Below are positions 1 to 64,000 of a DNA stretch of 64,000 bases, one piece after another. Under the pieces are notes generated by a model. That model did not search any database. It worked only from the letters and a program-made list of their open reading frames with translations, and was not told where the DNA came from. Each line of letters begins with the position of its first letter. Position 1 is the first letter of the stretch. The DNA comes from Pyrenophora tritici-repentis (taxonomy: Eukaryota > Ascomycota > Dothideomycetes > Pleosporales > Pleosporaceae), in contig NC_089396.1 of NCBI RefSeq assembly GCF_003171515.1, positions 2,108,001 to 2,172,000 on the forward strand, in the 5' to 3' direction. Position numbers and translations under genes: made by a program.

Positions 1-2
1 CC

Positions 3-596
3 CTTGCGCTACCCGTCATAGCCGACAACAAAATCCTCTGCGACGCCGACTATGCCACCTTGCGCAAGGCTTTCAACGGCTGGGTAGACGATTACAGTGG
101 TCAAGACAAGAAGTGGCCGTCCGACATTCGCGACGATTGCTTCATCGTCATTGATAAGCTTGCGCTGGACTCGTTGCTCAACGCGCCAGACAATGTTCCC
201 GGTGAGGTTCTAAAATTTCAGAACCCCGACATGGAGCCGTGGGTTGTCATAGTCGACTCCGAAGATCCGGCGAGCTTTTATTACAATGGAGGAGGCCCGT
301 ATATGGGCTTCACGAGGGTGAATACATACGGCGGCCTGGGCGAACTGTTTCTCGATCTATCATGCGATCTGTCTCTGGAAGAGAAGACTCCTATCGGAAG
401 ATATGATGGCCAAATCCCACTTTTCGACGGTACTCCGAAGGGCAAGCTGGTCGATCCCGCTGGAGGAGTGGAGGAACGTCACAAGTTTCCCTATGCTACG
501 CCGGAGGGACCCGAAGGTGCACAGGCCATGTTGGACCAGATCAACCAAGCTTTGGGTACATCATATACTTTGCGTGACGACTCCGACTCCGACTAG
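3..596 (+). CDS. Hypothetical protein, 5' end cut by the window edge
   Basis: The frame is open from base 3 to a TAG at 594-596, so at least 197 residues are encoded and the true start lies outside the window. The visible part is soluble, acidic and rich in Gly, Asp and Pro, with no membrane segment and no cysteine pattern that I recognise. It ends in a short Asp/Ser tail (DDSDSD). Codon use looks like a real fungal gene, and the only competing frames here are short shadows. It is convergent with the oxidase gene that follows. I do not recognise the family and assign no function. Confidence 0.6.
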   Translation, partial: LALPVIADNKILCDADYATLRKAFNGWVDDYSGQDKKWPSDIRDDCFIVIDKLALDSLLNAPDNVPGEVLKFQNPDMEPWVVIVDSEDPASFYYNGGGPYMGFTRVNTYGGLGELFLDLSCDLSLEEKTPIGRYDGQIPLFDGTPKGKLVDPAGGVEERHKFPYATPEGPEGAQAMLDQINQALGTSYTLRDDSDSD

Positions 597-1269
597 ATCT
601 CTTTACCGAAAGCACGTTGCATAGGTAATGCGAATCGGGAGAGTAGTGCGATGGATGGTGATATTGGACTTATCTTTGTGGGTCTGAGTAGCTCCACGAG
701 TCGGGGTGACATGGCTTTACATCTTGCTGGATGATTTCTTTTCTTGCCATCTCAATCTTCAGACTCTTCTGTCTTAGCTATGGTCGGAGTTCTGGAGCCT
801 GCGCGGACTGTTACTTTAGCTAGACCTTTTCAGTTTCATAGTCACTGCGTGGAGATTACCAAAAAATGTGAAGGACAACTTTATCAACGAAAGCCCCCAC
901 TTGAAAATGTGAGACTGTGTTGAAAGGAGACAAGATTCTTCGCCAGACGACCTGGTATTCTTCTCTAAGTGTCGCAATCACTGCATCCGCCGCTCAATTT
1001 CATCCTTCAGGTAATCAGTACTATCTACTCACGGCGAATGAACGGCAACATTTCCATCACTCGAACCAAAATGTTCACTATAACTCTGGAAAATGGCAAT
1101 GATGATATGCATTATGTAAGAAATATACATTAAACTAACTACATGATATATAGCGATAGAGAGAGACTTCCGAGTTGGACTTTTTTGGTCAGACATAAAA
1201 GAGCGATCGAGCATAACGAGCGTTGGGAGACATCCAGGATTTACGCGCGCGCTCCATAAAAAAAAAACT
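597..1269. other. Intergenic, convergent 3' ends
   Basis: No coding frame with family features or splice support was found. It lies between the 3' ends of the unknown gene and the AA5 oxidase and probably holds both 3' UTRs. An A-run sits at 1259-1267. Confidence 0.5.
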
Positions 1270-3483
1270 TTACGGCAGTACAACTTGCACTGTCCTAGCA
1301 ATACTAGGCACTCCCTCCTTGGAAATGACGAACAAGTAGTAAGCGCCGGGGATGAGAATACCGCTGTCATTGGGCAGGGTGACAGTGCACTTGTTGGCGT
1401 TGTTGTTCACATTGGATAGGGGAACTCGTCGCTGGTCGGTGTTGAGGGAGTGTGTAACGCTGCCGATACGGACCAGGGTAAATTGTAGACCGGGAACCCA
1501 CTTTTCGACTTCGATGGTCAGCTTGCCGCCGACCTTGACGCTGTTGGCACTCAGCGAGCTAATGGTTGGTCGTGCGGCGGGGGTGCCGTCTGCGTTGAAA
1601 AGGTAGGGTGGGGAGAAGATCTGGCCATCGGCGTGGTCGACGAGTTTGTTGCAGTTGGCAGAGCTGCGACCGACTCCCTGGGCGACGTAGCAGAGACCAC
1701 CGCCACCGCTGAAGACGCGTCCATCAGCGAGGAGAATGCTAACAGAGTGGTAGTTTCGGGGTACGGCTTCCGGTGCGAGGGTCTTCCAGGACTTGGTCGC
1801 TGGGTTGAAAAGCTCGGGGTATAGGGCGCCATCATCGTCGGTGAAGACCTTGGAGCGTTTCTGGCCACCAGTTACTAGGACGGTTCCATCAGGCAAGACA
1901 ACGGCGTTGGAAAAGCCACGGGGATAAACCATGTCTGCGACACGCTCGACCTTCGCGGGAGTGTTGGGCTCGCCAATGGTCGTAATGTGGGCTCGAGCAT
2001 TGGCGTCGGAGTTGGTGTAATCGGGAGAGCCTCCAGCAGAGAAGATCTTGCCAGAGGTCGCGTCGTACATGACAGAGATGCCGCACATGGCGTCGTCAAT
2101 GGTGTCTCGGATGCCAGCGGCCACTTGTGATCCGGTGCCTTTTGTGCCGTACCAGTTCATAGCTTTGCTTGGCCCGGCTTGGAAAACGGAGGCGTTCTTC
2201 CAGCCAAATAGCCAAGCGTGGTTGTCTTCACGCCAGATGCCCTCGCGATCGGTCGTAAGCATTGGCTTCACTCTTGCGTTGGGTAGAGCCGTCCAGGTGT
2301 TGGTGACCGGGTCGTAAACCTCGCCATCCTTGCCCTTACGGGGACCAGAGTATGCGCCTCCAATGGTGAAGATACGGTTGTCAGATGTCGTAGCAGATGA
2401 TTGGTAGCCACGAGCCATTTTCATGTCAGGCGCCGAAATGAACGCGTTGGTAGTAGGGTTGTAAACACTGGTTTTCGCAGCATCGGATCCTCCCTGGATA
2501 ACAAGGCGGCCGTCCTGAAGACTGCTCATTGCAGGGCAGAACATGTCGTGGTGAGTGTTGCTCACCGTGCGAGCTGAGACGGCACCACTGGATACGATTA
2601 GTATGCGTTTGAGAAGTGGACTATGGGCAAGACATACGTGTTGAAGTTGTAATCGGCAAACTGCGTTTTTCCACCTGCACCACCGAATGCATCCACACCC
2701 CAACTGGAGAATACAAGCAAACGTTTCGAGACAGGATACTCAGGGACAACATATGCAGCGACCGGGATGACTGGGAGGCGGATGAGATCGGACCATTCAC
2801 CATTCTGTGCAGGAGCTGGTGCCTCATTAAGACGCATCACATCGTAACGCTTGTCGGTAGACCAGATCAATGTGTTACTGCGTGCATCGGCCTTGATGTG
2901 ACAAGCCAAACCCGCTACGTCGTAAACAGCAGCTTTGCATGTTGCCCAGTTTGCGCAGAGATACGCGCACTGGTCAAAGGTTTTGACACCTTTCCATAAC
3001 TTCTCAGTTGGTCCACGAATGTCGGTTCCTGGGCAGATGCTGTAGGTTTTCTTGCGTGACGCGTTAGCATATGACACAATCTACTACGTTTCGCCAACTT
3101 ACTCGGTTCCTGTGGTAGGTCCATTCATTTTGAGGGCAGCGAGCGATGTTGACTTGCTCCGCTTGAATCACTTGATAGCGAGTATTGGCAACCCAAGTCA
3201 AGCCAGCAACCTCCTTGAAATGACAGTCCTTGGTGCGATTGTCGTATACTGCCTTGAAGCAGTCCATACTCGCGTCGCATAACTTCGCGCATGCTTCCAC
3301 CGAAGCAATCTTGGGCTTTACTGTTACAGTAGGCCCAGTAAGATCCGTACCGGGACACACTCGGTAACGAATACCTTGGGAACCAGTGAAGATGGTGTCT
3401 GTACCGGGGCAAGCATTAAGGGCGTTGGTAAATTGGAAAAGAAGGGACGCCGAAAGAACGGCAAGAGATTTGTGGAGCTGCAT
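1270..3483 (-). CDS. Secreted copper-radical oxidase (AA5_2, galactose oxidase-like) with two PAN domains
   Basis: Three exons: 3483-3103, 3050-2638, 2587-1270 (introns 52 and 50 nt, GTAAGT/GTATGT donors), giving 703 residues. The start is the ATG at 3483, which begins a signal peptide (MQLHKSLAVLSASLLF). Two PAN/apple modules, each opening with CPGTD, fill about residues 20-240. The Kelch-propeller oxidase domain follows. By alignment from memory with galactose oxidase, the Cys-Tyr cofactor is Cys282-Tyr326 and the copper ligands are Tyr544, His545 and His644, all present. The stacking Trp290 of galactose oxidase is replaced by Tyr344 (GGAYSG instead of GGSWSG). That change is known in AA5_2 members preferring aryl or other primary alcohols, so galactose may not be the substrate. 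The product would be an aldehyde plus H2O2, outside the cell. Confidence 0.93.
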
Positions 3484-4740
3484 CCTGGATGTCAAAGCAG
3501 TATGCTGGCCTACAGAGCACTGGAGGGACTGGGCGACAACATGATATATACCAGTCCAGACTACAAATTCTATATTTGTAACCTGCTCATAGGACGTCGC
3601 CAAAGCGGCTACTGGCGTGACGTGAGCGCGAGGGGTGTAAACCTAGCTTCGAATCGGCGTAATACACTACTAAGAAAGGAACCACCATGAGTAGCCATCC
3701 TTGGCGAGATCGTTCATTTCTCCTGTTTTGCTTTGTTCGATAGCGCTAGAGGCACATGCTAGGGACCACTGACAGGGGCTCTTGGCAACCGTAGCGGGCC
3801 GGAACCCAGACGTAGGCTAGTGGCGATGCTACTATCGGTAGGCTCGGCCTTCGTGGAGTCATGGAAACGGCTGCGCCTCCAAAACATGAGAACGTCTTCC
3901 GGTTCCTGCGTTACGATAACGCCTATCTTCTCGAGAGTCATGTGCCGTGCGGCCCATGTCTCTCACTCTTTTGCTGTGGGTCCATTAGCATACATGAAGT
4001 AATTTCTGTCTATACATTACTGTTGATGGAATATGTATAATTCCAAAAGATGATGTGAAGTGGTGGACAATCTTTTGTGTGCCAACAACCCATTGTTGTG
4101 TTCCCGCCACGCTGCCTGAAACGCCAAGCCCACCTTTCCACCCCATCCCTGCGCCCATCAGGGACACGTTGTCTGCAAGGACAACGGTGGTCAATAAACA
4201 CCGTCAAATTACCGCCCCTGTCTCCACCGCATAAGCAGATATCAATAGCGTGCCGGAATGCCATGGCAACTCCACCCAAGGCCGCTACCTACCAGCACAA
4301 CAGACCGAACAGTTCCCCAGATCACGGACACAGTCCATCTGTCCCGCCGATGACACATGATAGCTGAAGTACAGTAGCCTGCGAGGCATTCCAGTAGGGC
4401 AAGTAGAGAAATGAGAGTGACTCGCGTGGGGAGGACGACGGCAGCTGGTATGTGGGGCTGTATACCTCTAGTGCGGATGTGCGGGCGGGTAAGAAGAACG
4501 ATATATTGATATTCCCTAAAGAGGACTTTTGAAGGATTGCGGGTGTTCGAAGAATGTTTCACGAGTCGACGGCTATCGCTCTGCTCGCAAGGGAATAGGA
4601 GGTTATGTGGCGCGGAGAACATGTCCGTGGCTGTGTTACTGCTCATTGCGCGTGTAATTGAACACACACAACTTCGAGACTGCGAAAAGGTTCTCTAAGT
4701 CTCCCAGAGTCTGACGAAGTGCAGGTCATCGTGAGCGAGC
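3484..4740. other. Intergenic, 1.26 kb
   Basis: No supported gene. A minus-strand frame at 4242-4667 has two hydrophobic stretches, and frames down to 3985 might be its exons, but I could not build a convincing spliced model. The left part should hold the oxidase promoter. Confidence 0.4.
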
Positions 4741-7152
4741 TCACCATCCTTGACCAGGCATCGCGCTCCAGTTGGGCGCCGACCAGTTCCACTGCGTACT
4801 TTCGAAGCCTATCGAATCGTGCGTGGGGGCTATGGGAAAGGGTTCCATACCCATGTTCATCTGATCGTACTGGCCATGTAGTGGGTAAAGGCTATCCTGG
4901 TCTGCAAGCACAGGGGCGTTTGGATTGATGTCCTCGGTTACCGGCAGTTGATCTCGCAGCGCTGCTGCTCTTTCTTCCATGTGATCCATCCTCTGTTTGA
5001 TTCGAGCTACAATTGTTGGTGTTTCTGATTGCCCCGGCGCGGCCTCTCGTGCAGCCCACGCTTGAAGTATAAGTCCTGCAAATATTGAGAAAAAGGGATT
5101 GTTGGGTCTGTTCTCCATCGGATTGTCCTTGTGCTCAAGACCCATGAACCGAGCTTCGCAATTAGCACTCATCACTTCCCACGCACGGCTTGCGTGGTCG
5201 GAAAGCGGCCGTTGTTTCAGATCCCGAGCCAAGTGAACATAGGCTGGGAAAGGAAAGTGTAGGTATATCAGCCAGCGGTAGCCCGTGATTTTAGAGGGCT
5301 GCATGAGTGCTGTGTCGCATTCAAGCATATTGCAAGCATGCCGGAGACCTTCGTCTCTTTGCTCGGTCGCTTCCTCTTCTGGTTCTGGAGCTCTGGTGGA
5401 TAGATAGTTTGCGAACCGGATTTTTGCCAGTGAATAACGTGTCCACCAAATCGTCATGAAGTGCAGTGGGTTTTGAGCATCGCAGCGCGCAAGACATCTC
5501 GTCTCAATCATCGCCTCGAACGTCGCCAAGTCATGATGTTCCAGACCATGAGCTAGCATAGACTTCTCAGCAAAATATTTCATGCTGGGATTGACGAAAT
5601 CTAAGTGAGAAGCGCTGTGGCGAATGTAATTGCCAATTCGACATCGCGTGACTGCGAATAATGCTTCGGAAGTGATCTCAAACTCGACGGGCGGATTTTT
5701 TATATCTTTTCGTAGAGCGGAATCGTTTACACTAAGTGGTACCTTGCAGTCCCACGTGGGTAGCAAAGTGGCAAGTCGTGGATCCGTCAATTCCGCTATG
5801 CGGCTATCAAAGAGCACGAGGGACCACCAGAGTCGTCGCCGCTACTTTGTGTCAGTGAAATTGGGATCACACGCATTGTCTAACGTACAAGCTCAGCCTC
5901 AAGAGCGGGATGTTTGGAGTTGACAGCTTCTGAATCGATGCCCATCCGCTGGGCGATACGCACAGCAGTCGATAGCATAGAAGCGAGTGACCGCGGGTCA
6001 GTCTGGGACTTAAGCGAAATCTACTACCGTTAGATAAATTTCTATGCGATCGTATGTAACTCACTAGATAGAGGTGGAGAGCTGTCAAGCATTCTCGGTC
6101 ACTGGTCTTGAGGAATCTACAGTTTAGCAATGCCTCCCTAGCCCCCAGCTGATAGCCTCTAATAACATCCCCTCGAGGTGTCCCGAACATGTTCTGGCAT
6201 TGATTTTGGGTAAGGCTGAAGACAGCCATACAGTATATGGCAAACATCAAAGCCTCCGTGTTGGGTGGAATGCTCGTCAGATCACTGGCGGCATCGATGA
6301 TACGCGGCTGAAGGGTAGGGGTGTGAGTGAGCTTCAACATTGGGTCGACATTTTCCAAGTATATCTGCCAGAGTTTGAAAATCTGAGCTTGGGGTGGATG
6401 CAGGGTAGACAATTCGATGCCGGCACTGCGGGAGCAAAACAAGAGGTGTTCACTGCGATTTAACTGGTCATCATAAAGTTCATCCCAGGCTTTGACAACC
6501 TCTCGTTGTCGCAAGATAGGAGAGGAAGAGCCAGTATCATCGGAGTCCCCGTGATTGTCGTGATATGAGTCGCCATTGTCATCATCGGCGTGTGGGGTCT
6601 AAACGCCTGTTAGTCAAATTGCTGCTCAACGACGCACGCACTCACTGTTCGATTCATGACATGCCAGAAATTCTTTGGAGGATTTTTTCCATCGTATTCA
6701 ATCGGCCGAGATGTCTGGGGGTTTGCTTGAGAGCTAGTGGGCGTCGCTGACACTTGTCGTGATCGCTCTGTGAGCCCCAAAGCTCTTTTTCCAGTTTGAC
6801 CACGATTTGGACGACTATCCCTTCTGGCTTCCGGGCTGAGGACATGGCTTGCTAAGTTGGTATGTAAGGGTTGGAACGCAATGTTGTGTGTCTTCAGCAG
6901 ATTTTCGTACTGATGAAGACGATCTAACAACTCCCGCTCAGGAAATCTGCGACGCCTCTGGCGAGGGAACGTAGCTGCAGATACGCATTGAACGCCAGCT
7001 TTGGAGCAGTTGGAACACGGGAATTTGCGATCGCACTTTACTTTTCTCTGCGCACATAACACGCAAGACTGCACGCGTGCCGGCTTATTCGTGGCTGCCG
7101 GCGGAGAAAGAACATCAACGCTATGTTCGGGCGTGATCATGTCCGACGACAT
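4741..7152 (-). CDS. Zn2Cys6 fungal-specific transcription factor
   Basis: Four exons: 7152-6646, 6598-6065, 6020-5889, 5841-4741 (introns 47, 44 and 47 nt, all in phase), giving 757 residues. The start chosen is the ATG at 7152; no ATG lies before it in the open frame. The zinc cluster is Cys30, 33, 40, 46, 49 and 56 (CX2CX6CX5CX2CX6C), followed by a basic linker and a short heptad-like stretch (LLDRLHQYENLL). The middle part carries the fungal-specific TF domain, including the family signature RRRLWWSLVLFDSRI made by the exon 3-4 junction. It should act in the nucleus as a dimeric DNA-binding regulator. No clear target cluster adjoins it; the AA5 oxidase lies downstream on the same strand. 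Confidence 0.92.
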
Positions 7153-7688
7153 TTTCCAGATAGAAAACAAGCCTACAGCCAAGCCGGGGATGATGGTTGC
7201 GTATGATAGCCAAGGTGGGGGAAAGCCTAGAGTGGATGAAGATGTAGGGCGTTAGGCCACCATGTCTAGATATGGCCATGGTTATTTCTGACGCATCCTG
7301 TACACGTGATCGGAAGTCAATGAATCGCACAAGATCATCTCAGACGTCAGCAGCGCGCGAAATAGATGACGAGAGCATAGCTGGATTCAAGTCGCGACAC
7401 AATGGCAGCTTGCGTAACGCGTCGAACAAGAGAATCACCCGCTACGCATAATGCCATGCTTTCGATGACTTTGACACTAGTAGTAACAAAGCTAGATGAG
7501 CGTGTCGCGGCTGCTATCGGATGAAGATCCAGGACTCAGATGTTGAAATGGCGACACTCTCGGCGAGGTACCATCATCGACCCCTCGGTCAAATCTAAGC
7601 CCCGAGGCTATCACGTGACTATCAGACCACTCATTGATGTGCATCATTATGCAAAAGCAGGATAGAGGATAAATCTACAGGTCTGCAC
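7153..7688. other. Intergenic, promoter side of the transcription factor
   Basis: No gene supported. It should contain the promoter and 5' UTR of the Zn2Cys6 gene and the 3' end of the broken B3/B4 gene. Confidence 0.4.
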
Positions 7689-8402
7689 CTATTTAATAAG
7701 ACATTGCTCAATCTTGATATCTGCAGATAGCTTTTGCAACTTTTGACTAAGCTCTTCAACCGCATGGTTCAGTTGATCATCGCTGATAGCTTCAAGGGCA
7801 TCAAGTATGAATAATACGCTAGTCGTACCATCACTGAGTGCAGTCCTCGAGCATTATCTCCAATTCCACCTTCTGCAAGTCACTTCGTTATCGTCACACC
7901 AGATAGCCTCTCCGGGAGTCGGGCACTCAACAACCACCTCCCCTCCAGACTTTGTGTCAAACTGCTCGCTTCCTGTCGTAAGTTTCAAAACTGGACTGCC
8001 GTTGTACTTGTCGAGATCTTCGCCTCCAAGCGGAATCTGGTGCTTAATTGAGATTGCATTGTAGATATCGGTCAAGCGGTTCACACGTGGTAGACCTGTG
8101 TCGATGCGGCGGAGGAGTGCCTCAAGGCTATTCATGGTTTTCTTTGGTTTCGCGCCAAAGGCTTTGTAGGCTTCTTTCCACTGCGCGACATGTGGGATGG
8201 AGTTGACTGGAGTCTGTGCAAGGACTGCTTTGGCTGAAGCTTCGGCAGATGAGAGGAATGCTTCGCTGATGGAGTCCGAGGGACCTGGGGGGATGTTGGT
8301 TACGGTCATAAGCAGTGCGCGGTAGTCGGGTCGGAGTTGGAAGATCTCTGGTTCAATGCACGCATTGGCGAGGAAGTTTGTATGGTCCCCTCAGGCTGAC
8401 AT
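7689..8402 (-). pseudogene. B3/B4 (tRNA-synthetase beta-subunit-like) domain protein, broken by two in-frame stops
   Basis: One continuous frame runs from an ATG at 8402 to a TAG at 7691-7689, but TGA at 8393-8391 and TAA at 7856-7854 interrupt it. The reading frame is conserved on both sides of both stops. The family segment EIFQLRPDYRALL lies upstream of the longest ATG frame, CRRWNWR precedes the TAA, and VLFILDALEAIS follows it. The second stop sits where relatives, as I remember them, carry RWNWRQ, so CAA to TAA would explain it. A CGA to TGA change would explain the first. B3/B4 proteins are small cytosolic proteins related to the beta subunit of Phe-tRNA synthetase, of uncertain role. 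No intron with fitting signals removes either stop. An alternative is a shorter functional protein from the ATG at 8309 to 7854 (151 residues). Confidence 0.8.
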
Positions 8403-8804
8403 ATTGGATGTAGTCTGGATCGAGCGACCAAGATAGATAGACAAGGACTTGAAAGAGATAGAAATGGCGATGTGCGAATTTACACCTCGCTACAGACGTC
8501 AAGGTGAGAAACGATGTGTAAAGCCGTCGCACATTCTGTCTCGACTCTCGACCATTTTATATGCTCTTTCTGCAAAACTTACGCTGAAATCCTCTGGAAA
8601 TTGCGCGCCTACCTGAATTGACAACAGGGCGTGAATGTCAAAGTCTCTGTTGACATCAGGGCGGGTTCAGTCCTTCCTAGCGTGCTAGGGAGTTTTGGCT
8701 GCTCGGATGAGTTTAGTGGGGCAAAAGTCTGTCTCGCAGCTCGTATGCCGCATACCGTATTCGTATACCCGCCCCGCCCTTCCCTCATCTTCCTTCGCAT
8801 ATCT
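8403..8804. promoter_or_regulatory. Divergent intergenic region between B3/B4 relic and Rieske gene
   Basis: A 402-bp gap between two divergent starts, so it should hold both promoters. I see no specific binding site I can defend. Confidence 0.35.
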
Positions 8805-9385
8805 ATGCTCGCCAACCCCTTCTCGCGAGCCTCTCGGGGAGGCGACGCGTGGTTTTCCGCAGGTCTAACCTCTTCCTACCCTAATGTCGATGACACTACA
8901 CGTGTCGGCGAGCAGAGACCTTGTGACGGGAAATTCATCCCTGGGTGTCGTGTTTTTCACGTGCCCCACGACGACAGCACAAAAGCCACTGAAGTAGCAA
9001 TTGACGATTGGAATGATGGGGAATTAGGCGGGGATACGAAAAATCAGGTTATGGTGTTTCAGTATAAGGGTCGGTTCCTTGCGGTCAATCATGTATGTCT
9101 GTGGTTAACCCTATTATCGTCCGATGCATGCGTTGATTGTGGGTATGTGCGTAGGAATGTCCACATTCGTCTTATCCTCTTTCCAACGGTACGCCTTTTG
9201 ATATTGAGGATTTTGGTGTGACGCTAAGCTCGGGGATACAATGTCCAAAACATGATTGGTCGTTTGATCTTCATACTGGACGGTCAGATCGCGGGAGCTA
9301 TAAACTTCAAGTTTGGGAGGTTCAACAGAGGAGTGGGGCGGAGGGTGAGGAGATTTGGGTGAGGAGAAAACAGAGAATTGGATAA
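8805..9385 (+). CDS. Small Rieske [2Fe-2S] domain protein
   Basis: Two exons, 8805-9092 and 9155-9385 (62-nt intron, GTATGT donor, TAG acceptor), giving 172 residues. Splicing joins VNH to ECPH and so creates the Rieske cluster: Cys98 and His100 in CPH, Cys126 and His129 in CPKH. The C-terminal half (SFDLHTGRSDRGSYKLQVW) is typical of the Rieske fold. There is no catalytic domain, signal peptide or membrane helix, so it resembles a free-standing ferredoxin-like Rieske protein rather than an oxygenase or the bc1 subunit. The ATG at 8805 was chosen; an in-frame ATG at 8745 would add 20 residues. It is convergent with the galactanase gene, 73 bp away. Its electron partner is unknown. Confidence 0.88.
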
Positions 9386-9458
9386 AGCAAAACAGGGGGT
9401 TTCACAGGTAGTTGGCTTAATGGCAAACATATCTACATTGCATGAAACATTCCTCTCC

Positions 9459-11006
9459 CTACAATTTGATACCTGTAACCTCAAAGGTCTGGACAACATT
9501 CTGTCCAAAGTAAGACCAGAATTTTGTCCCGTCAATCTTAGTGTCGACATGCTGTCCATACTGTTCCCCGGTTCCAATCTGAGTGCTCCACCTAGTAACA
9601 GACGCTCCCGTCGCCGGACGCGTCGTAAAGCTCGAAAGATCAAAGTTGATGTACTGCGCGGCATCGAAGTTGACAGCAACAATTACGAGCTTTGACTTGC
9701 TGGCGTCGTATGCAGCAACGACGTTGTCCCTACCGCCGTCAAGGATGCGCATTCCAACTCGCAGATGGCGAGCAAACTGTGCGAGGACAAAGTACTTTTG
9801 CGTGGGCCCACCGAGAGTCTTCGCGTCATTGTCTGCGTCTATGAGACCCCAGCCGCCTTGATCAAGGACTTGCCAGTATTCCCATGCAGTTGGCTTCAGG
9901 TATCGCATATCCTTAAAGAGATATTTTGCCATATCTGCGCCAGATGCTACACCGTCGCCATACTCGCTGTTCCAAACCTTCTTACCAGCCTGTGTGGCTA
10001 GCGAGTGGACACTTGCACGGTCCCCGCTGTTATATTGGTAGCCATGTACTTGGATGCGGTCGATCTTGCTCAGAGCGCTGCTTCCAATGTTCTTAAGGGC
10101 AGTGACTGCTTGATCGTAGTATGACTCGTCGGATGCCGATATCATTGTGGCCAATCCACGGCTTGTAAGTTCAGCATCCAGGTAACCGATAATCTTGGCC
10201 TGTGTAGCAACGTCGATGTGGCAACCTTCCTGCGTGCCATCCGCTTTCCACCAGTTGGCACTAGGCTCGTTGAAGGCTTCTACGGTTTCAAAGGCGATGT
10301 TCCACTTGTCTTTGAAATATTTGGCGACAGTGGCCATATAGACGGCATGTTTCTCCAAGTTCCAAGATTGGATGTTTTCACTGCCGTCTGCGGAACCAGA
10401 GGGGTTGTGGTTCTTCGTCATCCACCTATGTCTTAGTTAGCTAGAGATTATCGACTCCAAATCTGAGTTGCATACCACATGGGTGAATTCGAGAAAAGCT
10501 CGGTCCTGGTGGCTCCACGAGCAATGGCTTTCTGCAATGCCGTTCGTTGTTTGACATCGACCGTCCTGGACAAAAAAAGTCAGCGAGATTCTCTATATCA
10601 CATCCTGGAAATGAACATACCAGTTCCAGCTAGCAGAGGTTGGATCACTGCTTTTCCAGTCTATCCAGAATCCCTCCATCTGCCTCGATCTCTTGACATT
10701 TGGGGACGAAACCATGCTTTCGCCATCGACCGAATTCCAGCTGCATGCACCAGCATTGTACCGAACGATGTTGAAGCCGAGCCCTGGAAGTGTCTGACCG
10801 TTATACTTGACTTGATCAAGCGTGAAGAATACGTCTGCCAAATCATCTCTGTCTCCAAACTGCTGCGCCCACCATGCTAGCGACGTTCCCCATCCTTCCC
10901 AGGTTCCCCAGTTGGATTTTGGGTCGATAGTAGTGGTGATGTCGGCATTGGCAGAGTAGCTGCTTGCCAGCACCAAGGCTGTCCGAAGGAAAGTGGAGGT
11001 GCGCAT
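9459..11006 (-). CDS. GH30 endo-beta-1,6-galactanase, secreted
   Basis: Three exons: 11006-10621, 10565-10476, 10425-9459 (introns 55 and 50 nt), giving 480 residues. The 90-nt middle exon reads through to SNSPMWWMTKNHNPSG, typical of the family. A signal peptide begins MRTSTFLRTALVLASSYSA. The catalytic acid/base is probably Glu212 in AFNEP, and the nucleophile Glu313 in NSEYGDG. The order of blocks (GWGTSLAWWA near the N terminus, (beta/alpha)8 barrel, then a beta-sandwich tail) fits GH30 subfamily 5, enzymes that cut beta-1,6-galactan side chains of arabinogalactan proteins outside the cell. The subfamily call is from memory and is less certain than the family. Confidence 0.88.
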
Positions 11007-11661
11007 TGTGGAGGACGAAGGTTGAGCACCGTACCTTGGTACTGCGCATGGTTGCCATATATGTTTTCTTTATCAGCACTAACAATAACAACGCCAATCA
11101 TCTTACCCATCATTTCCGGCAATGGACCCGCTAAAGCTGCCAATTTCATCTTGACGCCGAAATATGGGGAAGCGGGGTCATCCTTGTTCACAGACCATTC
11201 CTAGGAACTCCGTGGTCACCGGTCCCATGGTTGGTCTTCATCCGGAACAATTTGCATGCAAATTCTTCCGTAGTAGACGTCGGCAGTCACAAGACTACCA
11301 CCCACAAGCCTTGGTCTTATGCGAGTGTATATGTGCATCGAAACGCTTGCTCATTACAGGACATCCATCCGACAATGGTCTTGGAACGTTTATAGGCAGA
11401 TGCAGAAAATGGAAGGTCGCATGTGGGACCACACACCACTAAATTGGGAAGGTGGAGACTGTGTCGGTCGTCGGGGAAATGGCGTCCATGAGCACGGTCA
11501 CTAGCAACGACAATGACATACGGTATGTACAAGGCTCGGCCCGAACATTAAAACGCGACACAACATGATGGCAACCAACTCGCGTGACGTGTCACATAAG
11601 TACTTTAAATTATAAATAGTCGTACGCTACATATATACCGCTCTCTGGTTGTTTGTAACAC
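11007..11661. other. Intergenic between galactanase and GH32
   Basis: No gene supported. It holds the galactanase promoter and the GH32 3' end. Both genes run on the minus strand. Confidence 0.4.
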
Positions 11662-13407
11662 CTAGAGCAACTTCGCCGTACCCAGCATACGGCTCTGAAC
11701 ACCTCCATGAGTCGTGTTTCCAGAGACGGTGCCGTTAACATCCGCCTGGTCGAGCCAAGCAGCCTTCAGCGCCCAGACACCCACACTTGCAGTAGCTGTC
11801 TGGTTCAACCCACTAACTCGTACCATGAGCGTGTCTAGCGGTGTTGTGGGATAGCACAAGCTAGTTGCGCTGAGTTCGCCACCGTTCAAGAATAGCTCAA
11901 TAATACTGCGGTCCATGATCGCTGATATCTTCCACGATCCGTCGGCTTCGTTGTAAAGTCCTGTGGCAGAGAACTTGTCGTTGAAGAATGGGCTTTGGTA
12001 CCCTTCAGTACGACTTCGGTCTAGCCAAATATCACCCGAGGAAAGTGATGTACCACCTGTGACTGACTCTCCTGACTTTGAAGATGAGAATGTAAAGCTG
12101 ATAGTGCCATCAAGTGAGTCGCCAGTTGTGAGTCCAGTGACGTTGGCCTCAAAGTAGATTGCTCCTGATTTGACAGAAGAGTAGTCGACGAAGACAGTGC
12201 CGTCTCCGAGTGACTTTTCGTATGCAAGCTCCTTCTCTGCGATGGACTTGATGTTCACTGGGTAGGATATCAGCGCCAGGCCCTGTCGCGGCAGCCTCTT
12301 CAAGTAGTGGCCCCGAGGTACGGTCATGACGCCTCGGAAACCGTCTCCCACCTCCTTGCCAGCTGTAGGAACCTCGTTCGTGTACTGCCAGTTACTCGCC
12401 CAGTCAATGGTGATTTGATGCTTATCACTTGGGATGCCGTAGAAGAACTGGCCAGCGTAGTTGTCCTTGGCAAAGTCGGTGAGTCGGGTCTTAGAGTCCT
12501 CAGCCTCGAAATGTGTGCCGTTGAATGTGCCGACAAAGTACTCCGCGATCGATCCACCAAGGGGCGCACCAGGGTTGATGGAGATGAGCATAAGGTATTT
12601 TGGCTCATCGCCTTCCTTAGCTCCTTCTACCGGGATCTCGACCATGTTTGGGCACTCGTATTGCAGGCCAGTAAGTCCATGGTTGGAGAAATTGCTGGTT
12701 GGTGTCCAGTCCTTGAGGTTGGGACTAGTGAAAATGCCAATTTTGAAGTCGATGGGATATGCGACGACCATGACCCACGATTCAGTGGGAGCATACCAGA
12801 TAACCTTGGGGTCGCGAAATTGGTTGCTGTGAGTTCCCCCCGGTTTAATAATGGGGTTGTTGGCGTATTTGATGAATGATATTCCGTTGTCGTGAGAGTA
12901 CGCAATATCTTGTGTCTGTTGCTCTGGTGTATTGACAGTGTAAATTGCCACTACGCCATTATCCTGGCCCGGAAAAAAGCCAGATGTGTTATTGGTATCG
13001 ATGACAATAGAACCGCTGAAGATTCCTTCAGTCGGTCCTCCAGGAAATATGGCAATAGGTTGGTTCGTCCAAGTGTACAGATCTTTTGTCGTGGCGTGCG
13101 ACCAATGCTGCGTGCCAGCGATGTTGGCGATAGGATTATACTGATAGTAAAGATGATACACGCCCTCTGCATCGAGGAACATGCCATTGGGATCATTAAG
13201 GAATGCCTGCGGAGGAGAAAAGTGGACTTGTGGACGGAGTGGTTGGTTATATTTGCCAGCAATCGGCACACCCGTGGGAACGTCTTTTTGCGAATATGTC
13301 GAAGTAGGCGCACCGGATGCTGACGGTGTAATAGAAGAGTTTTGGGCATATGCAACAGCGAAAAGGCTGCTGGCGGCCGCCGTGAAGAGGGTGAAGGGCG
13401 CAGGCAT
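11662..13407 (-). CDS. GH32 beta-fructofuranosidase / inulinase-type enzyme, secreted
   Basis: A single exon of 581 residues starting at the ATG at 13407 (the longer frame to 13431 opens with TTG). A signal peptide (MPAPFTLFTAAASSLFAVAYA) is followed by a Ser/Thr linker. The three GH32 acidic motifs are intact: NDPNG with nucleophile Asp72, RDP with Asp199, and EC with acid/base Glu251. The N-terminal part is the five-bladed propeller, and the last 180 residues form the beta-sandwich. It hydrolyses terminal fructose from sucrose, inulin or levan outside the cell. Sequence alone does not separate invertase from exo-inulinase. Confidence 0.93.
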   Translation of the reverse strand: MPAPFTLFTAAASSLFAVAYAQNSSITPSASGAPTSTYSQKDVPTGVPIAGKYNQPLRPQVHFSPPQAFLNDPNGMFLDAEGVYHLYYQYNPIANIAGTQHWSHATTKDLYTWTNQPIAIFPGGPTEGIFSGSIVIDTNNTSGFFPGQDNGVVAIYTVNTPEQQTQDIAYSHDNGISFIKYANNPIIKPGGTHSNQFRDPKVIWYAPTESWVMVVAYPIDFKIGIFTSPNLKDWTPTSNFSNHGLTGLQYECPNMVEIPVEGAKEGDEPKYLMLISINPGAPLGGSIAEYFVGTFNGTHFEAEDSKTRLTDFAKDNYAGQFFYGIPSDKHQITIDWASNWQYTNEVPTAGKEVGDGFRGVMTVPRGHYLKRLPRQGLALISYPVNIKSIAEKELAYEKSLGDGTVFVDYSSVKSGAIYFEANVTGLTTGDSLDGTISFTFSSSKSGESVTGGTSLSSGDIWLDRSRTEGYQSPFFNDKFSATGLYNEADGSWKISAIMDRSIIELFLNGGELSATSLCYPTTPLDTLMVRVSGLNQTATASVGVWALKAAWLDQADVNGTVSGNTTHGGVQSRMLGTAKLL

Positions 13408-14810
13408 GATGAACAAGACGAAACCACACAACCAGATCCCAGGAATTTCTTGCTGGAACTGCAGATCAATTCAGCAGCACCCCAGAGCTTATATACAAAA
13501 GCTATTGACCCGCTTACAAAAAAAGTGGCTGGGCTTCAAAGTTCCCATCATGCCGTCAAGTCACGTGCGCCTAACACTTTGGGTGAAAAACCCGCACCCC
13601 GCACCACCACATCCGACATAGCATCCTCCAACCGATTCCGACTTTCTGGCACATCAACGCTCGGATGCTGACGAAAAACGCGGGACGAACATTTTCATTC
13701 GCGTGCGTGGGAAGAAAGTCGGGGCTTTGGGCAGGTCTGGGTGGGGAGCTTAGGTGAATACGGCATGCCGAAAGCTATGGTAACCACGTTTCCCCCATTT
13801 TCCCCCGCAATGCTATCGCTGCTAGGCTGGTATGGGGAAGGGGTATGGAATGTTCTATCCGTGCGTTCGGGGCTGAACGTTGGGGCTAGGAGGGATACAG
13901 CCGCATGCCCGGTGATGTCAATCATAATCCTCCCGAGGATTCCGCCGAAGGTACTGAGATACATGCCGTGGGCGTTGCGCTTGTGGTGTAGCGGCGGTGT
14001 AGCGACAGGGATTGTAAAAATGATGTAGGTGGAGCGAGTCAAGTACCCTTAGTGTGGAAAATCACGCAAGTTCTAAATACCCGGGCAAAGCTGGTGTTGT
14101 GAAAAGTTCCTCGGTATCTGTCCGGGTAGCTGTTAGTCGTCTACGTACCACGCCCTCAAGCATCATGTATGCGTAAAAACCGGACATCATACTCAGGAAT
14201 GATACCCATGGAATTTCGGGTAGTCGCCAACTTCAATTGGCCTATGATCTACAAAACTTTCCGTCAACCGAGAAGCAACAATGTCTCCGAGAAGCGCGCC
14301 AATTCCAGCCCGCTCAGATCCGTCCCGAGTCAGGGTGCTCTCCACTTGGTACTTCTTCCAAGCCTCTACAGTCACTATCCCATTGCCGTGCCGAAGATCT
14401 TCCAAGCGTTCCGGAATTGTACATCATGATGTCTTCGCCCAACCTTAGATAGGTCAAGCGTGGTCCGTTGTATGTTTTCTTCTTTGCGTCCGCCAACTAC
14501 CTAGGTATTCTCGTGCTCCTCCTCTTCCAAGTTCGCGTACAACCTCGGAATATGCTAGAATATCTATTCTCAGACCTGTTTATTATGAATAGTACAACCT
14601 AAAATGATCCTGCCATGAGTTGCGATTATGAACCTGGCAGAATTCTCCGATGGGAGATGTTCATCCCATCCACCCTTCTTAGACTAGTCTGTCCACTTTG
14701 GTTGAATACCTGTTAGCAATGCCTAAACCACACGATAGAAAGACGACTTACCGCTCTTAAAGCGTGTTAAATTTAGCCACATATTAACTATAGAGCTTAA
14801 TAAAATACTA
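13408..14810. other. Intergenic, 1.4 kb
   Basis: No gene supported; frames here are short and lack any family feature. It includes the GH32 promoter and the left flank of the transposon insertion. Confidence 0.4.
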
Positions 14811-14812
14811 TA

Positions 14813-14867
14813 ACATGATCCATGGGCGAGCGGCGCACACGGGCGAGCGGCGCACCCCACCAACTTT
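14813..14867 (+). repeat. Left terminal inverted repeat
   Basis: A 55-bp repeat starting ACATGATCC. Inside it the 15-mer GGGCGAGCGGCGCAC occurs twice in tandem, 17 bp apart, perhaps a double transposase-binding site. Confidence 0.95.
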
Positions 14868-14893
14868 ACTCACCTTACTGATCTTAATCTACA

Positions 14894-16546
14894 ATGGCTC
14901 AACGCAGCGCTACTCAATTACTATCAAATGAAGCAGATATTCAGCTTGCTATCTCATCTATTAATGCGCACCAGATCCAAGGTACCCGTACTGCTGCAGT
15001 AGTCTACAACGTAGCCGAAACAACGCTCCGCCGCCGACGCGCTGGTATACCTGCCCGACGCGATTGCCCGCCCAACTCAAGGAAGCTTACCCAGAGAGAA
15101 GAGGAGGTGATTATTAGCTATATACTTCAGCTAGATCTGCGTGGATTTGCGCCTACCTACACAGCTGTACGTGATATGGCTGATAAGCTGCTGGCTGCGC
15201 GTGGTGGAGAGCAGGTTGGAGTCAACTGGCCATCTACCTTTGTTAAGCGTACAGACAGTCTTCGGACGTGTTTCAACCAAGCGTACGATAGGCAGAGAGC
15301 TCTTTGTGAGGATGCAACATTAATAAAGAGGTGGTTTAAGCTTGTAGAAGAGACAAAGGCTGAGCTAGGTATCTGCGATGAGGACGTCTACAACTTTGAT
15401 GAAGCTGGCTTTATGATGGGCAAGATTACAACGCAGCTAGTTATAACAGGAGCAGAGAGGAGAGGCAGGCCGAAGAGTATTCAGCCAGGCAATCGCGAGT
15501 GGGTAACGCTGATCGCTGCTATCAGCGCTGCTGGCTGGTCAGTCCCACCGTTCCTCATCTTCGCTGGCCAGTACCACCTATCAGCCTGGTATAAGGAAGC
15601 TGAGATCCCACGCGACTGGGCGATCGCAGTCAGCGATAATGGCTGGACGAATAATGAGCTTGGAGTTGAGTGGCTAAAGCACTTCAACGCTCACACGCAG
15701 GCTCGTAGTGTAGGCGCGCGTCGCCTGCTTATTATTGATGGCCATAAGAGCCACCAATCTCTAGAGTTCCAGGAGCTCTGCAAGGAGAACAATATCCATA
15801 CGCTCTGTATGCCTCCTCACTCATCTCACCTACTCCAGCCACTTGATGTTGGCTGCTTCTCGCCATTGAAGCGCGCGTACAGCCGTGAGGTAGAGAGCCT
15901 TATGCGCAACCACATCAACCACATCACCAAGCTAGAGTTTCTGCCAGCGTTCAAGGCAGCATTTGATCAAGCGTTCACGCCAGCCAATATCTGCTCAGCC
16001 TTCCGCGGCGCAGGCCTTGTTCCTCTACAACCAGAGGCTGTTCTATCAAAGGTAGATGTACAACTGCGTACACCTACTCCTCCAGCAGCTCTGCCAGAGG
16101 CTCCCTGGGTAGCTCAAACGCCGAGCAACGCGCGTGAGCTTGAGGCTCAGTCAAGCCTAATACGTGAGCGCGTGCGCCAGCACAAGAGCTCATCACCAGC
16201 TTCAATTATTATGGCGATTGACCAGCTAAAGAAGGGCGCCGAGGTGATGATGCTCTCTGCTGAGCTGATGCGCGATCGGATCTCTAGTCTTGAGAAGGCC
16301 AATAGCGCAGCCTCAGAGCGTAGGCGGCGCTCTAAAAGGCGTATACAGAAGCATGGAGTACTCACAAAGGGAGCTGGAGAGGACATACTGGCTCAAAATG
16401 AGGCTGACCAGCAGATTGCTCATGAAGAGCGTCAAGGAGGAGCGCGATCAGGCCTCAGCCAGCGGGCTCAAAGGCGCTGCACTAGGTGCAAGGAGACTGG
16501 GCACAACTCGCGCACATGCAAGACTGATACTATTAATATAGAGTAA
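14894..16546 (+). CDS. Transposase, Fot1/pogo family (DDD)
   Basis: A single frame of 550 residues. The N-terminal about 130 residues are the helix-turn-helix/CENP-B-like DNA-binding part ([16 protein letters not shown], then [12 protein letters not shown]). The DDE_1 nuclease core has the first Asp in YNFDEAGF, the second in [10 protein letters not shown] and the third in LLQPLDVG, a DDD triad as in pogo/Fot elements. The C terminus holds a coiled, basic stretch and ends in a zinc knuckle, [14 protein letters not shown] (CX2CX4HX4C). All catalytic residues are present and there is no stop, so the protein may be functional. Confidence 0.95.
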
Positions 16547-16611
16547 TCTACTGTATCAATATCTAGCAATAATATTATCGCGTTGTTGAGATGCATCGCT
16601 TTAAAGTTGCA

Positions 16612-16666
16612 AAAGTTGGTGGGGTGCGCCGCTCGCCCGTGTGCGCCGCTCGCCCATGGATCATGT
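16612..16666 (-). repeat. Right terminal inverted repeat
   Basis: The reverse complement of the left 55-bp repeat, with no mismatch seen by eye, followed by the TA target duplication. Confidence 0.95.
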
Positions 16667-16668
16667 TA

Positions 16669-17355
16669 AGCCTTTCCTAATAGAAGCCTCACTAAATAAG
16701 GGTAAAGTACTAATATTCATGCGCTTAAGGTTATACTACCTCCTAATGCTCCGTATTTGCAATGTGTCTATGTTAGTGTATGTATCGTATCGTCTGAAGA
16801 AGCAAACCCGGTAGGGAGGATGTCACGGTTTGGGGTCTCTCCTGCTCTGCTCCTGTAGTCGCAACTTACCTTTGTAATGGACCGATGCCTATCTGGGACT
16901 AGCGCTGTTGACGGTCACCCACCTACATATACAGTTTGTAGACTCAGACAATATAACCTCAGTTCAATCCTTCAATTCTCCGCACATGCGCACTGTTCAC
17001 TCCACCGCAACAGAGGAACTATATACATTCGGACAAGGCCTATGCACCTATGTAAGACGTCGTCGACGAGATGAAGTTCCATTGTTCAACGGCTTCGACA
17101 TAACGGATCAAAACAATGAGGTTCCAATCGTAAGTACTTGGAACTGCCAAGTTACGAGGAATATGCAGTATATAGCAGAAGACATAACTTCTCCACATGC
17201 TCACCCCTCCAGCACCACGTATCCGCCAAGAAGCTTTTCAACTGTAACATAACTACTACACCCTGTCCATGTATCCGCCCAGGGAACCTTTTAACCACAG
17301 CTTACATACCGCGCCCTGCTCCTGTATCCGCCCACCCCCTCCATCTACTCATCTC
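16669..17355. other. Intergenic
   Basis: No gene supported. It lies between the transposon and the 3' end of the carboxypeptidase. A short imperfect direct repeat (CCTGTCCATGTATCCGCCCA and variants) is visible around 17260-17335. Confidence 0.4.
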
Positions 17356-19014
17356 CTACACTACCCTGAAAATCGGATACAAATCGCCTACCTCCACGGG
17401 CACGATTCCAAACGAAACATACGAATCAATCCCCTCAGGCTCGAGCGTCACAAAAGCCAAACCCGCATTCTTCTGCTTGCTATCTACCCAGAAACTGCCC
17501 TTTGGCAACTCCACCGTCTTGACCAGCGTCTCCGTCGTCACCGTATTAAGTACCACGCCCTCATAATACGACTTCCCAAGACGGGATGAGGTGATGTTGT
17601 ATACTTCAATCTCGCCCTTGAACACCTCATCCAGCACATCAACCTGTAGTCCGGAGACCTGCAGGCGCTCCGCTACATCAGCCCATGCGCGGGGGATAAC
17701 GTAACCTTTCGGACGGGTGCGCGTAAGATTTGCGGTTACGGGTGTTGTGCTTGCAAATTCAACGGGTAGTTGGACGATTTCCGCTGTGCGCCGGTCAACC
17801 ATCGGATACGTAGTATTCTCCCACGTCGTAAAATCTGTAACTACGATATCCTCTTTACTCTCCATGACCTCCGCAATCGCCCCTTCAATCGTTGCTTTCA
17901 CTTCGCCAGCTCGATCACGTGCGGTTTCTAAGACCCCCAGTATCATCTGAAGTCCCGCCGTGGTGCGCCGTTGAAACTCCTGGTTTGCGATGCCGATACC
18001 GCGGGTTTCGAAGAGGAAGGTCACGCATTGAATTAGGCCCATTGCGTTACGTCCGATTTTCGCATCTGTGCCTGCTTCTTCTAGGCGGGGTGGGGAGGTG
18101 CTGGATGCGGTTATGTACGGTGCGCCGCGTAGACCTTTGGACAGTAGGGAGGCGTTGATAGCGGGGGCGAAGACAGTTTCAGAGAGGGAACGGATGGAGG
18201 GGTGGATGTTTAGGTTTTTGGCTGCGCTGTACATGCCGTCGGCAGCGTTGCTGTAGTTTGTAGCATAGCGTGTGGCAGCTCCATACTCATGCATATCGAT
18301 GGCGATATGCGGGGAGAAAGTGCTGAACCAGTTCTTAATATCCCTGGTTTGTCGACGTGCGAGTTTAGTATGGTCGCGGTTGGGATCGAAGTTCGTAGCT
18401 AAGGTGCGTTGGAAGTAGGCGTTTCCGTCGGGATTGTAGCGGGGGAGGATGAGGATTTCCATTTCGGAGAGGAAGGTCGAAGCCCAGGTTGGGTCGTTGT
18501 CCATTGCGCCGAGGAGGGCGAGGGTGGCTTCATCGCCGGCGGGCTCGTTTCCGTGAACTGAGCCTTGAATCCATACCCGCAGTTTTCTGGAGGCGATACG
18601 CGAGGCGGTTGCGTTTGGGGCGGAAGAGAGGTAGATATATGGGAATGGTTTGCCTTCCTCACTGAAGAAGTCGGCGACGCCATAGGTCATCCATGATGGG
18701 TTTTTTGATGCTAAACCACTGATGTATGCGTCTAAAGTATTGTTAGATTCTCGTTCGTCAAGCTTCAATTCACTGTATTCGGTATTCGTACCCAAATTGT
18801 ATTGCGACGTCGCACCTTCCGTACCCTTAGCCCACCCAGGATCAAAAGATGCATTGGACAAGAATGCAGGACTGTACAACGTGACATTTGGTGCCGGGAA
18901 AGCCTTCTGCTCTATTAACTGCGAGTCTTGGTTTATATTAACATGGTTCTCGCCATATTGTGACTGCGCCACAGCAGATGCCGTGAAAAGCGGCACCAAA
19001 GACGCGGGCCTCAT
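17356..19014 (-). CDS. M14 zinc carboxypeptidase, secreted
   Basis: A single exon of 552 residues. The N terminus MRPASLVPLFTASAVAQ looks like a short signal peptide. Zinc ligands are His154 and Glu157 in the HGNE motif and His242 in DMHEYG. Arg192 in RYNPDGN and Arg213 in DPNRD fit the substrate-binding positions, and Glu336 in FLFETRG is the catalytic base. The roughly 200-residue C-terminal part is not typical of pancreatic-type carboxypeptidases and looks like an added beta-rich domain. It should remove C-terminal residues from peptides outside the cell or in the vacuole. Confidence 0.9.
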   Translation of the reverse strand: MRPASLVPLFTASAVAQSQYGENHVNINQDSQLIEQKAFPAPNVTLYSPAFLSNASFDPGWAKGTEGATSQYNLGTNTEYSELKLDERESNNTLDAYISGLASKNPSWMTYGVADFFSEEGKPFPYIYLSSAPNATASRIASRKLRVWIQGSVHGNEPAGDEATLALLGAMDNDPTWASTFLSEMEILILPRYNPDGNAYFQRTLATNFDPNRDHTKLARRQTRDIKNWFSTFSPHIAIDMHEYGAATRYATNYSNAADGMYSAAKNLNIHPSIRSLSETVFAPAINASLLSKGLRGAPYITASSTSPPRLEEAGTDAKIGRNAMGLIQCVTFLFETRGIGIANQEFQRRTTAGLQMILGVLETARDRAGEVKATIEGAIAEVMESKEDIVVTDFTTWENTTYPMVDRRTAEIVQLPVEFASTTPVTANLTRTRPKGYVIPRAWADVAERLQVSGLQVDVLDEVFKGEIEVYNITSSRLGKSYYEGVVLNTVTTETLVKTVELPKGSFWVDSKQKNAGLAFVTLEPEGIDSYVSFGIVPVEVGDLYPIFRVV

Positions 19015-19577
19015 CTTTGCTCAAGGTACAAATCCAGTCTTGCAGCACTCAATCGCTCTTATTCTATCCCATCCCCCATTTTTGGCCGATAATGATACGT
19101 CGGTCAAGGCGCATATATTGCCTATTAGAGTATCTTGCCAAGCGATATCTCCTTGGCTGCAGTTCCTCCTGCCGTTTCCGGAGTCGTGTTTCTTGGACTC
19201 TGGGTCTTTGATCGTACCTGGGTAAGTTTATCATGGGAAAAGCGGCTCTATGCGGGTTTTAGAGGTAGATCAGAATGTGAAATCCCCGAAGAACGATGAA
19301 GGGGGGCAATAACGAGGGAATAGACCCAGTAGTACCTAGGTGGTAGTAGAGAGGTGGGGCTTTCGGCACGTCACAATAGGACCTTTACAACACTCTTCAA
19401 CGACGAAAAGGGTCATTCTTGTACTAAAAGCAATCGTATGTACAAACCGGGGGTCATTAACAACAATGTACAAAGCGGAAGAAAACACAACGTATACACA
19501 AGACCGTCCTACAGCATCGCAGAACTGCGGGGGCGGGGCTTCTCGTATCCACTCCACCTCGCTCGACCTTCCTCCCA
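19015..19577. other. Intergenic
   Basis: No gene supported. It contains the carboxypeptidase promoter and the 3' end of the BNR_4 gene. Confidence 0.4.
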
Positions 19578-20894
19578 TCAAGCCTTGACCCCAAAATCCC
19601 AAACCTGCACCTTCCTCGTCCCAAACGCTCTCCCCCCTGCCTAACAAAAAGACTCAACACCCCAAACCTTCTCAACCTCTCCTCATCCACACCGGGTTCG
19701 CCCTGAGAATTCGGCACCTCGACCAACTTCTTCCAATCCGCATAACCCCCCCGCCGCACTCGCCGTCCAAATCTGAATGCTGAGTTTGGGTTGATCTGGC
19801 AAGATGGCAATAACACTATCACCCACGGAGGTGATTTTCCCGCGGTAGGACAGGTAAGGCGGGGTGGATAGACCGGCTACGCGGATGGGCGTTTTGGTGA
19901 AAGTGCCACTGGACGTGCGGAGGTAGTGGTAGAAGAGCGGTGTGCCGGATGTGGAGTCGCGCATCAACGCGTGGAAACGACCAGAGGCATCGACGCATTG
20001 AGCTTCTTGGTTTATGATCTGGCTGTTCTGCGGGATTGTATACACTTTTATCCCCGGTGTAGTCGGGGTGATAGGTTTAGTTACTTTTGCGCCGTTGGTC
20101 TGCTTCCAGCTTACACCGCCGTCGTCGGACGAGGCGAAGTAAAAGTCGTGGTTCGTACTGGCGTCGGGTGTTTCGCGGACGGTCCACGAGACGTAGAGTT
20201 TGGAGGCGCGGTTCGTGATGCCGTTGATGTAGGCGTTGTTGTTGGCGCCTTGGAGGTATTTTCCCACCGCGCTCCACGTACCGGAACTGGACGAGTAGCG
20301 GTGGATGTATGAGTCGCCGGAGCCGGACTGGCCGATGCGGAATTCCATCAGGAGGTCGCCATTGTCGAGGGACTCGAAGCGTGGGTACGTGAGGGGAGTC
20401 CAGGGGCCGGTCGAGCCGGGGAGGCTGTGTTGAACGGGCCCAAAGGCACCACTGGCTGTCCATGCTGTGGGGATTGTTTTTGCGATGCCAGTGGTGCTGA
20501 CACGGTAGTTGAGGGGGACGTCGTGGTGGTCGAAACTTAGATGGATTTTCCCGTCACCACTGATGCCCATGCTGATGGTGTTGTGTTCGTCGAGGGTTTG
20601 CTGGACGTAGTCGGTCAAGGCAAAGTACTGCCACTCACCCAGTGAAGGGGAGATCTTGCGTCTTCCGAGGTTGACATAGTGCTTGCCGTATCCAGACGCT
20701 GTGCTGTAAAAAGCAACGTATTGATAATCTCCAAACGTCGTCAGGGGATTCTGTTGGAACGAGACACCATTGAGACGAGCTGAGCCTTCTGGGTCGTTCG
20801 TAATATTCCAGTTCTGAGTCGACGTTATAGAAACGGCAGAAGCAATGGAAGAAAGCACAGCCACGCAACCGATCAAGGAAGTAAAGAGCTTCAT
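19578..20894 (-). CDS. BNR_4-type beta-propeller lyase (PL42-like), with two frame breaks near the 3' end
   Basis: The main frame opens at the ATG at 20894 with a signal peptide (MKLFTSLIGCVAVLSSIASA). It matches the BNR_4 family (GKIHLSFDHHDVPLNYR, YPRFESLDNGDLLMEFRIG). This family includes fungal rhamnose-alpha-1,4-glucuronate lyase (PL42), which trims arabinogalactan caps. The frame then breaks in a run of seven G (19752-19746). The next frame continues plausibly (YADWKKLVEV, GEPGVDEERL) until a run of six G (19637-19632). A return to the first frame gives GTRKVQVWDFGVKA and a TGA at 19580-19578. The two breaks, +1 and -1, cancel. As written, the uninterrupted frame ends at 19683. Sequencing error in homopolymers or real decay could explain this. 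Subfamily assignment is from memory. Confidence 0.65.
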
Positions 20895-21440
20895 GATGCT
20901 GTGTGGATAGGAAGAATTTGGGCTTCTAGCAAGCCATAATATATAAATTACGATCGCTATAGGTCCAGCCTAAGTCCAGCCTCGAGTCAAGCCGTATTGC
21001 CAGTAAATATCCCATGTCAAGACCATGACTGGATAATACCTACCCAACACGTCGCGTCCGCCTACTATAGCAGCTGCATTAGGAAATGACGTGCATCGGG
21101 AACTCGGAGCATGACTACTATGAGGTCTGTACGCCGGGTACTAAAGAAGCGCATCACGCTAGTTATATTGGGACCACCAAACCCCAGTAACACTATATTC
21201 GACGACAGTTCAGGATGCGGAAACATATGCCTCGGCAAGTCAATCAATGCCCTGTATGCAAGACACGCATTGAGAATACTGCCAGTAAACGGTTGCAACA
21301 GTACAAATACATTCAAGAGTGCAGATATCAAAGTCTAAGCCTAGATACCAAACGGTCCGAACTTACAAGCACCTGACATTTTGATTACGCCACCAACTTC
21401 GTCCACGCTCTTTAATGACATTATGCGGATATTAATAGCA
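20895..21440. other. Intergenic
   Basis: No gene supported. It includes the promoter of the BNR_4 gene and the 3' region of the kinase gene, both on the minus strand. Confidence 0.4.
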
Positions 21441-24400
21441 TTACGCCGTGACATCGCCGCTTTTTGCACGCTTCGCATCCCTCTCTTCTCCAGCAGCCGC
21501 CTCTGCGCGTCGTTTCCCCTCATCTTTCCTTGCCAAATCCTTCTCCTCTCGCGCAACACGCCGCGCTTCATGCTCTTGCTTGTCCTTTTCTTTTCGCAGT
21601 GCCTTGCTTTCAAATTCATGCCAGTCGCCCTCCAATTCCTTCAGTGCGTCAGCACGCTTTGGTGGCGGTGCCTCGCTGGTGAAAAATGGGTGTTCAAGCA
21701 CATCAGCCGCGGTGGGTCGCGCATTTGGATCGAAGAGAAACATGGCTTGAAGAAGCTCAAAGGCCATTGGACTGACCCGGTCCTTGTACTTTTCCTCAAA
21801 TGTAGACTGCTTTCGCTCCGTAGGCCGTAGCAGTTCAGACCACTGCATATCAACGATGCCTGGCCAGTCTTGGACGGTCGGTGTACCCAAAACGTTGTAA
21901 ATCTTGTCCAACTGGCTGATCTCTCCACCGCTGCCAGGGAATATGGCATGACGTGTGAAAATCTCCACCAACACACAAGCTGCCGACCAAATGTCGACCG
22001 CAGGACCATACTGTGTTTCACCCAGCAGAAGCTCAGGTGATCGGTACCAGATAGTGATGACACGATTGGTATAATCCAGTTTGCTGCTCTTTGCGTAAAA
22101 TCGTGCAAGACCGAAATCCGCCAACTTCAATTGTCCCGTGTTCGACACTAGGATGTTCGCAGCTTTGATATCTCGATGCAAAACACCACGACGGTGGAGG
22201 TAGTCCAGACCCTCAAAGAGTTGCTTCGCCAGGTCCTTCTTGTGTGCTTGCTCGAGCTTGAAAGTCGGGTGATTCAAGAGTCCCGTGAGATCGTGCGACA
22301 AGTACTCAAAAACCATGTAGCAATCATTCTTCTCGACCATAACCTCGCGGAGATTGACGATATTCGGATGGTTGAGAGATTGCAAAAGCTTGACCTCGCG
22401 AATGGCGGTGACGGGAAACTGAAATTGTTAGCATGATCCACATCCAATCACCACTATACTTACGCCATCGCGTTCACCCTCCATCCTGATCTTCTTGAGC
22501 GCAACCAGGTCTTTCGTATATACATGTATCCCCTTGAACACCTTTCCATAAGTACCAGATCCAACAACCGACTCATTCCCCGGCTTCCTGTAGTACACAG
22601 AGTCCGAGTTGGCATGTTCTGGGTCGAGTGTTGGCCGTGGTTTCATCCGCTTCTTGATGATAGTCTTCGTCTTTGGTATCTGAGGAGGGGGTGTCCTCCT
22701 TTCCGGTCGAGCAGGACGTATATCGGTGCGTGAATCTGGGCGCTCGGGCCGCCTGTCGTCGAGTCGTCTCGGTGGGTATGGCTCTCTGCGATCGCGAATG
22801 TCCCGTGGGTCTCGGTCGCGGACATCTCTGTCTCGCATATCACGCGGATCTCGAATATCACGCATGTCCCGTTCTCGTGGGTCTCGGTAATCTCGTTCCC
22901 TGCCACGGTAATAGGTATCGCGAGGGTCCCGAATATCTCTGTCACGCGGATCTCGGTAAGCAGGCTTTCGGTCGTAGTAGTCATCGTAGCGGCGGTCTCG
23001 CTCGCGGTTCTCTCGATCCCGATCCCGATCCCGTTCGCGTTCGTAATCTCTATCCCTCACGTCTCGGTCTCGATCGTTCCGAGACTCTGCATAACGTGCA
23101 TCACGCTCCGTCACGGCCTTTGCCTTGGTATCCAGCAACGATTCCTTGGAAGACGACTCGGCCTTCTCAGGCTCTTCTATTCCAAGCTTGGCTTTGCTAG
23201 TCGACGGAACCGAATTTTTCAATTTCATCAACGAAAAGGTGAAGCCCGCTTTTGGTGCTGTGGGAGTCGCTGACTTTGGGGGCTTCTTCTCCTCCTTTGG
23301 CCCTTCATCCTCTACTCGCAAGTCTTTGGAGGGACGGAATGGGTTGTCGTCAGCGTCGACAGATGCTGAATCGGCTGATTGGGATGTGACAGGCTGTGGA
23401 CGGGGTGCTTCAGTGGCAGGACGACCACCTCGTGTGCCAGAAGATGGGGTCCAAGATAGATTCGAGTATTGCGTGGGTGCAGCACCACGGCCGCGTCCAC
23501 CAGGCCCGGCAAAAGGAGCACTTGCACCAGGACCAGACATGCGCCGGTCGGGACCATGGTAGCCACCACCACGATAGCCACCTCGGTGCGGACTGTTCTG
23601 AAAGCCAGGTTGAGGGTATGGTTGATTGGGATAGTAACCTGGTGATTGGTTTTGGTGATATGGCGAGTGGTTTGGAGGGTAGCCTTGCATGGGCGATCTG
23701 TTCACGTTAGTTGAGGCCATTAAAGTGCATGTGAGAGCTCACCCCTGATTAGGATAGGGCTGGCCATTCCAACCTCCTCTACCTCCTTGGTAAGGCGACT
23801 GGTTCGGGGGTGAATATTGATTGTGGGGAGGATAGGGTGGGGATTGCTGGAAGCCGCCTCGGCCTTGGTAATTGTAGGCGCCCCTCATATTGTCCTCGTC
23901 ACGACCCGGGTTATCAGAATTGTAGCCAGATGCCGGTACTGGCGAGGCTTTGCGCGAAGTGTCCTTCGCAGGGGTAGCTTTGCGTGAATTTGCTTCGTTA
24001 TCCGAGCGGTGTCGCGATCTTGGAGCGGGTGAGGGGGATCCAGAAGGGCGACGTCGGGGCGGTGGGCGAGGCGAACGGCTTCTACGTTCGGGTCTGGTTC
24101 GCGGCGAGGCTCTGCGAATTGGAGAGCGTCGGCGGGGTGGCGAGCGAGACGTGGCACGTCTAGAAAGCCGACTGCGACTTCTTGCTCGGTCACGGGTGGA
24201 GGTGTGCCTGTACGACGTGGTCCGAGAATGGTCACGGGGTGAAGCAGGTCGTCTATCAGTCCTCCGGGGTGAAAGTCTTCTCGGCGATAAATCACGCCTG
24301 GACCTTCTGTCAGGCGAAAGTGATCTCCGCCTTGCACGGTGTGCGGCTGGTCTGTAATGGCTATCGATGGAAGGGGAGCGACGTCGGCTGGACGTGGGTG

Positions 24401-24794
24401 GGATATACGTGTCGGGTGTGGTCCGTCGCGGCGGGCGATCGCGGTCGAAGCGCTGTGAGCGTGGAGAGAAAGGCCTCGCGGTTGGCCGTGCCGGCGAGTG
24501 CGCACGCCGTACCCTTGACCTAGACCTAGAGCGCGCCCTACTGCGACTCGGCTGCCGGTTCACGCGTTTTGAAGAGGGTTTTGGAGATGGAGAACGGGTG
24601 TGGTGGCGCTTCGACGATGGGGTTGTGTCGTGAGCGAAATGTTGGGAACTTTCTCTGGCACGTCGTGGCGCTGGCGACGCTCCTCTGGCTTGGGGGATGC
24701 GCTCTCTCGTTTCCCTTGTACGTTCCCTCGACCTCTCCCTATCCCTGTTAGAGTCCTCTGGTCTCCACTGGTCGATATCCTGAGCCCGTCCCAT
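21441..24794 (-). CDS. ctk1: CTD kinase catalytic subunit (Ctk1 / CDK12-like)
   Basis: Three exons: 24794-23743, 23697-22464, 22418-21441 (both introns 45 nt), giving 1,087 residues. The first about 640 residues are disordered: Arg/Ser repeats, then Pro/Gln/Tyr-rich sequence, then long RD/RE dipeptide runs (DRDVRDRDYERERDRDRDR). The kinase domain follows: Gly loop 730-735 (GSGTYG), Lys752 in VALKK, a PVTAIRE cyclin-binding helix typical of Ctk1/CDK9/CDK12, Asp845 in HRDIKAAN, DFG Asp863 and T-loop Thr879 in YTNRVITIWYRSPE. A charged C-terminal tail ends the protein. It should phosphorylate Ser2 of the RNA polymerase II CTD in the nucleus. The RS-rich N terminus also resembles splicing-linked CDK12/13. 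Confidence 0.93.
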
Positions 24795-26221
24795 AGAGAC
24801 AGGAGGGTCATCAGAAGTCGCAAGGTTGCAGCATCAAGTTGGCAGGTCAAATGCCTAGCCGAGCAACACCCTGATGGCAGCCAAACGGTAAGAGTAATGG
24901 AACAGAGAAACAGTAGAGGAGGCCGCTGCAACCGTTTCCGAGATACAATCACAGGTGCGCTGCCGTCGAAGTGCTTCTCAAGGGTGCTGTTGTGGCTGCA
25001 GCCCAAGTCCGCCCGCCCGCCCCGTCTTTCAAGTTGCCGCTATCGAAGGCGCCAAGAAGCCGCGACAAGCAGCAATGAAAGCCCTCCATTTTGCTTCAAC
25101 CCAACCTTCCAGCAATGTTCTTTTTTAGCCTGTGTTCTTCCACATTTAGAGCCCGCAGTTCACGACATCTATCTAACATGCAAAAAAGGATACCGCCCAT
25201 GCAACCAGAAAAAGACACCAGAAGCTGCAGCGCACCCCGTTTGCACGTCCACACGCCATGTGACGGCACAAACCCGGTCATAGCAATTATTTCCTTGTGG
25301 CCGGGGAGAGGTCTTAGTCGTCGACTTTGGAAGTCAAGTAGTTCAAGTAGTTGACTCCATCTCCGCTGTTGTAAAGGATCGGTATCGGGCGAGACAGCCG
25401 ATCATAAAGCGCGAAGACGCAGGTGCTTGTTCTTCAAGGACAACAGCAACCCAGCTGAAGGCGGCGGCGGCGCCAGGGTCCTCAACGTCAACAGCAGCAT
25501 AAGGCCACTAGTCGGACACGCGACGGAACAGATTGGCGACAATGGTGGATGAACGACAGTAATGTCAAGGCGATGCACGAGGGTTAGTAGATAGCTGAGG
25601 CCGCGGGTGCGTCATGGATGGCAGCCCTTTGTACCCTGCCTACCAGCACACAAATCCGACCTTCATCTTCCATCCATTCCGTCCATTCCGTTCATACCTG
25701 TGAATTAAGCATGTAGTGAGATGCAAAAGTGCTTGCAATGTTGTTTTGAGCCGCCAGTACAGATGCTTTGTCGGGATAGGGAGCACTGCGGGGACGGGGT
25801 GAGGCCTCCTCGCGCACACTCCTGGCCATGCGTCGCTGTCGTCGTTGCCGTCGTCGCCTCATCGCCGTCGTCGTCACGGGACGTCAGTCTAATCCAGAAC
25901 AAGGCGCCGGCGGTATTGCTGACTATTGCTGGCCGTGTCCGGCGATGCGTCGGATGGGGGAGAGTTGGGTGCAGAAGCGTGGAGAGATGGTGTTGGTTTG
26001 CTCCTGTGCACAAGTCCCGCGATCCAATCGCCTTGCAACCCACTAGCGGATGACGAAGAAAGTCCGGACCCTGGGACGCTCCTGATGTCGATAAAAGACG
26101 CGGCCTGACTCAACCCGGAAAGAATGCGCCAGAGCAGTAGTAGTCTATCGGCACCTTTTTCTACATAGGTTTCAAAATTTTCACCTGTACCACCCAGCTG
26201 AACAAGTAGGATATTGCTCAA
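24795..26221. promoter_or_regulatory. Divergent intergenic region between ctk1 and GTP cyclohydrolase I
   Basis: A 1.43-kb gap between divergent starts. Frames inside are shadows without family features. A low-complexity tract of CGT/CGC triplets lies at about 25828-25880. Both promoters should be here; I identify no specific site. Confidence 0.4.
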
Positions 26222-27312
26222 ATGGAGCCTGACACGTCCAAACCATCGGCATCAGCCATACCAACTCACATGACAAACGGCTCTCCCCTGCGGCTCACCA
26301 CTGAAGCGCGACATAAGAAGGAGAGGGAAAATCTCTTCAATGCCATAGAAACTTCCAACCGAGGCCGCCAGGTAGTCAACTTCGACGGCCCGACTAGCTA
26401 TTTCCCCGCCAAAGCGTCTGCGGCAAAGACTGGCGTAAGCGGTATGCACGACAGGAATACAATGACGACCAACGGTGTACACGACGTTGAGGACGAGGCT
26501 GAGGATGCCGTTGCACAGACACCGCTTGCGACCAGTCGCGCCCACAGTCCATACAGTGAGAATGACCGTAGACTTGGAGGGGCAAGGGCCTGACTGATGA
26601 ATGAGTAGCGCAACACCCCACCATTGACTTTGACGGCCTCAGCTGGCCCAGCAAGGGCACACGTGAGAGGAAGGAGGCGACCGAGGAGGAAAAGGCTGCA
26701 AACCTTGCCAAGTTGTCAGGCGCGGTGCGCACTATGCTCGAGTGTCTAGGCGAAGACCCCGATCGCGAGGGACTGTTGGATACACCGGAGAGGTACGCAA
26801 AGGCGCTACTTTTCTTCACAAAGGGATACGAGGAGAACTTGCGCGACATTGTCAATGGTGCCGTCTTCCACGAGGACCATGACGAATTAGTCATCGTGAG
26901 GGACATTGAGATCTTCTCCCTGTGCGAGCACCATCTGGTGCCTTTCACTGGCAAGGTAAGAGCGTCCACTTTAGTGCTGGAATCACCTGGCTAACCCCAC
27001 TAGATGCACATTGGCTATATCCCCAACCGTCGCGTCATCGGTCTTTCTAAACTCGCCCGCATTGCCGAAATGTTCGCTCGTCGTCTGCAAGTCCAAGAAC
27101 GCCTCACTAAGCAGGTCGCGCTCGCCCTATCAGAGATGCTCCAGCCCCAAGGCGTCGCCGTTGTCGTCGAATCGAGCCATCTTTGCATGGTCATGCGCGG
27201 TGTTCAAAAGACCGGCACTACCACAACTACAAGCTGCATGCTCGGATGCATGCGATCTAGGGATAAGACGCGCCAGGAATTCTTGAACCTCATCAACAGG
27301 AACAAGCAGTAG
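26222..27312 (+). CDS. FOL2: GTP cyclohydrolase I
   Basis: Three exons: 26222-26555, 26609-26955, 27004-27312 (introns 53 and 48 nt), giving 329 residues. The first junction yields [20 protein letters not shown], as in fungal relatives. The N-terminal 120 residues are a variable, low-complexity extension. The catalytic domain has zinc ligands Cys217 and Cys288, with His219 and His220 in [11 protein letters not shown] and Cys288 in HLCMVMRG. Substrate residues such as GxSK (IGLSKLARI) and QVQERLT are present. It converts GTP to dihydroneopterin triphosphate, the first step of folate and tetrahydrobiopterin synthesis, in the cytosol as a decamer. Confidence 0.96.
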
Positions 27313-28393
27313 CATCCCAATCTCAATTATTGTATTATGGTTGTACGACTTACGAAAAGGCGTTTTTTGGGTCGGCGTTTGGGGGAGGAGTTCATCATCC
27401 TCTCCGGGTGGTTATCACGGAATGATTAGACGCATAAGCCTTTCAACAGGCGTACACGCTCTTCTAGGAAGGAAGGAGCTACGTTTTTATCACTGACATT
27501 CGTCTGAATCTGTCGATTAGGGATCTGAAAGGCAGAAAATGACATGGTGTAAGCCTCGGCTGATAGTCAAGCTGAGTATACTTAGCTGTAGTAAAATGTA
27601 CCAAGTCGACCTCGGTCTTTGAACTGAAACCCCACTCCGCTGTCTTCTGCATCCACGACACTTTAAGTTGGAAGTCCAACAGAGAGGTGGCAGAGGTGCA
27701 CAGAACGGAGGGAGGAGAGAAGAGTTCCTCCCATGATGATCTTCACATCTCATCATCCAACAACAACCCATCTAAACATACAAATACCCCTCAACCCGTG
27801 CCACCCGTCCCCCCAAAAAACGTAGTCAATTCTCTAACATCACCATCCTACATCCTCCTCCCAAACGTAACACCCATCTTCGGCCTCCACTTCGACAGCA
27901 CCTTCACCATCTTTGTTGTCACAAAACTACACTTTCTATCTATGCGTGGCTTAGTATTCTAAGTCGGGGTTGGATTATCGTTTATCGAGCCTATCACGAC
28001 TCTCGTGGTGTTGAGTGTTGAGTGACCCCTGGTCAATCACCTGGCATTGAATACAGCTGCAAGACATCGGTTTCTAGACGTGTGAATAATACTACTACGT
28101 GATGAAAATTATATAAACACCAGTCTAATCGTTCCAAATCCCTTTCCTAGCTCTTGGTACAACTCACAAGACGGGCATCTGTCAGAAGTGAGTGTTTGAG
28201 AAGACGATTAGACAAGCTAAGCCTGACACCAGTCACAGAATCAGTGACATGTCGTATGACCACAACGAGAGACGACGGCTTGGGTTGTTGAGGTGGTGAG
28301 CTTACTGCCTGCGAAACTCAATATGCCGTACATCATAGGTACGTGGGCGGTGAGCGCGCAGTGGTCTTTGCGCATGCGGGAAGATGGCTCTAT
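27313..28393. other. Intergenic, about 1.1 kb
   Basis: No gene supported. It lies downstream of the cyclohydrolase and runs into the first foldback element. Confidence 0.4.
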
Positions 28394-28537
28394 CTGGGTG
28401 TCATAAAATACTTGACATACTAGTGTCTGTAGTCGCCAAACACGCCTATTAGCATCATAGGTAAGCACCTAATAGGCGTTTTTGGCGACTATAGTGGCGT
28501 TTGTATACCAGTATGTCAAGTATTTTATAACACCTAG
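28394..28537. mobile_element. Foldback / MITE-like element, copy A
   Basis: About 144 bp forming a near-perfect long inverted repeat. The outer ends are CTGGGTGTCATAAAATACTT and, on the other strand, CTAGGTGTTATAAAATACTT. The inner arms AGTCGCCAAACACGCCTATT and AGTCGCCAAAAACGCCTATT also pair. No coding capacity. Related sequences are at 28762-28870, 57936-58042 and near 57226-57250, so it is a small repeated family. I could not fix the target duplication. Confidence 0.8.
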
Positions 28538-28761
28538 ATGTCCGCCACCAACACACGGGAGAACTTACAGCATAATGATCAGGGCGGTAACTTATCGAGA
28601 ATATATTCTTTCTAATAAATTATACGTTGTGTTTTTACACAGGACAGACATAAGCTAGGTTAGAGAATGTAGAGTACTATAGAATAAAAGAGGCAGGTAG
28701 AAGAGAAGGCATGTTTACATAATACATCTTACCCAGTCTGTTAAAGTACAATCTACCGACC

Positions 28762-28870
28762 ACCCGGTCATAAAATACTTAACATACTAGTGCAAAAAGG
28801 CGACTGTAGTCTCCAGACACGCCTATTTGGCGCTTACCCACACTATCAAGTATTTTACGATACCCAGGTG
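28762..28870. mobile_element. Foldback / MITE-like element, copy B (shorter, diverged)
   Basis: About 109 bp. The left end CCCGGTCATAAAATACTTAA and the right end (other strand) CACCTGGGTATCGTAAAATA match copy A, as does the inner GGCGACTGTAGTC...ACGCCTATTTGG. It lies 225 bp from copy A. Confidence 0.7.
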
Positions 28871-28968
28871 CGACTATCCAACTCCCAAAGCATCTCTCAT
28901 TACCCAACCACATGCGTGCTTCCTAGATAATCCTACTTCCGCACAACTCTCATGAGAGGGTCTCCAAA

Positions 28969-30159
28969 TTATGACACGATCTCTATCTTCGGTCTCAACC
29001 GCTGACATGACCCCCGAAAATAGTCCGAAAGGTCTTGACCGAGAAGGGTCAACGTACGGAGGTGCTTCGCGCAATTATAGTCTTTCCTCAAGATTGCAGG
29101 CAAACTTTGCAGGCGGATTAGGCCTCGGCGTTCGTACTTGTCCATGGCAGAGAGCTCAAGCTCAGTCAAGTTGTAACACCGATCGATTAGGTGGGTAAGA
29201 GCGGAATCTGTAAGGTTGAAAGCTCGAAGGATGCCAAGTTGCTTGAGCTGCGGCAGGTCATCAGCAAGGGCGATAGGCAAATTGCTACCCAAAGCTGAGC
29301 CATCTCCGATATGCACGATGGTAATGGATGACTTGAATTCGTAGGGTGACGACGCCAGAGTGCGTATGTGTTCGCTGTGTGAGTTAGTGGACTGCAGAGA
29401 GGATGAGTCGCCGGAGACTTACTGTGTGACTTGGAAAGTAGGTTCAAACACCACTGTATGGACGTTGGTGTGGCGTTGTGTCCTTTCCCATCGCGATGCC
29501 CAGTCTAGGCTGTCATAGAACTTTACAATAGCAAGACGTGGTTGGGTAACCTGGGGACGGTCTTCCTCCTCGCTCCAACCAGAATCTTCCAAGGACGGTT
29601 TTCTCTTGAAGTGAGAATCTGCTTCTCTTTTCACTACCACATCGCCCGTATCGTTGCCGTGGGTTGGATCTTCAGTATCAATATCAAGGTCGAGTTTGCT
29701 CTTCACAAGTTGACGACCTTGCCCATCGTTGTGAAGAGACACATCGCTCGCAGATAAGTCGAGAGAGTTGTCAGTCATCCCCCAATCTTCTTCTTCCTCT
29801 TCGTAGTACCTGTTGTCGCCGCTCTCTAGGAAGCTAAGCCCATCTTCCTCTTTATAGTACCTGTCGTCACCGCTCCCAAGGTCGCTGACTCCATCTTCCT
29901 CTTCGTAGCACCTGTCGTCGCCGCTCTCTAGGAAGCTAAGTCCTTCTTCTTTGTAGTACCTGCCGTCAGCGCTCTCCACTTCACTGGTCTCATCTTCGTC
30001 GTTGTGATCTCCACACTGACAGCCCCCAACACAACCCTCTCCTTCAGAGAAGTACTCTGACTCCGTGTGTTCCTCTTTGATTCCAGTCATATCCTCATCT
30101 TCCATGGAGTCCGGGGTCGCAAGCCTAGCCACCTTTGTCCTTCGCGGAGATGGTTGCAT
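28969..30159 (-). CDS. Acidic repeat protein with LRR-like C terminus, unknown function
   Basis: Two exons, 30159-29423 and 29374-28969 (48-nt intron, GTAAGT donor), giving 380 residues from the first ATG of the frame. The N terminus is basic and nuclear-signal-like (SPRRTKVARL). A strongly acidic region then contains four imperfect repeats of about 17 residues, each with SADGRYYKEE / SGDDRYYKEED and FLE or DLG. The C-terminal half has leucine-rich spacing (LPQLKQLGILRAFNLTDSAL, CYNLTELELS, KHLRTLTLLG), like the LRR part of fungal F-box-type proteins. No F-box was found. The gene upstream on the same strand also has LRR-like sequence, so the two may be diverged paralogues or parts of one longer gene. 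Confidence 0.6.
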
Positions 30160-30340
30160 TGACTCCTCCCTTCTGCGTTTTGGGGCTGCTGCCGCCAATC
30201 CTCCCGTTGTGACATGGAAAATATTCGTGACATGTCTTCAGCCGGAACATCTCGGGATTCAGCTTCAATTCGAATGGTTTGGCGGACCTTCTCGAGGTCC
30301 GACAGCCGACGGAGCTCCGATGAGACTAATATCGCCCAAT

Positions 30341-31099
30341 TTATGCCTCTTTTGGTGGCACAGCGCGGCCTCCTTCCCAAAAGCTGTGCAGCATCTTCGG
30401 TGGGGTGATACCGGCCTGTGAAAGCGAGTCCGCGACAGCTTTAGGCACTTTCCTACGAATCTCGATGCGAAGATTTGGTCGTTTCCGTAATATCGCCTTG
30501 ATGTCTACCATGTTGAGCGGTTGGTTTACCAGGCTTATCAACTCGAGCTCCTGCCATTTGTGCCGGTTAATCCGCGCGTTTAAATCGGCAATGAAAGTGC
30601 CCTTCACTCCCCCTTCCTGATCAGATCCAGCATCGATCGTGACACATCTTACATCAGGACAGTATGCCAAGATGAACCTTATAGATTTATCCGATAGCAT
30701 TGGGGCGTTCAAGAACTTGACTTCTTGTAATTTCCTGTTCCGGACGGCCAAAATTTCAATTTCATGGTCACGGATAGATATAGGTTCAAGGCCGCAAACG
30801 ACGACTCCACGCAGCGAATCCGCCTTATACAGTAGTGAGGACTTCATTCGAATACTTCTCGTCAGTAACTTCTTCCCACGATCATAATGATTACATCGGA
30901 GCCTACTCTGAGAACTGTACGCATCCCACATAGAAAGACGTAACACGTCCTTCGAGTTTGTTTTCCTCGTAGTACCAATCGCCCTCCTCAATACAAAATA
31001 TGGTATCTGCGCTATCGAGAACGGATCGTCGGGACATTGTGCTCGTCCACAAGGCTTTTGGAGAGTGTGGAAGAGTTGTGAGAAGCAGGACGGGGCCAC
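30341..31099 (-). CDS. LRR-like unknown protein, start uncertain
   Basis: The frame codes for 252 residues and ends with TAA at 30341. It opens with GTG, so the real start is either the first in-frame ATG at 30931 or an upstream exon. A possible acceptor (ACAAG after CTAAC) lies at about 31115, but no donor at a sensible distance was found. The sequence has leucine-rich spacing (NRKLQEVKFLNAPMLSDKSI, CPDVRCVTID, KWQELELISL), resembling the LRR half of F-box-like proteins. Immediately downstream a different frame (around 30320-30210) also looks coding (SSELRRLSDLEKVRQTIRI), which suggests a missed intron or a frameshift. Function unknown. Confidence 0.5.
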   Translation of the reverse strand: MAPSCFSQLFHTLQKPCGRAQCPDDPFSIAQIPYFVLRRAIGTTRKTNSKDVLRLSMWDAYSSQSRLRCNHYDRGKKLLTRSIRMKSSLLYKADSLRGVVVCGLEPISIRDHEIEILAVRNRKLQEVKFLNAPMLSDKSIRFILAYCPDVRCVTIDAGSDQEGGVKGTFIADLNARINRHKWQELELISLVNQPLNMVDIKAILRKRPNLRIEIRRKVPKAVADSLSQAGITPPKMLHSFWEGGRAVPPKEA

Positions 31100-31114
31100 T
31101 CGTCGTTTCTTGTA

Positions 31115-32087
31115 CGTTAGTCGCTCAGCTCAGCTCACAGCTTGCAGAGGTTTGCTTTTTTTTTTGCAGAAAATGATGTCAGTGGTGACAGTGGAGTTTA
31201 TCAAGAATCTTGGTTGCGATGGACTCTGATAAGCATAAGCGTTCATCTCGGCAAGTTGTCGAAGGAGTTGCCCCTCTTTAATACCCCGTACGTGACGTTC
31301 CTCGGTGGGCCTGCCCCTGCGCAAGGGCCTCATGAACCGGTACGTTCGTCCGTGATATTCGCGTATCATGTGAACAGCGATCATACAGAATTTCGCCGAA
31401 AATAGTTGCGACTCCAATTGCCATGGTGTCTGCCATTCCGATATGGAGTCTTCTGGAATTGCCGAGAGCAAAGAAACTTCTACATGTGACACAAAAAACC
31501 AGCACTGGAAACCACATGTGCATCAAGGGTACATGCGTACAAGATAGGTACAACAGTAGACACGAGGAATGTAAATTGCTGCTCAAATACCGACAGTAAC
31601 TCAACGCAGACCAGCGCCTTAAGCACGTGCTTGCCCCTTTCATGAGCGTCAGCCTTCACAGTATACGCTTTCTCGCATCGAAACAATGTAGGATTTAGTA
31701 AAGCGAACTACTAGACGTGATATTCACGATGGATAAAAGAGAAACGAACGGGATGAACCGAAACCACGTGAAAAAAGGTCACGTATCGTGGATATGCACC
31801 ACCCACATACTCATCCTAGCCACGCCAACGTCTTTCACATCGAACACTTCTCATTCCAAACACGAACAGACACATTCAGAGGTACACAAAGCAAAAGTTT
31901 TCAGAATCGACGGTGGACAATACTCTCTTTCTCATCAATCGAACTACAACAAATTAATCTACCACAAGAACAACCTTGGAACTTTTATCCCTCCACATCC
32001 TCAACCTCAAAAATGCTCTTCCTCTCTCTACTTTCCTCCCTCTCCCTCCACCACCCCACAAGATCATAAAGCCCAACATCACCCCCC
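31115..32087. other. Intergenic
   Basis: No gene supported. A minus-strand frame at 31130-31492 could hold a 5' exon of the LRR-like gene. The right end is the 3' UTR side of the coiled-coil gene. Confidence 0.4.
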
Positions 32088-34091
32088 TCACACTGACACG
32101 AACATAGAATTCCCCTCGTGGTGCTCATGTCCGTGGCTGTGTCCATTGCCTGCGCTCTCATTGTGCACTGTAGTCCCCGTCGAGGACACGATCCTCGATA
32201 TATGACTCTTGCGCGCTCCCCCGCCACCCCCAGACGCCGCGGCACTAGCATGATAAACCGAACTCGCATTTTCCTCAAACCGCTCCATTTCACGGCACTT
32301 CTCCTCGTACTTGGCTATGTACTCGTCGCGCTCGCGGTCGGCGGCGTAGCGGGCCGAGATGGCGCGTTCCTTTTGCTCGCGGGCTTCGTTGAGAAGGGTG
32401 CGTAGGGAGGTGATTTCGAATTCGAACTCCGCAGAGGAGTCCTCGTAGGTTGTAATTGTTTCGGTTATCTCCTCGTATTTGTGCTTCCAGGCGTTGAGGT
32501 CGGAATGCGCGCGGTCGCGGGCGTACTTTAGGTTGCTGATTTCGGCTTCGAAAAGGGCGAGCTTCTCCATCAAAGAGGCGATTTCGGCGGTTAGGTGGCC
32601 GTGCTTGCCACGGGAATCGTCGCCTTCGCGGTGGAGCACCTTGTTGCGCTCAGTGAGGGTGACGATTTCTGTCTTGATCTCCGTGATGGTGAGCTCGGAG
32701 CGGCGGAGAGATTCCTCAAGGACGTTGATGCGACGGTGGCCATCTTCGACCTTACGCTGCTCGTCGTGGAGATCTTGCTTGATTTGGTCGCGCTCGATGA
32801 CGATTAGGCGGTGGTCTTCGCGGGATCGGTCCATGGACTCTCGGAGCTCAGTGCGCTCCATCTCCACGTCGCGGAGCTTGTCCTTGAGGGAAACAACCTC
32901 GCGCTTGATGTGGTCGTGCTTGAGGGTCAGATCGTCGCAGCGAGCATCAGCCTCTTCCCATCCAGTGGCCTTGGCCTTGACTTCGCGGCGAAGGTTCTCA
33001 ATAGTAATGGAGAAATCATCGCGCTCGGTCTCGACGATGCGGACAGTCTCCTTGAGCTTGTGAAGCTCCCGTTGCACACGGTCGTGGCGCTCGGTAAGCT
33101 CAGTGAACTCCCGCGACGTCTCATCAGCCCTGGACCTCAGACGCTTGAGTTCGTCATGTAGACGATCCTTCTCATGAAGGTGCTCATCCCTCTCAATCTC
33201 AAAGACCTTGATGCGATCGCTAAGAGTGAGAACTTCTTTGCGAGTAGACTCAAACTTTGACGAAGTCTCTGTGTACTTGCTCTTGAGTTCAGTGTGCTCG
33301 CGAAGCAAGTTTCGGAGCTCGGTATGGTGTCTGTCTGCGTCCAGGCGAGCGGAATCGCGCTCGTCCTCGCACATCTTCAACCTGGCGAATGTTGCCTCCA
33401 ACTCAGTCTTCGTCCTTTCGCGGTCGGTATGCGTCAGGGATACTGAGGTGTGGAGCTCATGAAGCTCATGACGAACGCTTTGCAAGTCGCGGTCGCGATC
33501 AGCAAGCTTCTTCTTGTGCTCGGCAACCGCGGTCATGGCGGTAGTGAGCTCAAGAATGAGCTTCTCTACTTGCCTCTTCCGCTCGCCATGCTCGTGGCCA
33601 TGGTGAGAGTGCTCAGCATCCTTGCGCTGAAACTCCTCAGTCACTTCCTCAACAGTGACCAATAGCTCGTCTCTCTCGCGAAGAAGACTGTCGCGCTCGG
33701 CCATCATGCGAGCCCATGACTCCTTCAGTGAAGCAGCTTCACGTGCTGCAGAAGACATTGTGTCGACAAAAGCAAACAGCTTGCCCTCAGCTTGTGATGT
33801 GAGCTCCATAGACATTGTGTTGCGGTGCGATTGCAGGAATGAACTCGAGCGACGTGACAGTGAGCTGGTCTGACGGGTCGACCGGCGACCAAGTGATGAG
33901 TTGTGAGAGGAACCATGTGCATGAGAGACACCGCCGGCTTGGGATCCAAAAGAGAATGACCGGTTCCGTGTGGGGGAGGATGGTTCGGAAAACACATCAC
34001 GGTCGATTCCACCCAACCCACTCGCCTTGAGCTTCATGATGGTAAGTTTCTCAGGCGTAATGTCAGGAGTGGTTTCAAAAGTGTCCGTCAT
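32088..34091 (-). CDS. Long coiled-coil protein
   Basis: A single exon of 667 residues. The first about 100 residues are Ser-rich and basic (SLGRRSTRQTSSLSRRSSS), a likely phosphorylated, disordered head. From about residue 110 to 600 the sequence is an almost unbroken heptad-patterned coiled coil rich in Glu, Arg, Lys and Leu. The tail has a Gly run, a Ser/Thr segment and a His-rich patch (HSHGHEHHEG); a second His-rich patch (HSHHGHEHGE) interrupts the coil near residue 165. There is no signal peptide or membrane helix. It probably acts as a structural or tethering scaffold. The His patches might bind metal; this is inference. I do not recognise a named orthologue. Confidence 0.85.
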   Translation of the reverse strand: MTDTFETTPDITPEKLTIMKLKASGLGGIDRDVFSEPSSPTRNRSFSFGSQAGGVSHAHGSSHNSSLGRRSTRQTSSLSRRSSSFLQSHRNTMSMELTSQAEGKLFAFVDTMSSAAREAASLKESWARMMAERDSLLRERDELLVTVEEVTEEFQRKDAEHSHHGHEHGERKRQVEKLILELTTAMTAVAEHKKKLADRDRDLQSVRHELHELHTSVSLTHTDRERTKTELEATFARLKMCEDERDSARLDADRHHTELRNLLREHTELKSKYTETSSKFESTRKEVLTLSDRIKVFEIERDEHLHEKDRLHDELKRLRSRADETSREFTELTERHDRVQRELHKLKETVRIVETERDDFSITIENLRREVKAKATGWEEADARCDDLTLKHDHIKREVVSLKDKLRDVEMERTELRESMDRSREDHRLIVIERDQIKQDLHDEQRKVEDGHRRINVLEESLRRSELTITEIKTEIVTLTERNKVLHREGDDSRGKHGHLTAEIASLMEKLALFEAEISNLKYARDRAHSDLNAWKHKYEEITETITTYEDSSAEFEFEITSLRTLLNEAREQKERAISARYAADRERDEYIAKYEEKCREMERFEENASSVYHASAAASGGGGGARKSHISRIVSSTGTTVHNESAGNGHSHGHEHHEGNSMFVSV

Positions 34092-35588
34092 GATTGCGGT
34101 AAATATAAGAGATGGATATGGGAAAGATGGATGAACTGAATTGAAAATGAAAGTACAAGAAGTAGAAGACGATACTTATGTATATTCATACCGTAGAAAC
34201 CATCAGCCAGCCACAGGGTTGAGGACTAGGCTGTCTAGCGCATTCCATGTAGCACACGGTCAATTACAATAAGCATGGTCAGCTCGTCCCGCACATGAAC
34301 GGGTTGTGGCTTGCTGCATTGCCAGAGATATTTACTTTTATGACGCAACGACGCCAGGGTGTCTTGCGAACTGGAGGTGGCATCCCAGCTGCCGTCGACC
34401 CAGCCTCGCCGTAGGTGGAAAGGTGCATGCAGCAACTCGCGAAGCGCAGTTGTTAAGTGGAGCGCATGTTAGTAGCGACGTCGGCGACTTGAAAGGTGGG
34501 GAAAGTGTATGGACTCCTCAGCTCGTAGAGCATCGCTCATGCGCTTACGAAGGATCGCGTGCGGAGTCGCCATATTAACTGGCGATCCCAAGTAACGCCA
34601 GCCAAGTCTAGTCTGGTGGGCCGCATGTGTGAATAGTTGATGCCAAGCGCGGGTAGATCAACTAGGGCTCAGTATCGCGATGCAGTGCAGATCAAATGTG
34701 GGCGACGGACCGCCCAGCAGCCATGTTCTCTGGGTTGATCGGCCGTCGCTAGCATGCCCGCTTGCTTCTTTGAGCTACACGGTGACGCACTTGCAGTTGC
34801 TTGGAGCCTAAAACAGAATTAATGTTTTATACCTAGGTGTGCCCGGCAAGGCCGCCAGCCAATCACCACATACGGACGCGCATCGGGTCGCTATACGGCC
34901 ATCGACCATTTCGGAGGCGACCGAGAGATAGATAGAAACGGGGACGAATCGTACACAACCCCTGTAAGGCAATCGTAGTGACGGAACGGCTCTGATAAGC
35001 ATGGCTGGGGACGAGAATATTGCATAATGCCCCGACTGGGATGCTAGTAGTCGGCTTGACATACGGCATAGATCACAGACAGCGTCCGAGGAGCCGACAA
35101 CTAGCGTGTGGTTTCGTAGTTTTCAAACGTCATTTTGCTGAGAAAAGCAAATGACGTGTTGAATTGCTGGCAGTAATCATAGTCGGCTCGTGAGTCGGCT
35201 CGTGTTGCGCCTCAAACATGTTAGTGTCCTACGGAGGTATAATGCTTGACTGAGACAGGAACCGTATCGACTAGTACGTGTAGGTTGCTTTTTAGTGTGC
35301 TTTTTGTCTGGCTTTTACAGTTTTTATTGAATGGGGAAAAAGTCGCGGGAAAACGAACGTACGCACGGACCGCCTAAGCACCAGATTACGAGCAGACCAA
35401 ATTCTGATTGATTTATACATCTGGTAAACTAAGCCAATGCCATGTAATGAAGGACGGATGCTAGTGAGCAGGCTATACCGATATGGCGGTCAACTATATA
35501 TACAAATGAAGTGATAGTTGATGAAAGCGAGATGTACTAAGCTAGTTTTGCCACGTTGAGCAGAAGAGAGGTCTTGTGAACAACTTGT
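34092..35588. other. Intergenic, 1.5 kb
   Basis: No gene supported. It includes the promoter of the coiled-coil gene and the 3' end of the AT-hook gene. A motif at about 34823-34840 (TTTTATACCTAGGTG) resembles one end of the foldback elements, but no partner end was found. Confidence 0.4.
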
Positions 35589-36890
35589 CTAGCCGAAGAT
35601 GAAGGGAGCAGACGGCCCTGAAGTCTCATAGACAGCGTTTTCTTTGTCCTCGCCGGACTGAGCATCTTCTTGGCTGCTTTGCTCGAAAATAGAAGTACCC
35701 TGTATGCTACCATCTGGCTGTACCTCTTGTAGAGGTCCGTCGCCCTCAACAGACATATTCTCATCGATGGCATCAGATAGTTCCTGTTCTTGCTCTTCGA
35801 GTTGGTCAGATTGAGCAACTGCAACCTCGTCTTCTTCTTCGTACTCATCTTGTGCATCGTCTTGCTGGCCATCCGCATCATTACCAGCGCCTTCGCCAAG
35901 CTCTTCCCTATCTTCCACATCTTCGTACTCCTCTCGGTCCTGCTCTGAAGAGACCAGGCCACCCTCATGACCTTCGTCGTCCGCCGCATCGCTAGTAGGC
36001 TCCAGGTCGGTTTCAGGAAGTCCGTCGATATCGTCTTGTGCTTCTTCTTGGTCCTCACCATCCTCGTCACCCTCATTTTCAACAGGCGATTCGTCAGACA
36101 AGTCGGCTGTCATCAGCTCATGGAGAAACTGATCGACCTGAGCAATGTATTTGTCGGGAATCTGGCGCACAGTGTGGCCACGCATCTTACGTGGGGCCAA
36201 GGGCCTAGTGGGCTTTTTGATACCTGCGTCCAAAGCCTTACGTCCAACATCCTTCTTAGGGGGAGCGGCTTTGGCTGCCTTCTTAGGAGGGCGACCTCTC
36301 CTGGCCGGCTGGGGAGTAGGCTGTTCCTCGATGATCTTCTTAGCTGGAGGCAGACGTGTGCGCAACTTGGATTGCATGCGTGGGTCTTGACGAGGTGGAG
36401 CAGCGGCAGCCTTGGTAGGTTTGGAGCGAGGCGATGTCCGCTTTCCCACACGCGAATCAGTCACTCTATTGAGATCCGGAGCTGCTGCTTTTGCTGGACG
36501 GCCGCGCTTTGGTGTGATAGGAGCATCCTCTTGAGCAGCCGCTTCTTTGCGGGGGCGTCCACGCTTCTTGGGGACAGGCGCTTCTTCTTCAGCTTCGGCA
36601 GACTCTGCCTCCTTGGTCTTTCCATTGGCCTTCTTTGGTACATCTTCTTCGGCTTCAGGCTTAGACGCATGTAGAGATGGGCGACCGCGTTTCTTGGGCT
36701 GAGGCGCGTCCTCGATCTCAGCTTCAGGCTCGTTTGCTTTCGCCTTGGGGGGTCGACCGCGCTTCTTCGGCGGCTCGATAGCAACGTCCACGGTATCTGA
36801 CTTCGCTGGGCGACCTCGCTTTGGTGTCGCTTCTGCTGCGCTCGCCTTGCGCCCGGTTCCGCGCAACGCGTTGCGGGCTTTGGGTGCCAT
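35589..36890 (-). CDS. AT-hook DNA-binding protein with acidic tail
   Basis: A single exon of 433 residues starting at the ATG at 36890. The N-terminal half carries six AT-hook cores: KRGRPAK, KKRGRPPK, KKRGRPSL, KKRGRPRK, KRGRPAK and RRGRPPK, separated by Ala/Glu/Lys-rich linkers. A basic segment around residues 225-250 (PLAPRKMRGHTVRQIPDKYI) may be a folded module. The C-terminal half is very acidic (Glu/Asp/Gln runs) and ends in APFIFG. The layout suits a chromatin protein that binds AT-rich minor groove and contacts histones or activators through the acidic tail. No named orthologue recognised. Confidence 0.85.
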   Translation of the reverse strand: MAPKARNALRGTGRKASAAEATPKRGRPAKSDTVDVAIEPPKKRGRPPKAKANEPEAEIEDAPQPKKRGRPSLHASKPEAEEDVPKKANGKTKEAESAEAEEEAPVPKKRGRPRKEAAAQEDAPITPKRGRPAKAAAPDLNRVTDSRVGKRTSPRSKPTKAAAAPPRQDPRMQSKLRTRLPPAKKIIEEQPTPQPARRGRPPKKAAKAAPPKKDVGRKALDAGIKKPTRPLAPRKMRGHTVRQIPDKYIAQVDQFLHELMTADLSDESPVENEGDEDGEDQEEAQDDIDGLPETDLEPTSDAADDEGHEGGLVSSEQDREEYEDVEDREELGEGAGNDADGQQDDAQDEYEEEDEVAVAQSDQLEEQEQELSDAIDENMSVEGDGPLQEVQPDGSIQGTSIFEQSSQEDAQSGEDKENAVYETSGPSAPFIFG

Positions 36891-38718
36891 TGTTGTGATG
36901 TTTCTGCTGTTCTAGTGTTTCGCGACAGGCAATTGGATATTGGAACGCGTAAATGTAATGCAGCGAAAGAAATTGGTTTGAGACGCGACTTGATTGTTTG
37001 TGGTAGGAACTGCGGAGGGTCGGAACGTCACAATGTAGTCAGCACGTCAGGCGTGCGCAGCCACGATCGGCCCTCTCACCCCAACTGCGGGTCGCGTGAA
37101 ACTCTTTTACCTGAAATAAAGTTGGACTATCATCAGCTTTACCTGTCGTAAACATGAGAAGAACCGCAGTAACCACATCGCATCACCAAACGATAAGCCA
37201 TGAATACTAGATCACGATGTTCGCAATATGAACATACTCTAGTGTCTAGTTCTCCCGATCCTACCATCAAGACGGCCACTATCCAATACCTTCGAAAACC
37301 CCTTTGGTTCTGTGAACCTTGACATTCGATTTTCAATTCTCATTGCGGAAACAAAGCTTCTTGTCGCGAATCTCAACCACATGTTCCTATTTCACCGTCA
37401 TCCACAATATTAATTTCCATTCTCGACGCAGCATATTTAACATCATTCATTACCTCCTCCATACTTCGGTAACGATAGTTTAAGGCAACAGTCAATGCCG
37501 AATTCAATCTTGCGTCTTCAAAATGGTCAGGTCATGGTTGGTATGACGACGACGTTGCAAAGTTGTTGCTCATGAGAGGTTTGACAAACACAACCCAGTG
37601 GTATCTGAGAGAAGAATTCTGTTAGAGCGAATATGCTCAAAAAAAAGCACATACTGACAGGTCTTCCTTCACGCATCGATGTACCCATTCTCCAGCCAAG
37701 GTATCATCACCGACGGTACCGTGGAAGATGAGTTTACCTTCTATCCAGGGAAAATGTAGATACGCGCCATCTTCCTCGCTTCACTTCATATCGTGTCCAG
37801 ATGGGTAGGGATCATAAGGTGGAGCACGCTCTCTTCTGTTCTCTGTTCCTTGGGAAGATTCCATCGTCGTTGCAATCATTGTCGATTTCCGGTGCGGCGG
37901 CGCAGATGAAAACAGTGATTGCGAAAGACAAGTCTGACCGTAGTCAAACCAGCCTTTGCAGAATTTTCTGTAGAATCGGATCGTGAATGGGCGAAGGTGA
38001 GATCTGAGAGAACTTGTACGTCCCGGCCTTGCTCTTGGGTCGGGGAAGTCGTCATAGTATTTTATCAATACATGCTCTTACCATCTTTGCGTGGGAGGAC
38101 AACTCCATGTTCAAATAATCGCACTAAAATTGCCAGGAGTATTTGAGTTCCCTACTCGATTTTGCTGGACTGGAATATGCTCTTCGGGAAACGAAAGAAC
38201 AAGTTCTCAAGGCGGACGTGGTGCTGGTAATTCCGATGATAGGAATGAGTCCACGTCTACGGCGGGGAGGGGGCGGAGGTTTCGTAAAGAAGATCAATGT
38301 TACAGTGGCAAAGATGTCTTCAATGCGAAAATATGAAGTTATTGAGAAGCAGCATGTACGGGCGAACAGTATAGGCATAAGATCCCTAGATTCAACACCC
38401 TGTACTAGGCTGCCTGCTGCCTGCGATAAGTGGTTATTAAGAGTCGTCTCCATCACGAAAAGATACCACATTTAACCAAACTCCCTCTAAAACTCCCGGC
38501 CACCATGCACTCCCGTCAGAAATACCACGTTCCTCGTAACCCCGCCCCTAAGTTCAGAAGGGTAAAGGCGTCATGCACTTCCAGGGCCCTAAGCGAAACC
38601 TGCAAGTACCCCACCCCACACCCACCCTCCCTCACCCTCACGCACAAATCCTATTTCTAACAACATATACCAACTCATTATTTAATCTTCCATCAATCAC
38701 GTGAATAACCATTCATCA
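36891..38718. other. Intergenic, 1.8 kb
   Basis: No gene supported. Weak frames at 37781-38068 (minus) and 38143-38475 (plus) have no family feature. The left end is the AT-hook gene promoter, and the right end is the 5' flank of the tRNA gene. Confidence 0.4.
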
Positions 38719-38860
38719 GCATCGGTGGTTTAGTGGTAAAATTAGCCGTTGCCATCCGTATAGGACAGTTTCGGCTAGCCCCGGGTTCGGTAAGCTTGCA
38801 CTCCACCATTGTCCATTCGATTCAGCATCCTAACAATTATTCAGATTCCCGGCCGATGCA
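38719..38860 (+). tRNA. tRNA-Gly (GCC) with an anticodon-loop intron and a second insertion in the T-loop
   Basis: Acceptor arm GCATCGG (38719-38725) pairs with CCGATGC (38853-38859), discriminator A at 38860. D arm GTTT-AGTGGTA-AAAT at 38728-38742. Anticodon stem AGCCG (38744-38748) pairs with CGGCT (38772-38776), anticodon GCC at 38751-38753. A 16-nt intron (38755-38770) sits after position 37, the canonical place. T stem CCGGG (38081+700: 38781-38785) pairs with CCCGG (38848-38852). The T loop is TTCG, then 55 extra nt (38790-38844), then ATT. Without both insertions the RNA is 71 nt, normal for tRNA-Gly, with every stem paired. The A box is intact (TGGTTTAGTGG). The B box is interrupted after GGTTCG. 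Confidence 0.85.
38790..38844 (+). other. Spliceosomal-intron-like insertion inside the tRNA T-loop
   Basis: The 55 nt begin GTAAGC, contain CCTAAC at 38829-38834 and end TTCAG. Donor, branch site and acceptor match the pattern of this window's protein-gene introns, and 55 nt is within their 44-62 nt range. Precise removal joins TTCG to ATTCCCGG and restores TTCGATT, the standard T loop. It also contains TTCGATTC (38816-38823), which resembles the core of a Pol III B box. Confidence 0.8.
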
Positions 38861-38877
38861 ATCCATCACTCAGATTC

Positions 38878-38884
38878 TTTTTTT
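38878..38884 (+). terminator. Pol III terminator (T7) of the tRNA gene
   Basis: Seven consecutive T on the sense strand, 18 nt after the tRNA end, a standard Pol III stop signal. It supports the locus being a Pol III unit. Confidence 0.75.
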
Positions 38885-40009
38885 GCTGCTGCGGAGACGT
38901 TAAGCATTGACATATAAACAGCTACTCACTAAACCTTTTTTGTATTCGAGGTGTTGTAGAAGCACTTTAGTTTTTTGTACATCTTGTTAAGAATAGATCT
39001 GTCGGTAAAATTCCCTCGAGGTTATTATCTCCCTCAACTTCGTATCCCTTGCCAGACAGGAAAGTCATCACGGCAGTTTGAACTTCCTCTGCTGAGTTAT
39101 ATCTAACGCCCTAGCATTTGTTCCCTAGTTCGCGCATACACTTTCTCTCCAGCGGCAGCCATTCTGTGTGCACCATACCAGCGATCTCTTGTGTAGATAT
39201 GTCTTTCAATTGCTCTTCAGGCCAAGTGCAGTTCGTGAGCTGAAGAATCGCACATCCAAACTAGAACATATCTGTTTGCTTGGTCACATCACGAATGGTA
39301 TTTCCGGGAGCAAACCACTATCTAGTGGCATAATGATAACATTTGATAAGCCGGTGATCCCTTGACCGACTCCGAAACCCAGCGTTTATGAAGTCAACTG
39401 GAGAAAGAGTAAGTTCGGAAAAGAGCGAGCATTGATCTGGCTCTCCAAAGATTATCATCTCGTTAATTCGCATCTTCGGAATCGTCGGACAGGTGGGTAG
39501 GGTTCATGGACAAACATTACTGAGTCTCATTCTAGCTCTGTAGCCTCAATTCAACCTAGACTAGAGCTAGATTCTAGGTGTCTTGTAGGTACAGGTTCTG
39601 GCCATTTTGTTGTGGTTGGAGATGAACGATTTCGAAGCGGGTTCGTGCTGATTCTAGAAGGTATTGCGTGCTGCTATCACCTTCTTCCACACGATACATT
39701 GTTCTTGTCGCTGCCCGTTATGACGCAGTAGCATGTTGGAGAGTCTTTCACGTCTCTCCCTCAATGCAATTACGCCCATAGCTCACCACGCCTTTCCACG
39801 CACTATCATCGGTCTGAAATATTACATCTGTAACATGTTCAGTGAAGTGAGGAATTACATAGATCACCCTGCTGCCTGTGTGCAGTATTTCATTCACCGA
39901 ATTGTTTGCCACGCCTCCTACTACTCTCTTCCAGAATTGCAGAGAACCTCACCTCTCCATCATAACTAGACCGAACTACGACCCTCTCCTTCAACCCACC
40001 ACAACAAAG
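38885..40009. other. Intergenic, 1.1 kb
   Basis: No gene supported between the tRNA and the first Cys/His-rich gene. Confidence 0.4.
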
Positions 40010-40900
40010 ATGGATTACAACCCAATTTCATACACAACAACCGAGAAACCCAATGAAGCATCTTCCATTGCTTCCGACACAAAAAGGCCACAATACGATC
40101 TATCGCAGCACGTCCCACAACCTCCACACCCCAACGAATCCCCTGTCGACGCGCCCCTCGCACCAACACCATCCAGCCCATCAGCAACCCAAATTTTCGG
40201 AAACCAACAAATTACACCTCTCCTATACCTTGACCATTCAATACTGGCTTCCCTACATCAACACCACCACCTACTATCCAACCTACCGCCTGCCCTCAGA
40301 GAAAAATTAGCCTTGCAACACTATCGCGACGACAAACCTACTCATCCAAGTGACAGCCAACCTGGAATTAACGTGTGGCGCTGCTCACACTTAGAGTGCC
40401 GTCATGTCAACGAATCACTAGTGACGCGAGCATGGGAACACAACCAAAAGGGTATCGTGTGGTACCGGGATAAATGTAAAATGTGTCATAAGTCGGCGAC
40501 GCGTTATGCACAATTTCTGCAGGTCAAGCTGATTCCGAGTGCGGAGGAGGAGAGGGGTGGGGAGAAAGAGGAGGAGGAGAAGCTTGATCGTATGGCGGTA
40601 GAGGTCGTAAATAATTATCTTAAAGCGGTGAAAGAAGAGAGGAAGCGTAGGGCGGGAGAGCAAGAGCTGAAGGATAAGGCGGGTGTGGAGGCAGAGGAGC
40701 GTGCAGATAAGGTTGGCGGTGGAAGAATGGGTACGAAGATTTGGACAAGGATGATATCGTATAGGTGTATGGGGATTTGGATATGCCGGGGATTGGCTAC
40801 CATGAGAGAGATGGGGGCTTGGAAGATGATGATTTTGACTGGGTGTAGACATGTGTGGCGTGGTAGGGTGTCGAGCAGGGCTGTTTGCGACCAGTCTTGA
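40010..40900 (+). CDS. Cys/His-rich protein of unknown function, paralogue 1
   Basis: The start chosen is the ATG at 40010, after which the frame gives 296 residues. The N terminus is Pro/Thr/His-rich and disordered. The core WRCSHLECRHVNESL ... YRDKCKMCHKSA ... LQVKLI matches the core of the gene at 41339 and looks like a zinc-binding fold (CX4CXH ... CX2CH). A long Glu/Lys-rich segment follows. The last about 60 residues (from 40720) look unlike coding sequence. Another frame there reads YEDLDKDD and GYHERDGGLEDDDFDWV, acidic like the tail of the paralogue, though with a TAG between. A frameshift or an unrecognised intron near 40715-40765 is likely. Confidence 0.6.
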   Translation: MDYNPISYTTTEKPNEASSIASDTKRPQYDLSQHVPQPPHPNESPVDAPLAPTPSSPSATQIFGNQQITPLLYLDHSILASLHQHHHLLSNLPPALREKLALQHYRDDKPTHPSDSQPGINVWRCSHLECRHVNESLVTRAWEHNQKGIVWYRDKCKMCHKSATRYAQFLQVKLIPSAEEERGGEKEEEEKLDRMAVEVVNNYLKAVKEERKRRAGEQELKDKAGVEAEERADKVGGGRMGTKIWTRMISYRCMGIWICRGLATMREMGAWKMMILTGCRHVWRGRVSSRAVCDQS

Positions 40901-41338
40901 CTTAGGTTACATGATTCTTATCAAGCAAGAGGGGCTAGACTGAGATCTCAAATTCAAGATACTTCAGTTCATCATCACATGCTGGTGAGAATTGTTTTTG
41001 AACTACAAGAAACCCACTAGAACTAGCTATCCCAAACTCTTCCCGCACTGCATCAACACTTGCAAAATTGGCTCAAACTACCCTTTGGAGAACATTATCG
41101 CTTTCACGATAACGCATGCCCCGTATTTGTTTGGCGCGCCTCTTTCACGGTCTCGGCAACGACCAAAACACATGCTTCACTGTAACTGGACAGCACCTCC
41201 CCGCACTAATCCTGTCCGTAACCGCGCAACTAGATAGCCTCTATCTTACCCAATAGAAAGGAACATCAACATCTCAGCACACCCAAACACCGCACACATT
41301 ACATCGCACACCTACCATCCCATGCGCCAACAGCAACA
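40901..41338. other. Intergenic between the two paralogues
   Basis: No gene supported; it should be the promoter of the second paralogue. Confidence 0.4.
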
Positions 41339-42016
41339 ATGTCGCACCACCAAAACGAAGCACCAATCGACAAACGAGTCTTACAACACCACCAATCCGA
41401 AATCCCCACCAACCAACACGCCACCCTACACCACCACCCCCTCATCGAAGTAAATCACGCAAAGTTTATCCGAGTACTCGTGTGGCGCTGCTCCCACTCA
41501 GACTGCGCCCACGACAACCTATCGCTGATGAAAGATAAAGACTGCAACTGTGGATGGTATGAGGCGCTGGTTGGGGGAGAACTCGATGGATCTGGCATCG
41601 AATGCATGTGTGAATGCGATGGGTTGGTGACGATTTGGAAAGAGGATTTGTGCGTCTTGTGTTGGAGGCCGGCGGGGTTGAGGTGTCTTGTTGTTGATAT
41701 TAAGCTTTTTGGGGAGGTTAGGATTATTGAGAGGGAGAGGGGGGATGAGTCAGACGAGGATAAGGATCAGGAGGAGGAGAGGGAAGAGAAGGAGAGAAAA
41801 GATGAGCAGAAGAGAAAGGAGGATGTGGACGAGAGTGAGGAAAAGCAGAGGAAGAAGCGCAAGGGAGATAGGGAGCTAGAAGGGCCTATAACCAAGATTC
41901 CGCGTATGGAAGAAGACGAAGGCATAGCACATTCCAGGCAAAGTAACGAGGACATTGACTTGTGGATATGGAATCAGGACTACCAGATATGGTACAGGGC
42001 TAGGTCAAGGGCATGA
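41339..42016 (+). CDS. Cys/His-rich protein of unknown function, paralogue 2
   Basis: A single exon of 225 residues. The N terminus is His/Gln-rich. The core WRCSHSDCAHDNLSL ... EDLCVLCWRPAGLRC ... VVDIKLF aligns with paralogue 1 and adds a Cys-rich insert (DKDCNCGWYE, ECMCECDG). The rest is a charged Glu/Lys helix-like stretch, a possible nuclear signal (KQRKKRKG) and a Trp/Tyr-rich end (DLWIWNQDYQIWYRARSRA). No signal peptide. The two genes lie in tandem on the same strand, 438 bp apart, which points to local duplication. Function unknown; a zinc-ribbon role is inference from the cysteine spacing. Confidence 0.7.
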   Translation: MSHHQNEAPIDKRVLQHHQSEIPTNQHATLHHHPLIEVNHAKFIRVLVWRCSHSDCAHDNLSLMKDKDCNCGWYEALVGGELDGSGIECMCECDGLVTIWKEDLCVLCWRPAGLRCLVVDIKLFGEVRIIERERGDESDEDKDQEEEREEKERKDEQKRKEDVDESEEKQRKKRKGDRELEGPITKIPRMEEDEGIAHSRQSNEDIDLWIWNQDYQIWYRARSRA

Positions 42017-42144
42017 AAACTACATCGCATGAAAAATGTAGAAGTAAGAAGGAAGCAAGCGGATTTCATTTCATCGATTGATTCATATTATGTCTGGTGC
42101 ACTTTAACTAGGCGGCACTTGTCGCTGAGCTTCATTGCACTAAA

Positions 42145-44752
42145 CTACCAATCAAACTGCATTTCCTCCATCGCCCACCTCTTTGTCATGGTGTCATTCA
42201 CAAACGGTCCTAGACTGGGAGGTACATCTTCTGGCCGCGTTCCCCAGGCGCTCTCCTGGGGTCCTAGCGTCAATTCCAACACGTCACCTTCGAGGAAGAA
42301 GCTATGCTGCAGCCAGTTCCTAGTATAAGGCACGCCATTGAGTGTCGCAGACTGGATGTAGATGTTCTTGTAGCTTGCGTCGAAGTTGATGTTTCGAATA
42401 ATGGATGTTTTGCCTGTCTGGCCGTTCTTGATGGAGATGCTCTCGAAGAATGGTGGAATGATGAAGTAAACATCTTGGCCTGCGTTCGGGAAGAAGCCCA
42501 TCATTACGAAGGCTTCAAATGAGCCCATTGCGCCACTGTCGTCATTTCCTGGAATACCTTCGACCGTGTCGTTGAACAACGAGGGAATGTACTGGTGGGC
42601 GCGTTCTGCAGAGAGAGCTGGACGGCCGGCATAGTGGTATAGGAAGACGTTGAGGAAGGCCTGTTCATCGCCAATATACAAGATGCCAGATTCGTGGAGC
42701 CAGTTCATGCGAGCTACGAAGCGATCACGGCCCCCAAGTGTTTGGATGAGAGTAGCCATGTCACCAGGAGCAAAGAACGTGTACAACCAAACTGGTCCCT
42801 CGTATGTCTCCCCTCCGGCGGGGTTCAAGTAGCAGCCGGTGAAATTAAGTAACGGCGAGCAATAGATAGGGTCTTGATAACCCCATGTGCCGTTCATATA
42901 GCGCGGTTGAAGGAAGCCTTCGAAACCGACATCAGTACCGTTCAAAGTGCTGCGCTGATCGGCCTTGAACATGTTCTTCCAGTTTCCAGATCGAGTGAGG
43001 TACTTTTGATAGTCAGCTTGATTGCCGAGTTCGCGGGCTAGCAAGGCAATGGTGAAGTCGTTGTAAGCGTATTCTACAGTACGCGATACAGAGCGTGTTT
43101 CTGTTCCTACGCCTTCAACGTCTAGGTTGTCAGTTGGGATGTAGCCCAGGGATTTCCAAGCTGCGAGACCGCCGCGACCTAGTAGCGTGTTAGTATTGAG
43201 ATAGGGAATTCTGAGTCATTGTAACCATACCTTCAACATCCCAGTTCGGCGGCTCAACCTCTGCATCCTTCACCACAGCCTCGTACGCCAAAGCCCAGTC
43301 GATGCCAGCGGTGATGTTCTTCAGATATGCGTCGGTGATGACAATATCTGCATTAGACCCTCCCTGCGTGAAACCCTTGCAGAAACTCATGCGACAGTCC
43401 GGAAGCCATCCCTCGTGACGATATATGTCCAATAGACTCCTTATCATCAATGACTGGCTGAGTGGATCGAGTATCGTTATCAGAGGATGGATGCTTCTGA
43501 AACTATCCCAGATGCAGTAGAAAGAGTCGTAGTATGGTTCGTCAGACTTCCAAAACGGATTCTCGTCAGTGTAGTCTTGCGGGCTGATCATTGAGCGGTA
43601 TACACCACTCCAAAACGCTTTCAGGAAGACCTCATCGATGCCGCCGTCCTGCACTGTGATGACATCGAGCTTGGCTCGCCATACAGATTCTGCGGCTGCG
43701 ACCACTTCGTCGAACTTTCCCAAGGGTATCTCGGCTTCGGCGTTGCTACAGGCTTGCGCTTCGCTGACGAAGCTCATACCCACTCGCGCAATGATCTGGT
43801 TGCCCTGGGAAGGCTTTTCGAATTGTACCCAGCCACCAGCGGGTCGGTTATCTTTTGCTTGTCGCGCATCGCTCAAGGAAATCTTCAAGCTCGTTGCCTT
43901 GGCAGTGGCTCGGGTGTTGGACCATACGCCGGCATCCTTGACTTTGGCGCCATTGAAGTCAAGACAGAAGTATGATTGATATGAACCGATTCCGAACGAT
44001 GGTGCAAAGAGCCCGCCACCTGTTATGCGACCTGTGTCGGGATATACGGTGATGTTTCCGTCATTCCTGGAGTTTGGTAAATCTGTGAGCTCAACCAAGA
44101 TATGTGGGTTCAGCGTCGTGTTCGCGGTAGTGGGTGTGTCAGGGAATGTCATGCGGTACAAAGCAGTCTTGTTCGTCGCAGTCATTTCCGTTCTGATGTT
44201 GTTAACCAGCGTGATATCAAAGTACCCAGGTTTGGCGTGCACGCTTCCTGGTATACGATATACTGCTCGGTCTTGTTTTGGATAGACACACGCATTGATA
44301 TCTCCGTTCGGACACCCAGCCTGCGCGAAGATGGGGAAATTGCCGAGGGATGGTGAGCCACCAGTACCAGAATCGTGCATATGGGAATATCCATAGATGG
44401 GTTCGGAATCATTCGAAGAGAAACCTCCTTGGTTCTCTCCTATCACATCGGGACCGGCTTTGGCCATGCCTGGAGAATTGTTAATTACCCTCCACGCATC
44501 GTCCGGCGAAAATTACTTACCAAATGGCAATGTTGCACCCGGAAACACATGGCCTACGTGTAATTAGTTTGTTGTGAACAATGCTTCTCTTGAATTCCAC
44601 AAACCTCCATTGACCGTTCCAATGAGGGGATTAACATAGTCGAACCCGGATTTTGCTTGCGGCTGTGAGGAACCATACTGTGAGCTCACAGACGTTATGA
44701 ATAACCATAATGATGCCGCGGACGCAGTACTGATTGAGAATACACCCATCAT
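42145..44752 (-). CDS. GH92 alpha-mannosidase, secreted
   Basis: Four exons: 44752-44605, 44553-44521 (only 33 nt), 44469-43231, 43178-42145 (introns 51, 51 and 52 nt), giving 817 residues. The small exon encodes the conserved HVFPGATLPFG. A signal peptide (MMGVFSISTASAASLWLFITSVSS) precedes GFDYVNPLIGT. GH92 hallmarks include YGYSHMHDSGTG, YDSFYCIWDSFRSIHPL, GWLPDCRMSFCKGFTQGGSN and EGIPGNDDSGAMG, the last holding the Asp residues used as base. GH92 enzymes are calcium-dependent, inverting exo-mannosidases that trim N-glycans or other mannosides. Confidence 0.94.
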
Positions 44753-46091
44753 TGAACACAAAGTAAGTGGTAAGCAATTGGGAGACGCGCTGGCTCATCA
44801 GTGCCGATGCATCCCCGCGACTATTTATCCTTCCATTCCATGCTGCTTGGCAGTGACGCGAGGCCACCGATGGTCCACCACGACGGTACCTGCCACCCAA
44901 GTGCGCGGATTCTGTCGGACGGGAGCATGTGCATTATGTCCGAAGGCAATCGCCTGACATTACAAGGTTCACATTGCGGCTTTGCATGCACGTAACATCA
45001 TGTACAGCCAAGTACGGTGGCTGCGGGGTACATACATCAACCGTAGATCCATGCTGTTCTAGCAGTGATAATCAACATCCGGCTGGTAGTCTAGACCACA
45101 TACGGGGCTCCTCTGCACAAAGTTATGGGTTGGGGTAGCAGTCGGGGTAGGTGGAGTTCTGGCTCGTAATGTAACCTCGGCGTATTGCAATGCAAGATGG
45201 GCATATACAAAGCTTTGTAAACAGTGTCTACATAGACTGAGGAACAAACCACAGCATGTTCTTGAAATTGCATCGAATTGATGAGGTTTATAGAACAAGA
45301 CATTCGCATGTCAAACATATCGATGTGGCGCCTGAGCCTGCAGAGGCGACGTCATCGCAAGCCACTAACCACTTTAGGCGTAAACAGGGCACCATCTCCG
45401 CAAATCTGTCTAACCCCAACAACTCAACCACTCCGTACCGTCCGGTACATTTCGAGTTACTCGCTGACCGCTGATGCGCATCATACAGGGCGCATACAAT
45501 TCCCCCTGATGATCTCCATAAGGCAAGATAGCCGCAAGACTAGCTAGGTAGAAAATCAGGCTCACTTAAGCGCGGAAACTGGACATTTCCAATCCGTGGT
45601 TATGATGACTTCGTTCCGAACTACCGTCCGCGTGACCTGGCTCTGGGTCAGTTCTAGGCGCATGCTCTTGGCACGCTTATCTGTGCTACACCATAGCAGC
45701 ACTTCTCAGTATCGATTTCGCGGCTATGCGGCATCTGCGCAGCCTCGTCAGGCTGACGGGCCCGGATGGCAAAGTCACGCGGCTAATGGAAGGATTCCGT
45801 AACGCCCTGGTGGTTTTCTAGCCAATCCTACATAACCAGAGGCTCGGTTACATGTCTAGAGATGGTAAAGACCAAGCTTCATATACCCTGTGGCGCTCCC
45901 GTTGTCAAGAGCCCAAATCTTGGTACTCTTAAAAGGCCCAGGCACAAACACTCCAAGGCATTCTTTGGGAAAATATATATTAAGGCTATTTCGCATTTAT
46001 GTTCATATATCAATGGACACGATACCACCATTACAGAAAAATTCCAAACGATTAGCTACAATTCGCTATCCGGAGATACGCCTACACAGTC
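44753..46091. other. Intergenic, 1.3 kb
   Basis: No gene supported. It lies between divergent genes, so it holds the GH92 promoter on the left and that of the membrane protein on the right. Confidence 0.4.
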
Positions 46092-46718
46092 ATGACAACT
46101 GATTTCTACTATCCATCGGTCACTACTACGACCTCTTCCTCGACCTCTTCCCGGACGCTAGACTATTGGGATATGCTCTTTCCAACAGGGTACCCTATGC
46201 CCACATTCAATCCCGGGACACAAACGGTGTCACAGAGAACCTGTCACAGAAATAGATACGGCAGGTGTTCAGGGGGAGGTTGGAATAGTTGGTCGGCGGG
46301 TAAAAGAGGTGCTATCATCGCCGTTGCAATCGTGGTAGCCGTTATTGTTATTGCTTCATGCTGTTGCTGCAATGGGAAAAAATCTGGCAACCGGAAAAGG
46401 AGTCAGTCGGTAACATTGGAAGAGCAACCGAATGAGCGACAGAGTTCGGCGAGAGCCACAAATGAACAGCGGGAGGTTGAAAGGTCACAAGCTCCACCGC
46501 AGACGACGCTGCAGGATATGCCGCCTACATACCAGGAAACTTTGGAGCATCAGCAGCCTACGGCCATGCCCGCGGAACACGTAGACAACCCTCCCAATGG
46601 ATGGCCGCCGACATACATGGACTCTACTTCTACTTCGACCGTCACGCAACCTGCTCCTACAGCAAGTCTCCCATCACGCACGCCGTATCCAAACCTCCCA
46701 TCATCTCCGCCGCGGTAA
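46092..46718 (+). CDS. Single-pass membrane protein with PPxY motifs
   Basis: A single exon of 208 residues. The N-terminal about 75 residues are Ser/Thr-rich with two Cys (QRTCHRNRYGRCSGGG) and probably lie outside the cell. One transmembrane helix (AGKRGAIIAVAIVVAVIVIA) is followed by CCCC and basic residues, a likely palmitoylation site that sets an N-out, C-in topology. The cytosolic tail is Gln/Pro-rich and has two PPTY motifs (MPPTYQE and WPPTYMD), which could recruit WW-domain ubiquitin ligases such as Rsp5. There is no canonical N-terminal signal peptide. The layout recalls small Wsc-like or adaptor membrane proteins, but I do not recognise the family. Confidence 0.7.
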   Translation: MTTDFYYPSVTTTTSSSTSSRTLDYWDMLFPTGYPMPTFNPGTQTVSQRTCHRNRYGRCSGGGWNSWSAGKRGAIIAVAIVVAVIVIASCCCCNGKKSGNRKRSQSVTLEEQPNERQSSARATNEQREVERSQAPPQTTLQDMPPTYQETLEHQQPTAMPAEHVDNPPNGWPPTYMDSTSTSTVTQPAPTASLPSRTPYPNLPSSPPR

Positions 46719-46720
46719 AT

Positions 46721-46760
<40 letters not shown>
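46721..46760 (+). repeat. (AAC)n microsatellite
   Basis: Thirteen AAC units in a row, starting 2 nt after the stop codon of the membrane-protein gene. Confidence 0.98.
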
Positions 46761-47520
46761 CGATCATGACTACATTTCTTTAACTCGCATATCTCCACAC
46801 ATCGCGAACGCTCCAAAGCTAGCGAGGCAAACCCCCGAGCGATGAATGGTAACAGCACTACATCGTGAGCGATGAGCCAAGCCTAGCATAAACAGTAAAA
46901 CTGACAAAGACTCCAAGGTAAAAAATTGGTGTATATACGGTGCTGTACCTAGAAATTGTTCTGCGGCAAGCCTAGACCTACCATACTTTACTCACGACGA
47001 TCTCAACAATGTCATTGACTCAACCCAACACCTACCATCGCTCCACCCAAAGATCTATTCACACCGCCATGGCCATTGGAGCTGTCATAGACTTCTTGGG
47101 TTGCTTGTACCACCATACCTGTTCTACCAACATGAACTGCGGCGAAATATCAAGTTAGGCAGTCAGGGGCGAGAGGCGTGGGAAAATGGCCAGACGGGCA
47201 GATGGAGAGTGGGAATCTGGAAGTTGGTGCGGTCCACCAACTTGGATCTTGTTATCTGAAGAATTTGGCTGGAGATGAGAGAAGGTTTGAAATGAGTGCA
47301 GTAGGGAAGTGAGAAGGTTGTTGTGCTTTCAATCAGCCTGGAGATAGACATGGTGGTCTAACAGCTGTATATAACTCTCAAACACTAGAAATCTGTACAA
47401 TACATACATTTCCTTCATGTAAAGCCTATGCCCTCTAGTAAGTTTCATGCTCCATTTTGGGGGTATCATCGTGACATCCAATCTATCCTGTTAACCTTTT
47501 CGCTTTTCGACTCCAGCCAT
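46761..47520. other. Intergenic, convergent
   Basis: No gene supported; it lies between the 3' ends of the membrane protein and pICln genes. Confidence 0.4.
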
Positions 47521-48335
47521 TCAACCAGTACGATAATACTTCCCCTCATGTCCATCCACACCGTTCACACCACCAGCATCATCCCCATCCTCTCTCGTCC
47601 TCACAGTTCCAGCGCCCGGACCTAATTCATCACCAATTACCATCCCACTGAAATTTCCATTCTCATCCACATAATCGTCCATGTTCTCCGCTGTAATCCA
47701 GCCCGAAGCCCCCGGCGCTGTGTTATCCAGCACATCCTCGCCGTCATCGCTGCCATCAGGATCAGGGTGCAGATCGGCGCAAGTGTTCAGTGCGGTGAAG
47801 AACTCAGTGATACATGTCTCGGTGGGTTTTGTAGTGTACGAGGGCGGTAGGACAGTAATCTCCAGCATAAGGATATCATCGTCTTCGTTTACGGTTTCGG
47901 CGTCGTTAAGTGAGATGTTGATATAGAGAGCTTCGATAGTGGTCTTGTACTTCATCGTTGCGTGCAGGGCTAGAGAAGGGTAGGGGATTGATACGCCGAC
48001 TGGGGAGGGGGTGGTTTGGAATAGAATGAGGTTTCTGGGGTGTTGAGTATGTTTGTGGGGAAATCGGAAACTGCTACTGCTACTACTCACTCTGAAGTCA
48101 CCCAGACATCGACGTTGTCTACAAAGTCCTCGGAGCCTTCTCGTCTTGAGCTGAATTTGCCGAATGCAGGATCTTGCTTTAGCTGGTCGATGGCGGTGGA
48201 TAGAGTCATGGCTTCATAGTGGGCGTGTAGGACGGGTTTTGCGCCGAAGAAGGAGGTGGGGGTTTGCTCTTGGTGTTCGGAGAGTGGGGTGAAGTCTTCG
48301 GCCTTGGGCGCGGCCGTGAGCTGTTGGAGGGACAT
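47521..48335 (-). CDS. pICln / Lot5-like protein (Voldacs family)
   Basis: Two exons, 48335-48091 and 48034-47521 (56-nt intron, GTGAGT donor), giving 252 residues. The junction gives TSENLILFQTTPSPVGVSIPYPSLALHA, the PH-like core of the pICln family, followed by ALYINISL and an acidic loop (NEDDDILMLEITVLP). The C terminus is acidic and Gly-rich. pICln acts in the methylosome, where it delivers Sm proteins for arginine methylation and snRNP assembly; yeast Lot5 is a distant relative. It is divergent from a WDR83-like gene, 363 bp away. Confidence 0.8.
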
Positions 48336-48698
48336 GGCGACGATGTAGATATGGCGTATTCGGAGTGCAAAAGCTGATTCAGTATATGGAGGAGAAAGAA
48401 GTAAAGACGCTATTGCTGTTGTAATTCGATGTTTACTCAGAGACCAAAAAGTCGCGGCGGGAGCTAGCTAGGCGTCATTGCCCCACTTCGATCTTGGCAG
48501 GTACCGATTGGTCTTCTTGCGAATAGCTTCTTCTTCTTCGTCGCGAGGAACTCAAGATGCCCAACACGCGTCTCCAACTCTCGTTCACGACACAAATCTA
48601 GTCGCCAAGACATACTATACCTGCGCATGAGCTCCACATGATGCCTTGAGCACCTTCTCCCACCAGCTGCGGCATCTCATCTTGACACCTACCCAACC
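48336..48698. promoter_or_regulatory. Bidirectional promoter region, pICln / WDR83
   Basis: A 363-bp gap between two divergent start codons, so both promoters lie here. No specific site identified. Confidence 0.5.
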
Positions 48699-49712
48699 AT
48701 GTCGTCCTTCCCCACGACCCCCATCGCCAAACTCACAGGCCACACCGGCATCGTCCACGCCGTCGCCTACTCCTCCGGCGCCCAAACCTACATCCTAACC
48801 GGCTCCTCGGACCGACAAATCCGTCTCTACAACCCGTCCAAGGCACCGCCCACGAGCCTCACCCCCAGCACCTCGTCGGAGCGCCCCGCGGGCCTCGTCA
48901 ACAAATACACCGCGCACGGCTACGAAGTCCTCTCCCTTGCCATCGCCGCCTCAAACGACAAATTCGTGTCTACGGGCGGCGACAAGACCGTGTTTCTGTG
49001 GGATGTACAAACGGCCCAGACAATCCAGCGCTGGACGGGCCACGCCGGGCGCGTGAATCGCGGTGTCTTTGGTGGCGACGATGATGGTGTGGTGGTGACG
49101 GGGTCGTTTGATGGTACGGTGAGGGTGTGGGATACCAAGTCTAGGGCGCATAAACCTATTATGACGCTGTCGGATGCTAAGGATAGTATTTCGGATGTTG
49201 CGGTTCATGACGCGCAGATCCTGGCGGCGAGTGTGGATGGGAGGGTTCGCTGCTATGACCTCAGAACTGGCATGTGTGAGGTCGATGTTATCGGTGCGTC
49301 GTGCACTAGTTTGGATATCAGTAAGAAGGGCACTGAGGTGCTTGTCAGTTCCCTAGATTCTACAATCAGGCTCATGGATCGCGAGAATGGCGAGATGTTG
49401 AAGAAATACACGGATGAGGCGTTTGTGAATACAGAGTTGAGGGTTAGGAGCACATTGGGCCTGAATGATAGTGTCGTGCTTAGTGGAAGTGACGATGGTT
49501 TGGTTTTTGCCTGGGATATGCTGGGCGGCACTTGTTTGCATCGGTTCAAGCATTCCGAGATGAGGGAGGTTGAGGGTTTGACGGCTGCGACGCAGGCGAA
49601 GGCGAAGGGGAAGAAGGATGTCGTGTCTGCTGTGGCGTTTTGCGAGAAGAGGAGGGAGTGGTGTAGTGGAGGTGGTGATGGGAATGTTGTTGTTTGGGGT
49701 ATGGGAAGTTGA
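48699..49712 (+). CDS. WDR83: WD40-repeat protein, WDR83/MORG1-like
   Basis: A single exon of 337 residues, usual length for the family. Seven WD40 blades are visible, for example GHTGIVHAVAYSSGAQTYIL, GGDKTVFLWDVQTAQTIQRW, GSFDGTVRVWDTKS, GSDDGLVFAWDM and GGGDGNVVVWGMGS. The pattern SSDRQIRLYNPS near the N terminus and RFKHSE/VVSAVAF near the C terminus fit WDR83 (MORG1). In animals this protein occurs in spliceosomal C complexes and as a MAPK scaffold. No signal peptide. Its divergent neighbour is also linked to splicing through snRNP assembly. Confidence 0.85.
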   Translation: MSSFPTTPIAKLTGHTGIVHAVAYSSGAQTYILTGSSDRQIRLYNPSKAPPTSLTPSTSSERPAGLVNKYTAHGYEVLSLAIAASNDKFVSTGGDKTVFLWDVQTAQTIQRWTGHAGRVNRGVFGGDDDGVVVTGSFDGTVRVWDTKSRAHKPIMTLSDAKDSISDVAVHDAQILAASVDGRVRCYDLRTGMCEVDVIGASCTSLDISKKGTEVLVSSLDSTIRLMDRENGEMLKKYTDEAFVNTELRVRSTLGLNDSVVLSGSDDGLVFAWDMLGGTCLHRFKHSEMREVEGLTAATQAKAKGKKDVVSAVAFCEKRREWCSGGGDGNVVVWGMGS

Positions 49713-50310
49713 CATTTTGTTCATATGCCTGTTTTGCTGTTTTATGATACCCTACATTGGAATGATTTGTAGACGCATTTGAAGTATGTCTTGCTGTACT
49801 GGCATATACTGAGCTCTGTTACTTTTTGCACACTTGATCTGTATCATCAAGATCTACATAGATGTACCGAACGAGATACGATAGGACATGAGGCGGCAAG
49901 TATCGTTAATGTGTACTGAAGAAACGTATATAAGCGAGTTTGAAGTCATGGCTAACGTAGTAAACAAAGATCAATCTGCAATTTATCAAGGAGATGGAAA
50001 GCAGACAACAAAATGGCATATCAGACACCTCCCAGTGTTAATCAACCAAACAACAAAAACTGAATCATGAAATAGCTTAGAAAGATCGTAAGTGGGTGGG
50101 TGGCGAGGAAGACATTGTGGTTAAGAAAGTGGCGTTACTGTATATAGCGTAGCGTGGAGGTATCCAGGGTACCAAAAGGGATCGTGTAACGTATTTGAAG
50201 GCGAGAACATTCGGCTGCGGGTAGGGCCGTAGGGCTGAAGGGATGCAGTGCGGGTACCGGCCCGGTCCTAGGCGTGGCCGCTTATATCGAGCTTGGGTAC
50301 GTATCCGTTA
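49713..50310. other. Intergenic, convergent
   Basis: No gene supported between the WDR83-like 3' end and the 3' end of the next gene. Confidence 0.4.
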
Positions 50311-51118
50311 CTAGAAGTACTTTCCGTAATGTCCGTCTTCGTATGCACGCAGTGATTGATCATTATCGTTGAATGTGTAGACATGAACGATAACGCCTCT
50401 CTTTTCAGTGCCTATCCAGTAAGATTAGTCATCTGACATATCTAAAGGGCCCAGGATACTTACGTCCATTTGGCCACTGGTGAGCCTGCCATTGACCGTT
50501 TCGCATCGAATTCGGTAACCAAGACTGTAGTAGGCTGGCATCCATGGACAACGCAAGTAACGACAGGAATATGGGCAGGTCTCCTGTCAGACCCACATAA
50601 CCAAGGTATCCTTGTCCATGGTAGATATCTGGTAGGAGCATACTGTGCCAATAAAGGGTGGGATTGTGGAATTGGAGCGCAGAGTGGGTGCCGACATTGG
50701 TTAGAGACGATGAATAGTCCGGGTTGTGATTGAACCGTAGACAATGCCAGGACTCCTCGGCTGGTGGACTGGTAGCGTCACCACGCAATACCCAGAAGCC
50801 GTGACCGTTTTTAAAGTACGTTGAGAAGACACTATAAGGGGAGGCGTTTGGTGGTAGGGAAGGACCGTATCTATGGATGTTTAGGCCGTCGCAGTACCAC
50901 CAGATGTACGAAACACCTGTGCCTATACGCTGATTGTATTCACCATAAGGTGGTAACCATTTTCCTTCATTATCACGTGTTGGTGGAGTGTTCGGGTCTT
51001 CTCCGATTTCTTCCATACGGAAGAAGAATAGCGGTACACGGGGTAGTGGTGGTTGCTGAATGACGTCAGTTTACCAATTGCAGATTTCCAGCCTTGGGGA
51101 AGTCAGACATACACTCAT
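50311..51118 (-). CDS. Aromatic-rich protein of unknown function
   Basis: Best model: exons 51118-51113 (only ATG AGT), 51055-50464 and 50411-50311, introns 57 and 52 nt, giving 232 residues. The 3' intron is well supported (GTAAGT donor, TGACTAAT branch, TAG acceptor) and its exon reads TEKRGVIVHVYTFNDNDQSL to a TAG. The 5' micro-exon is less certain; the alternative is the ATG at 51016. The sequence is rich in Trp, Tyr, His, Pro and Gly (GTGVSYIWWYCDGLNIHRYG, NGHGFWVLRG, HCLRFNHNPDYSSS). The segment around 50530-50580 (LPIFLSLLALSMDASLLQSW) is unlike the rest and could be a retained intron. I do not recognise the family. Confidence 0.55.
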
Positions 51119-54100
51119 CTCTTATTCGACGCGTTTTTCCGTGTGGGAAGTTCTTGCCCAACCGTACAATGTGCTTAGCTGTGCCGTGACTGCGCTTGCA
51201 CTGGTCCAGGGTGCTTGATGTCACCTCACCTCCCAGATACCTTTATCCTTCTCCGCTATGCGGCTCTGCGTTTGATGGAAAACCACCCCAGTCCATAGGT
51301 CAGAAGATGACCTTTTCGATGACAACAGAGCGGGAACGAATCTCGGAATAGCGTCTGATAAGCTGGGGTTTCTCTGGAACAGGCATGGCGCGTAATCCTG
51401 CGCCGTGCTGCAGCAAGTATAGGTAGGCGATAGCGAGCCTACCCCGCTGTATGTCAATATGATCACTGGTCACTGTCCCGGTGTTGTATAGTTGTCTGGC
51501 TTCCCCGGATAGACGGTACCAGCAGCCGAACATCTTGAGCCAGGTCCGAAATCCAGCTTTCCCTGTAAAGAACGGTTCGCAGACTCGTATGGGATATGAT
51601 CTTGGACTTTTCCAACGTTGAACAAGATGTGGGGGCTTCATAGCTACCGACATTGTCAGCTGCGTGCCAGGAAAAAGCACTGTTGCCAGCCGGCCCTATC
51701 GCGCTTCAAGTGGTCTCATGGCCCGCATGAACACCAACCGCCTTGGACCGGCCCGCCAGCAAATGGAGTGGCACGGCACCCGCCCGGGCAAGTTCAAGGG
51801 TGGATCCCTCCTAGCGAAGCGCCTCGTTTTCCAGCCACGGCACTTGTTGCGAGACAACGGAAGGGCTAATCCGTCCGAGATGCGGCTAGAGTTTTAGTCG
51901 GGAGGTGTGTTGCTGTTATGCCGCAATACGAAGGATATTCTAGTCCGGCAGATATCCGTGTTGAGGTCGATTAGTTGCAGGTGCTCTTCTTGCTATAGGC
52001 CTGGCCATGCCCCGTACGTGACGGTAGAAGTCCATGCTTGGCCTCAATGGACTTAATGAGTGGTGGACGGACAATGCATAGCGATCTTCTATGCATGACC
52101 TCGTTGTAGGGGTGGTACCATTGCCGTGAAAATCCACTCGTTTCCTGAACATGGGTGATAGTGACTCAAGGATGCGGCTCTGCGTGACAAAGAGGGGTTA
52201 TAAGCCGGCCTATGGACACTGTGGACCAACCTTTGTATGCCAGCGCTTAACTTGTCGATAAGCTGGTGAGTGTCCGGCGGCCCATACCCGCACGGCGGCT
52301 ATATGAATCTGTGCTAGTAAGTGAGATCGAAGTTTCTTTAGTGACGAACAATTGCGCAGCTTTCTTGGTTTCAAATCGTCGGAGGCCGAGGGGATTCGAA
52401 GCTTAAGTAGATGCTGGAGGGATTCAGCTGACAGACAGAAGCCGGGCGCAAGGCAAACTGAGGGACCTCCTGCAAGTTTGCCTTCTTTCTCTACGATCTT
52501 GACGTTTGGCAGCCTTCGATTGGTGAAGACGAGCAATGTACCGTTAAATGTACATCGGCTGCAGCGGCACATGATCCGTTTGGCTTCGCGACAGCAGCAT
52601 ATTCGCTGATTTCGCCATGGGTAGGGAGCAGCGGCATGCATAATCGTTTACCCTTTTTCACCGGATACTGACCCTTGCCACGTACCTTCCTCAACGGCGG
52701 TAAGAACGAACAGAAAAGGGAATCAAGCACTCACCGGTCGATACAGAACGAAACAAAGGAGGGGGTCATTACGAATGAGGTCATGCGCACACTCAAGGCG
52801 CATTGCTCGATCGATGAGCATGCTACCGCCCAGCGCAATCGAGAAAAGAGCCGGTGCCCCAGACGATGCTGTAATACCGTGTCTACGGCAGTGCTCAACT
52901 CCAGATTTTTGTCAGATAACGCGCAATTGCACCGGGGCCCCGCACTGATGATGGTCTACGATCTCGGAAGGCCAGCACGATTATGTCTAAGCTCCATGGT
53001 CGGAAAAAGAAATGATGGTATCGTACAACCGATAAGCATCCCCCCTTCCTCATCGTGACGGGAATGACGCATGAACCAACCTCCGGAAGCGCTGTCCATG
53101 TTCAGGGTGCACTTTCCTGCGCAATGGAACAGCCAATGGCCGTATGAACTAGTTGGACGGGATGAATCCTCTGAAGACCCAATTCAGAATGCAGGATGCG
53201 CCAGAGCGAGTACCTCGGTACTCTCCACGGTAAAGGATAGAGGCTCTGCCCAGGTTAACAGGTACCTTGGAAGCTACGTATTCGCCAATTAGGATCATTC
53301 GTTTTCTCCAAATGTCGTGACAAAGGCCTGTTTGGTGGATGGTGGATACCAAAGTATCAGACCGATATTGTTTCCATTGGCTAGGAACGTAACACCGATG
53401 CACTAAGTATCCACGAAATCTGTCCAAGGCCGTGGTAGTATCCAGGAATGCCCGTCTTTAGCGCTTTGGCTGCCAGGGTTGAGTCTGGCGGAGGCCCCTG
53501 CTTGTGGGCGTCATAAGTATGCCAAGGGCGCGAAAATGGCTAGGCTCCTATTCGTCAGTGGTACGGGCCGCTCCATAGTACACGTCCATTGCGGCTTGGT
53601 ATCCCGAGAACACGGCACCACACTCAAGAAATTCGATATCATGGATTCTAGTTGGCGGATACACAGGCACATCCGTGGCTGTTTGGTGTGCCTTTGGCCC
53701 ATCCGGAATACATCAGTTTGATGGCTCGTGTATCAGTCTCTGAGTCCGCCCTGAAAACTATCGTTCAGTTCTTTCCCTCCCAAAGAAGAGACTAGTGCAA
53801 GGGTCCATGCCAGAAGCTGACCAAAATAGTCGAAACAGCTCTATTCAGCTGATCTGTACATTGCGGTCTATAATTTTCCGTGGAATGAACGATACGTGGC
53901 TACCTGCTGAACCCTTGATGGACTGTGGAGAATACATCGGCTCAACAGCTGCATCTTGCACAGGAAGGATGCCCTGTATACCTTCAGGCGGTAGGTTTCT
54001 ATTGGGGAAGTTGTCAGTTGTGATAGGGAAGGAGAAGACGATAGCAAGAAGGCAGGAACACAGGACCTCGAAGTCAACAAAACATTCAGGTCTGGCTCTC

Positions 54101-54299
54101 TTCCTTTCCTTTAGCGACACAGCAAAAGACGACAACGACAGTAACAATAACAGCATCTTCTTCACTGGGGTGAGTGGCTCTGATTTCTCCTCCGTTTGCG
54201 GCATAGCGGCGGAGCTAGCCGCGATTCGGGATGTCACGATGAAGATCGAAGATCACGTGACGACCTTCCTCCCATCTCGAATAGCCTTGACGTTTTTTT
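51119..54299. other. Gene-poor stretch, 3.2 kb
   Basis: Many short frames on both strands, none with a recognisable domain or clear splice model. A minus-strand frame at 53845-54237 has a hydrophobic patch (KKMLLLLLSLSSFAVSL) but no other support. No repeats longer than about 20 bp were noticed. Confidence 0.4.
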
Positions 54300-54611
54300 T
54301 TGTTTTCTTCACGGAAATTCCGGGTCGCTTGGGCTCGTGAGCCCGCCTTCGTTGGCGCCCATTGGTGGGCCAGGAGGGCCGTGGCGTGGCCCATTAGATG
54401 GGTCGATACCCTCCTCTCGCCGCTGAGGCGTGAGGGCGAGTGGGAGGCGCATGCCGCGCTCGCCATGACGCGTGCCGCCGAGGCCCACGCCGATGCCCAT
54501 GTCGACGCCGCCTCCGCCGCCGAGGACGCCGCCAACAACCGTGTCGCCTCCGCCGCCGAGCATGAGCTCAAGATGCTGCGCGTGGCGCTCGCGATGCTTG
54601 ACCGGGCTTGA
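54300..54611 (+). CDS. GC-rich, Ala-rich frame, possible gene fragment
   Basis: The frame codes for 103 residues, Trp/Arg-rich at first (VGAHWWARRAVAWPIRW) and then strongly Ala-rich and helix-like (ALAMTRAAEAHADAHVDAAS). Base composition is clearly more GC-rich than the flanks, with a sharp start after a T-run at 54293-54301. It opens with a non-standard start in a T-rich tract, so it may be a fragment of a longer gene or of a mobile element. No family recognised. Confidence 0.3.
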   Translation: MFSSRKFRVAWAREPAFVGAHWWARRAVAWPIRWVDTLLSPLRREGEWEAHAALAMTRAAEAHADAHVDAASAAEDAANNRVASAAEHELKMLRVALAMLDRA

Positions 54612-55077
54612 GTGGGCCGACAAACCGTGTTGAGAGAGACAAATCACGTCGAAACATACCTACGAAGGAAAACGTAAGTAACCCACGAGGAAGCCATACT
54701 TGACATCGGCACCTGGTCAGGGTTAATCCCTGGCTGGGCCGAGCATCGGTCTGACGGGTCAGACGCTCCAATTAATGAGGTTACCCTGCATTTCACTTGT
54801 GCATTAATCGGTGGGTTCGCCCTGAATATCAATCAGGCGGATAGCGAAGATCACACCTTCACTTGGTTCTTCAATCATCAAAGAAGACCAGTGTAAAGCC
54901 TGATGTCAAAAGAGTCACGCTCCCAGGCTCAAAACGGTACCATTCATCAAGGGAGTTGTGGTGGCACCAGTCACGTCATCAAGTTCCATCCAAATCTACA
55001 CCCCACAACATACCCAGGTACTTTGGTGCAGACTCAAGGCTACGGATGGTACTAGCTACCATCCAATCCTCCCCAAA

Positions 55078-55165
55078 CCATTCCATGGATTTCAAGCCTC
55101 AACAAACCATTCCATAAATTGGAAGCTTCAACCCCCCCACCCGTTCCATGGATTTCAAGCCTAAC
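55078..55165 (+). repeat. Three imperfect tandem repeats of about 30 bp
   Basis: The unit is roughly CCATTCCATGGATTTCAAGC plus about 10 nt. Copies begin near 55078, 55107 and 55141; copies 1 and 3 share TTCCATGGATTTCAAGCCT, and copy 2 is diverged. They sit just upstream of the F-box relic. Confidence 0.75.
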
Positions 55166-55205
55166 CAAACTAAGAGCCATTGAGGAGCTTCTTAAATGAG
55201 TCGAC

Positions 55206-56789
55206 TTGCCCACATGCTCTACCTTTCCGGGCCATATCCCTCGTGCGACTCTACAGAGCCTCAAAAATGTTTTCCTACTCAAACTCGAGGAGGCAAAGAC
55301 ACAAAAGCTTACCGAGGAGGTAGAGGCACCTAAGCTTATTGAGGAGGCGGAGGCAAAGGCACATAAGGAGCGGGACCATCAACAGGCTCGAGCCCTCCTT
55401 GTCACCCTACACAAGCTACAGGGCACCATGGGTCCTCTAATAGCCGTCCAAGTATACAACAGTCACTTTTGTCCTCTTGTCAGTCGGCTTCGGGACGAGC
55501 TCCTCCTATGTATATTCGACTTCTTGTGCGACGACGTTGTTGCGCTACATTGCCTCCGGTCAGTCTCAAGGACATTCCGTCGTATTCTCAACCGTAGATC
55601 GATCATTTGGAGAGATGAGTGGTATCGTCCCTGCTCATCGCCTATCAGCGGCGACGCTTTCTATCTCCGCGATATTTACAGCCAACGGTTTCGAAGACTC
55701 CTACAGAGAGACGGCCGCTGCAATGATTGCAGGCGCTGGAATGACGCCCATTCTTCTCTATTCTCCGAAGACTGCAAGTTGAGCCATAGTGACGGTCAAT
55801 GGTACGATGCTGTTACCAATCATCTGGCCTACCATAAGGTTTCTTTCTGCAATGCCTGCGACCGTAACCAGGACGTCAGCGAATTTTGCCCCCATCAACT
55901 GCTTCAACGTGAGCGACGGTGCCTAGTTCAGTAGGGATCTGTGCAATTATGTGAGCATAAGCAGATCACCTGGGCTAATATCGAGGCCCATATGGAGAAA
56001 TGGCGACAGAGCTTCGAAGGACCCTTGTGGGACTGGCAAGGCATCCGAGACCAGTGGCAACGCTGCTTCGACAATTTCAACATTAAGTGTCACGATCCCA
56101 GCAACGATACGTGCTGCACGACCTCAGAAGCGCCGACCTGGCCGCAAGCCCGTCTCAAAATGAGCACCTTCAAGTCGGATTTTTTTGTAGTTCTCAATCT
56201 ACAATGGCGACCCCACAGCCGCATCGATGCGCTCGCTCTTACTGCAGACGGTTGAATACCTATAGCAGCGATAAGAACGTTGTTCCAAATGCTGCGAAGT
56301 CAAGGGCCGATCGATAACCGATGTTCTCCGTGCCGTCCGGGCGCTCTACCTGAGATGGCTTTTTTTAGCCCATCGTCCCCTTTGGGACGCTATGTATACT
56401 ATATGCCAGGAGAAGATGATGGAACAGGACCTCCACCAAAATCATGGCTATCGTGGACGCGTCTTCATGGAAACGGAACAAATGGCCGGCAGCTAGACAC
56501 CACGCCTTATTGCCTAACTGGTGCTAGCAGTGCTGGTATCTCATCACAATGCCTTGTGGCCACCTACGAGAAAGACATTGAAATATGTTTATGGGTGGAA
56601 ATGAATCGCGATTTCCGGTTTAGACCCACCTTTGATTGGCGCAATGCCATCGATCCCCGAACATACCCCCACTCGAATGCAAGCCTTGTCAGGCCGCAGT
56701 GCAGGGACGTGACCTGCTTCAATTACTACCAAAGACCAGAAGAGATCGATTGTCAAGATCAGACACCTTTGTCGCAAGGTAAACAGTAG
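55206..56789 (+). pseudogene. F-box protein gene broken by two in-frame stops
   Basis: One reading frame runs from about 55206 to TAG at 56787-56789, interrupted only by TAG at 55932-55934 and TGA at 56253-56255. Coding character is continuous across both. An N-terminal Glu/Lys coiled stretch precedes the F-box (SRLRDELLLCIFDFLCDDVV ... SVSRTFRRIL). A Cys/His region follows (RDGRCNDCRRW, FCNACDRNQD), then CEHKQITWANIEAHMEKW beyond the first stop and EMAFFSPSSPLGRYVYY beyond the second. One C-to-T change would explain each stop (CAG to TAG, CGA to TGA). No in-frame ATG opens the frame; the first is at 55428. Fungal F-box proteins of this type are normally substrate adaptors of SCF ubiquitin ligases. 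Confidence 0.8.
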
Positions 56790-57756
56790 TCTGCTGAAGG
56801 ATCGACTCTGAGCTCCACCTTGTGGCTTAACCATTCACGCATCCCTGCACTTAACGGGTCTTTGGAGCCAACGGAGGCTATTCCCAAGCGCGTACGTTAC
56901 CCCCTGCGGTCAAAAGTTTTCTTCAAACGATGGAAGTTCACGAGAACATCTTGCAGAGAAAAAGCTCAATGCAGAATTTAGATTCTGGCACTGCGTGCAA
57001 TGAGAATGCGTCTGAAGGATCGGCATCGACCTAGCATCTACCCAAAGGCCCCGTTCTGGGGCAAGCACCCTATACTTCCGTCAATTTTCAATCAGCCTGC
57101 GAATGGGTGGGTTGAATCTAATAGACCTGTCGTCTTCCTCGCCAGGAGCTTGAAGGTTGGGACAGAGCTAATTTTCTACGTTATCGCAATATAAACTTCA
57201 CCACAGTCTGCCTTATCCGCAATAGATGTATGTCCAGTATTTTATGACAACGGGATGGTAGGGCCGGCGATAACTTGCCTATGCCATGATTCCCAATACT
57301 TAAAAAAGAAGAAATCAAAGTTTTACATCAAAAAAGAAACTATCTAGAATTACGACATTCTACCAGCTTATCCGCCTAGGTATATGAGTGATATCCCACG
57401 CGCGAGAAATCCTTGGAACCTATAGAGTCGCGTGTGCCTCCTTGCGCAAGTTTGCGACCTCAGTTGCCGCAGCTCTCCAACTGGCGTCTCGATACGCCTT
57501 CCCCTCAAACATGGTTTGACCGACGTAAGCGCAATTTGCACTTCACCATAGTCTGCCTTATCCGCAACGGGGATGTCCCATGAGGTCTCGGGAGGCGCGA
57601 GAGCGGGGCGGCGCGCCCTTTGGCTCACCAAACTCAACCAGATAACCCATCTTTCGACTCACACTCGACTCCATTGTCGCGCCCTGAACCCACCAATTTT
57701 TCCATGTCCTCAATCTCGCAAAACCCATCGTCACCGCATGGCCGCTCACATTCTCT
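56790..57756. other. Gene-poor stretch with a 27-bp duplication
   Basis: No gene supported. The sequence CTTCACCACAGTCTGCCTTA and following bases at about 57196-57222 recur at 57541-57567 with one mismatch. One end of a foldback element (GTATGTCCAGTATTTTATGA) lies near 57228. Confidence 0.5.
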
Positions 57757-57861
57757 AAGAGCGGGGGCAGCGACAAAGTCAAGAGTCTGGTTGCCGACGA
57801 GTTTCCGGGCGAGCCAGAGGAAAGGCTTCTCGAAGTTGTAGTTGGACTTGGCGGAGACGTC
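57757..57861 (-). pseudogene. Fragment of a Ran GTPase gene
   Basis: Minus-strand frame 57861-57757 encodes 35 residues reading [20 protein letters not shown] and onwards to FVAAPAL, which is the G5 (SAK) region and following helix of the Ran/Gsp1 GTPase, nearly unchanged. Upstream, the expected G4 region is missing or scrambled, and the sequence soon enters a foldback element. Downstream the frame leaves the Ran sequence and runs into unrelated residues. It is therefore a short relic, not a gene. A functional Ran should exist elsewhere in the genome. Confidence 0.75.
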
Positions 57862-57935
57862 AAGCCTAATGAGAGTAGGCTTAACATCTCTAGTTTTTAG
57901 CCTTAGGGGAAGCTGCAATAACTTCTTAAGGGTAT

Positions 57936-58042
57936 CTGGGTGGTACAAAATACTAGACGGTGTGGGTAAGCATTTAATACACGTGTCTTGTAACAATAGT
58001 GACTTTTTTATAATAGTATGTTCAGTATTTTATAACACCTAG
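57936..58042. mobile_element. Foldback / MITE-like element, copy D
   Basis: About 107 bp with ends CTGGGTGGTACAAAATACT and, on the other strand, CTAGGTGTTATAAAATACT, matching the copies near 28.4 and 28.8 kb. It lies 75 bp upstream (in minus-strand terms) of the Ran fragment. Confidence 0.7.
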
Positions 58043-58108
58043 GTGAGAGTGAGAGCGGCAACAACACACGCCGAGTGGAGCGACACGACCGCTGTCAAGT
58101 GTTTTCGG

Positions 58109-58566
58109 GTGGACCTCTCGCTCCGATAATGGGGACCTGCTTCGCGCGCATAGCGGCAGCTTGGTCCAGCTTCTCGTTGAACTCATGGTCCCATTCCCAA
58201 TTATCGGAGCTCCCGCTGGCTATGTCAAACGCCATGAGCTTCCCAGCATCAGTAACTGTTGCGAAGTATTGCTCTAATAATAGGGACGGGGTGGTCCAGC
58301 TTCTCGTTGAATTCACGGTCGGATCCGGTATCCCATTCCCCATTATCAGAGCGCCCGCTAGCTATGTTAAACGCCATAAGCTTCCCAGCATCGGTAACTG
58401 TTGCGAAGTATCGCTCTAATAATGGGGACAGGATGGTCCAGCTTGTCGTTAAATTCACGGTCGGATTTGGTATCCCATTCCCCATTGTCGGAGCGCACCA
58501 TGTGTACAGAGGCAACTTTCTTGCCCGTGCCGACCACGTCAAACGTCATGAGCTTTCCAGCATCGG
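58109..58566. repeat. Three tandem repeats of 130-142 bp with coding character
   Basis: Units begin at GTCCAGCTT at 58064+100 (58164), 58294 and 58436. The second differs from the first by small indels, and the third carries about 40 extra bases. On the minus strand each unit encodes SVTDAGKLM / TVTDAGKLMAF, then SDNGEWD and EFN(E/D)KLD. The repeats therefore look like part of a once-coding, now broken gene whose unit was duplicated. I do not recognise the protein. Confidence 0.75.
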
Positions 58567-59157
58567 TGACGGAACGACGACTGGCGGCAAGACTGCCCTG
58601 TGGCTCATCGTTCTCTTCTCCGTTCCACCAAACGCCGAGACCGATACTTCGAGAATCTCTTGTTTGTTGACCCAATGGGCCCACAGCCCATTGGTGTTTC
58701 GTTTATGTGCTCGTTCGGTACCAGAATCTTCATCGTAGACAAGACCCGGGCTGCTAAGCCTAGGCTCTAAAAAACTTGTATTACGTAAATCGATCGCGGC
58801 ATAGAGGGAGTGGCCTACATTCGTTAAAGTACTCTAGATACTTCTCATTGTGCTCGCAGAACAGACTCAACAATCTTGTTCGTTGCCTAGCAGAAGCTGA
58901 TATATTTTCCCCAGGTTTTCATAAATGGACCAAGGTACTTTGCTTTCGGCTTTGCGACTGGCTACGCTCGGTTGCGAAGTATTGTCAAGTCTCCGAGACG
59001 GGATTCGATAGGAGCGCGCGGACGGTAGAATCGGTGTCGACGTCTATCGACGTATCTTTCGTTGAAGATGCGGTCGAACCATGGTACCATGGTGGGAATT
59101 TCCATTCCTTCTGTAAGCTGGCGATAGCGACCCGGTCACCATAACTTGGCTGCAGTG
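58567..59157. other. Degenerate region
   Basis: Short frames with coding character but many stops and shifts, on the minus strand in particular; no intact gene. Confidence 0.4.
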
Positions 59158-59280
59158 ATTGACGGGAACACCGAGCTGCTGGGCCTCAAAGATGGTATGG
59201 GCGGTATCCTCACGAGGGAGGTCGAACATGGACATTAGACCAAGAAGGATTCAGTCACCGTCCTTTTTCTGGTAGGCCCT
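59158..59280 (-). pseudogene. Fragment of a P-type H+-ATPase gene
   Basis: Minus-strand sequence reads ILLGLMSMFDLPREDTAHTI followed by FEAQQLGVPV, closely resembling the hinge/P-domain of fungal plasma-membrane H+-ATPases just before the conserved TGD motif, as I remember it. A TGA at 59253-59251 stands where relatives have Trp (TGG to TGA). Downstream the expected KMLTGD is lost and another frame (RYRQLTEGMEIPTMVPWFDR) appears coding. This is a short relic in a mosaic of fragments. Confidence 0.55.
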
Positions 59281-59911
59281 TCACCACCTTGAGATCCTTT
59301 AAGAATCCGGCACTGCTCTTTGCACTATTCCGTGAATTCAGGATGGCCGGCAGGGATAAAGGCAAAGCCGTCTGGCGCATTTGGCGCGTATGTGAGCTAC
59401 TCCTGTGTTGGTCCTGCTATAGTGCGAAAATGGTGCATTGACAACGGACAATAGCTCTTCTACGACTACCGCGCTTGCGGACGGGCGACGTTTTTCTTGA
59501 TGACATACACATGTCAAAAGGTCCTTGTGTATCCCTTCTTGCTCTTCAGGGAGAACCCGAAGCGGCCGTCACCGTCATCATATGGGGTAGGAGATGCACT
59601 ACGTCCTCGTAGGCGGCCGAGGCGTGGCTCGTTGGGACTGCAATTATTTGTTAGTAATTAGTCAGCGAGGAAAAGCAAGACGTATATACCTCCTCGAACT
59701 TAGTCTTTAAGAGTCGACATCCTGATTCTGGCGTCAATTCGTCGAAGAGATCTGCCCTGTCCTTTAATCCCGCTTCGAATCGATGGGAGTCGGGTGGGGT
59801 GGCCTGTGGCCTGGCCGGGGCACGAGAGGAGGTGCTCCACATCCAACTGAAACGGCACAGAAAAAGACCTATCGGGCTTCCTCTACCATTCATTTTATGT
59901 ACAGGACACAC
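59281..59911. other. Intergenic, 3' side of the terpene synthase
   Basis: No intact gene; some minus-strand sequence near 59300-59400 (PDGFAFIPAGHPEFTE) looks like another relic. Confidence 0.35.
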
Positions 59912-61299
59912 CTACAAAACCACGCGGAAGCTGCAATCCTTCTCGCTCATCTTGGCGGCCGCCATATTCCTGGGTATCTTCAAACTGTACACCATGTGTC
60001 CCACAACAATGTCCTTGCATCCGCCAACCAGCGTCTCGATATCGCGTCTAATCTGCTCCTCCTCGCCAGCATGTGCTTGTACCAATCTCTTCTCCGCGTC
60101 CAAAAGCCTTGACCAGCTCTGTTCGACCATCTTGACACATCGATCAACGGCAGCTTGCGCACTGCATCCGTCATTCCAAACAATGACCGGGATCGCAGAG
60201 TCGATGTCGCTGTCGTCAATTTCTTTTCGCAAACTGACAATGTCGTTCCAGAGGAAGTCTGAGATGGCCACTTCGCGCGTTATAGCCACCACGGCTTCGT
60301 GATCCCAGATGGATTGGGGGAGCGTGAGGCCGTAGGCCCACTGAAGAATTGCGACGCAAGGGTTTGTGCCGACGGTTCGGAGACGACGCGCCGTGTAACT
60401 TTCCAACGTGGATATGCCCTGCTCCCAGGTAGCCTGGGAAGTCCGCACGCCGAGGACGAAGTCATATATCGTTTCTGCGAACCGATCGCGTGCTTCTGAG
60501 ATGGTGGTTAGCTGGGTTCCGGTCGACCACTACTAAGTTGTCACATGTACCTCTCGACTGCCCTTGGTTCATTGCTTTTCCGATACTAACCCAGGGACCG
60601 CAGTTGTGCAACCGACCAGGTGCCGGAACATCGCCTTCGCGCTCTGGCTGAAGACAATGTCTGATGAAGTTCAACGTATCATCGCAGTATGCTTCAGTCT
60701 TCTCACGGTCGTTCGTCAGCGTACCGCAGTCGATCTCATCGTCCCAAAAGAAGAACTAGGATCATTGTCAGCAAAGAGTTTGGAGCAGGCAAGTAATCAG
60801 CATACCCAAGCGACGAGTTCCCCAAGGATCAGGAACTTGTTTGTCTCAACATGGGTATAGAACTGTCCAACACAAAGCCCATTATCCACCCTTCTCTGCT
60901 TCTTCCTTATACTCTCTGTACTAATGAAAGCTTGAAAGAAGCCCTCAAGATGGTGCCTTAGTACCTCCACATCCGGATGGACTCGAGCCTCCCATTCCGT
61001 ATAGATGTATCCAACATCTGGAACACGAATCTCTTGGCCCCGGAGCCTTGCAATGATCTCGGCACGATGATCCCCGTTTTTAGTCGAGACCTCGTCTGCA
61101 GTGACCCGGAGAGCAACAACCTTGACCGGCGAAAACTGGGCATCCTTGTGGTCAGACGGATGCTCTGAATCGGAAAACTACATCAAGTAAGTAAAACGCC
61201 AGGTTCAAAAGTCGGGAAAAAACAACAATCACATACCTGTCTCCTACTCCTATCCTTGCCCAAGCAGCACCACTTAGCAACCCAACCCTTGAGCCCCAT
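59912..61299 (-). CDS. Class I terpene synthase (sesquiterpene synthase type)
   Basis: Four exons: 61299-61237, 61177-60806, 60755-60551, 60495-59912 (introns 59, 50 and 55 nt), giving 407 residues. Each junction keeps the frame. Exons 2 and 3 join to LVAWFFFWDDEIDCG, placing the aspartate-rich metal motif DDEID at residues 150-154. The second metal motif, NDIVSLRKE, gives the NSE triad Asn297, Ser301 and Glu305. The start ATG at 61299 follows an in-frame-stop-containing region and opens a short basic N terminus. No signal peptide. It should cyclise a prenyl diphosphate, most likely farnesyl diphosphate, with Mg2+. No P450, prenyltransferase or transporter gene adjoins it in the window. Confidence 0.9.
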
Positions 61300-63433
61300 A
61301 GTACTTGGCTCACACAAGTTTGAGCCACGCACGCCTCACTTTCGCCTAAAGATACAACACCCGCGGTGAGTTGCAGGAAATACAAGACCTAGCAAGAAAC
61401 AAAGCACCCCGGTAAAGTAAGACAAGTCCACAACATGAATGCAGGATGGGTGGGACGCAAGCCTCTTTTTTGTATTCCCTTTTCCTCACAACGCCCTGAC
61501 GCCATTTTCCTCACACCGTTACAATCACACACATGTCCGCGCCTCGGTTCGCTGACCCGGTCGTCTAATCTGCCCATCTTACCATGTTAGCCGCGCTGCT
61601 GCGTGCTTGCCGCGGAAAACCCTATCGAACATGGCGTCGAGTATATGTCTGGATGCACAGTGAACACACGCTCATGCTTCCTGCGTTACGCTTGTTGGTC
61701 GGTCGAAGGATTACACACTGTTCGGTTTACCGTCGTCACTCCACTGAGTCAGGAGAGTGGGCTTGTCGACTTGACTCGGCGGCGGGGAAGACCATGCATG
61801 CATACCGGATTTGGGACGTCAGATGTGGACTGGCACTTCACGTAAGCGCGGCGCAGGCGGAGGCGTTCAATATGCTCCCACGTGAGATGTGTGCCAGGGA
61901 TACGGATTCGTCTGGCGTTTTTTCTTTTCCTGTACGTTATAGGCTGGGATTTACATTGGTAAATGGGGATAGTTGCCGAAGGGGGATGTTGCAGGGGTTG
62001 CTATATGATAAAGGTTGGGCTTGTTTGGTGTCACCAGTCGACTCAGGGAAGAAGCCACAGATCGCTCGCTACTTTACCGGTGTGTGATAGGCAGCCAATA
62101 GAGAATATGGAAGCTCCGGATTAGGGAGGCTTGGACGAAATGGTGTCAAAAGTTCTTTGCAAATGGATATTCGATGATCTCGATCGGTGCTCCTCTTGCT
62201 GCCTACCTACCAAGCCATTTTCTTAATCCGTGCTGTCACGAGCAGTATCCGAAGAAGGGGCTTGTGATCTCTCTCACCCCTAATACAGATTATTACAATG
62301 TGCATCCACTTATGCAGGGCATGCATTTATAAACAACAAAGCCCTTGTCCCCATAATCCCATTGTCCCATCCCATCCCATCCAAATCCACTCTAACGCCA
62401 CAACACACCCCACCCCAAACCCAAGTCGAGTCCAGACACAACAGACGCCGACATAGACGCAGCATCTACCTTCGTAGCGGTAGTAACAAGTTACCCACCC
62501 GCGTCCGCGTCCGCGCCTCATCCTTCCAGCTCCACCCGCTAACCTACTCAAACCGAGTATCCAGCTTGTGCTACGCCACACAGCACGCGGTTTAAACGCA
62601 GGGCAAGCGCACGCCCACTCGCTTAATTCCCAGCCGGCTACATGACGCCGATTACACAAAACAACTGCGCCACTTTGTTGCATTGGTGGGTGATGTTCTG
62701 TTGTACGAAGGGGAGATACGGCGTAGTAATCTTGGACGTGAGGGATCTAGATTTGGGGATTTGGGATTTAGGATTTGGGCTACATCAGATTTAGGACTAT
62801 AGGATTTAGACTAGAATAGATTTGGTATGCTGTTCGTTAGGATTTTGTAGGTTCGAGGTAGGTAGGTAGGTAGGTAGGTAAGTAATGGAGATGGATGGTA
62901 ACAATCACGGCGCATGGAGAAGGGGCATCGGCGTGCGTTGTTGAGGAGGAAGGGGGGTTGTGAATTGGGGATGAGGCGGTGAGGTAGGTGCGGTATGAAA
63001 GACCGAGAAACGATTCATCCATTTATCCAGACAGAGAGAGACCGAAGACAGACATATTGAGGAGGCAGGGTCGGAAGGAGGGTAAAAAGAAAATGGGCAA
63101 GGTAGAAAAGAGGCAATAAAAGGCGAATCAAAACTTCCAAGAGAATTGAATTTCCATTCGTCTATAGATCTACCACACCACGTCTCCATTTTTTCGCACA
63201 TGGGAACCTATCGGACAAAGGCGCACGTCATTTGCAGTTCCATACCCAGCGATCTGGGTAACCCGATGCATGCTTACTAAATGCCATTTCCTGCCCACCC
63301 CCCAAACGCCAGAAAAGCCATACAGGAGAAAACAACCACTATCATGACCACTACCACCACCGATCGCAATATACCCCATCACATCCGTTCGAAGGACCAG
63401 CAGATGACCACAGCTGCTTACACAGCACACCCT
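61300..63433. other. Intergenic, 2.1 kb
   Basis: No convincing gene. A plus frame at 61584-62087 (167 codons) has no family feature. Low-complexity tracts lie at 62750-62815 (GATTTAGG-like repeats) and 62857-62880. It contains the terpene synthase promoter on the left and the NOB1 3' end on the right. Confidence 0.4.
62857..62880 (+). repeat. (GGTA)6 microsatellite
   Basis: Six GGTA units in a row in non-coding sequence. Confidence 0.95.
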
Positions 63434-64000
63434 CTACGACCTCTTCTTTGCATTAACATTCTTCCCCGCACCCACCTTGACCCTGCCCCCCGCACGCCCA
63501 CGATCCCCCGTCAGTATCCCCGGTAGATAATTCTCATCCATAAGGTCCCTCGCTTTACTTCTCTTCTCCACCTCGACCCTCTTCGTATACTCCTTCTGGT
63601 CCTCTGTGAGAATTAAATCCCGTCCCCAACCACCCTTACCCCCACCCTGGCCCGCGGTCCACTTGGTGTTCGCGGTGCCTGCAATGGGCTTGGGGATACT
63701 GTACTTGTCGCCGCGTTTGTTGAACTGGTAGTTCTTCGCGAGGTGGATTCTAAACTCGCCTTTTGCGTTTGTGGAACACGATACGCGCTGCAGGGTGGCT
63801 TGGCCGCAGCGCGGGCAGAATTGTCGTGTCATTTCTTTTGTGATGAGGAAGCAGGCGTGGCAGCGGAGGACTTTTGTGTTTACGGTTTTTATGCGTGACA
63901 TGTTTGTGGAGAGGAGGTTGAGGTTCATTTGTAGGAGCACATTTTGCATGGCGAAGTCGGTTGTCATGGTTGCTACGTCGAGTTGCGGGTTGGAGGCTGT
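63434..64000 (-). CDS. NOB1: NOB1, 20S pre-rRNA endonuclease, C-terminal part
   Basis: The frame is open from the window edge (64000) to a stop at 63436-63434, so 188 residues of the C-terminal part are seen and the PIN nuclease domain lies outside the window. LDVATMTTDFAMQNVLLQMN leads into the zinc ribbon, with CHAC and CPRC as metal ligands, then GEFRIHLAKNYQFNKRGDKYSIPKP, all typical of NOB1. A Gly-rich loop (TAGQGGGKGGWGRDLILTEDQ) and a basic tail end the protein. NOB1 cuts 20S pre-rRNA at site D to make mature 18S rRNA in cytoplasmic pre-40S particles. Confidence 0.95.
   Translation of the reverse strand, partial: TASNPQLDVATMTTDFAMQNVLLQMNLNLLSTNMSRIKTVNTKVLRCHACFLITKEMTRQFCPRCGQATLQRVSCSTNAKGEFRIHLAKNYQFNKRGDKYSIPKPIAGTANTKWTAGQGGGKGGWGRDLILTEDQKEYTKRVEVEKRSKARDLMDENYLPGILTGDRGRAGGRVKVGAGKNVNAKKRS

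Follow-up and report, generated by a model that had tools for sequence, protein, structure and literature searches.

The introns of nuclear tRNA genes sit beside the anticodon, where a protein endonuclease cuts them, and the intron classes described for tRNA genes are the endonuclease type, group I and group II. The ectopic introns of the red alga Cyanidioschyzon merolae are of the bulge-helix-bulge (BHB) type. A B box was reportedly found by Frendewey et al. in 1990 inside the U6 intron of Schizosaccharomyces pombe. As stated in part of PMC8917221, the spliceosome removes the intron of S. pombe U6, an RNA made by Pol III. According to sections of PMC8450103, the noncanonical introns of archaea lie outside 37/38, sometimes number two or three in one gene and are found with BHB models, and tRNAscan-SE 2.0 is described there with a noncanonical intron search for archaea. 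A 2026 review contrasts, in one of its passages, the splicing of tRNA by protein enzymes with the spliceosome (PMC13149111).

The tRNA genes analysed here resemble S. pombe U6 in their spliceosomal-type introns, their probable Pol III transcription and, possibly, an intronic B-box-like element comparable to the one reported for U6. U6, however, is itself a part of the spliceosome, whereas the hosts here are tRNA genes of many families with insertions at nine positions; and, unlike in U6, the introns split and appear to replace the B box of genes that already have one. With C. merolae the genes share ectopic D- and T-arm introns in nuclear tRNA genes, but the introns here carry spliceosomal signals, are uniform in length and show no bulge-helix-bulge; with archaea they share the position outside 37/38, but not the BHB. 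From the canonical nuclear introns at 37/38 the ectopic ones differ in position, length class, signals and presumed enzyme. Among the titles and abstracts listed from the open-access literature (subscription papers and preprints lay outside this scope), none dealt with nuclear tRNA genes that have spliceosomal introns. Ectopic spliceosomal introns would be new as a class of tRNA introns; the mechanism itself has a precedent, since the U6 intron is a true one.

The window (the whole 64-kb stretch of DNA that was analysed) holds one gene of this kind, for tRNA-Gly(GCC), and its features are collected in table 1. From the sequence we put at roughly 0.9 the probability that it is a working Pol III gene, one of at least 25 tRNA genes with U2-type introns, and that its precursors need the spliceosome as well as the tRNA endonuclease.

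Table 1. Features of the interrupted tRNA-Gly(GCC) gene at 38719-38860, in window positions.
Feature	Positions	Strand	Basis or remark
Upstream CCATCAATCA with CATCAA motif	38690..38699	+	Probable start-site or promoter element; common to many tRNA genes of the genome
Exon 1, 5' end to position 37 (acceptor 5' strand, D arm, anticodon GCC)	38719..38754	+	No difference among the six tRNA-Gly(GCC) genes
Anticodon-loop intron after position 37, 16 nt, canonical, tRNA endonuclease type	38755..38770	+	ARAGORN
Exon 2, positions 38 to 57, ending GGGTTCG	38771..38789	+	Sequence, ARAGORN, siblings
Spliceosomal-type intron between T-loop positions 57 and 58, 55 nt	38790..38844	+	GTAAGC at 38790-38795; TTCAG end
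Intronic TTCGA, core of B-box-like element ATTCGATTC	38816..38820	+	Branch A follows 17 nt downstream
Branch site CTAAC, with its A at 38833, 11 nt before the end of the intron	38830..38834	+	
Exon 3, positions 58 to 72 and discriminator A	38845..38860	+	Sequence, ARAGORN, siblings
T7 run, Pol III-type terminator	38878..38884	+	Sequence

The initial annotation had read the gene as a tRNA-Gly(GCC) that is fully paired once two insertions are taken out. This was borne out when 38790-38844 was removed: ARAGORN then called tRNA-Gly(GCC) with a complete cloverleaf and an anticodon intron of the claimed 16 nt. The motifs listed for the other insertion (GTAAGC, CCTAAC and TTCAG), its length and its place at 57/58 were all correct in the sequence. 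Its likeness in length to mRNA introns agreed with one example, a 52-nt intron (GTATGG..ACTAAC..CTAG; 43230-43179, minus strand) in the GH92 gene of the window, placed by a homologue alignment that joined two reading frames. The exons are complete, neither decayed nor truncated as those of a tRNA pseudogene would be. Ectopic introns were missed by ARAGORN and by the Rfam tRNA model as run: ARAGORN found no tRNA in the unspliced gene and none in the raw 64-kb window, Rfam at the gathering threshold gave no match in the window, and the sole match of a permissive Rfam search of 38600-39000 was a chance snoRNA match. Removal in turn of 169 GT[AGT]NG-CT[AG]A[CT]-AG candidates (both strands of the window, 45-75 nt) yielded exactly one tRNA, this tRNA-Gly(GCC), and four control sets with altered signals (156, 196, 227 and 396 candidates in the window) yielded none.

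Six tRNA-Gly(GCC) genes were found by BLAST of the window gene against its own assembly. Three of them share the T-loop bond at which they are interrupted, each with an intron of its own; the other three are uninterrupted, and all six agree exactly in their mature parts. A misassembly at 38790-38844, which would have removed the original claim, is excluded as a general explanation, because two Gly(GCC) genes on other contigs are split at this T-loop site too, by an intron that differs from the one in the window; T-loop introns also occur in tRNA-Glu, -Asp and -Pro genes.

The genome searched was one assembly of 40.9 Mb in 41 contigs, from a member of the Pleosporaceae (Dothideomycetes) that is most likely a Pyrenophora. 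The spread of such introns through the genome and the B-box-like element within the intron both go beyond the initial annotation. At least 25 of its tRNA genes carry 27 ectopic spliceosomal-type insertions at nine positions from 8/9 to 59/60, in a non-exhaustive survey with several isotypes outside the queries. Most of the signal counts below refer to a catalogue of 26 introns in 24 genes, to which Ile(TAT) was added later. Tallied by ARAGORN from the fetched nuclear loci, 55 tRNA genes lack an ectopic intron; this figure is 60 calls minus five mis-calls on interrupted genes, a SINE-like repeat also having been dropped. In the T arm, introns lie at 57/58 in three Gly(GCC) genes, Asp(GTC), Pro(CGG) and two Glu(CTC) genes, the latter two with a second intron at 8/9; at 55/56 in four Arg(ACG) genes; at 53/54 in two Ala(AGC) genes; at 52/53 in Lys(CTT); and at 59/60 in Ile(TAT), which was found through the composite intron element described below. 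Elsewhere they lie at 8/9 alone in one Glu(CTC) gene, at 11/12 in Gln(CTG), at 13/14 in Glu(TTC), Ser(GCT), two Ser(AGA) genes and Ser(TGA), and at 20/20a in three Tyr(GTA) genes. The four tRNA-Glu(CTC) genes form a presence/absence series, with both introns in two, the 8/9 intron only in one and none in one. Uninterrupted copies were also found in the Gly, Glu-CTC, Ala, Ser-AGA, Ser-GCT, Gln, Lys and Pro families, and the canonical 37/38 intron is present in many interrupted genes too.

For some spliced genes ARAGORN gave other isotype names owing to the anticodon intron (Lys at two loci, Ser at one and Cys at two). The names Pro-CGG, Gln-CTG and Arg-ACG were assigned by placing the canonical intron after position 37, those of Pro and Gln also by their uninterrupted siblings, and for one locus (L142) ARAGORN itself named Arg(ACG). 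Position numbers in the D loop were assigned by us. Two pairs of genes stand in tandem, Arg(ACG) then Gly(GCC) 13 nt apart (L116) and Ser(GCT) then Ser(AGA) 17 nt apart (L101); all members have spliceosomal-type introns, and two-tRNA transcripts are possible.

The genes were collected by several searches. A T-loop intron pattern run over the genome gave six matches (the three Gly, two Glu(CTC) and Asp(GTC)) against none in the reversed control; one scan of viral contigs for this pattern gave none. With a looser pattern 14 matches were obtained, against 114 (58 + 56) in the reversed control. Seven of the 14 were tRNA genes, among them Pro(CGG) as a new one, and the other seven showed no tRNA at the matched place after removal of the candidate intron. 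A pattern of B box and terminator gave 352 matches against 156 in the control and was sampled from the first 100 of the 352 listed, which cover contig C1 and C2 up to 1.45 Mb. From these, 25 regions were fetched, leaving out places already read, repeats and, by eye, unlikely tRNA 3' ends. Five were interrupted tRNA genes, one (L107) holds U6, and nine showed no tRNA even after splice removal. Eleven query tRNAs of yeast and Neurospora matched in the genome only for Phe, so the genome's own tRNAs were used as queries. BLAST with these mature tRNAs, together with the sampling of C1 and C2, yielded the interrupted Tyr, Ala, Glu(TTC), Gln, Ser, Lys and Arg genes, two of these BLAST searches giving lower bounds (at least 30 candidates each).

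All 26 catalogued introns have GT..AG ends, required by the catalogue, and G at +5, required by the search patterns; all 26 also have T or C at +6, a position that was free, like +3 and +4, save in the T-loop pattern search. CTAAC or CTAAT is present in 26 of 26, its branch A lying 9-17 nt before the end of the intron; a CT[AG]A[CT] branch was a criterion in some searches, which imposed neither the bias towards CTAA nor most of the distance. Lengths are 50-63 nt, with a median of 55. The genes from the exon-similarity BLAST were found without use of splice signals, and there the exon ends fix the intron ends. Two sequence marks of U2-type introns, an extended 5' splice site and a branch-site consensus at the proper distance, were thus present. 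Among 17 pairs of paralogous introns at the same position, the middles of 13 were within 2 SD of shuffled sequence. The other four, one each from Gly, Glu 8/9, Arg and Ala, were more alike than shuffled sequence (identities 0.67-0.74), and some duplications are therefore recent.

Introns at 55/56 or 57/58 split the B-box core GGTTCGANTCC, a consensus that was seen in the intact genes of this genome. In the window gene the junction B box is destroyed (-3.1), and CATTCGATTCA within the intron reaches 5.5, where intact boxes have a median of 15.6. The word TTCGA, picked after inspection, occurs in 10 of the 11 introns that split the core and in none of the 15 others (Fisher p 2e-6). Its expectation in shuffled middles was 0.44, the next commonest 5-mer was found in 6 of the 11, and over 500 shuffles the count for any 5-mer stayed at 5 of the 11 or below. 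TTCGA stands 17 nt (seven introns) or 15 nt (three introns) from the branch A, its distance from the 5' splice site varying from 22 to 30, and random placement matched the fixed spacing to the branch 0 times in 20000 trials. A genome search for the composite element gave 17 matches against 8 in the reversed control. All ten source introns were recovered together with seven others, one of which lay in tRNA-Ile(TAT), again with 17 nt; at the six remaining matches no tRNA was found. The lone B-box-splitting intron without TTCGA is that of Gly c, a gene that follows Arg(ACG) a after 13 nt and may be transcribed together with it. Where the intron lies at 52/53 or 53/54, the B box stays whole across the 3' junction, with scores of 15.6-16.5.

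An 11-position matrix, which is weaker evidence than the TTCGA count, scored the intronic elements at -1.4 to 11.7 bits, below most of the true boxes, whose median was 15.6 and whose minimum was 10.5. Single-intron p exceeded 0.05 in 6 of the 11; the combined p was 3e-5, and the 15 other introns gave 0.07. In the Pro and Arg a introns the best-scoring site of the matrix differs from the TTCGA site.

It is conceivable, if doubtful, that the intronic TTCGA is a relic of intron origin by duplication of the T loop, or a splicing element, and has no promoter function. The word copies T-loop sequence, its distance from the branch A is fixed at either of two values where a plain B box needs none, and the element scores low as a full B box. 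It is, however, absent from all 15 catalogued introns that leave the B-box core whole. The letters between it and the branch A, in the introns at 55/56, 57/58 and 59/60, are unconserved by eye, and because these 7-9 nt beside it have not been kept, common descent alone would not keep TTCGA. We favour the reading of TTCGA as the core of a replacement B-box-like element.

A T-run of at least four lies within 45 nt downstream of 23 of the 24 interrupted genes and starts 3-18 nt past the matched exon; the one gene that lacks it stands first in a tandem pair. CATCAA was found within 60 nt upstream of 31 of 55 uninterrupted and 11 of 21 interrupted genes, the 21 being those with a usable upstream stretch (three Arg loci that were too short show it by eye), and in 2.6% of random 60-mers of the window. 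A TATA-like upstream motif was rarer in interrupted (8 of 21) than in uninterrupted genes (30 of 55). These observations bear on whether Pol II might instead transcribe the loci within longer RNAs that are spliced like mRNA, the tRNAs being excised later with no use of Pol III. Many of the introns do split promoter boxes, and for those at 8/9, 11/12 and 13/14, which split the A box, no replacement A box was found. Against this stand the T-runs close behind the matched exons, the CATCAA motif common to uninterrupted tRNA genes, and the B-box-like replacements present only where the B-box core is split. We regard transcription by Pol II as improbable and that by Pol III as the better account of the loci.

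A strict BHB (a central helix of 4 bp between two 3-nt bulges, with flanking helices) was found at none of the 27 junctions, the central helix having at most two of four pairs. A lenient count (best of 16 registers, 2-4 pairs, 3-4 in most) did not discriminate and was replaced by the strict register. The insertions lie outside the anticodon loop, from 8/9 to 59/60, and are thus not of the canonical nuclear kind at 37/38. It is very improbable that the ectopic introns are cut by the tRNA endonuclease, as in archaea and C. merolae. Part of PMC9602550 does place introns of the C. merolae tRNA-Ile(UAU) at 12/13 and 53/54 besides 37/38, near positions used here, but neither the missing BHB nor the GTNNG, CTAA[CT] and AG at mRNA-like spacing, which would be left unexplained, fits such an enzyme.

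In four families every gene found is interrupted: Tyr (3 of 3), Asp (1 of 1), Glu-TTC (1 of 1) and Arg-ACG (4 of 4). The mature Tyr, Glu(TTC), Asp and Arg(ACG) sequences were searched against the whole genome by exon similarity, and all nine candidates were scored. The three Tyr genes match the query from the D loop onward only, the single Glu(TTC) gene from the D arm onward only, the single Asp gene is split within the T loop, and the four Arg(ACG) genes stop matching at nucleotide 55 of the query. At the sensitivity of that search the assembly holds no intact nuclear Tyr, Asp, Glu(TTC) or Arg(ACG) gene. Since no cell lives without tRNA-Tyr or tRNA-Asp, the introns of those genes must be removed; judged from the assembly, the fungus could not survive unless the introns of all four families were taken out. 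A further Tyr or Asp gene, intact but divergent, might be absent from the assembly or have been missed by the search.

It is scarcely credible that introns or other DNA inactivated redundant tRNA copies, for although the three interrupted Gly(GCC) genes have three intact siblings, so that the window gene alone could be dispensable, all Tyr, Asp, Glu-TTC and Arg-ACG genes found are interrupted, the Gly exons are identical while their introns diverged, splice signals are kept in 26 of 26 introns and T-runs in 23 of 24 genes, and a genuine dead tRNA gene, the Gly(TCC) copy at C1:1788412, is truncated. The initial annotation had offered a recent disabling insertion as its second reading, with many intact copies elsewhere as a sign of a dead gene. 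Intact copies do exist, as the three siblings; the disabled gene is rejected for the class to which the intron belongs, and the insertion reading finds no support. Given the evidence from Tyr, Asp, Glu-TTC and Arg-ACG and the sharing of the same signals, the window gene, despite its intact siblings, is expected from its class to be functional.

Under the reading we prefer, Pol III would transcribe the window gene from its internal promoter to the T-run. An intron that splits the B-box core would bring with it a replacement B-box-like element with TTCGA as its core, and with an intron at 52/53 or 53/54 the B box would survive across the 3' splice junction. The spliceosome would recognise the short intron by GTAAGY, CTAAC and AG and excise it via the lariat pathway, and the tRNA endonuclease and ligase would then take the anticodon intron from the restored tRNA body. 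The sequence shows intact exons, splice signals, families found only interrupted, the B-box-like element, terminators and the lack of a BHB; Pol III transcription, spliceosomal removal and the order of the steps we infer. The endonuclease is placed last because the D and T introns of C. merolae are supposed to leave before the anticodon intron (part of PMC9602550) and because it is by its mature body that a pre-tRNA is recognised by the human endonuclease (part of PMC10539383). That such a tRNA may need both the spliceosome and the tRNA endonuclease, as had been proposed for the window gene at the outset, is strongly supported by the families found only interrupted, the intact exons and the kept splice and promoter-like elements. 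The production of these tRNAs, and with it translation, very probably requires the spliceosome. On balance, and with some reserve, we also favour a wider statement: that the spliceosome is obligatory for tRNA processing, in that all Tyr, Asp, Glu(UUC) and Arg(ACG) tRNAs found, and perhaps Ile(UAU), would need it, and so would all translation; that the T-loop introns would join a replacement B box for TFIIIC to the branch site at a fixed distance and so couple transcription to splicing; and that these introns would form a further class in tRNA genes.

If this is true, about three tenths of the tRNA genes read carry mRNA-type introns, among them every gene found for some amino acids; translation is tied directly to the spliceosome, and Pol III transcripts beyond U6 can be spliced at large scale. 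It could also explain isoacceptors that are missing from annotation by standard tRNA finders in such fungi. The genes would offer a clean natural test of how introns are defined in transcripts that have neither cap nor poly(A) tail and are not made by Pol II, and of how very short, constrained genes gain introns. The intronic B-box-like element would mean that an intron invading an internal promoter can supply a replacement.

Further loci were noted in the genome. The truncated tRNA-Gly(TCC) pseudogene (L122) lies about 260 bases from an intact copy. Three elongator tRNA-Met genes have unusually long anticodon introns of 31-48 nt. Two complete U6 copies have no intron, and a third and a fourth match are degraded. 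One complete U6 copy, at C2:1204189, is accompanied about 280 bases off on the opposite strand (C2:1204566) by a U6 copy with a replaced 5' part. A Pol III-like locus at C2:1207000-1207900, minus strand (L108), has CATCA, the box GTTCGACCC in a possible T-stem and a T8 run; ARAGORN found no tRNA in it with or without intron removal. An 84-86-nt tRNA-Arg(TCT)-like element was matched at 19 places of equal score on many contigs and is a SINE-like repeat, the eight copies that were read being near identical. Contig C41, of 183 kb, carries clusters of mitochondrial-type tRNA genes, some apparently duplicated. In the window itself, an ORF at 14891-16543 (+) has a DDE_1 transposase domain, a GH32 protein has 78% identity to a Pyrenophora seminiperda protein, and a coiled-coil protein has 97% identity over 82% of its length to a protein of P. 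teres f. teres 0-1.
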